Shown here in pieces: positions 1 through 64,000 of a stretch of DNA of 64,000 nucleotides. The notes beneath the pieces are model-generated. The model made no database searches, had not been told where the DNA came from, and saw only the letters and a list, made by a program, of their open reading frames with translations. Position numbers and translations under genes: made by a program. The DNA comes from Xiphophorus maculatus (Eukaryota > Chordata > Actinopteri > Cyprinodontiformes > Poeciliidae): positions 15,768,882 through 15,832,881 of the forward strand of contig NC_036454.1 in assembly GCF_002775205.1 (NCBI RefSeq), given 5' to 3'. How positions within the stretch are numbered: position 1 is the stretch's first letter; every line of letters starts with the position of its first letter.

Positions 1-64
1 CATAGAAATCTAATAAGCCAGCTATCTTTGTGTAACTTGATTTACTATTTGACATCAATTCCAG

Positions 65-3000
65 GAGGGTGCCATCAAGGTGAAAGAGCTCAGTCTTCCT
101 GAGCTCATTGGGATCATTGACACTTGTTTCTGCTGTTTGGTGAGGGTTTTTTATTTTTGGTAAATTACCTAGTTATAGTTTCTGAAGTTTAAGTGGACAT
201 GCAATATCATTAGATTTCTCTTAAATTATAGCAGTGAATGGCCAAGAAGATGCTGTGGTCCAGAGGTTTTCTGATACTTCACTGGATGTAGAAAAATGTA
301 TATTAAAAGTTGGTTACATCAACTATATGGATTTATCTACTTACTGGAGGGTTGAAGAATCTGAAGTAATAAAACCTTATCAAGACAATTGTTCCACAAA
401 ATTCTTAGTTCTGCTGGTTTGAAGTTTACATACATCCATGCTTGAGTGTCATATTAATTTGAGGTTTTTTGATGATTAATTTTTATAAGTGGATTAATAA
501 TATATCAGATAATGATAGTGTTTTTGTCAGGAGCACAAGTTTTGAAATTGTACTTTCAATCCCAAATATATACATCAGCCCCCCAAAAATGTTTGGTTAA
601 TATTACCTTTAGCAATCTGTCACATGGTTTTGTATCCATCAGCAAGTGTCTGGCACAATTCCACCTGGATATTTGACCACTTTTCTTCAGTATTGGTGGA
701 GTTCGTTTTAGCTGAGCATCCTTGAAGCTTTATGTTGGCCTCCTTTGTCCAGTCCATAACTATTTTTGATGTATTTTAAATCCTTGTCTTGTGAGAGTCC
801 TTTGGGAAAACGTTTTATGGCCAGAGGAGACAAAGATCGACCTATTTGGCCACAGTGAAACCTGTTAAACTAATCCTTGTTTTCAAATTCTTTAAAGTTA
901 CTTGTTTTAATATCAGTCTAGTATAATGAAGAAGCATTCAAACAACTTAAAATCCCCAAATTAACATGACATTTATTCTAATAAGAATATATACAAAGTT
1001 TTTGTGGGTTTTCTTTATTTTCATGACTATTTATAAGGCAAGAAATCCCACTTATTAACCTGACAGGGCACACCTATGAAGTGCAAACCATTTCAGGTGA
1101 CGACCTCTTGAAGCTCATCAAGAAAATGCAGAGTGTGTGCAAAGCAGTAATCACAGCAAAAGGTTGCTACTTTGAAGAAACTAGAATATAAGGGGTATTT
1201 TCAGTTGTTTTACACTTTTTTGTTTAGTGCATATTTCCACATGTGTTACTCATAGTTTTGATGCCTTCAGTGTGAATCTACAATGTCAATAGTCATGAAA
1301 ATAAAGGAAACTTATTGAATTAAAAGGTGTGTCCTAACTTTTGGTCTGTACTGTATAAAAACTTGTAAAACTTTAAAAACATAAAATCCAATGTTCATAC
1401 ATTGTGTGTTTTTACATGTGTTTACCAAGATAACATGGCTGGAGGGTCACTCGTTGGCACAGACCGTCTTCACCTGCCTGTACGTACATAACCCCGACCT
1501 CATTGAGGAGCCAGCACTCAAGGCCTTTGCCCTGGGTTTACTAAAAGTGTGTGACATCGCGCGAGAAAAAGTCAACAAGGCAGCTGTGTTTGAAGAGGTG
1601 AGCTGTTTAACCTCTTCTGCTCATTGTGGGGATAAATGATAGAGAAGGCTGAAGGTATGAAGTCTAGTTAGAAAATCCTTGAGGTATGTATTCTAAGTCA
1701 CTCATTAACACTGCTGAGGTGCATTACAGCTCCACTGCAGCGCCTCATTAAAGAGTAGGCTTGGCTACGACTGTACTTGGCAGCTTCCAGGTGTGAATGT
1801 GTGTAAATAACTGGATATGTTCAGGCCATTACCTCCGAGAAAAATAGTCCCTTGATAAATTTCAAGATTCCTACGCAGGAAATTTAGTATGGAATTTGAT
1901 TACTTCATGTTCCAGGTATTTACTAATACAGAAAAAAATACGAGTGTAGAAAAATATTCATATTTTCATTCCCATTGAATAAATATTGTCTTTTGCTCCT
2001 TCATTTTTTTTCATTTCTTTATTCTATTTTTACCTCCCTCGTCTTCTTCTTTTCTTCCCTTGTTTCCATTTTTTCTTCCTTCTTAAGTTTTTCTTGTGTG
2101 GTCCTTCCTTCCTGATCTCCCTCCTCTTTTGCCCTTCTTTCCTTAGTTCCATCCATCCACTTACCCAGTTTCTTGCTTTTTTTTTCCAAGTTTCCATATG
2201 TAAATCTGCCCATTTTATATATCTTTGCCCAGGGCAATGCCTAGTAATTATCAAAAATCAGGCAAAATTTCATTGAATTTATAACGAACTGCTGTTTCAC
2301 ATTTTAAAGTGACAGAACTCAGGAATTGAAATTCTGGAAAAGCCTGGATTTGTTTTCCTTAAAAATGTTTAGCCACCAAAGAACAAAACTAAGATCTGAA
2401 TTGGATTACATTGACAAATTTGTTAATTTACCAATATGTTATGCCGTTTAAGAAGAGAGAGGATTTGAAACATTTTAATGTCAATGTCTAAATAGTGATT
2501 TTTAACTCATGTTTTCTATAGGAGGATTTCCAGGCAATGACCTATGGGTTCAAGATGGCCAATAACGTCACAGACCTGCGGGTGACAGGTGCTTATTTGT
2601 TGTATGTTGTAAACATATGCAGTGTGTTCAGATAAATAAGACGTTTCTTTCTCTCATGCTGATCTTTTGTAGGCATGCTCAAAGACGTGGAAGACGAGTT
2701 ACAGAGGAAAGTCAAGGTATTTTACTGTCTGTTACTGCAGCCAATTTTTGTATTTAGGATCACTACATCAAGTAAAAAAAAAAAAAACATCAGAATGTTT
2801 TTAAGTGGCCTTGGGAACCGGACATTAATATGTGGAAATGTTAGCTTCTTTCTTAATATGTTTGGAAATTTGAAACTCCTTGACATCTGAGGAAATCCTT
2901 TTAGCCTATCATTTTCAAACGTGCATTTTCTTTTTTGTCAGTGAATGTTTTCAGTGTCATTGTCTATTTCGTACGCTTTACTGCTGATCCAGTAGACTTC

Positions 3001-6000
3001 CCTTCCCCAACTTCACTGGTTGCTCTTTGAAGAACGTTAGCGGTGGCTCCCCTAATTGTTTTTTTGTTTACATGCACAAGGCGTAATGTCCACTCTGCAA
3101 TCATGTAAATGCACAATTTTGATTTAATATTGAAGATATGTAGGCTACAGCCAAAATAACTGCGTTAAGCGTATGGGGTAAGTTGAGGCAGCGTATCATT
3201 ATATGGCTCAACTTGCCCCATTTCGACTTTATTTGCTACGCTTTTATCTTCAGTTTACAACATTATCATTAGTCATTACTAATTTTAAAATATTTCTTAA
3301 ATGCAATGTTAGATTTATTATGTATTGTTATCTTTCTTACATTAGTAGTTTTATATTAATAGTTGTTTTATATTTTAAGGTTTAATGTTGTCACTCCAGA
3401 GCAGAAGAACTTGTTAAACTGTGTGCAAGACAAAACTAACCTTTCCTTGACCTCAAGCATGTTTTTGGAGGTGCTTCTTTAGGAGAACTTCCTGAGATAC
3501 TCCTTAGTTGCCTCTAATTGTCTGTGTGTAGAATTTAGTTTCTGTTTTCCCTTCCTTGTTATCAGGGTAGCCCCCCTTTTTTGTTAAGATCACTCTCCCA
3601 CATCCCATTCACTTCCTTTCCCTGCTAATAAAAGGACAAGTTTTGCAGCAGAATGGCAGAACGCAAGGAGATCGGCTTGTAGGAGCTGATCCTCTGTGCC
3701 TTCTCATTTCTTGCAAGAATTTGGTTGAAAACTAAGTAACGTTGTCTGTGGTTCTTTTCATATAGGTTGAGAAAATACCTATCATGCAATTCTTATAAAA
3801 CTTATGATAGAGTAAATTCACTTTCAAAACTGAAAAACAGTTTTTAAGAACCAGAAGACGAACCGCTTTACCCATAAGGTTCTTACTTTCAAAACCTTTG
3901 TTAAATGATGCCTTCCTCCTAATTATTTGGTCACATGATTAATGTTTTTTTTTTGTTTTTTTTACCATTTCCTAGAAACAAGGCGTGGTTCAGCTCATGC
4001 TTTGACTCAACTAAGCCCAATGTCCCCTACTTTCTATGTTCTGATATACTTTGCTTCTCCTCACAGAGCACACGCAGCCGGCAAGGCGAGCAGAGAAACC
4101 CAGAAGTTGAGCTGGAAGTGAGTTTACTGTGTTATATATATTTAGTATAGATTTTCTTTTAGCACATTTAGTTGTGCTACCTTATGATGGGTGTAGGATT
4201 GCATGCAGTAAATCAGATTGCCCCATTGTTCTGAAACTAATAACTTTACACTTTTGCATATATCTCGCATATTGTTTGCCATCTCATCTGTGGTCGTGTG
4301 AAATTCAAATGAGCTGTAAAACTATTTTGAAATTTCCAGTAGCTTTGTTGTAATAAATATGGGAAATGAAATTGTTCTGAGCATTAACTTTTTCCTTGTT
4401 AATTTAAAATAAGAAATGCGTGCCAGGAAAACACTGACATCTTGTGTGTTTTTATATCTTTTTTTGAAGCACCAGCAGTGTCTGGCACTTTTCAACAGAA
4501 TCAAGTTTACACGCCTGCTGCTGACTGCTCTGATTGCCTTTACCAAGAAAGAGGTAAGGTGCAAACAAAGAAACGTGCATATCAGGAAAACGGCCTTATA
4601 CAATTCAGAAACATGGAGACTGGAACATTAAATATATGCACAAATATGTCAGTGTATTAACAAAAATGCCAGACAGGGTTCCAATACAGACTCGAAAAGT
4701 CTGAAAAATATTAAACTACTTTCATCATTTTGAAGATATCAATAGGTATGTAAAAAACATTCAGATGTATTCCTATAAAAGATAAAAATCTAATTGTATA
4801 ACAATTAAGGCTTTTACAAATATCTTTAAACATTAACTTGCCACATTGCAGGTTGTTTTTAAAGAGTAACTTCACTGCTTTTTGACCTCTGGAGAATTTT
4901 TTTTAAAGGTTTTTAAACTTTGTCTTGTTTTGGGTCTTGTTTAGATTCCAAATAGCGACCTTCAAAACTGCTGTGTTATTATTTGGTCTAGAGTATGGGT
5001 CTGAAACTGGAAGGATGCATATTCATTAATCACAAAGATGGACATTATGATTTGAGAAGACTACTGGTTTTGAATTAGACTTGATCCAAGTTATTGCAAA
5101 TGCTGAAAAAAGTAATGAAACACCCTGGCAATACAACAGGTCATTGACAACTGCTTTGTGCAATTCGTAAACTTGATCAGATTGTTATAAAAACCAATGG
5201 AAAAGTCTAATAACTAAACAGAATCTGAATAAGTATAAACTTTGGAAAGGAAAGGAGGGAAGGAGCCCTGAAAATAAATAAATAAATAAGCTTTTTTTTA
5301 GGTTGAAAACATCAAGATGCACAACCAGATGTGAATGAAAGACAAAATGATTGTAATTGTGTATTCACCAGACCAGCTCAGTGAGTGAGGCCCAGAAGCT
5401 TGTTGCTCAGGCAGCTGACCTGCTGCCACCCATTCATTCCAGCATCCAGTATGGCATCCAATCCCAAAATGACACCACAAAAGGAGGTAACACACACTTT
5501 GAAACCACCAAAAGTGTGTTTCACTACATAAGCTTTGACATTGAAATTATTTACAAGCTTTAAGTAAACTGTGCATGAAGTTATGTACAAATTATTTGCA
5601 TTTTTGTGTTCCAGATTTTTTTTTTACTTAGCCAACATTGTTTGTGTCTTGCTCCAGTCTACTAGATTTGACCTTTACACGCTTTTTTCAGTGTTTAGTT
5701 TAAAAAATACGATGTACTTGTTTGTGTGTGAAAATGGCAGACCATCCCATTATGATGGGCTTTGAGCCTCTAGTGAACCAACGACTGCTGCCACCAACCT
5801 TTCCTCGCTACGCCAAGATCATCAAGAGGGAGGACATGGTGGCTTACTTCAGCAAGCTCATAGAACGCGTCAAGACGGTTTGTGATGTGGTCAACACCAC
5901 AAACCTACACGGCATTCTGGTAAACACAGTACAATAAGCTACTTCAGAACACAAAATGTTCTTTTCCATTTTGTTTATATCTTTCTTCCAGTAAAAAAAA

Positions 6001-9000
6001 AACACAGAAAAAGATTGTTTTTTTTGTCACTATATTTCAAATGCTTCAAATGATTATTGGTTACATATTCTTGGCTTCTCTGGAAACCGTCCTGTAAATA
6101 TGGTTTCCAGGATGTTTTGTGGATGAAGGATCTCTGACTCTTGTTTTTTCAGGACTTCTTTTGTGAATTCAGTGAGCAGTCACCCTGTGTGCTCTCCAGA
6201 TCTCTTCTCCAGGTATGAAAATATGAGTCTCCTCTATTGTCCTCACAGCTTGTGTTGAAAAAATATCTAAAAATGATTTAACAAAATTCCTTAAAACTGA
6301 ACTTATTTTATCTCATTTTGTAATTTATTATGTACTTTTTGAACAAGAACAGTTTTTTTTTCAGTCATTTGACTGCAAGCAATTATTTCCTTTTCAAGTT
6401 GGCATAAGTATCAAGGAATTTGAGAACCGTGTCTTTTACCCACTCCTCAAATTGGGAAAGACAAGTGCATTCTGTACTCATCATAAGACAGATGAGTATT
6501 GATCTTCATTAGTGATAAAATGACCACAAGAAAATAGCTTTTTATTTTTATTGGGAGGAGACACAGCATTATGAATGACACTAATAATCTTTCTGAGGTT
6601 TGCATCATGGAAATTCCCAGTTGTGTCATTAGGTGGATTTAGTTGCTACATAAAAATGTTGCTATTTGATTGCAGCATTTTTACATAGATTATTACAAAT
6701 CCTTTCTAAAATTCATTAGTTGTGGGGCTCCTCATGGTTCAGTACTAGGGCCACTTTAAAACTAGAGCACCACTCCCTCTTGCAGAATTTGTTAAAATAT
6801 GTGAGCTTTAACATATTTAAAGCTCACACAGCTGACTTCTTTGTCTGGGCTTTTCTAAATGATTAAGACATAATAATCTTGATGTAGGAAAACTTCTGTT
6901 TTGTGACTTTAAAGAAAGTCACAAAACACGTTGGGTTTTTTTTCCATAATGCTTTGGCATTTGGCAAACACAAATAATACTGATAAGCCTAAGTGACTTG
7001 AAACAGGAAATGTTTAATCTGATTGATTTAATGTGAAGACAGTGAGAAAAAATGTAAATGTGTTGGGTTGTTTTTTTTTTTTTTGAAGTGCATGTAAGTC
7101 TCTTCTTTTCAGACGACGTTCCTGATAGACAATAAGAAAGTGTTCGGCACTCACCTGATGCAGGATATGATAAAAGATGCCCTGAGATACTTTGTTAGCC
7201 CACCAGTCCTCTCCTACAAGTAAGTTTTTGTTAAATGTAGGGTATTATGATTATTACAATATTATAATCAATAGATTATGAGTAATGTGTACAATCTTTG
7301 TTTCTGTCTGCAGTTTAGCTGCATTTAAGGTTAGGATAAGTGTTGTCTTTAGTAAATAATGTGATTTTTGTGTCCAGATGTTGTCTCTTCAACAACCACC
7401 AGGCCAAGGACTACATCGACTCCTTTGTTACTCACTGCTCCAGGGTATATTCTAGACATTCAAATTTGTGCATTGATGTACTTCCTAGGATTTTAGCACA
7501 TTTGCTTAGTTCCGTTACAGGGAGCTGTGCCTAGTGAGAGATATGATTATTACATATCAACTGCTATGGTTTCATAACATTTCCACTGAAACCTGCTGTT
7601 TTCCTGTGCAGCCTTTCTGCAACCTCATCCAGATCCACGGACACAACCGAGCTCGGCAGAGAGACAAACTGGGCCATATTCTTGAAGAGTTTGCTACGCT
7701 ACAGGATGAGGTGAGATTCAGTCATTTTAAAGGTTAAACAAAATACCAGTGTTTTGTTGTGTGTATCACAAGCTAGATTAGCTTGGGGAGTTTAGATGCT
7801 ATATAAGATGTTCGTTTTTTTGTGCTCTTCAGGCTGAGAAGGTGGATGCAGCACTGCACAGCTTACTGATGAAATTGGAGCCTCAACGGCAACATTTGGC
7901 CTGTCTGGGCACCTGGATCCTCTATCATAACCTGAGGATCATGATCCAGTATCTCTTGAGTGGTTTTGAACTGGAGCTTTACAGCATGCATGAATACTAT
8001 TACATCTACTGGTTGGTGCTCATGTATTATTTTTAATTTGGCTTTATCTAAAAAAATAAATTTAAAAAAATCAAATATAAACTAATCAACTGTTTTTGTT
8101 TGTTTTGTGGTTGTAGGTACTTGTCAGAGTTCCTCTATGCATGGCTGATGTCGACACTAAGCAGAGCTGACTCCTCTCAAATGGCAGAAGAGCGGATTCT
8201 GGAGGAACAGCTGAAAGGACGGAGCAGCAAAAAGACCAAGAAGAAGAAGAAAGGTGCAGTTTTAAGTCTAACCTAAGCATGATTCAAAATGTTACGTTTC
8301 CATGTGGAAGGGACATGATGCTCCATAGCATTGAAACCGCTTTATTTTGCTTTAGTTCGCCCTCTTGGCAAAGAGATCACCATGAGTCAAGCGTACCAGA
8401 ATATGTGTGCTGGCATGTACAAGGTAGGAAACAATAAATTATGTTTTTGACACCCTTCCTGACGTGCTAAAGGACAAGTTGACAATGTCCTTCCTGCTTC
8501 TCTTCTGTCAGACCATGGTAGCTTTGGATATGGACGGAAAGGTGCGAAAGCCCCAGTTTGAGCTGGACAGCGAACAAGTCCGCTATGAGCATCGCTTTGC
8601 TCCCTTCAACAGTGTAGTTACTCCCCCGCCTGTGCACTACATCCAGTTTAAGGTAAAGTCAGTGTGTGACCTATCCGGCAGACCTCCTATCCTATCTCAA
8701 ACTTATTTAGCTTTTCTTCCCCTCTCCAGGAAATGTCGGATCTGAAGAAGTACAATCCTCCCCCAGGTTCTGCAGACCTCTACCTGGCTGCCAGCAAACA
8801 TTTCCAGCAGGCCAAGCTCATCCTAGAAAGTGTGCCCAACCCAGACGCTGAGGTCAGGAAGTCAATCTGTTGTTAATCTGTTATGGTGGAACATTTTTCA
8901 ACTTTTGCAAGCTCTAAAGTAGATAAATATTCAAGTATCAGTAAATAATTAAATTCCTACAGTAATGAAATTTGATGCCTAGAAGGATCAGGATTATTTT

Positions 9001-9505
9001 AAATAAAAACACCTGGTGGTTTAAAATGTTTTTGATCAAACATTAGATATTGGCAATATCCCTATTGGCAATAGGGATATTCAATCCCTACTGGGATTAT
9101 TAGTGCAATTATTATCATGTTGGAATGACAACACATTTATTTCCTCTCCATTATTTATGGCTATCAATAACAAATAAATTATTGATGGCAGGTAAACCGC
9201 ATACTGAAGGTGGCCAAGCCCAACATAGTAGTGATGAAGCTTCTAGCCGGGGGCCACAAGAAGGAAACCAAGGTAACACAATTTATTTACAATGAAAATA
9301 TCTTAGAGCTTTTTTCAAAATGTAGACTAGTTTATGTTTTTAAAAAGAAAGCAGTCCGTTTTCTGTCAAGTGCTTTTTTAGCTGTTGTTATGTATCAGCT
9401 CTACTTTATTGGAGTGTGATGAATTTTATATTCCTGTATCTACAGGTGCTGCCAGAGTTTGACTTCTCCGCTCACAAATATTTCCCTATTGTCAAGATAA
9501 TTTGA
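65..9505 (+). CDS. naa35: N-alpha-acetyltransferase 35, NatC auxiliary subunit (3' 19 coding exons; 5' end outside window)
   Basis: Mak10-type auxiliary subunit of the NatC N-terminal acetyltransferase, which acts with the catalytic subunit Naa30 on ribosomes. I recognised the protein by its runs [89 protein letters not shown] and the C-terminus [16 protein letters not shown]. Coding exons read as 65-139, 1430-1597, 2522-2588, 2673-2716, 4067-4117, 4470-4553, 5372-5486, 5741-5919, 6153-6212, 7113-7219, 7378-7444, 7612-7710, 7833-8011, 8117-8253, 8356-8423, 8512-8652, 8730-8852, 9192-9272 and 9446-9505 (TGA). Every junction has GT/AG and the phases add up, giving 634 residues; human NAA35 is about 725, so roughly 90 N-terminal residues lie upstream. 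A lysine-rich stretch (KKTKKKKK) spans the 8253/8356 junction, as in the human protein. It looks intact. Confidence 0.97.
590..1361. mobile_element. Decayed Tc1/mariner-like element(s) in naa35 intron
   Basis: The intron between the first two visible exons carries Tc1-type transposon debris. Around 600-770 the minus strand resembles a Tc1 transposase segment. At about 817-858 a plus-strand piece (GGCCAGAGGAGACAAAGAT, then TTTGGCCACAGTGA) resembles a later transposase segment. From about 1055 the sequence follows a fish mariner-type 3' region ending at 1330-1361 in AAGGTGTGTCCTAACTTTTG and GTCTGTACTGTA, a common terminal inverted repeat of this group. No matching left inverted repeat is visible and all frames are broken, so it is dead and perhaps composite. 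Confidence 0.65.
3173..3221. repeat. Short inverted repeat (hairpin) in naa35 intron
   Basis: The 15-base arm ATGGGGTAAGTTGAG is mirrored by CTCAACTTGCCCCAT (14 of 15 paired) across a 19-base spacer. It may be a remnant of a MITE end; no role is evident. Confidence 0.45.
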
Positions 9506-9565
9506 ATCCCACAGTCCAGCACCAGAAGTGCACAAACGCCCTGACCCAGTCCATGTTGGAACGAT

Positions 9566-9571
9566 AATAAA
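9566..9571 (+). terminator. naa35 polyadenylation signal AATAAA
   Basis: A canonical AATAAA lies 61 bases after the naa35 stop codon, the first such hexamer downstream, consistent with a short 3' UTR. Confidence 0.7.
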
Positions 9572-9599
9572 ATCACCTAGCTGTAACATCACATAGAGC

Positions 9600-11570
9600 T
9601 GTGTCTTGTTTTCTATTTCTGACTTTACTGAGGTGAAACCAGACCTGAAAGCTAATCTGGGCCTGAATCAGAAGCATTTACATTGATGGAGGTTCCAGGG
9701 TGGAACATTATGTTTTTGTTTTATTATCCAATTAAAAAGCATCTTCTGAACACTGTGTGGTAATAATGTGTGCATATCTTTTGTATTCCAATTTCAATTA
9801 TTCAGTCGGCTCATAAAAACATTCACAGTATCATTTAGCTCCATTTGTGTCATTTCTGGAATTATTTTGTAAAAGGAGATATTTTTACAGTGACTCAGAG
9901 CTGACCTAGAGTGTAATTTTGTGGCTGCTTATGGCCCCATGTTGACCCTAAATATTGACTTCAGCTCAAAAAGAGAAAGTTGTATATATATTCCTTTCTC
10001 ACAGTTACATATTTAAAAAAATATTTGCCTGTTAATTTAGATCATTATGGCTTATTTATGTCAAATTCTAGAAACAAGAATGGATTTCTCAGAAAATAAT
10101 TAATTTTAGAGCAATAGCAATGCTGCAGTTGTCTGTTGCTTCTTCAGCTATTTCTAGCGCACTTTTTTCCTCCACTCAACTTTGCAAATGATATTTTTGG
10201 ATAGTTCTGTCTTAGCAGTTTTTCTGTCTTGTATGGCTGACCCTCCTGTTGACTTTACTGAACAACTGTCAAGTTAGTCTCCAGTTCTCTCCATAATGTG
10301 ACATTTCTGTATTAAAAATGATTTTTCGGTGGACTTATGTAATGTTCTGCTTTTTTCAAATTTTGGTTTCCTTTAGCTGTTAGGCATACTATATTCAGTA
10401 AGCTTAAGAGAAATCGATCACTCTGTGTATATGATTTATCTAATATTTGGCATTCATGTATATACTACTAGGAAAAAGTGATCACACCTTTACTGTTTTC
10501 TGTCACACGTTTCATATTATCACACAAATATCGGACAAAGATAACATGAGTAAATAAAAATAGAAATTTTTAAATCATTAAATTAAAGTTACTCAAACTC
10601 AGCTGGGAAGAAAATAATTGGTTCCTAAACCTAATAATTAATGTCAGCAACACCTGAGTTTTTCCTGCTCCAAGTTTGAGAATATCTTGTTTAAGATTAC
10701 ACTACTGTATCTGAGCTAGATTGAAGCCTTAAGTTCACTAACATTGACCATAACTGAGGCAGGTGGGGCCTGCAGTGCTTTAGATGTGTTTCTGGTTTGT
10801 TTTCTAGTCTCCTCGTTGACTCATGTTGGCGTAATTTTGGTTGGTCAGCCCCTCCTGGGAAGGTCTGCTACGCTGCATGATGTTTTCATTTATGGATAAT
10901 GGGTTTAGCTTTGGTTCACTGGCAACCCAAACTCTTCAAAAAGGGTTTGTAACTATTTCCATACTGATAGATGTTAACAACTTTACTTTTCTAATATTTC
11001 CACTAATTCTGGGTATTATTTGTTGTTCTTAAAGATAACTCAGTTGTCAGTGATGTTTAATTTGAATTGTTTAGCAGTTATTTGATGAATTAATCAGGAG
11101 TCCATTACTTTTTGCCAATTGGCCAAGTTTGTTTAGATAGTTTTCCCCTTACTGAGTAAAATCCTCATCATGTATTTACTAAGACTATTTGATGTAAAGC
11201 ATTTTGTATCTGTTCAGTGATGCGAAAATGGTCAAGTTGATGTGAGGATTGCCACACTGGGGTCAAAATAGAACTAAATTTTCAGTTATGGAAATAGTAC
11301 AAGCATTTCAATATACCCCACAAAAGAAAACACCTAATCACAATTTGGCATGTCCAGATGACACTTTAACTAAGTAAACTCCCACGAGTAACTCTTGGAC
11401 TCATTTTTCTAGGAAACTTTTGAAGGCTTCCTAGGAGTTCTGTACTTTAATTCTTGTGAAATAGAAAATGCTCTTGCCACCGAGAACTTTAATCTTGTTC
11501 CAGCAGCCTTAAGTCAAAAAAAATGTTTCTCTGTTCTGTTTTGGTTTATCATTTTTTGTGCTGCTATTCT
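9600..11570. other. Intergenic stretch, nothing recognised
   Basis: AT-rich sequence between the naa35 polyadenylation signal and the first recognisable protease exon. I see no coding signal, RNA gene or clear transposon ends. No signal-peptide exon for the adjacent protease copy could be recognised here. Confidence 0.5.
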
Positions 11571-11582
11571 GCTTAGTTTCAG

Positions 11583-12676
11583 GCTCTGCATCAGCAGTCA
11601 TTGAGAAGAGGGTTCTAGGGAGCAAGTCCGACAAAAACAAGAGGAGCTGCCATGTCCAGATAACATCTGTTCAGGGCGGGAAGTCCTGTGGAGGCGCTCT
11701 GCTCAACCCCCGCTGGGTCGTCACAGCCTCTCACTGTGCAGAGCAGTAAGACGTCACTGAGTTTTAACTTATTCAAGATTATTCAACATCTTCTTCAGCT
11801 ACAAAAGAGAAATTTTTCCTTGTGTATTGAAAAGAAAATGTAACCAGTTGTAAAGTAATTAAAGTGAATGCGGCAATTTACAAATTAGTAAAATCAGTCA
11901 GAATGTATTTTCATATAATTCAGAGTATTTCGTAACATCAAGTTTTTTGTCCTCTTCCCTCGCAGGGAAGTCAAACTAAAGTTTGGCTTAAACATCAAGT
12001 GGTACATGACCCTGCAACTCATTGGGAAAAAACTAGAGCAAACAATTCCTGTTAAGCAGCAGTTAACTTTTAAAGATGAGGAGGAAAAAGCCCAAGATAT
12101 TATGTTCATAAAACCAAATGAAGATGTCTCTCCTAAACTACCCACAATCATCTATGACAAAAAAGACTGCAGTAGGCCAGAGGAGGATGTAAATGTGGAG
12201 ATTGGGGGATGGAAGCAGAGAAAGCAGGTGGGAATTTAAAGAAAAAGGAAAAAGATTATGCTTTTTTTTTTTGTGAAGTCTCATTTATGATCTTTGATAT
12301 CCTCAGGAGTTAAACCTGTTCATGAGGTGAGACGTGCCACCACACAGAGAGAATGATAAGCCTGGCAGCATTTACAACAGTGATGAGGCTACAGTTATGT
12401 GTGCCTTCAAATCTGGAGTGGAGTCCTGCTTTGTAAGCACATTCTTTCACATTGTAGCACTTATATATATTTCTTTATTTCTTACTCCGATCATCGTGTA
12501 AAACAATCTGGCATGTAATCTCCGTGTTTCAGGGCAAAGCAGGTTCAGCTGTGGAGTACAACTGAAAACTCCTTGGAATTATTGTTAGCCAGCCTGTGGA
12601 TAAGTGTGCACAGCATGTTGTAATGCACCATGAGGGAGCACTCATAAGTACAGCAGGGCTCATGATTAATAAGTAA
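11583..12676 (+). pseudogene. Trypsin-fold serine protease homologue, broken copy
   Basis: Paralogue of the intact minus-strand gene at 15.4-16.6 kb, with the same exon layout. Exon 2 (11583-11745) encodes the activation region KRVLGS and CGGALLNPRWVVTASHC with the His57 equivalent. Exon 3 (from 11966) keeps AQDIMFIKP with the Asp102 equivalent. Against the intact copy, exon 3 has a 1-base deletion near its end (GGGGGATGG versus GGAGGAATGG), exon 4 (from about 12307) lacks about 17 bases, and exon 5 (from about 12534) hits an in-frame TGA after GKAGSAVEYN. The first (signal peptide) exon is not recognisable. The catalytic Ser position is already Ala, as in the intact copy. Several lesions make this a pseudogene rather than a short functional gene. 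Confidence 0.85.
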
Positions 12677-12719
12677 AATAAACACTCTCATCATGCATTA
12701 TGTGTTTGTGTGTTTAAAG

Positions 12720-15380
12720 AAAGAAAGAAATAAAGATGGAGCTACATATGGCTGGACACTGGGAAAGTTTACTTTGGTAGTTATAATTAGTATTTAATTA
12801 GAACAGTAAATAACATCATTTTTTCACAAATTTGATTAACTTGCTCTCTTGCCACATTCAGTCAGAAAGTAGAAAATACAGTCACCCTGTACAATGAACC
12901 TTTTTAAATTACAGTAGATAATAATAATAACTCAACAAGTCTCAATGGATAAGCCTTATGACTTATTGATAGTTTTGATCTTGAGTATAAATTGCACTGT
13001 TTAGAAGATGAGTTTTAATTTTTTTACATCTGTCAAAAAAGAATGAACATAGAGTCTGTAACAGTATAAAACAGGCTATACTAAGATGCATGTTAATGTG
13101 TGAGGCACTGCACCCCTCCACTCTAGCTCCTTTCATTGGGAGGTCCCAACACACCTCCTGCTCAGAAAGGTTAACATTTACCCAGCTATCTGCGCCTGTG
13201 GTACTTAGACCCCAAGTCTGCAGAGTGTTCACCTCAGAGAATCTGTTTAGCTGGTTACCAGGGAAACTCGCCTGGAAGGAATGCTGCGTTTTTGGTATTT
13301 TATTAGTCGGACTAAAGCTTTGATCAATATGAAAAACATAACTAAGCCTCCATCCAGTGTCTATGTCACTTTATCAGAGATCTTCTTTATCCTTGCAGGA
13401 CATAGAGGCTGGTGTCTGTCTCCAGCAGTCACTGGGTGAGAGGCTGGGTACAGAGACTGGTTGCCATTCCATCACAGAGCAACCATGTTTTTGGACTGTG
13501 GAAGATAAAGAGATAAGCATCCACGGGGAGAACATGCAACACTCCATGCAGTACGACCACAGGTTAGATCAGAATCAGAGACCTTCTTTTTATTTTCTCC
13601 TCCATCAAACAAACCAATAAACGTGCAATTAATAATGCAGAATTCTCAGATGAATTCTCAGAGATTCATCTGAGAATCCTGCTGAATCTCAGATGTTACC
13701 TGTACTTCAGAGCCCTCTGCTGGCTAAAGTGTGCTACAGCAATCATTCTGATCTCAAACCGGTAACAGTATTTCACACTCTGAAACCCAACACGGGTATA
13801 TGCACATAACTGAGCTCACAGCTGGTATCGGGTAACCATTAAGCATGTCAACACATTGTCAAAATCTTCTAATTTTTAGCAACATGGACATGCTCTAAAT
13901 TTAGTCCAAATAGTGTCAAGCCTTCAAATGTGTTCAATTAAATGCCATAGTCTCTTAAAGAAGGAAATAGATTTCCAGTACTTCCCATAGATTTATTAGC
14001 ACATAAACAGAATAATCCATATTTCACAACTGAGAGACTGAACTTCTATCATTAAAACAAAATGAGTCCTGTCTTCGTAAACATCTGGATAAAGTTTTAG
14101 GTCTGCTTGAAGTCTTTTATGCCATTATGGTTTTGCAGAATCATCTCTGCCACTACAATGAAAATAAAGAGAAGCTTCAAACGATGCTGTATGGTGCTTA
14201 CCGTCACAGCACTCTTTACCATTTAGAGAAATTTCTTCTGTCAATTTTTAACACAACTGCACCCATAAAATATGCACATTATCCATTTACAGGTATTTGA
14301 CAGCTTGATTTTATATTTAGCCATAAGATGGTAACTTGTCTCAAAGAAACCAAAAAGTACAAATAATATTTTTTTTTTTTTTTAAACAGTGAGAACATCA
14401 TTCATCCTGGAAGGATGTCAGGAGTGTGTTGGTCTGCTCAAGGCATCAGCATGCAGCTGTTTGTAGAGCAGCAAGAGTCACTGGATTGTCATAACATCGT
14501 CATTCAGACTTCCCAGTTTTAAAATGCCAGTCTAATCTAAGCGTACTCAAACAAGCCGGGAGTGTCAAAATAAAAGTACATAACTAAAATCAAGCCTCAA
14601 GTGTTTGTCTAGGGCACATTAGGGTGTATTTGGTTTCTTTCAGTTGTTCTCACACCTGAATCAAATGAATGGCTCATTTGGGGGTCTGTGGAATTGAATG
14701 ATGTGCTGCTGAGCCAATTCAGCCAGTAAGTTGTTAGAGAAGGAATGCAACTAAAAGTTGCAGGACAGTAACTCTCAAACACTTGAGTTGGACACCCCTG
14801 CTCAAATAAAACCTCCTTTTTTTTTAGATTTTCTTAGGTCTATACCTCAAACACTCAGGTGTTGTGTTGTGTTGGAAGTACTTTCCTTTTCCCCGTTACC
14901 TGTAGGTCATGTTTATAGTGTTGGTCTTGAGACAAGGCATCCTGCTCTGCTCCATGGTAGGTTGAGCTGAGCTAGTATTTAAAAATGTGGGGAAATTAAT
15001 TGTATGATGTGACACTGGATATTAGAAATAGTTTGATGCTCTAGTTTGAAAAGTGGAAGTGAAACTCGAACATGATAATGGTTTTTCAGTTATGGAAATG
15101 AGACCTTGAACGTTCAGATAGCAGACAGATAGCACACAGCAGACAATGCAAGACGTTTTGATAGTTCTATTTTTTTATTTATGGAAATGAATGATTGTAA
15201 AATGGGCGGCTGGACAAAAGTACTGTATTTTACTATAGTCTTAAGTCATGCTTTTGAAGTATTTGAAAAGCCCATCTAAATATACACACTAAGATGATAG
15301 GCTATAGTTTGACTAATAAGCACAAATAAATAGTAAATATGGTAGTCATTTTAATTATTAAATAAGATATATCTGGAACG
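12720..15380. other. Intergenic spacer between the two protease copies, with repeat debris
   Basis: Non-coding. About 13400-13560 resembles a common fish interspersed repeat (GTTGCCATTCCATCACAGAGC, then CACGGGGAGAACATGCAACA). At 13636-13697 there are nested palindromes built on TCTCAGATGAATC. A dispersed repeat copy follows at about 13705-13925 (listed separately). Confidence 0.45.
13705..13925 (+). repeat. Dispersed repeat, copy A
   Basis: About 220 bases alignable, same strand, with 32340-32550. Shared landmarks in order: a CTCT-TGGTGGC/CTCTGCTGGC start, AGTATTTCACAC-CTGAA-CCCAA, GTCAACACAT, and CCAAATAGTGTCAAGC versus CCAAATGGTGTCAAGC. No tail or inverted ends were seen, so the class is unknown. 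Confidence 0.55.
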
Positions 15381-15386
15381 TACTCA

Positions 15387-16594
15387 TCAATTCTCCTTCA
15401 TTGTTTTACCAATCCACTGCATGTACTGACAGATGTCCAGCATTACAATGGAATTAGCACATGAATCCACAGGCTGGCTAACAACAATTCCTCGTAGATG
15501 TCCTTTGTACTCCACAGCTGAGCCTGCATCGCCCTGTAACACAGAAATCACAGGCAGGATGGTTTTACATGTGGAACGGTGTAGAAAAACAAAGCTAAAG
15601 TATTATATATTTATATCAGTATAATGGTTGTCTTACAAAGCAGGACTCCACTCCAGATTTGAAGGCACAGATTGTAGAATCACCGCTGCTGTATTTACTG
15701 TCAGGTTTATCGTTCTCTCCACACTCAGAGATCACTGTGGAGGCACATCTTACCTCACCAACCGGTTTACCGCCTGATAAAAACAAAAGTCCTGAAATGT
15801 CACTTTCTTTTACCAAAAATAAATTGTTTCATTTATGACTAGTTTTTTTATATTCTTACCTTTTGCCTTTGCTCCCATTCCTCCAATCTCTACTTCTGTG
15901 TTTTGCACTAGCTTTGTGCATTCTCCTGAAGGGAGGCTGATGGTGGGAAGTTTGGCTGACATGTCCTCATTCAGCTTGATGAGCATAATGTCATGGGCTT
16001 TTCCTTCTTCATCTTTGAAGGTGTGCTGCTGTTTGGCTAGAATAGTTTGTTCGTGTTTTTTGGAGTTGCCTTTAAACCAAGAGGCAGCTTTTGTAAAAAT
16101 GGACACGTCATTGTTTATGCCGAGCTTCAATTTGACTGTCCTGCAAAACAACAAAATTGTAGTGAAATTACTGGATGGAATCAGCTCAAACTGTCTCATC
16201 AAACACATGCTGCAAAGTCAGTAATTCAAAAAAGTAAAGAAAAGTACAAGCAAAAGAGAACTGCAGATGTCTTACTGCTCTGCACAGTGAGAAGCTGTGA
16301 TGACCCAGCGGGTGTTAAGCAGAGCGCCTCCACAGGACTTCCCGCCCTGAACGGACTCTATCTGGACATGGTACTGCCGATTCTTGCCACAGGATGCACT
16401 CCCAAGAATCCTCTTCTCAATAGTGTTTGATGCAACACCTGAAAAGGAAGTAACAACAGCCATTCAGCATGCTGCAAGTATAAAACACACAAATCAGAAT
16501 GTCTACCGAACAACTTTCAGCCAAGGTCCAAGTAGCTGGAGAAGGAAAAAAACTCACCTGCAACCAGCAAAAGGAATACAAAGCAATGCTCCAT
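15387..16594 (-). CDS. Trypsin-fold serine protease homologue lacking the catalytic serine
   Basis: Five-exon secreted chymotrypsin-fold protein, 254 aa: exons 16558-16594, 16276-16438, 15860-16140, 15637-15773 and 15387-15533 (minus order), all GT/AG and in phase. It starts MEHCFVFLLLVAG (signal peptide). The activation site is KR/ILGS. CGGALLNTRWVITASHC carries His57 and the 42-58 cysteine pair; KAHDIMLIKL carries Asp102. The family motif GDSGGP reads GDAGSA, so Ser195 is Ala and proteolysis should be lost; the residue at the position equivalent to 189 reads Glu. Length and five-exon layout are granzyme- or trypsin-like, and a binding or decoy role is possible. The frame is open throughout, unlike the broken paralogue at 11.6 kb facing it. 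Exact subfamily not recognised. Confidence 0.85.
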
Positions 16595-16646
16595 CGTGGT
16601 TCTTCTTGATGTGGATGACCTCTGGTGTCTGACTGATGCTCTGTCT

Positions 16647-16653
16647 TTTATAG
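16647..16653 (-). promoter_or_regulatory. TATA box of the minus-strand protease homologue
   Basis: On the minus strand the sequence reads CTATAAAAGACAGAGC about 55 bases before the start codon, a good TATA element for a short 5' UTR, as is common for secreted protease genes. Confidence 0.6.
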
Positions 16654-17120
16654 GCCTTATCAGATTTTGGGGGACTTTTTTTTTTTTGCCATAGGCTAGT
16701 CTAGTTAGGCAGCCAATTACAAGTTCCCCTCAAACCTGTTTTATCATGGTGCATCAGTCAAATGAACTGAACAGCACAGAAGATAAACGGAAGAATGGAT
16801 GTCTTAAATGAATGGTTGCTACTGGACAGTAGCAACGTTTTAGCAACATGAAACAAATGAGGACAACCTCGTTCTAAAAGAAGTTCCTGTAAAGGTCACA
16901 GTAAATTTTGTCATATTGTTGTGGAACATTAATGTGCAACAAGGTTTTATGTCATTATTATAGATGTGAAGTTTGTCAAAACGCATTTATTCTTAAAATG
17001 TATGACTGCTCATCCCCTCTTCCTGTCGTCATCTGTTACTGTTGATATTAACCACCAACTTGATTTCCTCTTTTGTCAGAATGAATACAGTGAACCTGAA
17101 TGTGTCTGCCATGAAATAAA

Positions 17121-17143
17121 CAGTAAATTTTGCAGTGTTAAAT
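17121..17143 (+). repeat. Left terminal inverted repeat of the 9.8-kb transposon
   Basis: Matches 22 of 23 bases of the inverted sequence at 26882-26904. The identity ends in a GTGTTAAAT motif that also recurs through the subterminal region. Confidence 0.8.
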
Positions 17144-17520
17144 CAACACCTAAAGAGTTTAATTTAACACTGTCTCCGAGTCTATTTGGTCCTTATCGGA
17201 ATTGGTGTCGATTTAACTCTTTCAATAGTGTTACATTTTCAGAGTTAAATTTAACTCAAAATAGAGTTAATTTTTAACACTAACACTGTGCAGTGTTTAT
17301 AAAACTTAACACTCCTACTTAAATAACTCTGATCAGAGTAAATATGATTCTAATCAGAGTTAATAAGTTACTCCACAGTGGTGACAAATTAACTCTGATT
17401 CTCATGCTTTTCAACACTGCACTGAGTTATTGACAATCAACACTGGAGTTTCATATAACTCCTATGAGTGTTACTCTGACACAGTACTGTGTTGATAATT
17501 TACTCTTTTGCTGTGAAAAA
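17144..17520. repeat. Subterminal motif array of the transposon
   Basis: Dense, both-strand repetition of two short words, AACACTG/CAGTGTT and AACTCTGA/TCAGAGTT, plus near variants, about 20 or more occurrences in under 400 bases, several arranged as palindromes (AGAGTTAAATTTAACTC). Subterminal arrays of this kind are where CACTA-family DNA-binding proteins bind. Fewer, degenerate copies occur at the right end (26785-26900). Confidence 0.75.
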
Positions 17521-17655
17521 GCAACTCCACACAGATATATATGCAGTGCTATTTTTACACTTTTGTAGAGTTAAATGACAATCATAATTCAGTAATGCTT
17601 TTAAAATGTACAATTGAATAAAATCAAGTTACCACAGAAATGCATTTAACTTAAC

Positions 17656-17661
17656 TTTATT
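17656..17661 (-). terminator. Polyadenylation signal of the transposase-like gene
   Basis: AATAAA on the minus strand about 213 bases beyond the stop codon at 17874, a plausible end for the transposon transcript. Confidence 0.5.
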
Positions 17662-17873
17662 GAACTAAAGCAGATGTAAAGGATTTGTTAACTTTTAGTT
17701 AACACACTTTTAGTAGTGTTACAGTAACATGACATGGTGTACATCTTATTACAGTAGAGGACTTTGCATTGACTGTAAAATGGCTTCCAGGGTGCCTGGC
17801 ATGCCAAGCAACCGATCTCAAGTCCACAAATAGTTAACTTCAGTCTCTTAAGAACACCATTAGCAAAATTATC

Positions 17874-19583
17874 CTATGTCTGCATAAAATGGCAATATGG
17901 AACCACATATAAGGCAGTATCTGTCGTACCGTACTTCATTTGAACATCAAATGGTTTGAAGTATAAGAGATCATTTATATGCAAAACCTTTCCAACATTA
18001 TCTGGACGCAGCTTGACCTTAAAGGCATGGTAGTGGTCATCAAAACACATGGTTTCCATCAATTTTCCACAGAGCAAAACACTGTCATCTTTTACAACAA
18101 TTGTTTGAATCTTACAAAATACAGGCATCCCACATGCTACCTCAGTACATATAATAAAGTCAGGACGGTACTCTGTACCATAGTATTTTATCCACTTGGC
18201 AGAAAACACACTGGTTGTCGAAACAATTCCAAACTTTGCAGCAATCGCTACTCCCTCTTTTAACTCACAAAGTGTCACCATCTTTCCTGGACCTACACTG
18301 AATCTTTCCTTGCCAAATGATTCATGATACATTGCCATGTAACTTTGATGCTTTTTCGCTAATGTTTTAGTAATGTTTTTAAAGCTTTTTAATTGTTTCT
18401 TGAAGAAACTATGTTTGGCTTCGTAACGCATGCACCATGTATGCAAAATTGGACCAATGTGCCTTATACTACGAGGGTAATGTATCATGAAGTGATGCTT
18501 TGGCAAGAGATTTATTTTCGGAAATAATTGCTTAAACAACCGATGATGATCAATGATTAAATGTTTGAGGTACATTGTCATGCCCTCTGACAAGACTGGC
18601 GAATTTACAATGCTAACAATATGTAGAAGCAAAAGTAGGAGATGCCAGTGTTTATCATCTGTTTGAATCAAATCACCAAATAGCAGAGGCATATTGCGTA
18701 ACAAGCACCAAAACTGTATGGCTGTTAAACCCAAGTCATTACTTCCATCCAGCATTTTATCTGTTGACAAAGGTGGGCGGTTTCGCTGCTGATTGAAACC
18801 ATAGTCATATGCATGTATTCTACCAGCAACTTGTTCAGTACTTAGGAAGTTGCTATGAATGTACTTCAGAATCAGTTTTACCTCAAACTGACCAACCCCC
18901 TCAAGAATATCATGCATCATGTCTACAGAAAAATTGTTAGCCATGTTGAAATACTGAAGTGAATTCAATAGACAAACACGTTTCACACCATATACATGAG
19001 GAAGCCTAGGATCTGCTTGTACAGTTTGACAGTGTTGTGCATGTTCATCTTCAGTCCTTAGAACAACTTCTGGATGATCTTCAGAGAATATAGTTTGAAA
19101 ACTGTGCTTTTCAAGGAGACAAAAACGACAGCAATAGCGAGCACCAAATGACTCCACAAAGCCAAACAGACCATGCAATCCAAGATTGTCACCTGTAACC
19201 TGAACCACAGTACCATAAATCACAGGTTCAAAGGTTGGAATTTTAAGTCCCTCTGTCTCAAGTACTTTCAGATCGTTAACAAGAGGTTCAAGTATCAAAT
19301 TAAAACTGTATCGTTTGATGTCCTGTGCATGGAATAGAGCACACAAATGAATATTTAGCAAAGACGAATTAAAGATTGGACTGAAATTTCTTAGAGTGAA
19401 ATAGATAGCACCTAATTTATGTAACCCCTTTTTAGGTCCCAATACATTTGCAGTTTCAAAGTCAAACAGCTGAATCTGAAGGGCATCTTTTTGCAAAGAA
19501 AATAGGGGACTTTCTTTAAAATGGATGGCGTCTCTCAAGTCTGCATAAACACCTTCTTTGGGAATATACCCAAGCTTGAACAT
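17874..19583 (-). CDS. TNP2/Transposase_21-like transposase, C-terminal portion (569-codon ORF)
   Basis: Long intronless ORF of a family repeated in fish genomes and usually labelled uncharacterised. Features resembling TNP2-type transposases: VTGDNLGLHGLFGF with Asp at about residue 132, a zinc-knuckle-like CCRFC at 151-155, VDMMHDILEGVG with Asp221 and Glu228, and CMRYEAKH with Glu388. Asp132, Asp221 and Glu388 are my guess at a DDE triad. The motif PKHHFMIHYPRSIRHIGP lies just before the last. The ORF continues the zinc-finger ORF at 19.5-20.3 kb: the two overlap and differ by one base in a run of nine A. The annotated Met is internal; the natural start is probably at 20325. Confidence 0.75.
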   Translation of the reverse strand: MFKLGYIPKEGVYADLRDAIHFKESPLFSLQKDALQIQLFDFETANVLGPKKGLHKLGAIYFTLRNFSPIFNSSLLNIHLCALFHAQDIKRYSFNLILEPLVNDLKVLETEGLKIPTFEPVIYGTVVQVTGDNLGLHGLFGFVESFGARYCCRFCLLEKHSFQTIFSEDHPEVVLRTEDEHAQHCQTVQADPRLPHVYGVKRVCLLNSLQYFNMANNFSVDMMHDILEGVGQFEVKLILKYIHSNFLSTEQVAGRIHAYDYGFNQQRNRPPLSTDKMLDGSNDLGLTAIQFWCLLRNMPLLFGDLIQTDDKHWHLLLLLLHIVSIVNSPVLSEGMTMYLKHLIIDHHRLFKQLFPKINLLPKHHFMIHYPRSIRHIGPILHTWCMRYEAKHSFFKKQLKSFKNITKTLAKKHQSYMAMYHESFGKERFSVGPGKMVTLCELKEGVAIAAKFGIVSTTSVFSAKWIKYYGTEYRPDFIICTEVACGMPVFCKIQTIVVKDDSVLLCGKLMETMCFDDHYHAFKVKLRPDNVGKVLHINDLLYFKPFDVQMKYGTTDTALYVVPYCHFMQT

Positions 19584-20325
19584 TTCTGGAAGTTCTTTTT
19601 TTTTGCAAAATACTCTTCAGTGTTTCCAAAATGGGTATATATGCAAACCTATCAGTTACAATGACTTGATCATATGTCCCAGTACTTTTGTTTTTTCTGC
19701 TGTCAAATCTTGTGCCAAGCACTTTTTCAATAGGTTCAACCAATCCCCATTTCTCTCTCAAGTGTTTGTTTAACTTTGCTTCTGAATTTAGAGGTGTAAA
19801 TGGATTTTCCAATGTTCTGAATGATTGTTCTATTTTGGTCCTGTTCTGTGTATGCTCTGAAGGCAAGCACTGTAAAGCTACATCCATAGCCTGACTGTGA
19901 GTCTCAAAAATCACTTCTTCCATGGATGAGACAAATCTCTTAACAGTAGACTGGCTTAATCCAGCTGCTCCGAGTTGTGCGATAGCAGTAGCACACATAT
20001 CTACAATGCTGATGTTGGACTTCAACTGTGTAGATGTTGTGGCTGTCTCTTCTACATTAGCTGTTGCCAGATCTTCTGCATTACCAAGGTCTGCTCTGCT
20101 TGAATTGACATTGCTGACTTGTTGGTCAGTATTGTTAGTGTGTTTGGTGTTTAAGTGTTTCCTAAACCCAGAAAAGGTTCCAAGCACACGGCCACATCCA
20201 GACTGAGCACATTTAAGGCGAAGATTTTTTCCATCCAAGTAACCATGAACTACTCGTATATGCCGAATAAGTACATTTGTGCAACTTAACTTTGCCTCAC
20301 AAACAAAACATTTCATGCCAAACAA
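19516..20325 (-). CDS. C2H2 zinc-finger N-terminal portion of the transposase-like protein
   Basis: The 269-codon ORF begins MFGMKCFVC. It has two C2H2 fingers: CFVC with H-x4-H ending RHIRVVH (about residues 5-26), and CAQSGCG with HLNTKH (about residues 39-62), followed by a low-complexity Ser/Thr/Asn linker and a helical region. The frame leaves the transposase at a nine-A run (19596-19604 on the plus strand): dropping one A would continue directly into the downstream ORF, so the last ~30 residues are probably out of frame. The start lies only 14 bases beyond the stop of the SAMD3-like gene, suggesting a shared or alternatively spliced transcript. Confidence 0.7.
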   Translation of the reverse strand: MFGMKCFVCEAKLSCTNVLIRHIRVVHGYLDGKNLRLKCAQSGCGRVLGTFSGFRKHLNTKHTNNTDQQVSNVNSSRADLGNAEDLATANVEETATTSTQLKSNISIVDMCATAIAQLGAAGLSQSTVKRFVSSMEEVIFETHSQAMDVALQCLPSEHTQNRTKIEQSFRTLENPFTPLNSEAKLNKHLREKWGLVEPIEKVLGTRFDSRKNKSTGTYDQVIVTDRFAYIPILETLKSILQKKRTSRNVQAWVYSQRRCLCRLERRHPF

Positions 20326-20338
20326 ATCTGTTCAAGTA

Positions 20339-23300
20339 CTAGTGAATCAACCTAGCCCAAATTTCTACCACACAAGGATTTTTCTTCACTTTGCCTACAT
20401 CTATATTGTACACAGTGATTTGGATGAATATGAATATGTTGCGCAGCACAGGGTTGTGTGTTGTGGCAAACACGTAATGTGCCTTAAACAGTTCGTCAAA
20501 AGCACCAAGAGAAGAGGTTGACCTGCAAGCAATGACATTTTTGTCAAGGATGAAGAACTGGTGATCTACTTTCTTCCTCTGTCCCACAGCCAGGGGATAG
20601 GGTTGTGTGCTCATGATGGCATCAAGATGTTCTTGAATGCTGGTTTCTGTCTGAGAAAAAGAAACATTACCATTATAATCCATAGCTGCAATACACAAGA
20701 CAGTTTTCATATGGGCAAAAAGCATTTATCTTATGTGTGATATGGCTCTAAAACTGAAACTCTTCAGTGAAACGACCTCAAATAAAACAAATACAATTTG
20801 CAACAAATACAAACCTTCTTGAAGACCACAAGATGCTTCTCTGGTTGATAGCCAGACATCTTCCAAGGTTTCTTTCGGCCCAATGCAGAGGGGGGAATGA
20901 GGTGTTGCAGCAGCAAAATTGATGAGAGGTCATTATCCCAACCTGTGACAAGAGAAATTTGATGTTGAATTGACCATCAGCAAAAACTATGCAATTAAAA
21001 TTGGTATGTGTGCATCACTAAGTGAAGCTCACACAACAACTGAATCCCACATAATGTGGAAAAAGTCATCCTTACTCATGTCATCATCCACTTCAGTGGC
21101 ATCCTCAGGAGAAGTTCTTCAAGGTCACTGGTGGTTGGAAGTTTTCTGCATTGTTGGATGATCTCTCTCTTGAACGTGGTCATCTGTTGCTCCAGAAACT
21201 TGCCAGACACGCCTTCTCCAAACATCAGGACAAAATCCTGCTCCACCTACAATGTAGATAGTGAAAAACTTTAACATTTTCCAGCCACATTAATTGTATT
21301 CATTTGACTTGTCACAAAAATACATATTGTTTTTTTACATAACTGTGAAGTTATCAAAATAACCATTTAAATAATTACCAAGCCTTTGACATCTTTGAAA
21401 CGTGGAAAGACAGAGAGTATGTTGCTTGGCTGTTGGGGGTAGAGGACTGTGTTGCACCAGAAGTCAAATGTGAGCTTCATCTTCTTCTTGATTGTGTCCT
21501 CATCGGCTGAATGCTTAATCAGTGCGATGGCTTCCTTACACTCTTCTTCACTCAGGACAGTCTCTGGAACAAACTGGGTCTCCTGTCTGACAGCTGGTCC
21601 CCCAAGCCCATGTTCACGCAATGCTTCTTTGCATTTTGCTATTAAATATAAAAAATATACTTAAACTTAAAAACAGAAGAAGAAAAAAAAAAAAAACTAA
21701 CCACCCACAAAGAAGTCAACACCCTCCCTACGGTAGCAGATCTTCAAGTGTTGTAAATGGTTTACCTCCATATGATGTTCGTCTGTCTCTAGCAGTGGAT
21801 CTTTGAATAGTTTTTATCCTCCAGGCTAAGTACCCGATACCACTTGCAGCATCGTAATAATGCTCCTTGGGGATCGAAAGGATGGCAAAAGCAGACATAG
21901 CCACAGAAATGTCAGAATCATAACTAAAAGCTGATGAAGAATTTCTATGCAAACCAAACAGTTACAACTACAAGCAAGTGAATCAAAAAATAGGCAGATG
22001 TCAATAAAATGACAGATCACATGATTTTGACTGACACAACAAGCAAATCTGCTGAGAGCAGACATCTAAGAATATAAAAATATAACTTGTCACATTTCAC
22101 CCAGAAGTTACACTATCATGTACACACCCCACATGTTCACCAACACCCATTTGTGCACCCATGTCAACACAGACCTGCATATCATGTTACTATGGCAGCG
22201 ATGCAATCCGGTCAAGGAAGTATTGCGGTTGGTGCCAGAAGGCTGGCATCCTGAAGGTGAAAACTAATTTACTATGGAGCTTGTAATTTGTCTTGGTCTG
22301 ATCTACAAAAGAAACAGTTTAGAGCTGTGGCAGGACACAATTGAGTGCCATAAAGTATTTGATGTAGATTTTTTGATTAGACTTGTGAAAATGAGAAGTG
22401 TTCACATATAAAACTTTAAATTAATATTTTCCAGTTAGTCAAACACAGAAGCTTCTTTTGTTTTATTAAAATCAGAGTTAAGGGATGGTAAAAGAATGGT
22501 AATTAGTTTTTAAAAAATTAAATGAAGCAATTTTAGGCAAGTAAAAAAAAAAACAAGTTTAGTGATGAATATCCACTTTTCTAGATGGTACCAAACTGTT
22601 CCAAATAGCAAAACTCCTAGTCTATACTAAAATGTCTCCAAGTTCTCTTTAATGTGCCTCAGTTTCACGCATTTTTTCACAGGCAATATACACAACTAGA
22701 TTTATGGGTTTCAAGTGTTTGTAGCCTCATTTGTTACATTTTTAGAAGGTTTATATAAAACATTGTTGAAAGTTGAAATAAAAAAAATCTCAGCAGCAAT
22801 TTCACAACTGCAACCTAAGGAAACTCATGTGCAAAGCAACTGCATCAGTTAAATAAATGACCTGATAGAAATTAAAAGTTTTCAATGCATCATTTAACAG
22901 TAACACAGCTGTATGATACTTACATAACCTTTCCTGGAGAATGGATCAATGAGGTAGGGAAATAAGCTCACAATTCCTCTGGAATACATTTCTTTAACCT
23001 CTCTGCGTGGTGAGATCCTGCAAAATTAAAATGGCCAAGGTATATTATCCATGGTATGCATTGAATTTAACAAAAACTTGAATTTCATCTAAACACTACA
23101 TTGAGCTAACCAAAGAATATTTACAAATTACCCATTCTTCTCTGTCATATCAGCTGCCAGTATGTTAACCATTTTCCTTCTGGTTTCATCTGTGAGGCAC
23201 TTGCTTCGATTAAATTCCTTCATGATCCTTTCTCCACCAGGTGTGTTGTTGAGAATGGATTCCACCAACTTAAAAGAACAAATCATTTCAGCTTTTAAAT

Positions 23301-24101
23301 ACATATCAAGTGCTAGTGCACCTCTGAATTGTTAGTGCACCTCTGAATTGTTGTAACTTTCAACATTTAACAGAAAAACGTGGTGGGCTGCTCTAGCACC
23401 CCAACCACCAAGCATCGTAGGTTTTCTGGGGGAAAATGTGATAAAGATTTTTAGAACACAATACTTTTTGTAAGTTCTTGAGTTAATTCTTACTTGTTCA
23501 GGCTCTGTGTCTAACTGCTGCTTGTTTAGCAGAAGGACTCTCTGAAAGAATGAGTATCTCTTGAGAATCAGACAAGCTTGGCTAAGATTCCTCAGGCGAT
23601 TCCACCAAGGAGACACATTTTGATCATAAGAGAAGCAGATGAAAGACAAAAACACTAACCACAATGAATTAGAAAGCTCATTAAATACTAACATAACTGA
23701 CAAATGTAACAAACCAGTTTCATATTTGATGGTTAGGACTCCAGCCAAGGGATCCTTAACAACATCCTCATCCAACTCAGTCCCAGAACTGTCAACAACC
23801 TTCACGCCCTCTTATAGCTGGCACGCCTTTTGCAAATGCTAGTGAAAAAGACAAATGTTTGTGTAAATCACAATTATGAGGTTATGTTACTCTAATACTC
23901 ATTAATACTATGTGCATAGACTCTAGAACATTACTTTTGAAAAAACAACGGGTGAATTAACATTACAAGCACCTCATAGCTTCCTGTTAAGCTTCATTAA
24001 TACCGGTGTCTTACCTGTAATCAAAAACTCCTTCAGAAATGGCTCTGTTAGTCAGACAAATGTTTGTTGTTCGCCAAGTCTTGTTTTAATCAACATGGTT
24101 C
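20339..24101 (-). pseudogene. SAMD3-like (fish uncharacterised family) multi-exon gene inside the transposon, N-terminus damaged
   Basis: Homologous exons recognised, minus order, boundaries approximate: 24015-24101, 23715-23838, 23494-23640, 23143-23270, 22942-23018, 21776-21880, 21380-21640, 21077-21247, 20818-20944 and 20339-20651. Landmarks: VKVVDSSGTELDEDV, TRRKMVNILAADM, EMYSRGIVSLFPYL, YYDAASGIGYLAWRIKT, PRFKDVKGL, QDFVLMFGEGVS, and LGAFDELFKAHYVF near the C-terminus (ends RLIH). This is the family annotated in fish as sterile alpha motif domain-containing protein 3-like; its function is unknown. The first coding exon, starting MLIKTRLGEQQTFV, then meets TGA, and the next has an apparent 1-base insertion followed by TAA before VKVVD. 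The downstream exons look open. Confidence 0.65.
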
Positions 24102-24550
24102 CTGCAACACATAATTCCTCAGTCATTCACTTTTAGTACTGGAATGCTGTCACATGTAAAACATGTGCCAACTGCTTCAAAAGCTAATTCAACTTACATT
24201 ACATCACTTACACAAAACATAATGACTAAACTTTACAGATTAATGTGTCTTGGGTGCAAAGTAATTTGACTTCATGGGACTCTTATCAAGGTTAGACAGT
24301 TACTGAGCACCTTTTACATTAGCAACAACTAGAACAGTTCATGAAGTCGCCTCGCTTGTTTTTCAACTTTTCCTTTAGCATTAGCAACGGTAATGGAGGA
24401 GTCAAGAAAGGTTTGTGCAAATCATCACTCGCGCCCAATTCAGTGTTAACTGCATAGCTAGCTGGACTATTAGCACCTGCTTACAGTTCCAATAATTCAG
24501 AGTAGCGGGGTAAGAAGACTGTCGATCACAAGTCACACCATCCCGTTTAC

Positions 24551-26163
24551 AAAAATATGTCCATCCATCCATCCATCTTCTTCCGCTTATCCGAGGTCGG
24601 GTCGCGGGGGTAGCAGCTTCAGAAGGGAGGCCCAGACTTCCCTCTCCCCGGCCACTTCTTCCAGCTCTTCCGGGGGAATCCCGAGGCGTTCCCAGGCCAG
24701 CCGAGAGACATAGTCTCTCCAGCGTGTCCTGGGTCTTCCCCGGGGCCTCCTCCCGGTGGGACGTGCCCGGAACACCTCACCAGGGAGGTGTCCAGGAGGC
24801 ATCCTGACCAGATGCCCAAGCCACCTCAACTGGCTCCTCTCGATGTGAAGGAGCAGCGGCTCTACTCTGAGTCCCTCCCGGATGACTGAGCTTCTCACCC
24901 TATCTCTAAGGGAGAGCCCAGCCACCCTACGGAGAAAACCCATTTCGGCCGCTTGTATCCGCGATCTCGTTCTTTCGGTCATGACCCAAAGCTCATGACC
25001 ATAGATGAGGGTGGGAACGTAGATCGACCGGTAAATCGAGAGCTTCGCTTTTTGGCTCAGCTCTCTCTTCACCACGACGGACCGGTACAGCGCCCGCTTG
25101 ACAGCAGACGCTGCGCCAATCCGCCTGTCGATCTCCCGCTCCCTTCTTCCCCCATTCGTGAACAAGATCCCGAGATACTTAAACTCCTCCACTTGGGGCA
25201 GGACACCCCCCCTGACCCGGAGAAGGCACTCTACCCTTTTCCGGCTCAAGACCATGGCCTCGGATTTGGAGGCACTGATCCCCATCCCGGCTGCTTCACA
25301 CTCGGCTGCGAACCGCTCCAGCGAGAGCTGCAGATCACGATCTGATGAAGCCAAAAGGACCACATCGTCTGCGAAAAGCAGAGATGAGATCCTAAGGCCA
25401 CCAAATCGGAGCCCCTCAACACCTTGGCTGCGCCTAGAAATTCTGTCCATGAAAGTGATGAACAGAATCGGTGACAAAGGGCAGCCCTGGCGGAGTCCAA
25501 CTCTCACCGGAAACGAGCCCGACTTACTGCCGGCAATGCGGACCAGACTCTGACACCGGTCATACAGGGACCTGACAGCCCGTATCAAAGGGCCCGGTAC
25601 CCCATACTCCCGGAGAACCCCCCACAGGGCTCCCCGAGGGACACAGTCGAACGCCTTCTCCAAGTCCACAAAACACATGTGGTTGGGCGAACTCCCATGC
25701 ACCCTCCAGGACCCTGCCGAGGGTGTAGAGCTGGTCCAGTGTTCCACGACCAGGACGAAAGCCACACTGCTCTTCCTGAATCCGAGGTTCGACTATCCGA
25801 CAGACCCTCCTCTCCAGGACCCCTGAATAGACCTTGCCAGGGAGGCTTAAGAGTGTGACCCCTCTATAATTGGAGCACACCCTCCGGTCCCCCTTTTTGA
25901 ACAGGGGGACCACCACCCCAGTCTGCCAATCCAGGGGAACTGCCCCCGATGTCCATGCGATATTGCAGAGTCGCGTCAACCAACACAACCCTACAACATC
26001 CAGAGCCTTAAGGAACTCCGGGCGGATCTCATCCACCCCCGGAGCCCTGCCACCGAGGAGCTTTTTAACCACCTAGGCGACCTCGCCCCCAGAGATTGGA
26101 GAGCCCAACCCAGAGTCCCCAGGCTCCGCTTCCTCAGTGGAAGGCATGTGGAAAAATATGTCC
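24551..26163 (-). mobile_element. Rex3-like (RTE clade) LINE, 5'-truncated, with 12-bp target duplication
   Basis: Non-LTR retrotransposon nested in the DNA transposon. The minus strand ends in the (GATG)n tail typical of Rex3 (24561-24577). Both sides carry the 12-base direct repeat AAAAATATGTCC (24551-24562 and 26152-26163). The 5' end stops at about 26151, so the endonuclease domain is missing; about 1.6 kb remains. Local GC is far higher than the surroundings. The clade call rests on the reverse-transcriptase wording and tail and is not tested by alignment. Confidence 0.85.
24587..26072 (-). pseudogene. Rex3 reverse transcriptase remnant, frameshifted
   Basis: Two overlapping minus-strand frames: 25560-26072 (GRAPGVDEIRPEFL, CGFRPGRGTLDQL) and 24587-25765 (LEKAFDCVPR, GLRQGCPLSP, the active-site box FADDVVLL at residues 131-138, and the C-terminal RPRGRPRTRWRDYV). 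A frameshift in the overlap near 25.6-25.7 kb breaks the reading frame between the finger and palm motifs, and the N-terminal endonuclease is absent, so it cannot be active. Confidence 0.85.
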
Positions 26164-26319
26164 CTCAAATGTAATTGAAAACGAATCAAACCATGTTAAA
26201 TAAACAGACTCAACCAGAATAAAATAGAGACTAACGAAAAAAGGAGCAGAGTGGCTAACAGCTAGTTTATGAAACTCCAGGCACCAAGGCAGGCAAATGC
26301 CGGCATAAATTTACTTAGC

Positions 26320-26350
26320 AAAAAAAAAAAAGGGGGGGGGGGGGGGGGGG
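26320..26350 (+). repeat. Abrupt A12-G19 homopolymer junction
   Basis: Twelve A followed directly by nineteen G inside the transposon intron. Such runs are unstable, and an assembly or base-calling length error is possible. Confidence 0.9.
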
Positions 26351-26678
26351 CGTTAACATTACTGTTGTACTGAAAAGCCGTACAGCCAACTTGACTTATT
26401 TTTTTCTCAATCCACACGCTTTCTTGAATTTATGTCACCTTTTTTTTAAAATAAAGAACATATCTACGTATGTAATATGGCTTGGACATGGATTTAAGGC
26501 GGACATAGTCGAGTTGGACGAGCTAACATTTTAAGCTAGGCATTCACTCGCTCAGGTTAGCCGTGCAAAACTTGGTATTAAGACATCAAAACTCATGCCG
26601 GAGTACACAATAAATATTCTTGTGAAACAATTCATGTTTAAAACATAAAATTGTATTATCTTATAATAAGAAACTTAC

Positions 26679-26800
26679 CGCAGTCATTCAAGAAGGAGAA
26701 AAATGGCGCCCACGCAACGGTTAGACTTGTTGGTTTGAGAGGAGGAGGTGGGCGGAGCTTGTCAGAGTCAAATTGACGCGACGTGTATACACTCTGGAAA
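26679..26800 (-). promoter_or_regulatory. Probable first non-coding exon and promoter of the transposon
   Basis: On the minus strand a GC-rich stretch with GCGTGGGCGCCATTTTTCTC (a GGCGCCATTTT element like YY1/E2F sites) runs into ATGACTGCG followed by the strong donor GTAAGT at 26678. It lies about 100-220 bases inside the right end, the expected place for the promoter of both transposon genes. Confidence 0.5.
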
Positions 26801-26881
26801 TTTACACCAACACTATGTGGCATTTTACTCAATCTGTTGTTGTATTTGCTCTGAAAGAGTCAATGAATTGTGACACTGCAT

Positions 26882-26904
26882 ATTTAACACTGCAAAATGT
26901 ACTG
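26882..26904 (-). repeat. Right terminal inverted repeat of the 9.8-kb transposon
   Basis: Inverted partner of 17121-17143 with a single mismatch; it ends ACTG on the plus strand and is followed directly by TGAACCT. Confidence 0.8.
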
Positions 26905-28900
26905 TGAACCTACTGGACCTGAGATGAACAAAGAAGTGTTACATACGTTCAAGAAATTTTAATACATAGTCATATGCAATGAATTAAAATATATTTTCTG
27001 ATTAAGTTTGCTTGTCAGATTAAACATATCTTTTCAAAATAGTCTTAAAGGGAGACTTTAACCTACTTTTCACATGTATCAAGTATCAAGAGTTGCTGTA
27101 TGACATAGTATTTTTTTTTGTTTTGTTTGCAGAGTACTGTATGTGTGAGAGTTTCCAGAGTTCAGTAAACCTATTATTCATACAGCAGCATAAAGTTCGC
27201 ACTTTATCCCTCTAGCCTAAATTTATTTAGGCTAGATGCATTTAAAAAGTTGCATCTGGCCAATGGAGGGTCAGAATTTATGGAAAATAAAACTACTGGG
27301 AGAGTTGTTGTTTACTTATAATGTGAATCAGATGAAGATCAGTCTATTCCAAGTTAAATTAAATGTAAAACTTTCACAGATGAATAAAATCAAGAGCAAA
27401 AAGCCTAGCTGACAGTTTATGGCTGTCAGTACACAGTTAAATACTGCTAAAAAAAGTATCCCTGTAGACTGAAAAGAAGTATGCTTTCAGTTTATAGTCC
27501 CACTTGCTGATCTTGAATATTTTAAACTGAAAACAAAGCAACAAGCTAGCCAATTTTCTTTGTACACCTTGCTTTGCATTTGAGATAACTGTATTATTTA
27601 AATACTGTGGTACATTTTTATCTGAAAGCACATAGATAATTATTCAAATGTTTTATGACCAAATAGATTGTGTGCTTTCACATTGCCATTATAAGTTGAA
27701 ATTTTGTTCAAGCGAAGTCCTGTGGTTTAAAAGGTAAGTGAGTTCATGCATTTTGATGGCAAAACATGTTGCATTTGCTAGTTATAGTGCATTCCTCTCT
27801 GACAATCTAAATAAAATGTTTTTTTTTCTCCAGACATCATTCAGAAGAACAATGTAGTGTGAATGAAAAGCAAAGTTAAACTAAAATGATGGGGGAAAAA
27901 AAATAAAAAATATGTGGAAGAAACTGAAAACTGCCCTTCTAATAGAAGACATATCAACTAAAATGGCAAAACTACTAATCTAATGATCAAATGTTGGGTA
28001 ATCAGTGAAGGCATATGGTTAACTACGTTTGTTGCTTAAATTAGAAGATGCTTTTCTGAAGCCACGCTATCAGCAGAAAGTCCTCAAAAAGTTACAAGAA
28101 CATATTCGCTAGTCAAAATAGAAACGATGCAACAATTGTAGAATGATGGAAGGAAAAATATCACTTTTGGTTACAAGAAATAGCACAAATAACAATACTA
28201 ATAAAACATTTTTTATTCAACTCTATTGCAACAGAACAACATGATTATTTAAATCTTTCATTTTAGAAGTAAAATAAGGTCATAGCAATAAATCAAATCA
28301 AGCAAAACAAAAAATAAAAAACGTATTTTCTTTTAAGGTTAGCACATTTGCATTTTAGAAAAGTTTCTCTTTTTTATTAATTTTTAACACAGATGAAGTA
28401 TTTGAACATCACAATTAAACTGTCTAAACTTTACATTAACAGACAACAGTAAAATATGTAAAAGCAGAAAGAAAACAGAAACAATCAAGGATTTTCATTG
28501 GCAGTTTTCCATCAAGGCTGAAATTGTACTTTAAATAATTCTTTTTAAATTATTACATTACAGGCTCTCTGCTTATTAGCAGGTACGTCCCTTTGTGATT
28601 CCACCTAAACTGTTTGACATTTTCTTTTAAACTGTGGCAACTTCTTCCTTTGGATTATGAAAATAAACAAAGCTGCTTAATGAATTAACAGATCTCCACA
28701 ATTTGCTAGGGTTTTGTGTCAGATCTTATAATTCAGCATAATGAAAGATAAAAGAAAAATAACAAAATTTGAATATTAAGAAGTTTGTATGAGTTCAAAA
28801 ATACTGCAAAAGTTTAGATTACAGAAAAAGTGAGTTTTATTTACATTTACAACATTTTTGGAGTTTTGTCCTGTGTTTTAATATGCAACTAGAAAGTATG
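26905..28900. other. Intergenic AT-rich stretch, no gene seen
   Basis: No long ORF or splice pattern of a recognisable family. Sequence is rich in A/T homopolymers. No RNA gene was recognised. Confidence 0.5.
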
Positions 28901-28918
28901 CATTTCCCATGAAAATGC

Positions 28919-31224
28919 AAGTGTGAATGCTGAATGCGTTTGGTGAAAATGGCAAAAGCGTTTGAAGCCAACTGCTGAAGACTTGCAGAAAGGTAAGAAA
29001 TAGTTCATGCAGTGTGAAAAACCCATGTAAAAGCCAAAATTAGCTAAAAAGCTAAAACTAGCTAAAATACTAATGATAGCATCTAGGCTACCACTAGCAT
29101 GTTGACCTACACAGGAAGAGAGGCAGACATGGAAGAGCGGCACTTCCACTCCAACGTGCAGGAGTCACGTGGGGGAGGAGGAAGTGACGAACATGAGGAG
29201 CAAACAGTCAGAGGCTTTTGCCTGGCAAAAACAATGCAAAATAATGCCTGCAAACTAATGTTGATATCTCAGGAACTACAGTATAAAAGATATGGATTTC
29301 ACTCAACCACCACTTTTTATCAGAAGGAATAAGGGAACATTCCTGTCATATTCACTTTTTTCAAAATATAATATTAAAGGCACAAAGTTGTGTCAAACAT
29401 GATGGCAAATTTGAAGAAGGTAGAAAATCGCCTTAATTTGATCCCAAACTATCCCATCTATCTCGGAAACTATAAGGGCGATCGACATGATTCTTTCACC
29501 ATTAGTATCTGGGAGGATCAGTGAACAAGCATGCCAAGTTTCTTGTATGTACATTTTTCTGTTTTTGAGCTGTGAGGATGTAAAAATATGCCTCATTTTG
29601 GCTTTGATAATCAAGAACAGGCGATAATGAGAAAATCAGATTTACAAGTCTGGAACAAACGTGTTTCATGGCAAAACTGTAATAGGTATGAAAAATGTGA
29701 ATACATCGTGAGTGTCAGGCAGCTTTGATCTCAAATTGGTACGGTTACAGTTACGCTGCATAGTTTAGGAAATATGACGTTACAAAAACATGACGTCTTG
29801 GTCAAAATTGTGCCAACTTGCAGCAGAATGAGTAACAAAAGAACATCGGAGTACAGTGAACCCTCGCTATTTCGCGGTCTCGCTGCTTCGCGGATTTGCA
29901 TCGTGCATTGTGTTCTGCATTCTGATTGGCTAAACAGTTTCTCCGCTTCTTCTCTACCTGTGTGTCAACAACGTTGCGGTTTAAAATGTACACGTACGTA
30001 AAACAGCTTGCCATATTTAACATAATCGATGGTGGCATGTCGGATTATAAGAATCTTTTTGCCCAGAAGAAAAAAGAGCGACAGCAGCTACCGATAACTA
30101 TGTTCTTCTCTCGAAAAAACACACCTGCACCGCGGGCTTTAGAAGAAAAAAAAAACCGCTACAGAGCGGAGTCAGGGTGCAGCGGCTCAGTCAGAAGAGC
30201 AGCGAAATACACCTGAGTCACTATTTGTCCTACTGTACTTTGTTTTGTTTTTTTTCATAATCATTTTTTTATTTTCTCCCGTTCTAATCCAATAACTCAG
30301 GTCACGGTGGGGCGGCGCTGATCTCCGCAATTCGGGCACTGGAATCCGCCTTCAGTTCATATTAAAATTATTATTTTACAGTACAGTAGTTATTTGTAAA
30401 AAAAAAAAAAAAAAAAAAAGTTTATACAGTACTTTTTATTTGTTAAACAAATGTTTGGGCCTGTAAAAAGGTTTTGTTCTTTGGTTTCAATGTATTATGG
30501 AATATTTCATTGTATAATAATTGTAAAAAAATAAAGGTTCCTACTTCGCGGATTTCGCCTATCGCCGGTTCTTTTTGGAACGTAACACCCGACCCCCATC
30601 CCCTCCCCAGCCTCCGAGTCCCTCTGAGTCGGGAGGACTTGAAAAAGACAGAAACGTTCCCCTATTCCTCCTGATAAAAACGGTGGGTGAATGAAATCCA
30701 TACCTTTTATGGTTCCTGAGATATTAACATTGATTTGGAGGCATCGTTTAGCACGGTGACTAAACATGTCACATGCAGCACGAAAAAAACAATGTCAAAA
30801 GCTCAAATTATTCCCAAGTGTCAAACAGCACAAAAGCTGTTTAACTGCCCAACTTCAAGATGGCCACTGCCTTGTGTCCTCCATGACAGCCCTGAAACTG
30901 GATGATTGATTGCCATTAATAGGCAGGATCTAAAACATCCACTGTGAAACGCAACGGAGATTTTATATTGTAATTCTCAATTCTGCCACAGGATGGGGAG
31001 GTTTCCCAATGGGGTGAAAAATTCATAAAAAGCTGAATATTATAAAAAGTATAAAGGTTATGAATACCAAGAGACATAGCCGGCATTAGGAGAGCAAGCT
31101 GAATAGTATAAAAGTTGAATGGTGGAAATAACAAAAAGTATACAGGAGAAGAAGCATGGCAAAATTTACGGAGCAACCAGAAAAGTGGAACTCAATAGTG
31201 TGAATGCTGTAAGCATTCACACTA
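28919..31224. mobile_element. DNA transposon with long inverted repeats and a palindromic end
   Basis: An arm at about 29245-29345 (ATGCCTGCAAACTAATGTTG, ATATCTCAGGAAC, GATATGGATTTCACTCA, TTTTTATCAGAAGGAATAAG) matches the inverted sequence at about 30640-30755 with scattered mismatches. The right end is a perfect 13-bp palindrome, TAGTGTGAATGCT, with a GTA loop (31196-31224). The left end begins AAGTGTGAATGCTGAATGCG, a decayed version of the same hairpin. No transposase is seen, so it is non-autonomous. The superfamily is not assigned. Confidence 0.6.
29854..30592 (+). mobile_element. Pogo/Tigger-like deletion derivative nested in the inverted-repeat element
   Basis: The left end CAGTGAACCCTCGCTATTTC directly follows TA (the Tc1/mariner target) and continues GCGGT, a typical pogo/Tigger terminal repeat. 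The right side carries TACTTCGCGGATTTCGCCTATCGCCGG but lacks the terminal inverted copy, so that end is truncated. A short ORF (MSDYKNLFAQKKKERQQ..., from about 30037) may be the C-terminal tail of the lost transposase. A poly(A) of about 22 lies near 30400. Confidence 0.6.
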
Positions 31225-34200
31225 ATAATAAAGAATAAAGAAAACAGGATCTCATGATCTATGACTAATGATATTCCAACATTTGTCATCTCAGCCACTC
31301 AGCTGCATAACATCTGCACTTATAAAACAAAATAAAAGTCGCAACATACAGCAGGGAAATCATTCAGATATGCAAAAAACATTCTAGGAAGGTCATTTCC
31401 AACTTCTAGATTATGTAATCTTGGAACAGACAACTGATGATAAAACATTCTGGAAATTAAAATCTACTTCACTACATCTATATTACAGAGACACTGAGTA
31501 AATAAAATACAACTTGTCCTGCAAAAATCACAAGGCAACCAATTTTCCTTCAATAAATTCAGATCTACTTTTTGTTACTTTTGACATCTACAACTAGCTT
31601 ATATTTGCACTTAACCAGTTTCCAGCTCAGTGTAGCTTCACTGTGTAATGCACAAGTACATCTCAGAGTTGCAGTTCACTTCTACTGGCTCCGAGGAGCC
31701 ACAATGCACAATTTGATGCTCCTGCTCTGTGTAAATGTGTACAATTACAATACAGCAATTCTTTGAAGTCCCTGCCGGATACTGACACAGAGGATGCAGC
31801 AGACTGTGAGCACACCGAGTAATTTCACCATCTTTCCACATTCGACCTCCACAGAGTCAGCAGAGTAAGATGTTGACACACAACTAGTCAACAAAAGCAG
31901 ATGCAGCCTGAAGCAGCAACATTTAGGGTCTGCAGAAGAGCACTTCCAGCATCTCCTTGTCCTAGTTCAAATACACAAAGATGCAAACCGTAACCCACAT
32001 GATGCTCTGTGGAAAATACAGCTCAGAAGGAAAAGCCTGCTCCCAATGAAGTGCCTGAATATTTCAACAATGATGTAGAATTAATTACCGAATATAAATG
32101 TGCTGCAATAAAATCATGCTTCAAACAAAATGTTTGAATCATCTATAAACTCTAATTAAGTTTGTGTGTATGTTTTTTTATTTATTTTTAGGAATGATCA
32201 AGAATTAAACTAAACTACAATACCGCATTTTTTATGAGGAAAAATATAGCAGGAAACTCAAATATAAAAATTTTTCTAAGAAACTATACAGGAGAAGGGT
32301 GAACGCTTGTTAAAAATGCAATAATGAGAAAGGTAACAGCGCTCTCTGGTGGCTGATGTGTGTCACAGCAAGAACTCAGATCTTGACGCTCATCTCAGTA
32401 TTTCACACCCTGAAGCCCAAAAGCGGTAAGTTGATATCTGAATTCACAGTTGCTATCAAATGACCTTAAGGCCTGTCAACACATCATAAAATACCTGTCA
32501 TTTTAATCCACATCGACGTGATCCAAATGGTGTCAAGCTATGAGATGTCTTCAGTCATGTCTGACATTCACTAAAACAAATTTAAAAAAAGAAAAAGAAA
32601 GGAAACAGATGACATATCCTCGAATGAGGAACGACGATCGATCATCTGATCATCTAAACGAGATCAAGAAAACGCTGAAACTGGTTTGCGTTTTTGCTGT
32701 GTTTGCTTGGTTGCTGCGGAGCTGTGGTGCACAACATCTCCTGTTCTCTGAAAGGGGAGGTTTGGAGGATTCTTCCTCTATTGTGTCTCTGCAAAACAGC
32801 AGCAGGATTCTGTTAGTCAGACAAAATAACAGTGATCATATCATTATGTTGCTGGTGCATCTGAGATAATATCATCCACAAATTAATTTAGTTCAATTAG
32901 TGTTGAACACTAATTAGATTAAAAATATAACACTAATAATATATTTATTCATCACACACACATTCTTTTTCCTTCTCAAATTTTAGAAGAATTTTTATTC
33001 TTCAAAAATTATGATTTTTAGAAGAATAAATTTAATACAGAAATGGAAATGTTATTGTGGAATAGGACTGCATGATATTAGGCGATATTATTGGTAATTT
33101 TGCCACAACAAAATCTGGTGCGATATAAAACCTCTAGTGTTTTGGGTGATGCCATTTGTGTGCAGTGTGAGCCTCTGCTGCCCTGAGATGTAAAATACAA
33201 GTTCATAAAACTGGGATTACATAGACCAACAATTACTGTTCACTCCACAGCCCTTTGCAATATGAATTTTGAACAGACTGGTTTTGTAATAGCGATATAT
33301 TTGGAACATACAGTGCATGTTCAAACTTCACTCATTCATTTTTAGCTTACAGAAAAATGCCAAGCATTTAAATAAACAAAAGCAAACTGACCAATAAGAT
33401 TTAGGCTTTGGCGTGCCCCCACCTCACGCCTCACAGACTGACACAGATGTGTGTACAATATCTTTTGACACAACATTTTTTTTTTCTCCACAATTTTGCT
33501 AATAGTAAAGAGAGTTAGATAATAAAAAAGGAAATTTTCAAGGTACTCAGTGCGTACAGCCGTGCACCTGCAGGCGTTACTGCAACAATCTGTACTGTCA
33601 GTCACTTGTGGGCAATTTAGAATCACACAGAAAAGTTCCGAAAGGGAATCAAACTTAAAACTCTGTGAACTAAGAACTTCTGATCACATAATAGCAATTA
33701 ACTACTGTATATCCGCCATGGTAAATCATTACTGATAGCTATTGTGAGTAGTCCCTAACATTAATATGATAAGGCAGCATGTAATCATATATACGTATAT
33801 ATATATTATTGTTATAAAGGCTGTATCAAACAAGTAGCCCTTTTGTTACGCTGTACCCGTGAAGTAGCGCCCAGTCTCAAAAATGTTGGTGACCCCTGGA
33901 CCAGAGCATGTCACGCCACACTGATGCACTTACAGTATTTCTGCAAAAAGGGCACCAACCAAGGGTGCAGTGCACATACTGTTCCATACATGGACATACT
34001 TTTTAGAAGATTGAAGATCGGCTTCCTTGGCCTTACGCAACATTATAATTTTTAAGAATGTAAATTTTGGGTTTTCATATCTATCAAAATCAACAGAAGC
34101 AAAAGCTTAAAATGTGTATCTATCTGTAATGACTATATAGGACGAGTTTACTTATTGATTTACTTATTTGTTACAATTACTGTGTTCAACGTGTACTGTG

Positions 34201-34250
34201 TTACTATAGCTTAATAAGAAACCAAATAAACCCCTGAGTATAAATTCCAG
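31225..34250. other. Intergenic stretch with scattered repeat remnants
   Basis: No host gene recognised. A dispersed repeat copy lies at 32340-32550 (separate entry). Around 33060-33310 the words GCATGATATTAGGCGATATT and GCGATATATTTGG resemble a common fish repeat. At 33880-33900 AATGTTGGTGACCCCTGGA resembles a hAT terminus, without a partner end in view. Confidence 0.4.
32340..32550 (+). repeat. Dispersed repeat, copy B
   Basis: Partner of the copy at 13705-13925, same strand, about 18.6 kb away and on the other side of the two large transposons; see that entry for the shared landmarks. Confidence 0.55.
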
Positions 34251-34258
34251 CATGTACC

Positions 34259-37200
34259 TCAGTTTTGAGCAAGTGCAGCTTGTTTGTCAGCTTCATACTC
34301 TCCTTCATTCTCATCGTCGCCATTGTAGTCAGCCATTTCCTCCTCTGTGTTTTTATCTGTCAAAAATACAAAAGTAGGAGTAAAAAAAAATAATTCTGCA
34401 ACTACATATAAACAGAACAAAATGAAAAGAAACATGTTTAGCATATTTTTGGCTGTCTTACTTCTCTGTTTCTCCAAATCGACTCCATCAACGATTTGCT
34501 CGTCTGCGTCATATTCATCTGGTTCCTCAGGCCTTTGACCGTTAGCTGTCTCCTCTGCCTTTTCTTGACCATTTAGGATGTCCTGCACTCCCGGATCTGC
34601 TTCTATAAGAACTGCTGTTTAGAATAATGTCACTGACACAGACAGACTGAAAACCGTTTCTATATACCGTCTTCAATTCACCTTCAGTTTGGGCACCTTC
34701 CTCATGAACGTCAATCACCTCTATGTCTTTATCGTCCATCCGATGGTTTGTCAAACCTTTTCTGGTCGTTGTCTCAGAAGCTTTTCCTTTTCCCTCTTTC
34801 TGCTGCAGTTTCTTCTGATTCTCTGAAGCGGCCAATGGAACGGTCTGGGAGTCGGCTTTAGAAAGATCATCTATCAGAGGTTGTTCTGACAACTCTGGAA
34901 GTGAAATTGTTTTTTCCAATGACAGTTTTAATGACAACCAAGAATTATTTAAAATCTAAATATCAACAGTTGTATGTTTAATGTTAATAAATAAGCTTCA
35001 AAAATAATAATGTTGGGTTGTTTTTACATTTACCTAAAATAACTCATGAATTACTCTGCATTCTTGTTTTTTGGGTTTTATTACCTTTGTCAATGTTGAC
35101 GTAGTTGTTGAGCAGCTCAGAAGCTTTACTTCCTTTGCTCTGAGGGATGTTTGGTTTCTGGCTCACAGCAGCTGCTGCTTCAGCCTCTGTGGGAGCGGCC
35201 TTTGCTATTGGCTCTTCTTTCTGTTCTCCAGCCTCTGTGTTTTTCTGCTGATGGGGAAAGTGTCAAAAACTATTCTTACTTGCATCAAAGCTGAAACAAA
35301 AGACTCGAGCAGAAGAACCCACAAAGCGGAAAGTGTTTCACCTCCACCCCTATTCTTTTCGATATGATTGGACTAATATATATATTGCGCAACAACATTT
35401 CTAAATATGCATCTAACCGCCTACCGAGGCCAACACTGAGTAGAAAAAGAAAATGAGACATTTTTGTGTCACTGTGATTGTGCAAGGACACTGAAACTGT
35501 TTCAGAGTTTTCACTAAATAAACAAAACATTGTTCATCAGCACATATAAACAATAACTATTCCTGAATCACAGGAATATTTCTAACTTTAGTGGCTTATT
35601 AAGCCCTTTTTGCACTGCAGGGTCCGGCCTGGCCCAGCTCAGCCCAACTCCGTTCGACCCGGTACTATTGGTCCTATAGCCCTGGCCGTTTTACATTGAA
35701 TGGGATCGTCATTTAAATCGAATTCTTGCTGAAGCTACCGAGGCAATCTCTCCAACGACCGCAGAACAGTTTCCTTCTTGGGTCTCCCATCCCGCTCTTT
35801 CTGAATGTGCTCATGAGCGAGGGAGCTAAGGGACACATTTACCTCAGCTTTAAATTTAATGGAAAAAAAAATCTCATCTGAATGTCGTCTCTGAGCTGGA
35901 CTCGAGGCCAGCTGAACTATCGCTGCTGCTTGTGGGATTTCTCCGCTGGAGCGACGCCAGATGTGGAAATCCCCTCGTTCACAGCCTTGCTGACTTCTGA
36001 TCGGTTCAGTTGGAGAAATGTTATTTACATTTACCATTAAAATCTTTGGCTGAAGAGGTGATTGTAATCCCAGTGTAGGGTCAGAATAGATTATGCCGGG
36101 AATTTATTGATGCAGCATATTGAAATGACAGACATCGAGAAATTCTAATGCTCCTCTGACCCAGAAATCTAGTCTTTGTCCCGCCCTCGCAGCCAATGAA
36201 CCAATCAACAGCTAACTCCAAAGCCGGTCCGATTGGAACCGCAGCTCTTGGGGTTCCAGGGAGCAGGGTGGCACAGGGCTGGAAGTGCTAATGCAAAAAC
36301 AATCAGCCCTGCTTTTAAGCCAGACCGGGCTTAAAAGGGGCTTAGTCACCTTTTTCCTGACCCTAATTCCAAAGCTAAAGACTTTTGATCAATTTACTTA
36401 TGAGGGACGCATTCCTGTACATACAGTCAAACAGGTTACCTGTGTGGGAGCACCTTCAGGCGGAACAGCTTTCTGAACATTCTTCTGAACTTCAAGTTTA
36501 ACAGCAGCCATTTTCTCGTCACACAGCTTCTTTTGGGACAGAACCTGAGACTGACAGTGAGCTCTGCAAGAAAAGTGCAATCCAACAGATTCATGTTAAC
36601 CATCAACTTTACAGTCAATCACCAAAGTATCGATATAAAGCTTTTTCCATAATTTGTCACATTGAAAACACAAACTTCAATGTATTTTTTTAAGGATTTT
36701 ATTTAAATGCTCCCCCAAAAAACTGTGCATAATTTTGAAGTGGAAATCCCATTACATGTTTTCAAAATTTGTTATTTTGCACAAGCTAACGCTTTACAAT
36801 AGCCTCTGCTAGTCCTCTGTCTCATGTTACGTTACCCAAGATATCTGCGCATTTACTGTTTAAATTGTAGTAAACTAGAAATGATAGTCTACAATCAGAA
36901 GATGCAGTCTTTGTGAAAACATGTTGGACACTTGGACATTACCGACATCATCTGAATATGTTTTACATGTTTAGAGACATGCTTCTCCTCTAACCTCACA
37001 AATATATATTTAAAAAAAAAAGGTTGCGCCTGTGGGAAAGAAAATTACTTTGTGCTAAATTATTGTGCTGATGTCAGCTGCGCGACTTGACATCATGGCA
37101 CGTGGTGACACATTCAAGCTGAGCAGATTGTGGAGCAGAGGTGGAAGCGAAGCAGAATCCTCACAGTTTAAATTGATAAGGAAATAAATGTGCATGCGTG

Positions 37201-39257
37201 AAATTTCCTTATGTAAACAATAACATGCAGGGGGTCTATATTTGTAAATCTGATTATGATTAAGTCAATGCCTCACCAACTATAAACCTCACCGCACGTC
37301 ACTGGTTGTCACACAAACTCTCTTTTTTTTCACAATGGATTGAACAGTGCTCTGTTAAGACGTCCATAGCTTCGATGTTCTTATAATTTTGCCTTAAACG
37401 ACTCCACGGCTTTATTTCTTGGTCCTCATGAAGCTGCTTGTTCACTAATGTTCTCTAACAAATCTCTAAAGCCTTCACAGAACAGATGGATTTATACAGA
37501 TATTAAATTAAACACAGATGATTTAATAATATTGTAATTTTTGGATTCAATTGGTTGCAAGTGATTCCATTTAGGGGTATCAGAGAACAGGGAGCAGAAC
37601 AAAAGCCATTATTTACTTACTTGAACTGGTAACTTGCATAAAATCCCAAGAAAATCTATTGAAGTTTGCGGTTGTAATTAATTATGATTTGTGTAACTAA
37701 TTGTGAAAAAGTTCAGAAGTATAGTTGTGTCTTTTAAAAATAAATGAATTATGAATCAAGCTAATAATAAGCATATTGTTTTAAGAACTTCTAACAAACT
37801 CCTTACATGTCAACAGTGAGCTTATTGTTGAGGATGTTTGGGCTGGCCTGGCAACGCTGCAGCTCTTTCTGAAGCTTCCCCAAGTCATTGTTCATCTGAT
37901 TCAGCTGACCTGCAGAGCAGACAAAACACAGTGTAAGATAAGTTAGCTTCACACTGACATGATTACCTCAGCTTGACACGTCTCTTTCTGAGAACCAGAA
38001 GTTACATTTTAACAGCTACCTTTGAGTTCCTCTATGGTTTTGGTGCTGGAGGAAATATTTTGCTGCAATTTAGCCTGCAGGCAAAACCAAAAATAGCATT
38101 AATTTTAACAGCCGCAAACGAGAGGAATCTCCAAATCTTGTAGAACTATTTATTTTAACTGTTTAACCAGTAGATTGTTATTACAAGTCCAAGGCTAAGT
38201 GGTCATGGAGTTTACCTTCTCTTGGCTGACATCTTCTAGTTGTTTCCTGCGAAGGCTTTCCATGTGATTGATCTCTTGCACCTGTTTCTGAATCTGCTCC
38301 TGAAACTCATTCTTCTTCATCTCTGCTACGCCTCGCTCAGCCGCTCCTCGTCGCACCTGTCCTTCCAGCTCATACAGCTTGGTCTTTGTTCAAACACACA
38401 GTGACAGATTCTGGATCAGCTCATATCACCCCTTTGTGCTCATCTCATGTTTTGACAACAAGACGACACATCTGATAGTGACAGTATTTATCCAAGAGAG
38501 GAAATAGGACAACACAAGAGATGTTAGCTTCTTATATTTCCCGAAGCCACAGAGCAATCAACAAAGAATTTAGGCAACGCAACAAAATATTTTATAGGGT
38601 CTCATGGCCTCATCTAGTTCTTTCCTGTGAAGGCTTTCTGCCCTGGCACGGTTTAGTCAAGAGGATGCTTGACCTTCATCACAAAGGGAAGATATGTAAC
38701 TGCACATACAAATGTTAAAATGCACTAAAAAACCAAGCAAATTGTGCACTAAGAAGGATTTTCATTTAAAAGAACAAAAACAGATTATCTAATTATAGAA
38801 AATAAGATTTTGTATTTCAATGTTTTCATATACCTCGTACACATAAACTACAAGAATCTTTCCTGTTGGAAACAGGTGTTTGTTGTACCAGTCAGTGCAA
38901 ACTACTTGTCTTTACAATCCGAATCAAAATCATGAAAACTGTGAACAACACAGCAGGGTGTGGCAGACACATGAAGCAAGAAGCGACCACTGCAACAAGC
39001 ACATATTTCAAACTTATTTCACAGCATGGAAAACTTACATCTGAATTCTCTTTATGCACGTAGTAGAAAGATACAAACCCAGCTTTCATCAGACAAACAA
39101 ACACATGTGTATGTTCTCCTACCTGTAGCTCCAGGTTGCGAGAGCTGGACACCCAGTATTTAAAGCCCAAAACCAAGATACAGGTAATTAGGGAGGCAAT
39201 CATTAAAGAAGGGGCTCTTCCTCCACGACGACCATTCCCCAGTCCACCCATGGTGGC
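34259..39257 (-). CDS. golm1: Golgi membrane protein 1 (GP73/GOLPH2 family)
   Basis: Type II Golgi membrane protein, 397 aa from nine coding exons: 39123-39251, 38216-38383, 38020-38074, 37807-37909, 36440-36563, 35085-35247, 34682-34894, 34462-34602 and 34259-34356. Phases are consistent throughout. The start GCCACCATGG sits six bases inside its exon and is an ideal Kozak context. Domains: a short basic cytosolic N-terminus (GNGRRGGR), a membrane anchor at about residues 15-34, a luminal coiled coil (about 40-150, with VRRGAAERGVAEMKKNEFQ matching the family), then an acidic Glu/Asp-rich tail ending ENEGEYEADKQAALAQN. Human GOLM1 continues about 30-40 residues after the equivalent EADKQAAL, so this protein stops early at a natural TGA. 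It adjoins naa35, as in human. Confidence 0.93.
35605..36300. mobile_element. Possible MITE-like element in golm1 intron
   Basis: A GC-richer island in an AT-rich intron whose ends look roughly inverted: AGCCCTTTTTGCACTGCAG on the left, and on the right the inverted reading AGGGCTGATTGTTTTTGCAT. Internal stretches pair loosely too (CCTGGCCCAGCTCAG with CAGCCCTGTGCC inverted). It resembles non-autonomous elements common in fish, but the ends and target duplication could not be fixed. Confidence 0.35.
38611..38640 (-). repeat. Fragment resembling golm1 exon 2 inside intron 1
   Basis: CTAGTTCTTTCCTGTGAAGG then CTTTCT matches 23 of 26 bases of the exon 2 segment at about 38236-38261. It may be a small partial exon duplication; it has no splice sites and does not look coding. 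Confidence 0.4.
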
Positions 39258-40922
39258 CTACAAACCAGACAATAAATGTCAACAGAATTCCCTTTTTTTA
39301 ATATTGCATCCAGGTAAAAGCCGCAGTAATCCCATTGCATGTCAACAAAAGAAAAGATAACCTGAAACATGAAATTCTACCTCACTATACAGATACCAGA
39401 ACATGTTTAGCAAGTGATATTAGAGATACTCAGCTATGCAGATAACAGGGGAGATGTTGCAGAGCGCACCAAGTAATCAAAATAATTAACTCAGTGATTC
39501 TTGAGAATTGGGACAAAATTGGTTTAAATTTTCCCAAATTTGTTTATTATTATTCCTCAAGCTTATGTGTACAAATATGTTTTGGAAATGTAAAGGTGCT
39601 AAGGTACAGGCTCCCAGTTGCAATTGTTTTTAAAAATTAAATTCTTAATGGACCTGACCCAGAACTTTGTCATCACCATGCCTGTTTTTTTTTTTTTTAC
39701 ATTCTTTTTATGTCTGACAAAAACTTGGGACAAATTTTAATTGAGCTGGAAAATATATAAAACTGATTTTTAATTAAATGTATTGATACTTTTATAATGA
39801 TTTATTTGAATACTTATACTTAATTGTCATAATATATTATCTTAGTATTCCTTTAATTGTTTTAAACTATTATAATGTATTGAGTTTTGCTCCAGGACAA
39901 AGGATTTTAAAGACACCATCCACCTACTACAAAGTTTAAAATAAAAAATATTCAGCAAACACCAGGAAAACATACATTGTTGTGCTCACATGGCCCAGGT
40001 TAGTTTGGTCAGATATTTGACAAAAATTTATTTTGTGTATATTTTATTCACATTTTGTGCTTTATCCATAGGAGCTGTTTTGTCCCTCTTCTCAAGAATC
40101 ACTGAACTCTAAAGTGGGAGGATTGGATGTTATAATCCATACATTTTCTTACGCCCTTGTATCTCCAGCGATACATTTCGTGCCAGAGGCGAGGTACACC
40201 CTGGACAGGTCGCCAGTCCATCACAATGTGCTACTTTATGATGATCTATCGCATTAAATCCCATTAAAATATATAAAGCCTAGATTTGAAACGTGACAAA
40301 ATGTTATTATGTTGTAGAGGTATGCATATTTTTGAAAGGCTATGTAAAATCGAGACTCTCCTTCCTGGTGCTTTCTTAATGTAAATGATAAGGCAAATAA
40401 ACAAATGAAGAAGTTCAGTAAAAGGTATTACAACATGCTGATTTCACTTAAAACGTCAACTGTTGGTGTTTCTACATAGCCAGATATCTTCCTAAAAAAA
40501 TAGAGATTCGTCTGAAGAAAAAAATGCAACTTGTACAAACAGAACATATGTATATCCCTGCAACACTATACCCTTATGAAATAAAGCCAGTTTAAAACGT
40601 GGTTATGTGTTTATTAAAAGGGGAGATATTTCTCCATCCAACGGTAATAACGGTTAGCATTGTAGAGCATCAAAAAAAGGCTTCCGTTTTATCGTCGATC
40701 GGAATCAACGTCGAGAACAATAACAATATAGAATGGCTTAATGTTAGATAGACGAGTCAACTAAATCTAAATATTACAAACTATTATAAGAAAAGCACAG
40801 CTAAACATGAGCTGTCAATTTACTTACAACAGCAACCAGTGTATCAGGAGCTGGAGCTAACACTGTTAGCAACAAAGATTGTTCCATGTTGGCGTTAAGA
40901 TAATTCGAAAACTATTTACTTA

Positions 40923-41150
40923 CCAGATATGAACGTCAGAAAAAAAAGTGCTTTAGAATATCTGGTTTTAAAAAGTGATAATCTGTGATATATTTAAGAA
41001 GAAGATTGCTTTTTCAGAAAATTTGCAAAGCTACAATATTCGGTGGCTCACTAGAATCCATTACTGCCATACAAACAGCCGAGCCTGTAAAGAGCGACGT
41101 CTGTGTGGTACGGAGAGGAACAGTCAGTGGTGATGCATCTATGGGCCGTG
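40923..41150 (-). promoter_or_regulatory. Probable golm1 5' UTR exon and promoter region
   Basis: On the minus strand a strong donor (ATATCTG/GTAAGTAAAT) ends at 40923; the coding exon has an acceptor directly upstream of its Kozak start, so a non-coding first exon is needed. The stretch 41040-41160 is locally CpG-richer than its surroundings. A second GTAAGT donor at about 40828 is an alternative. Confidence 0.4.
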
Positions 41151-41169
41151 CGACATTTGCATTACTGAC

Positions 41170-42240
41170 GTAGCAAAAACAAAACAATCATATATTATAT
41201 CTGTATAATCAAATTTGCATAGATAAAACGCTAATTGACATTCTGTTATGGAAATCAGGATATTTTAGCGCTGTATATTTAAAAATTTTTTATTAGTTTC
41301 ATTAAAGGAGATTACGGAATACCGTATTCTACAGAGAGGACGAAAATGCAGCACGTGCAACCTGTTACTGTTTTAATAAACTGTAAAATACATTGCTTTT
41401 CTTTTATTCTTTATCTTTCCTTTATTATTTTTGTTTAGATATATTAAATTGGAAATAGCTATTTCATATAATTAATATCCTTAATACATTAAAAAGGAAA
41501 TTAAACTACCTAATTTTTAAACGTTTAATGATTTTCATTTTATAAAAATATGTAGTTACTTAGGCATATTCCGTTTTCAAATTCCCTAGAAGTATCTATA
41601 CCTACCTACCTTTATAGTCACCCCATAGGTAATTACAATAGTTAAAGAAGATAAAGTACCACCTTACCTCAGATGTTGCATCTAAATTACACTGTCCCCC
41701 TTCATTTATTACCAAGGTAATTTATGATACATTAAATATAACACATAAAATAAGATAAAAACATCTAAATAAAACGCATCTGATTTTAAGAAGTCAAATT
41801 TAAAGCAAAAAATAACATGAATAATAGTTTTAGATAAAGTCATGTGACTTAATTTGAGAATACAATACTTACAAAAAAAAATCAAAAAAGAAAATCTACA
41901 ACATGAAACAGGTTAAGGTTTAGAAACTGATTCATATATTATATTCTGTTACAGGTGAAGACGTACTCATAATATACAGAGGTTTATTAAAAATACTTGT
42001 AAAACTAATTCAGAAAAATTTACAAAAATATACATTTTAAAAAGGGCTGGTTAAAATAAAATGCCAAATACTGTGGATAAATATACCCCGGTCTGTTGTC
42101 AACCTCTTTTAACAAGAAACCAGCTGTTTAAATAGCTTCAGTTTTATCTATAAACTGTAAAAATTTATTACATACATGCAACACTTTCTATTCCACAGAA
42201 TCAATCCTTTGCATTCAACATTTTTTTTTAAAGAAACATA
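41170..42240. other. Intergenic stretch between golm1 and lmbrd2, nothing recognised
   Basis: Very AT-rich, no coding or repeat signal that I can name. It separates the golm1 5' end from the lmbrd2 3' end. Confidence 0.5.
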
Positions 42241-42263
42241 GAAATTCTTAGTAACTTAAATGA

Positions 42264-42269
42264 TTTATT
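42264..42269 (-). terminator. lmbrd2 polyadenylation signal AATAAA
   Basis: AATAAA on the minus strand about 35 bases after the stop codon, giving a very short 3' UTR if used. Confidence 0.55.
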
Positions 42270-42302
42270 GGCTTTTTGATTCTCTGAGAGAGCCTGATTT
42301 GA

Positions 42303-45300
42303 TTACACATCGTCAAACAAGCCTTTCAGAGAAGGTGAGAAAGACAGATACTGTCCAGCCGCGGATCTGTGGAATTAACACAAAAACACCAAATTAGTGA
42401 CACTCGAAAATTTGGAAATTAAGTTCTTTTGGAAAACAATATTAAAAATTACATTCTTAATTTAATATTCTTAGTTTAGTTAAAGTAATACCTTCTATTT
42501 GGGAAACTGTCATCACTGGAGTTATCCTGCAGTAAACCTGTGTGCTGTTCTATATTTCCATTGCTTCTGTTGACTGCAATCACGAAGAAGGACATGCTTA
42601 TAAACAGAATACTGCTGAGGGATGAAAGTGATCTTAATGTCCTTTAAAGTCAGAGGACTAAAATATACAGGCAGTGATAAAATAAAAATCTTTGCTAAAT
42701 AAGCAAAGTTCAAATGTACTTTGGAGTTTTAAACGATGCCTTCCAAAACTGCTTTGAAGCATCTATATTACTATATGTTTCAATGGTAACATTCCTGTCC
42801 TCTGTACAGGGCAACAGTCAGGCTTTACACAAGTTATTGTTCAGCAAACTATACAAAATTCACAGAAAGTTTGACTAAACATTTATAGACATGTTTCATA
42901 AATCAAAATACATGTTCCAACAAGACACATTTGTCAGATTAACAGTATGTTTTGAAAAGATTGTCTTGGCTCTTGTGGCCTTTATTTATCAGTGAGTAAA
43001 CAAGAATGGGGGATTGTGTAAGAGAGGGAAGACATTCGGCAAAGTTCATCAGGCCGGGACTCGAGCCTGCACACTTTACCCCTGTGCCACTGCCACACCC
43101 AACAATAAACGTTAAGCACATACCAAACACACTTTATTTTTTTGATGGTCTGATGTAACATTATAATCTTAAAATGTCATGTTTTTATCTGTAAATGCCA
43201 AATAACATTAGTCTGTGTGTTTCACTCAGTGATTTGACTTACTGAAACAAATGCATTTTTTAATGTGATAATTTATTGAAAGTTAATGCCTGTATTACCC
43301 GTTACATTAGTTGTTGAGACCACAAGAAGTACAAACTGCCGCAAATATGAAGTATTCTTCATATTTGCTGTTGAGTTTTTCTTCGTCCTTATTACCTACC
43401 ACTTTTCCTCATCTCTGTTTCAGGAGTGTTCTCGTCCAGCTCACTATAATCGGCTCTGCTTCGCTCCGAGGTCGCCTGGACTCTGTATCGCTCCCTCCAA
43501 GCCTAAAGTAGAAGCCAAAACAGCCTGAGAACACTTTATACAAACAAACAGAATCCATGAACTAACACAGTAGAAACAAAATTACAAATAGGATGTATTG
43601 GACAATAAAAAAATAAATAAAAAGAATGCATTACCCATCTTCGATTTTGTCCATCCTCTGCTCTTTGCCTTATTCTTCTTTCTAGAAATGAACAATATTA
43701 ATCATACAGTTTAACTCATGAACAAGATTTTCTTCCTTTTGAAAGGACCAAATATACATGTAATGGATGTAACAAGATGGTAATTGAAGAGTTCCTAATT
43801 CCTTCTCAAATGTTTAGATCTTTGTAGAACTTTTAAAACATTATGAACATTTCAAAGAAAATGTCAATTTAAAACTTGATTTGGATTTAATTGTAAGTCA
43901 TAAAAACACCACGATGCCAGAGTTGGCTTCTGATTTGGCACTTAGTAAAAGAACTATTTCACAACCTTCTGGACATCTAGACGGTAGCTATTTCAATATC
44001 TATTTTATTTAGACTAGTCAAATCAGGACTGAAATATTATATGCTAAATACACATTATTTCAATTAACATTATTGAACTTTGATACTTCTATTTGACTTT
44101 TACAAATTCAAATAGCCATTGTCGTTTAAATACAATTTATGCATAGGAGGATTGTTATCTTTTATTAAAGAATAACTTAAAGAACTTTTGATTTTATCCT
44201 TTAGAACAGCGTGTGTATATTTAAAACTTTATAAGCACACTGCAAGAGAAGAAAACCCATAAGCCATGAGTTTTGAGCCATAAAGAATAAGCAAATAGGG
44301 AATTAGGAGTATGTAAATACTATATTAAACCAAAAACCTGACTATATTATCTTCTAAAATCCCCTCAGATTCTAAAAATAATAAATATAGTCATTCAACG
44401 TAACAGTATTTGTGCTAATTTTGAGAGCACAAACACCCAAAATGGCTTTTCTAATAAAAACCATGGGTACACAATATTAGGAAAACATGTAATAATGCTG
44501 GTGAATGTGGCAATGACGATATGTCTTGAATTAAATAAACAAATAATTTAAATTAATTATTAATTTCTTTCTGCTTTACATTAACATCAAACATAAACAC
44601 TTGATAGAGAGCAGACTTTACAGCTTGTAGAAAACAAATTAGTCATTATTTCTACCTCGTCAATGTTCTTCTGAAAATATGCTTTTGTATGAAAATATGC
44701 CTTTTGTCAGCTTAGTTGTAGTTATATAGTGACTTGATCCCTTACCGCCGCTTTCCTTTTTAAAACATTTTTATGTTGTCTTTAAAAAAAAAGCGTCACC
44801 AAATACATTGGTGGTATACAGACCCTTAATGATTCTATTTAAATAAATTGCAAATATTTGTTGTAATCCAGGCAGTTCTTCACGATATGCAAATTGCATA
44901 CAGTGATATTTTGATAATTATAAAATGTGCAATGCAGGACATGGCAGCATTAAGACACATTAAAATATGAATACCAAAACCTCAAGATTATTTTACACTA
45001 AACATAATTTGGTCAAAAAATGCTGCAGCAGGTGACAGAGCCAATAAGAAAAAAATACCTCTTCTTACTAGCTCCTTGCCTTCATCTACCAGTTCAGAGG
45101 TAAATTCATTGTCAGTGATGAACTGATAGAAACCTAGGAGGTTCAAGAAGCGAGAGCCCAACCTATAAAAACAAAGAAACACAATTATATGCTATTGCCA
45201 AGCATTCTATTTGTACTACAAGTAAGCAAATTGTAACCAAATAAGTGTCATCAGAGGAAAAGCTACTAACTAGAACACATGAAAGAGAGCATTTCGATTA

Positions 45301-48300
45301 GACAGTGATATAAATCAAATCACAGAAAAACTAAGAAAATTGTTAGTGATATGAAACATTCTTAGTGGCATAAAGGTGATTCTGGATTTATAATGTGATG
45401 CCTGATATTGTTTATTTGAGGTCCAAAATCTAGAGGAAATTTAAACGTTTTACCCCTCAAACTAACCTGGCCTTCCAATGCAATTCCACTCAGTTCTCAT
45501 CTCCCTTCAAGTATGTTCTCTAGGATTTCTCCCATTGACCTTTATTTCTCCGTTTGAATTTCAACCAGGCCAATCAGTGAACAGAAGGACAAGTTGCAGT
45601 CGATAACCTAGATTTTCTGCACTGTTTTAGTATTTTAGTCTTCCATCATCAGGCCCTCTTACCATCACCAGCAGGCAACTTGGGTGAAATGTTTTGCGCA
45701 AAGACCCAATGATGGAGATGGACCGAGCAGGGGCTCGAACTGGCAACCCATCGATTACAGAGCAAACTCCTACCACCGTCCCCACCATCGCCCCACAACC
45801 GGTTTCACTTTTGAAACCCGTTAATTAATAGCCTTATGTTAGCTGCATTTCAGTGTGAAAAAAAGCAGAGGCTTGTAGTCCGGAAATTACGGTCCTCAGC
45901 AATACTTAAACATCTACAACACATCAACATTATACAATAACATTCCACATCATTATATACAGTAATTCCGAATGGTTACTTTACTTGTAAATAGTTGCAA
46001 TGCAAAGCAGCACCACCAACATGGGATAATAGATGTAGAATCCATCAGATATCACAGGCAGCAGCCGCATAGAGCCCATAATCTGAGAGAGACAAGAAGA
46101 CAAAACAAGGTACTACATTTAGATTTAACACAAAGATAAAAAACATTTTCTAAGCTGGTGTCCTAAAGTTGATCAACTTGTGAAGTATTTGGTAATTTGA
46201 ATGAGGCTGTACAGTATATGAACTCACAGAGGTGTAGGATGTCTGTATTCTGTCCTGGTGTGAGATGGCAGAGTCCAAATGAATCAGGCCCAAAAAGTTG
46301 AGACACAGTGGAGGAGTCAGACGACAAAACAGCCTAAGTAAAGAAAAACTGAGACGTCACCCTAATCTGTTATTCTTCTAGAATGACCCATTCCAAATGT
46401 GCTTGATCTTAAGATTTTAATTTTTCCGATCGTTTATGTAAATCTCAATAACACAACATGAAAATGCATCATATGAAAACTTTCTATAAGAAATTATCAA
46501 AAAAACAAATATCAAGCATTCTAACTGATGGACATACATGCCGCTGAACAGCAGGCTGTAAGCATCAGTTTGGTGATGTGGCACCAGATGATAGTAGTTA
46601 AAGACCCGTATCCTGAACACCGTGGAATACACGCACACACACATGAAGAGGATACTGACAAAGCACACCATCTGGTGGAGAAAAAGATAAAGGTCATTGA
46701 AAAAGATAGTGGGATTATTAGAATCATATTAAAAAAATGCTGACTTCACAATGACAATTTCTGGATTAGGAAATAAAAAAAGAAGTCTACCTCAATTAAA
46801 ATGTAATTGTAATGTTGTTCAGCTTTCTGGACAAAGACAGCAAACAGAGAGAGGATAGGCTGTGAACTGAAGAAGGTACACTCAGACCAGACGACTGCTA
46901 CAGAGAGGAGAGAAAGGAGAACCGCCAGCAGCCTGCAGAAAGTCTTTCTGAAAGCACACTCCCAGTACCACTCTGAGAATGACAAACAGAAGTACAGGTT
47001 ATGAACAGAAACACAGGGGGGAAAACTCTATATTACAAATATCAAAAAATGTGGATTCAAAATGACTATCAGACAAACTTTACAGTATGCGTGACTCTGG
47101 TTTGTGACAAAAGCTGAACTTCGATTTAATGTATCTGACGTTTTGTTCCTGGTTTTGCCATGTCGAGTTGTATTTTTTCCAAAGTATCTATGCTTGGGAC
47201 ATAGGCTATTTAGCCAATGAGGTTGTTTAGATATGGTGTTATCGCATGTGCAAAACAAGCAATTGAGAAAGCTGCAGTGGAGGAGAACCTTAAAATGCAA
47301 GCAAGCAAATGAAGTTTCTCTAAAAAATTGCCAATACATTCAGCAGCAATACACATTACCACTGCTGAAAAATTTAAACATTAGGCGATTTACTTCAACT
47401 GCAAATTGAAGATTTTGGCCCTGAATGAACCCACCTACAGTAGGGGTGTAGATAAACCTGCGGACCCAGCCGAGAGGGTTTGGGGAGAAGGTTTTGGTGA
47501 TGACTCGTACTGGAGTGCTCTGACTTTTAGCAATATCTTCCAGATGAAACGCCTTATCCAACAAGAGGGACCACTGAACTTGAGTCTGGTTGTGCCTTTG
47601 CACTGCAGAAATTACCTAAATTGAACACAAACAAGTACAACTTTACTTAACCATCCTTCACACACACAGCTTTTTGAGAAATCAACACTACAAATAAGGA
47701 GAAGATAGATACTTTTTCATGAAGTTTGATTAGGCCACTTTTGGTAGGAATAGAAGGACCTTCACAAGGAGAGCTTTCCAGGTTTCTTCCCATCTCTTGC
47801 TGGTAGCGAATAGGACACTGTAATTCACATGCAGGTTATTTCAGAGTGGTAGCATCAAGCAATGTTAAAATGCATACATGCATTTTGTGAAAGAAAGAAA
47901 AATTGGCTCTGCTTAGTAAACAATGGCCTTTATGCAATTCCTACCTTTGTCATAATAGTATCTACACATTTCCTGAGGCTGTGGTTGAACCTTACAGACT
48001 CATTTAGGTCTGCAACTTCCTGAAAACAGAAATAAAGTTTTTTTAATAGTTACAAAAACAAAAAAACAAACAGATCAAACTAACAGCAAGGTAAAAAATT
48101 GTGTTCTGATTTAAAGTATACATATTATCTAAAAACTCTCACCTCCATAACATCTGCTAAGTCCTCCTCTGCTGAAGCTTTCTCCGTTGCCAGTTTCGCT
48201 ACTTTAAAGTATGTCTTGGCCAGTAAGAAACTGTTTGAAGATGAGAACCAATAAGATCGTGGGATCTCCACTAAGCCATAGCCAAGCAACAGCACCAAAA

Positions 48301-50073
48301 GGAACAGGCCCCAGGTGTTAGCAGCTGTGATACCGATGGTCTGGAGTTCTGTCCTGGATATTTTTTACAATATAAAACAAGAGCTCAGACCAATGTATGC
48401 AACATATGATACATTTTCCAAATGTTTTGTTTTTCCTTGATGAATTTAAACAATACTGACATACCATGTGAGCCTCAGCTTTAGATGAGCAGAGACATAG
48501 ATCAGCAGGCAGATGAAGATGAGGAGGTAGGTGCCATAATAAATTGCATTTTCTATAAGAGCTGTTTTAACCTTCCCAACAATGGAGAAAGCTCCAGAAC
48601 GTGCATAGGACTGCATGAAGGGCAACAGCAGCCTGAGCAGTCATGCATAGAGGAAACAGAGTAAACACATAAATATATTAAATATCTATAAATATATATA
48701 TATTTATTTATTTTTCTCTGGACTTCATTAAAAAGTGTAATAATATACTAAAGTCTCAGTCTATTTTAGGGTCCTGGATGATTAAAGGAATTCACCATGT
48801 AAGAAACTGGGACGTCCAATAGACAACCCTCCAAAACACTGGCAGGACATGATCAGGGATGTAACTCCAGGGCTTCACACACACATTTGCTGCACTGAAA
48901 GTAAGCAAACACACACAAAGTCAGATATAACAAAGATAAAAATGCTCACAACAGCTTTGTAAGCTTGGATTTGGAATTGTGAGTTGTGGGCTCCTTAAAG
49001 TACTATATTTTAATTTAGCTGAAACCTCGAAATACCAAAACTTTATTAGTACAAAAGAAAAAGGACACTCTACGCAAGAGTCATGGCTTAGTTTGGAAAA
49101 CGTTGTGTGAATAAAATATATATTGCAGAATGGCATCCATCTCCACAGTGTTGACACCAATTGGAGGGGAGAAAATTAACTTGGAATCAAACGACTTACA
49201 GCATGATAGACCCTGGCTATTTGCTTTTCTTACATGTCCTAATAATACACTTTAGTTACTAAATAAAAATTGGAACAATCAAAAATTTGTATCAGCTGGT
49301 CAAAGGATTACAAAAATATAGTATTAGAAAAAGGCCTCAAGTTTCTGATCAGTGCATCTCAAATAAAAAGCTTGTTAGAATTTCAATTTTGACTTCAAGT
49401 AATTAGGGATTTAATACACATTTTTGATTAACATTCCCAAAATCAGAATAGTAGTATTGTACCAATTGTACATTGTAGATAATTTCAAAAGTTTAACATG
49501 GGCAAAAACACTTTTTACTGAGGCTGACTATGTGGTTCCCCTACATTTTTTTTTTTACTAAATGTTGTGTTTAACTAAAAAGTAACAAGTTATTATGTTG
49601 GAGGAACCACCAATTGAAGGATCATTCTGACCCCAACCTGAAAAGAAATGGGATGATGATCAATGTGAGAAATACTACAACAATTGAGTTTACCTTGAAG
49701 GCTGGAAAGGAGCTGAATCAGAAAGTTCACCTTGGGTTTGAGAGGGAGTGTAGTTTGAATTGTCATGAATGCACTGGTTGTAGATGGTCTAAGAAAAGAG
49801 CAACGGAAATATAATGACACAAACACATTCAAAGTACCCAAACAAGGAAAAATGCTTGTTAATAAATTTAAAAAGTTGTAGGCAAACATGAACCCCTACC
49901 GTGCTGACATCAAGTGGGAGGATGAAAACGATGAGGAAGCAGAGGTACCAGGACAGAAGCGTCCCTAAGAGGACGAGACGATGCTGTTTCCTCAAGTCTC
50001 CATAACGATGGAGAAGGTAGAAGGCCAGGAGGAAAACCACAACAACCACAGCACACAATCCAGCAGCAGACAT
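42303..50073 (-). CDS. lmbrd2: LMBR1 domain-containing protein 2 (multi-pass membrane protein)
   Basis: A 675-aa protein (human about 695) from 17 coding exons, all GT/AG and in phase: 49900-50073, 49694-49788, 48796-48894, 48465-48632, 48143-48353, 47945-48019, 47713-47817, 47435-47615, 46791-46972, 46538-46671, 46228-46333, 45985-46082, 45059-45162, 43635-43681, 43400-43502, 42492-42573 and 42303-42366. The N-terminal membrane segment is followed by [19 protein letters not shown] and [13 protein letters not shown]. Other family runs: [50 protein letters not shown], a coiled soluble segment (exons 5-8), [23 protein letters not shown] and [14 protein letters not shown]. The tail is hydrophilic and ends [22 protein letters not shown]2 is described as a plasma-membrane regulator of GPCR signalling. 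Which teleost paralogue (a or b) is unclear. Confidence 0.95.
45590..45795 (-). repeat. Short interspersed repeat with tRNA B-box-like motif
   Basis: In an lmbrd2 intron. GACCGAGCAGGGGCTCGAAC followed by TGGCAACCCATCGATTACAG and CTCCTACCACCGTCCCCACC resembles a very common fish interspersed repeat whose GGTTCGAACC core looks like a tRNA B box. A similar, more decayed piece lies at 43045-43100 (CAGGCCGGGACTCGAGCCTG). The family name is not certain. Confidence 0.5.
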
Positions 50074-50085
50074 GCCGATAAATAA

Positions 50086-50109
50086 TCAAATCATATGTGA
50101 AAACGTCAT
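50086..50109 (-). promoter_or_regulatory. Upstream ORF in the lmbrd2 5' leader
   Basis: ATG ACG TTT TCA CAT ATG ATT TGA: a seven-codon reading frame ending 12 bases before the main start codon, downstream of the leader acceptor near 50121-50130. It could lower initiation at the main ATG; conservation is unknown. Confidence 0.4.
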
Positions 50110-50636
50110 GATGACAGTCAGTCTGCTGGGAACGAAGAGACAGAGAGAAGGAAATAAGACAGGAACTCATTATTACAGGATGGATATCAGCCCTTATCTG
50201 CAGGAGAGAAAGGCTAAACAGCATGATGTCATTACTCAGGACATGTGAGATGTGTAAAATTTAACAAAAGAGGGGGAAGGTAAAAATGCAGGGAGATTTT
50301 TTTGATGCCAACATAACAAAGTTCTAATGCTGAATCTAACAGTAAACATAAAAACGTGGGGAAAAGGATACCAGAAATAATGGTACTTTGTAATGATTAA
50401 GTAACATGCTTTGTACCTTGGAAACTGATATGGATACGGAAAAAAAACACGCTACAACCCTTAAGTTTTACCGTTACTTTTAACGTGTTGTTGTTGCTGT
50501 TGTTTTTAAAGTGTTTACAAAGCTAACTAGATGACATACCGGTATTTGTTTTATTTAGTCACTGTGCTAACATTGGACTTCATGAACAATAAACTCTCAA
50601 GCGGTCTAAAAATGCCTTTGGAAAGCTAAATCTTAC

Positions 50637-50740
50637 CTTTGAAGATACCTTGTCTGGGTAAAGTTAACTAACAGTTATATTCCGTTTCTTCCCCTTCCAA
50701 CTCCAACTGTTAAACGAAACCTTTGGAACCACGTCGCGCA
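50637..50740 (-). promoter_or_regulatory. Probable lmbrd2 first non-coding exon and promoter
   Basis: On the minus strand a donor CTTCAAAG/GTAAGA lies at 50636; upstream the sequence is locally CpG-rich (GTACGTTGCGCGACGTGG read inverted, around 50730-50750) and lacks a TATA box, as for a housekeeping promoter. The position suits a leader spliced to the acceptor just before the coding exon. Confidence 0.45.
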
Positions 50741-50829
50741 ACGTACGCATTTTAGGCACTCCAACGTATGTCTGCGCAACACACTAGGAATTGTGGGTAT
50801 TGTAGGATTCGTTCGCTGACGAATTAAAC

Positions 50830-53800
50830 TCCAAATATTACAAACGTAAAATGTTTTAACCCTCTATGGCATGACTTTTTATTTTTGTGGGGAAGAAATA
50901 TTTTCCTGCATTCTTTGGGAGCTTGGTGGTCCCTAATTACATGTCAATCATAAAATCGGACTCTGACACCTCCTGGAACCAGATTTGGGTTTGTTGCCTC
51001 AGGGTAACATTGGTCTAGAACACCAAGATTGTCTACACTGATTATGAGAAATGAAATACAAATCAAACAAAAACTATATTCATAAAAGAACTATTTTTTG
51101 GACAAAAATATGTCAAAAATCATGCCCCCCCAAGAAATAAAATAAAGGAGCAATGTGAGGTACAGCTATGTGGTTTGTTGCCTGAGGGCAACGCCATGCC
51201 AAATCCAATTGATGATATAAAAAGCGTATAAATAATTGTACATTTAAAGATGAGAATGTGAAATTTAAGTTTCATGTAATGTGGAAATAACTTAAGTTTA
51301 TATGGTGTTTGGAGATTTAAATGTTTATAAGTTGATGAGTGTGAGAGGGGCAGAAAATCAGAAGATTTTGTATATTGTACCTGCTCCTCTTCGAACAGAT
51401 CAGTTTTATTTATTTGTTTATTTATTGCTTTTACTTTTGTCTCTTTGAAATAAATAAATAAACAAATAAATACAACTAATAATGATTGGATGCAAATTTT
51501 TCAAGTTTTATCAAAAAGTTTGAGTTTTATCAAAAAGTAAGTAGAAAAAGACCAATAATAGATCTGTTCTGGTACATTCATGAATGAAAACATGAAAAAT
51601 ACTTTGCTGTATATTAAATAATGTTAAAAACACATTTATTGAAGGGACTGAGATCATGTTCCCAGATATTTTTCTATTTTGACAATTTATTTTCAACATA
51701 TGACTTGAATCTTCTCAATACAAAATTGTTCCCAATTTTTAAGGATCAAAGCTACCAAGTAAACATGCAGCTCATTCAAATACAGCAGCAGATTACATGG
51801 GAAACAGAATTATAACAAAATAGGTCATCTACTTCTATTCATATCTTATCCATGTCTTCTTTTTCGTTTTTGGTTACAAAGTGGAGAGCGTACCTCTCAG
51901 TTTAAATGATTTCCAGCCAGTAAACTTCAAACATACAGAAAAAGAAACTGAAAGAAAAACATCTTGAGTCTGTTTCAGGACTGGAGCAAAAGCCACAGGC
52001 ATGGATCGTCTGCATAGAGTGGGCCCAGTATGTTAAAACAAACTGCATGGTGTTCCAGCAAAAGATCCATGTGGCAGAGCACATCCAGGACCAGAAGTTC
52101 TGCAAGATTTGGAGAGTGAGTCCAGTCTTCCACTGTTCTGGAAACACCCAGTGTTTCCAGCCAAACTGATCCAAAAATGTCCAGAGATTCTGTCCAGTCC
52201 TCTAGAATATACCCCAGTAGTTCCATCTGGTCCACAAAACTGGTTGCAATTTCACATGTAGGCTTAAATAAACCAGTTTACTCAAAGGAGGAATGTTCCA
52301 CACTCGGTTTGCTTCGTTCATCCATGTAGGGCAAATCACTTTTCAGTGTTTCTCCGGTGGTTTCTGTCTGCTTTCTCTGCATTACCAGGCTGATTGGCCT
52401 GATCTGAGCTGTCACAGGACAGATAAAAGCCACTGACAGGTGCTTAGGGAGGCCATCTGTTAACCTGCAGTCCCAGCCTATCAAACCTCCTTACACAGAT
52501 TAGAGGTAGTAGGTGTTTGACCATTCAAACCCACAACGTTCAACCTGAGACGTGATGCTTTTCTATTCTTATTGATGAACTCAATCCATGACTGATATAG
52601 AATCAATAGAATGATTACCTATTCTGTTGTGTACGTTTTGCTATGATTCATTGTCATCTAAACAGCAGGGAAATAAAGTCAAAAAGGCAAACCTACTTGT
52701 TGTGGATTTATTTTGAAACTAAGAAAAACAATTGATTTAAAAACAAACATTTTGTTACACAAACATGCATTTGTTTATTTAAAGGCTGGAAACAACCAAT
52801 TTTTTGTTTGTGTCTGTATGCCATCATCTGTGATCCCAGTCATCCTCACCATGAACTGCTCTCTTTTTGTAATCATCAAGGCCAGTATGAGCAGATTCTG
52901 AAACTTTCATCCCTTGAGCCATTACACGCTTGAATTCCTACCAGTTCAGGGCAATCTCATTTGCACAATGTGTTAGAAGAGCAGAAATTCACAGCTTCCT
53001 GCTTATTGTAGAACATGCTTGTGTCTATTTCATCATGTCTTATGTTTTCATTCACATTGTAGAGTAATTATACCAGTAAGCATTCAAATATTAAAGCTTT
53101 TTAACATTTCCCTAGTCAATTCTTTTCTTATAATCTGTTTACCAGTAGGTCAATGTGATTAATTTATTTATTTTAACTCTTAGCTAAAATCTTTTAATGT
53201 TATAATGTAGCTATTCTATTATATTCTATTGGATTCTGATTAAAGACACTAATCATGTGCAGTTGTCACCACTAGGGGGAGGCAGTGTTATTCTTCAAGA
53301 TTTTTTTCTAGTCCAAAGTCTTGTAGCAAATGTCGTAGCAACATTTAAGGAAAATTTTATGTTTAGAGTTACAAATAACTTTACCACTATTCTGGTACCA
53401 AAATGAAATTATTATTTTGGGTAATATTGATATTGATTAACAAAATTAGGCTATTTCATTGATACTCCTGTGTTCGCCATGCACATTAAAAGAAGACTAT
53501 AAATCCCTAAAAGCAATAATCTGAAAGGCAGTTTTGACACGATGACAACAAACCTTTATAAAGTGGCATGATAATCTACCGTTCTTCATGTTGCTGCCAT
53601 ATTTTGTTTATTCCTTTGTCTTTTTAGACTTTTATAAAGGTGGCTTTCACTTTGAAGTTGTTTTTGACAGAAAAGAAAGGTCTCAAGTTCAAGTCTTTGA
53701 GAAGATCTTTTAATAAAGATCTGATCAGGTTTCAACTTATCCCCATTGGGATAATAAAGTACACAGCATTTGAGACGCTTAAATGTTGTATTCATTGAAC

Positions 53801-54240
53801 CTAGTACGTTTGATTAAAAAAGAAATACACTGAAATTGTCCTGTTTATTTTGGAAGGTTTCCAAATGTACTTTTTATTAGGCACAAAATATTCACACAAA
53901 TTAAGAACTATCAAAATTAATGTGAACTTACTATGCATTACATAATAAAGCAATTCAATTTCAGTTCTGTTTATTTATACAGCAGCAATTCACATGGCAT
54001 CGCAAGTCACTTTACAAAAAAATTGTGTTCTATCCAATTCACTCCAAATGATTCTATTTAAACAGTCCATCAAGTTCAGTTTACTATTCAAACTGGTTAA
54101 AAAAAATCGTTTCCTATTTAAGGAAATTCACTCCTCCGGAATGGGCATGTAATGACAGTAGACAATTGCTTAAATTATGTATTTCCAGGCAGCTAGTACC
54201 ACTTTATAGCATAATCGAGTAACTATGTTACCTTCAGTTG
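50830..54240. other. Intergenic, no gene recognised
   Basis: AT-rich, with short unrelated open frames. At 51405-51478 TTTATTTGTTTATTTATT and its inverted AAATAAATAAATAAACAAAT can pair. The stretch around 51975-52235 stays open on the minus strand but matches no family I know. I see no RNA gene. Confidence 0.45.
53940..54070 (+). repeat. Common fish interspersed repeat remnant
   Basis: CAATTCAATTTCAGTTCTGT followed by TTATTTATACAGCAGCAATT, CACATGGCAT and AAGTCACTTTACA resembles the widespread fish repeat with the wording ATTTATATAGCGCCAATTCACA ... CACTTTACA. Divergent and partial. Confidence 0.45.
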
Positions 54241-54250
54241 TTCTAAATAT

Positions 54251-54364
<114 letters not shown>

Positions 54365-54369
54365 CTTAA

Positions 54370-57300
54370 AAGTATTTTTACTTTCTTTGAAATTGGACCT
54401 GTCTCTTTAAAAACTCCTGCTCTTTCTGAAACTCCGCCTTCAGGAAGTCATCACAACAGCGCTCCTCTATTAACCATTTAACAATATTTTTACTAGTGTT
54501 ACACTGAGAAATAGCTCCTATACTGACCTCATTAGTTGCGCAATTACAACAGGTGTTTGCTAATTGCTGCTGGCGAGTCAGACAGTGTTGAGTGGGGGAG
54601 CATTGGGGGAGGACTGCTCTGTAAGGCAGAAGTTTGGGAGCTTAGAAACTGCAGCTTTGAGGTGGAGCTGCGCCTTGAAGGTGGTGCTTGGGTCCAGCCA
54701 TTCGTTTTGGACAGCTGAATAGATTCTTGCATACTTGCAACACTCCAGGTATGTTTGAAAAAATATATATTTTAAAGATGCTGTCCCTTTAAAGGCTATA
54801 GGATGGAAGAGAGCACACACAGTTAGCTGCAGCAATAACTTTGTCTAGGAAAAAGTCAAGATGAAACAGTGACAGTCTTTCCACTTTTAGGTGATGGATT
54901 GTACAATCAGATTCTCAAAGCATGCAATAAAGTTTTATAACTTACCTCTGCTTCAACCTTGTGCAACTTATTTCCTGACCCATCTGCTGTCTTCCTTGTT
55001 CTCTTTGATGCTGTTGTTCTCTGACAAACATCTGAGGCCTTCACAAACTACTGGATTTAAACTAATGTAAGCTTACGTACTGGCCACTTAAATTACAAAT
55101 GAAGTGACACCTGGATTTTATTTCAATACAGTACATAAAAGTTTGGGGTCGAAACATGATAAAATGTGAAATGTTCAAAACGGTGTGAATGCTTTTGCTG
55201 GGCCCTTTAAGCTAAAGCAGGCAGAAATAACAGTTTTTTTAAAAAGAAAGATTATAGGTCAATGTTGTGTTTTTGCTGCTCTTTGACAAATGACCTTCAA
55301 CAACTAGAGCAAGTGCAATTGCAAAATCTGTACACAAGCTGTTATGTTGCTTAATGTGAACTGCTGCAGAATTGGTTCACAAACTTTATATTTGATTTTA
55401 TCTTGAGTCTTCAGTCACATTATGTCAAATGATTTCTTATGAATTTCAAATGAAGTTGCTTTCTAGCCAGCTCTTTTCATGCTAAGATAGTTTGAAGGAC
55501 TGGCATCTGAAAATTAAATTACAAATTTTTTTTTTATGTGCAATTAGCTTTGCTGCTTTTAGCCACTATGTAATGTTAATACGGCATTTTAGTTTTTCTC
55601 TGCTATTATGCTGCTGCTTTTCCCCCTTTTTCCTATTCTGCTGTTTTTCTTTCTTCAGCATCCAGATGATGAGCCACTGTGACTGTGTCTAACGAGGCCT
55701 CGTTCAGATCAGATCAGAGAAACTGTGTGTGAACAGCCCTGTCTCCCAGCGTGCTCATTGAGCAGCTATGAGACCTCTGGGTTTGAAGTTTTCAACATTT
55801 GATCCATGGGAAACCCTTGCAGACAATGATGCTGGTGAACAATGTAGCCCCAGTTTGGAGTGTCCCCTGAGGGCCACTGCACACTGATCTGATGACCTGT
55901 CCTGGATACATCTCCCCACTGGGAATGAACCACTCCCATCTGGCTTGGTACAGTATCTAGGAAAAGGTAGAGTTACATACTCTTTCTGGTACCGAGACTT
56001 GGGCCACAGTTGTTGTTTATGGATAAAATGTATGTTGATATGCGTGGATATGAAGGTTGGCTGAGGGGATTTAAAGCAAAACTTAGTTACATAACTCCCC
56101 CTACGGCTACCAAACCATGACTTTTTTTAAACGTTTGCATTAAGTTGCAAATAAAATATTTCTCAGGACTGTATAATTTGATCAAGTTGGAACGGAAATG
56201 AACTTTTCTTCATTTTGGACTAAATACAAGCATTTACTCATTCTGCCATGACTTAGAAAAATTATGTCAACATTTGAAATCTTCTCTGTGATCCCGGCTC
56301 TTCTTGAGACACCTTTAACAGAATAATTGACACTCAGTCCACAGATACTCACGCCAAGACTTAACAAAATAAACAGTTTAGTTCAACATTCCACCCATAA
56401 TTGGTTTAACTTATGAGTGCAAACCTCTGATGGTGTAATTGCTATTGTCACTTACAGAATGCAGAGTCTGTTTGCTATAAAGCAGGATAGTTTAAAAATA
56501 AGATGAAAAGGGTAATGAAATATGCTGTAAATACAGATGTTTTTTTCTAAATCAAATTCTTTCTTTGTGATGCATTATTATGATGGGTCAAGAGATTTTT
56601 GGGTAATTGGATTTTCTCATAAAACATCAGTAATAAAAAATATATATATCAAAAACATACTAGCAACAATGTTTGATTTGGTGTGATTTTCTTTTCATAT
56701 CTAAAACCCATTACTCTGTGACAAAGGGAAACAAAACATTTTGCAATTCTCTCACTCTCTGTTGCCCTCCACACCTAAACAAGTAAAGTAAATGCTTCAG
56801 CCCATGATGTCAATGCCCATATTATGTAAGGACATTGATTAGTATTGCTTTAACACAGAGCTCACAATGTGATATAAAAATGTGACTAAACTAAAAAGAA
56901 AATAATAAAAAATATTACCCAAATATAAATTTATCATAACAGAAGAAACAGCGCCTCCTACAGCAGACGTATACAATAATTATAGTGCCTGTTTGGGAAT
57001 GTGTCAAAAGTCAGATTTTTTTTGTTTCTCCTTCATTATGAGTTTTAAGAATATATTTGTATTTAGAATCCTCATCAACATAGACACAAAACTGATTTCT
57101 GGTTATTCATTTTTGAGAACATTTTTGATTGTATTCACATACATAATTGGGAAAACTTTTTCTAAGTTTATGTTTATTATTTGCATAATGGGCATAGTTC
57201 CTTTTTACTCAATATTTTCACATATTAGTTTAAAAATATTTTAAAAGAGCTCTAGCAGAACAGTGTCACTGTTTTGATTGAGCTCTTTAAATAAAAAAAT

Positions 57301-58580
57301 TGTCTGAGTTCTTCTCAGTCTATGTATTTATACATAAAATATCTGACCCAATACCTACAAGATGTAGGTTTTATCCCAACAGAAAATACTTTGTATTTAA
57401 ATTTGACAAATATATTTTAAAACGAAAATGTACAAAACAGTAAAGTTTTTGGTTTCAATCCATGGTGTCTGAGACTAAAACATGGAGGGACTCGAATCTC
57501 AGTGCTTAACAGTTTTATCGAGGCTCTATATCAATGAACTACTACTCTAATTCTTGTGAAAGTTGGGTTATATTTGGAACACAGTTAACAGTTTCAAATC
57601 TTATAAATAGAAAGCCAAAAGGGCTTCAGTAGAGATACAAAGCTGCACCTTTGAACTCACTTATCCAGTTGCTCTTCTGTTTATTGTGTTGTCTTACGAT
57701 AAACTAAACTAAGTTAGAGTAAGCTAACCTGAGCCAGTCTAAGCTAAAATGTGCCCTGCTGCCATTTAAATCATCAGGTTAATCATATAAGCAATAGTCT
57801 GATCAAATAGTGTCATTCTTTTTCACGTACTGAGGTAACAGTTTTAAATGAAAGTTTTGTGATATGTTCCACATCCATTTTTTGTGGTTTGGCTCGGTGA
57901 ATTATGTTAGCAGACAGTCACTCTGTGGGTCTCTGTCCTGAAGGTGTGGAATAGTGATAACAAATTACATTTTTTATTATTAAATCAAGAAAGTCAAGAG
58001 TTTGGGCCTGTCACATCTGGTGTTGTTCATACAATGTTCAGGGAGAACTTTTGCTACTCTTGATGTAGGCCACATGAAGCTGAAATACAAAATGTGATCA
58101 CAGAGTAAAGACAGATTCACTGCCTGCTTGCTGGCTCAAGAATGTCACCATTAGCTCATGACTGAACCAACAACAATGAAAGTAATGGATGAATCCTCTT
58201 AAAAATGTTTACATTCCTTCCACAAAGATGTGGTTAACATGCAGTAACATGTATGAAGCTGAGGCCACTGCTGAAGCATCTGTATGTTAAGACAAGTTTT
58301 CTGAAAATAAACTTGGAAATTTGTGACCAATTGCAAGATTTGAAGAAGAGCTTTTTGAAAGAAATTGTTGAACCACCATGGATTTCCTTCATTGTTGTCT
58401 CTTTGTCCAAACAAATAAAGCAGCAGGTTTAAAAATCGGATCAGCGGCATTGACAATATAACATCAGACATTGCATTCTATGCAACATGTGACTCGAGCT
58501 AAAGCCGAAGTGTTGAAAGAAGCCATTCAGGGTTTCTGAAACCCAGGAGATGATGGAGAGATATTTTGATAGATTACATG
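54370..58580. other. Intergenic, no gene recognised
   Basis: No splice-consistent coding signal. Short ORFs lack family resemblance and look random. A pyrimidine-rich stretch lies at 55590-55660. Nothing else specific. Confidence 0.45.
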
Positions 58581-58829
58581 TCAAGGACAGTCATAAATAG
58601 TGTTGGGTAAGTTACTTTAAAAATGTAATCCGTTACAGTTACAAGTTACCTTGTTTAAAATATAATTGTAGTGTAACTTTTTCGATTACTTTTAAAATGT
58701 AATGTAACTAATTACTTTTGATTACTTTGAGGTTTTAATGAGTATTGACCCATGTTCAACATTTAATTTTTGAGAACTGAGTGGGAACCTTAAAAGAGCA
58801 CTAAGCTGAGAGGGAATTGCTGACAGGCA

Positions 58830-59335
58830 ATCACAGGAGGTCCACAAGAAGACATGCCAGCACCAGGCATGTAAGATTTTCTCAGACTCCTCTCATCGGG
58901 CCATACTCTTTTCTGCTCCTCCCCCAGGCTCTACCATTTACGTAGTTTGCAGACTAAAGCAGGTTCAGAAACCACTTCTTTCCTACAGCGGTCACCTTAT
59001 TGAACTCTTCCCAAAGACCAGTCTTTCCTTCCCCTCTATCCATACCTTACTGTACCATCCCAACATTTGTACAGTGTTCCTCTTCAATTCGCACCTGTAT
59101 AGCGACCTGCCTGCCAGGTCATCTAGTGGCTCTGCACATACATGCATTTCCCTAGGGGTAATTTATTTATTCTGCTGCACATATCTATCAACCATCTTTC
59201 CTTACCCTAGCTGTGAATAACTGCATTTTATCTCTAAATACTGCATGCTGTACAATCTGCACACGTTGCACTTGATTAGATGCCGAACTGCATTTCATTA
59301 CTTCATACATGTGCAATGACAATGAAGTGCTCTAG
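58830..59335 (+). mobile_element. Probable LINE 3' end nested in the hAT element
   Basis: Ends ATGCCGAACTGCATTTCATT then GTGCAATGACAATGAAGTGCTC, resembling the 3' ends of fish LINEs (TGCATTTCGTTGT ... CAATGACAATAAAG). No open RT frame remains, and the target duplication was not found. Confidence 0.4.
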
Positions 59336-59639
59336 TTTAGTAATAAATAAGCAAAGTAAGACTTTTACATCACATTTTATTTTTCTTGATTTTTTCTTTG
59401 CACACCCTTGCTTGTAAAATTAAACACGGCACAATACAGTGCATCAAGAATTAAGATGGACGATGGGTAGTCAAAAGTTAGTCATTGAACATTTAACAGT
59501 CAATGGAATGTTGACAAAAATAGAAGTGTTTGCAACATATCATTCAAAATCAAAACGGGAAAAACAATAGTTTGCCAAAATCACACAATCACCGTGTTAG
59601 ACAAGCAAAACAACTGTGGACACTACAACGTAGTGTCAA

Positions 59640-60333
59640 GAGTTGGGGTAGAACTGCCTGCCAGGTCATCTTCCCGAGTATCAGATGGACTAAACGTGCC
59701 TTTCAGAAGAACGCCTGGATGCTTCCTCTGAAAAGAGAGAGAGAGAAAAAGATAGAAGAAAAATATACTATAATTAATAATTATATGTTCAAAGTAGCAT
59801 TAATTGGGGCCTGCCCATAGCAATGCATAAGGAGAGTAGTGACTGACTTGCGAAGCAAGTTATAAAATTCCACAAGCTAATGACTACTATTTAGCTAAGC
59901 TTAGCATTGATGCTAATTTTTAGCATCAGAACGCTGGGTCCAAACCGACGGGCACACTTTGGCAGGCCCCAGTTAAATTTCTTCAGGAATTTTCTAGTTT
60001 ACTTTATGTTCATCATGAAAACCATAACACTAGCACATTGCATACAATGTCTCATGGGAAAGAATAGATTCCTACGGGCCACCGTAGATTCCAACGTTTG
60101 TCATGCATCAACACCAAACAGTCAAATATTCGTAAAACAATATGCTTCGTCTATCAGTGAGTTGCACTTACCTCTAAATGTTTCCTCAGGTTTGACATAG
60201 ATTGCTTCGACGTGGACAAGTTCTTGATAGCCGGCAAACACTTCTTGCACTGCACGGTTAAATTTGAGCCATTTTCACATATGTAAATGAAATGCTCCTT
60301 ATATTTCCAGTGCTGGAAGGCTGTCATTTTTGA
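59640..60333 (-). pseudogene. hAT transposase 5' exons with BED zinc finger
   Basis: An exon beginning MTAFQHWKYKEHFIYI at about 60330 runs to MSNLRKHLE and a GTAAGT donor near 60170. The next exon (about 59660-59728) begins RKHPGVLLKGTFSPSD. Joined, they give CKKC ... SNLRKHLERKH, that is C-x2-C ... H-x4-H with a conserved Asn-Leu, a BED-type zinc finger. The frame ends at a TAG soon after, and the RNase-H-like core and dimerisation region are absent. Confidence 0.65.
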
Positions 60334-60700
60334 TGCGCTGCTTGAGCTGAAATGGAGCCGTCCGCCCGCTCGCTGTTCCTCCAGGAGGCTCCGCCAGCAC
60401 AGGATGGACCATCAGTGGCATTGCGGCTGGCAAATATGATAGAGACAAGGAGCCGTAGCGGGAAACGGCTATATAGGGCGCAAAGCAATAAAAATATCAT
60501 TACATATTTCGCAAAGGTTTTTGTTCATATTTTTTTAAAATGCAACTAAATTTGTAATTTTTAATATTTTCGGAAGTAGCTGTAACTGAATTACATATTT
60601 TCTCATTGTAACTGTAACGAATTACAGTTACTCTTTTGTTGTAATTAAATTACATAACGTCGTTACATGTAATCCGTTACTACCCAACACTGGTCATTAA

Positions 60701-63700
60701 CGGGAATCGCTTTTTGTGTTCGAAACCAACGACGCTCACCCTGGAGCCTCAACTGAATGATGATTTAACCAAGAGCTAATTGTATTGTGGTATGATTTCA
60801 ATGCCTAGAAAGGTTTTATCTCTGTTGTTTGTTCTCATTGTTGTGTTCAGAGGTTCTCTAAATATGAACTATCTCCTAACAATCACATACCCTCAGATCA
60901 ATCTTGTCTCTGAAGTTTTCATTTCAGAGGTCTGTTGGAGAACATTAGAGAAGAAACAGCATTATAAAGACCATAAGAGACAGACCGGGAGAAAGTTGGA
61001 GAGACTGACTTTGACATCTCAAAGCATCACTGTTTCAACACTCATTTGAAATGTATTGACTGTGAAATAACTGCAAACTAGCAGGCCAGGCAATGAATTC
61101 ATTATTTAGAGAGCCAATGCTAACTCAGCCACTGGCAGTGGCTCGCTGCGTGAAAGAATGTTAGCTTTATAGTTTGCCAGCAGCCATGTTTTTTCACAAC
61201 ATGGCTGAGGTAGATGATGCAAAATACTCTGTGAGGCAGAAAACTAGCATTGCACATCACCCTACACAGAATCACTACCATGACAGGAGTGGTGGCAGTA
61301 TAAGGCAGCTGGGATGATTTTTTCTCATGGTAAGATGGAAGCAGGACAACTAAAGAAAACCTCTTAAAACTACAGTAGGTAACTTTTATAGAATTAAGTT
61401 GTCCCTATGTCCTAACAGTAGAATATGAGATAATCTGTGAAAAAATTAAACTCCTTTGCCTCCTCCCTGCAGTCCTATAGCCACCTGCAGAAACACAATC
61501 CTTGGTCAGAACCAATCATAGCCAGGAAGAGGGAATTAGCTCTGTAACTCATGCTCACACCCTATGTGCTACAATGATGTGGTTTAAATAAGAGTATTCA
61601 TTGGCAAGAAAGTTCCAGTAAACTCTGGAACAAAATCCAACTGAGAGTTTGTACATTTTAAGACTTCAAACTGATTTTTATAGATGATCATGGTTCAATC
61701 TGATAATCTGATACACTTTGCAAACAATGGGTGTAAACTGACAAAAAGAAACTTCAAAATCTTCAAAAAGAGTTGTAACGACTAAAGAGAAAGATCATTA
61801 TCTGCTAATATTTAACTGGTAGGTTGAATACAAATTCATGAAGCCTTTTTACATCTTTAGTTGTAAAACATTTAGAAAAGTCCTTTGTGTTGGTGCCTCA
61901 CGTAAAATTGCATTTTAAATTTTTGAAAATTTGTGATTTTAATGTCACAAAATATGGAAGGTTTTTTGTGATATGAACACTTACAAACCAATTCATTAGG
62001 TCTTTCTTCTACATTCCAGAAAATAAAACTTTCACGTTGAGAAATCAGTCAGTTCTAAATTCATCTTAGGAGTGATTATGTGAGCACATATTTGTTTGTT
62101 TTGTATCGTTGCTCTATCAAATGCAAGGCTTGTGATAGATAGTTGACCTGCTCAAGTGACCTGGTTGTTGATTTCTGGAATGTACTGGAGAGGCAGAGTC
62201 AATATTTGGTCATTACATAGCCAATTGTACAAATTTAAATCTGTAAGTCACAATGACATGATGACATAAGGTATGAGAGCTGTTACCAATTGTCCTACAA
62301 TTGTCCTTTTGATAAATTAGCTAAGTTAAAGTGATCCTTTATATCCAAGGATAAAATGAAAAAGTTTGACACTTACATATTTTTAACCTATTAGTTTGTG
62401 ACCATTTCACTGTTACATGAAGCATCCTATGGTAAATCACACTTAACAAAGAAAGTTTGAAACTCATTGTGCTTGTTCATATGTGGTCATTTAGTTAAGT
62501 ATTAAAGTTAACTACAAAACATCTTGGGGAAAAAAAGTCTTGCTTATTCCAAGTAATATTCCCCTGAGCTTTTCAAGACCTCTGAGACCACAATTTGTAT
62601 CTGAAAAGTTTTTTACATCATAGTGGGAGTCTCTTTCATAATTTAAAACATGTTACTGCTCCACTTGGAATTTTCCTCAAACTAACTCAAACCAAACACT
62701 GTAATCATGTGCAACTCCTTTTCCTAAAGCACATCTAAATAATCTGATCTGAACACAAAGCAAAAGAAAGAGAGCAAAATCCTGTCTTAAATCAGTACAA
62801 ATACATTCACTGTTGTCACATTGCGGGTTTTCCTCATGTTCTTAGAAACACACAAAGTTAATAAAAACAGCTCATGTAGAAAATTGTGCACATAACAATC
62901 CACTGTTTATTTAAAACTGATCTTTTTGCATTTGGTGGATTTTTCTGCCAAAGTGCTCTTGTAGGAAGTGAAGCATCCATTGTTTTCAATAACATGAAGT
63001 GTAACTGCACTCAGCTAATTTTCTGCAAACTTCTATGAAGCATGATGTACAAATGACGTTGCTTTCTTGGCAGAAGCTAGTTAACCAGTTGCCCCCACTT
63101 GCAATTGGCAAATATTTGCTGTCTCTTTTTAGTTTACCATACTAAATTCTACACAGATGTTGTTTGTTTTTTATGGAAACACCAAGAGGACTTTGCATAG
63201 CAGAAATGTACTGAAAGGCCACAAAAGAAGACTATTTTGTTGACTTCTTGGAGATGTTCCAACATCATACACACATTGAGCTTTCCAAGAGTTCATACCC
63301 TTTGAACTTTCTCACATCTGTTACAAACAAAATTGTCAGCGCATCTAACTTAGGTTTGACAGGCCCACATAAATTAATTAGAACATAAAAGCAGAAGGAA
63401 TAGGCTACATGGTTTTAAATTTATTGTTGTTGGTTTTTTTTTTACACATTACAAATCTCAAAAGTGTGGCATGCATTATTATTACAGCTAGTTAAGCTCA
63501 CCTTGGTTTAATGTCTCTACAACTTTATCCCCCGTTCTTTGAACTTAATGACGCTGTTTATTTGCTAATCACAGTCAGCCAAATCCATATCCTAGTTACA
63601 CCAGATTTTACTTGCAAACATATTTGCAAAGCCTCTATTTTTCTTCTAATTGAGAGCTGTGCATTTTGTTATAACAGTCTGTCCCATGGTTCAACTTTCA

Positions 63701-64000
63701 CAACACACTGCTAATCAACCCTGTTTTGTTTAACAGGGTTTGTTTTACTATGTTGACTCATTCTTTGCAGGAGCCCCTGGTCAGGCTGAACTTATGAAGC
63801 ATGAAAAAAACTGTTTCAAAGGACAGCTGAGAGGGCCAGAAGAACACAAGAAGGTCCTTTTTCTTTCTGCTTTTTGAAAAGCTCATTATTCCTCAAGTTT
63901 GCCTCCGCCTGAAAAGCACCCCCTCCACTACCTTATTTCACTTTTTTAGCTGCCTACCCCCCGCCCTCCATTTCCCCTCAAGCCCACGCTGTGCAACTCA
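60701..64000. other. Intergenic, no gene recognised
   Basis: AT-rich sequence with no splice-consistent exons of a family I recognise and no clear repeat ends. A CT-rich segment (63900-64000) closes the window. Confidence 0.45.

Follow-up and report, generated by a model that had tools for sequence, protein, structure and literature searches.

A probable decayed EnSpm/CACTA-type transposon of Xiphophorus maculatus with two genes between its inverted ends

The locus raises the question whether two genes lying on the same strand, a transposase-like gene and a neighbour that a preliminary description had named SAMD3-like, belong to a single transposon, and to what kind of transposon they would then belong. 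Within the window, that is the whole 64-kb stretch of DNA analysed, near-perfect inverted ends as first described are indeed present at 17120-17143 (plus strand) and 26882-26905 (minus strand), pairing over 24 nt with 23 of 24 positions complementary (96%). This is the only 24-nt pair with at most one mismatch and a separation of at least 1000 nt in the region 16900-27100, and none was obtained in 200 dinucleotide shuffles of it. The inner 19 bases of the end match the window twice with up to three mismatches, as compared to a chance mean of 0.16, with at least two matches reached in one of 100 shuffles. Terminal inverted repeats, a mark of EnSpm/CACTA (CMC) elements, are hence present beyond chance. 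If the element starts one base in, its ends read CAGTA..TACTG and so have the CA..TG form that, according to excerpts of PMC12730594, is found in the majority of the CMCT clade. The CAC of the strict EnSpm CAC..GTG form occurs at the right end only, the left end reading AAC. As an 18-base pattern, the end has 14 matches in genome_contigs, which are taken as chance since about 15 are expected in 257 billion bases at equal base frequencies, and one match in viral_contigs. A host exon entering the left end, where an open frame is present, was considered and dropped on inspection by eye.

Two features of the termini count against an EnSpm/CACTA-type reading. One is the absence of a clear target-site duplication, as no flank match of 3-5 bp was found at any of 15 symmetric boundaries and the outer boundary flanks, TAA and GAA, are identical at two of three positions. 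Matches of 2 bp (TA and AT) at two of these 15 boundaries both fall within the inverted repeat, in which self-complementary pairs are bound to match, and a GTA/GTA match, likewise within the repeat, arises only with boundaries that are one base unequal. The other concerns the subterminal motif AGAGTTAA/AGTGTTAA, which forms a cluster in both orientations at 17134-17574. Ten of the 15 copies in the window are concentrated within 521 bp on the left (17120-17640), the first of them inside the left inverted repeat, and a single AGTGTTAA copy lies within the right inverted repeat, so that the motif is present in both ends. The window total is modestly above shuffles (15 vs a mean of 8.9, with 15 reached in two of 100 shuffles). 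Subterminal repeats like those of EnSpm/CACTA (CMC) elements are thus strongly represented on the left and by one copy on the right, and it is this imbalance of 10 vs 1, along with the modest excess, that weighs against the assignment.

The catalytic part of the transposase occupies a 580-codon open frame on the minus strand (17874-19616), of which 569 codons follow the first ATG, in agreement with the 569-codon reading frame described initially, and for one given start such a length has a chance of about 4e-17 at the local base composition. A pattern scan places D at 19463, D at 19190, CxxC at 19130, DMMHDILEG at 18923 and E at 18422, the D-D-CxxC-E patterns being picked by eye, and we take the D, D and E to be the catalytic residues. 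Judged by the order of these motifs, the frame appears to have the DDE and C(2)C signature of EnSpm/CACTA (CMC) transposases. According to excerpts of PMC12730594, CMCT transposases have a C(2)C motif in common and likewise an H(3-4)H motif. For the latter, expected between the second D and the E, the candidates here are H-x2-H at residue 192 and H-x4-H at 352 and 374; no one pair stands out among them, which is also counted against the EnSpm/CACTA reading. Segment 18297-18629 matches DUF4218 below threshold (E 0.0078, 16.5 bits vs a Pfam cut-off of 27), and Pfam gave no Transposase_21 match for the catalytic frame. The N-terminal part (19519-20316, minus strand), carrying two fingers of C2H2 pattern and an ATG at 20316, lies in a separate open frame (19516-20331) that shares the stretch 19516-19616 with the catalytic one. 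The frame break falls within this overlap, which contains nine consecutive A at 19604-19596. A transposase gene is present as proposed and is broken. All finger matches fall under Pfam cut-offs, and the best one for the finger part is FOXP-CC rather than a C2H2 model. The missing Transposase_21, the sub-cut-off DUF4218 and finger matches and the FOXP-CC result are counted against an EnSpm/CACTA reading. Of the C2H2/TNP2-like designation, the motif order, the two C2H2 patterns and a weak DUF4218 resemblance are retained and Transposase_21 is not; a TNP2/EnSpm-type transposase is supported by the motif order and weakly by DUF4218. Structure prediction for the catalytic frame alone yielded a mean pLDDT of 32.8, with all 580 residues below 50, so that the comparison of this frame with profiles and by structure, as suggested beforehand, returned the sub-threshold DUF4218 match and no confident fold. 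A PDB sequence search gave one chance-level match (E 0.21), and comparison of the catalytic frame, the middle part of this frame and exon 11 of the second gene with the prokaryotic NCBIfam models was uninformative. No relatives of the catalytic frame were found among non-fish sequences, either with six peptide patterns suited to close relatives in viral_contigs and genome_contigs or by tblastn in plasmids and phages, and scans of the non-fish viral_contigs with the C2H2 part and with the second gene's exon 11 likewise found none.

Upstream of the transposase and on the same minus strand, a separate multi-exon gene, as had been claimed, is borne out in the form of an 11-exon model with GT-AG at 10 of 10 introns, whose splice sites were chosen by the analyst. 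A putative 5'-UTR exon 1 (26679-26720, 5' limit arbitrary, donor GCG/GTAAGT) would lie about 185 bases inside the right end; by eye, a GC-rich promoter-like stretch is seen immediately upstream of it. The modelled exons that follow are exon 2 (24015-24101, with an ATG at 24096 and one in-frame stop), exon 3 (23715-23810), exon 4 (23494-23541, of uncertain boundary and out of phase with exon 3), exon 5 (23132-23268), exon 6 (22924-23017), exon 7 (21766-21865), exon 8 (21379-21638), exon 9 (21076-21246, with an internal frame break), exon 10 (20815-20942) and exon 11 (20339-20650, ending with the stop TAG at 20341-20339). Acceptors are weak at exons 2-4, as is a candidate one before the transposase ATG, and these together with the phase misfit of exons 3 and 4 are counted against the two-gene EnSpm explanation. 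The name SAMD3-like could not be upheld for this gene. Compared with Pfam at E values of up to 10, the joined protein matches no family, and hence no SAM domain was found in it, and its only PDB match is a ribosomal protein at chance level (E 0.23). SAMD3 is a vertebrate gene with a SAM domain and differs in this respect from the second gene, which presumably resembles SAMD3 outside that domain.

The junction between the two genes (20317-20338, minus strand) spans 22 bases, from the stop at 20341-20339 to the ATG at 20316, and not the 14 given earlier. On the gene strand, AATAAA occurs at 17656, 18511 (within the transposase) and 22462, and ATTAAA at 17158, 18388, 22648 and 24085; neither is found between the genes. 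A single transcription unit is suggested by the putative 5'-UTR exon, close to the right end, and by a candidate poly(A) signal (AATAAA, 17656-17661, minus strand) that follows the transposase stop and lies close to the left end. The possibility that exon 10 is joined in frame to the transposase exon at 20327 was rejected, as on hand reading the resulting frame hits a stop at once. Both genes bear lesions, with one frameshift in the transposase and two or three lesions in the second gene, and a LINE (24563-26163, minus strand, including one duplication copy; RVT_1, E 5.3e-25) is nested in the element between 12-bp target duplications at 24551-24562 and 26152-26163. The LINE landed later than the element, and with the transposase frameshift, the second-gene lesions and this insertion, the copy is dead. 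Because of the matched ends, the common strand, the 22-base junction, the 5'-UTR exon and poly(A) signal at opposite ends and the lesions in both genes, this copy supports the view that both genes belong to one element; that no more than a single copy was seen is counted against the two-gene EnSpm explanation.

We consider it probable that this is the decayed remnant of an animal DNA transposon that was once autonomous and of EnSpm/CACTA (CMC) type, in which a promoter-driven transcript would have given rise to an accessory protein and a transposase. Before the LINE landed in it, the element would have measured about 8.2 kb. Transcription across it would start from one promoter, situated at the right end, with the many-exon accessory protein and the last-exon transposase, composed of two C2H2 fingers and a DDE core, as its two products, obtained through alternative splicing or by reinitiation past the 22-base junction. 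Cut and paste would be carried out by the transposase bound to the inverted ends. The accessory protein may assist it, and would most likely do so by attaching to the subterminal AGWGTTAA repeats or by keeping the complex together, by analogy with TnpA in En/Spm. This comparison with TnpA, also drawn in the preliminary description, is a fair analogy of layout. Excerpts of PMC8978399 describe plant CACTA elements with two open frames and subterminal repeats, and those of PMC2613891 describe En/Spm with two alternatively spliced proteins that are both required. Maize En/Spm (tnpD and tnpA) and soybean Tgmt*, in the same excerpts of PMC2613891, pair a TNP2-type transposase with a many-exon protein and possess subterminal repeat arrays, as here; however, the gene order differs, the accessory gene here preceding the transposase, and the likeness is one of layout alone. 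With animal EnSpm/CACTA (CMC/CMCT) elements the locus shares the D-D-CxxC-E order, CA..TG ends on the condition that it starts one base in, and subterminal repeats, here on one side, but it lacks CACTA/CACTG ends, a clear target-site duplication, a Transposase_21 match and a clear H-H motif.

The second gene could also be a passenger that originated as a host gene, was captured a single time by the element or its lineage and has no role in transposition, which we regard as unlikely. One copy was seen, the gene has neither a known function nor a Pfam name, and the second frame of plant CACTA elements is said in excerpts of PMC8978399 to be open to intrusion of coding sequences. Against capture, the model starts the second gene beside the right end, upstream of the transposase in one unit, so that transcription of the transposase would rely on it, and a spliced gene of many introns fits the plant two-gene elements equally well. 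A chance arrangement in which two short non-autonomous relatives of the same family stand on either side of an older transposase gene and of an unrelated gene is highly improbable. The lack of a clear duplication and the abundance of subterminal motifs on the left only would agree with such a composite; however, both ends are single and inward-pointing, the two end matches in the window at up to three mismatches leave no second end for either short element, and both genes fit closely within the ends. More improbable still are nested elements, in which the second gene would be independent and multi-copy and a transposase element would have inserted at its 3' end. Although the reading frames are separate with 22 bases between the genes, neither a copy of the inverted end nor any other long inverted partner exists near 20.3 kb, and the sole matched ends enclose both genes.

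In the literature covered, with Repbase reports and most subscription papers outside its scope, no connection of SAMD3-like genes with a transposon was found. Papers matching SAMD3 and transposase were, by their titles and the opening of their abstracts, on other matters, PMC6771007 appeared as a match for the SAMD3-like product name in fish, and no pairing of a SAMD3-like gene with a transposase is among the literature matches listed. Excerpts of PMC3485254, PMC4158355 and PMC7599744 make no mention of a second gene in EnSpm elements of fish. Returning to the two-gene EnSpm-type reading, a more far-reaching and doubtful extension is that an EnSpm-type lineage spread across fish has the SAMD3-like family as its second transposition protein and that vertebrate SAMD3 is a domesticated copy of this protein fused to a SAM domain. 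If this is true, a mammalian host gene would descend from a transposon accessory gene and not from a transposase. Should the pairing recur, a large set of genes annotated in fish as uncharacterised would belong to transposons, a transposition assay could be used to test what the SAMD3-like family does, and the two-protein logic of plant CACTA elements would extend to the EnSpm elements of animals, where the second protein is another one.

The segment at 17120-26905 is probably best read as a real, decayed, two-gene DNA transposon of EnSpm/CACTA-like type, an element of a general kind already known. The inverted repeats that bound it comprise 24 bases, 23 of them complementary, and no comparable inverted pair arose in 200 dinucleotide-preserving shuffles of 16900-27100, which upholds the near-perfect inverted ends around both genes claimed in the preliminary description. 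Within the 64-kb window, the inner 19 bases of the repeat occur with up to three mismatches at only these two places (chance mean 0.16; at least two matches in 1 of 100 shuffles). The motif AGAGTTAA/AGTGTTAA, counted in both orientations, is present within both inverted ends, that copy being the only one at the right end, and crowds the left 0.5 kb of the element, where 10 of the 15 window copies lie in 17120-17640 (binomial 3.7e-18, a figure that ignores possible local duplication and the choice of the motif after the region was seen). Over the whole window, the total of 15 exceeds the shuffle mean of 8.9 only modestly (15 reached in 2 of 100). The flanks at the outer boundary are TAA and GAA, and no flank match of 3-5 bp was obtained at the 15 symmetric boundaries tried; two-base matches (TA, AT) occur at two of these, both within the inverted repeat, and a GTA/GTA match, also within it, needs boundaries one base unequal. 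This target-site result either counts against clean membership or reflects the age of the copy.

The downstream gene contains an open catalytic frame of 580 codons (17874-19616, minus strand), in which motifs chosen by eye follow in the order D in LFDFETAN (residue 52), D in TGDNLG (143), CxxC (163), DMMHDILEG (232) and E in RYEAKH (399). We take the D/D/E residues and CxxC as the motifs known in the EnSpm/CACTA group as DDE and C2C. This motif reading is consistent with the CMCT clade as described in the available text of PMC12730594. As for the Transposase_21/TNP2 comparison proposed earlier for this frame, Transposase_21 gave no Pfam match to the transposase, and DUF4218 matched segment 18297-18629 (E 0.0078) with 16.5 bits, below its cut-off of 27, and the whole catalytic frame with E 0.13. 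In plant CACTA transposases, DUF4218 occurs alongside Transposase_21 (PMC8978399, in excerpt). The N-terminal part (ATG at 20316, minus strand) lies in a different frame from the catalytic part and carries two C2H2 patterns; all matches of Pfam finger models to it were under cut-off, as was its best Pfam match, FOXP-CC (E 0.00022). Because the two frames overlap at 19516-19616, with a run of nine A inside the overlap, the gene appears to be broken by a frameshift, slippage being less likely.

Upstream lies the second gene (26720 to 20339, minus strand), modelled as a chain of 11 exons with GT-AG at all 10 introns. Phases, followed by hand, are consistent from exon 2 to 3, 4 to 9 and 10 to 11; exon 2 has one stop in frame, exon 4 is out of phase with exon 3, exon 9 fits exon 10 only with a frame change, and exons 2, 3 and 4 have poor acceptors. 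The expected protein guided the choice of boundaries, so the model lends no independent weight to the name SAMD3-like. Joining the exons gives a protein of 478 letters, including three X, for which Pfam returned no family up to E 10, hence no SAM domain; its sole PDB match is a ribosomal protein (E 0.23). Of the separate multi-exon SAMD3-like gene proposed initially, the multi-exon structure holds as a model, and the name is therefore presumptive. Between exons 5 and 4, an exact 19-base tandem duplication (2.1 copies) occupies 23314-23352.

The first intron of the second gene holds a LINE fragment with reverse transcriptase (24563-26163; RVT_1, E 5.3e-25), with a clean 12-bp target duplication AAAAATATGTCC; a (CATC)n-like run marks one edge of the fragment, and without the fragment the element measures 8185 bases. 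The transposase carries one frameshift and the second gene two or three lesions, which suggests that the two genes decayed together as parts of one dead copy. Elsewhere, the window contains trypsin-like protease exons in opposite orientations at 11513-11746 (+) and 15813-16463 (-) (Pfam Trypsin, E 2.6e-8, 1.4e-4 and 1.4e-7), inverted matches between roughly 11.7-12.6 kb and 15.5-16.3 kb (10 positions listed out of 55), exons of NAA35, a NatC acetyltransferase subunit, at 7510-8033 (+) (TPR_NAA35, E 1.8e-13 and 3.3e-23), and a perfect AT dinucleotide repeat of 55.5 copies at 54253-54363.

The bacterial, archaeal, phage, plasmid and viral collections searched yielded no relative, and among the matches listed from open-licence literature there was no animal element with a second gene of the SAMD3-like family; Repbase may well have one. 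The two genes are separated by 22 bases, correcting an earlier figure of 14, with neither AATAAA nor ATTAAA between them on the gene strand, where the next AATAAA are at 18511, within the transposase, and at 17656-17661, about 210 bases beyond its stop. Room for a transposase promoter exists only within the second gene, and we infer that both genes share one transcript. A putative exon, with GCG|GTAAGT as its donor, lies some 185 bases in from the right end, just below an adjoining stretch that looks GC-rich by eye. If exon 1 were spliced to an exon beginning at 20327, whose acceptor is weak, 20316 would become the first ATG; reinitiation would be an alternative route to the transposase frame. 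In maize En/Spm, according to the available part of PMC2613891, TnpA and TnpD, both required, come from two alternatively spliced transcripts, and the subterminal repeats are bound by TnpA. On the model of En/Spm, the second protein may play a TnpA-like role.
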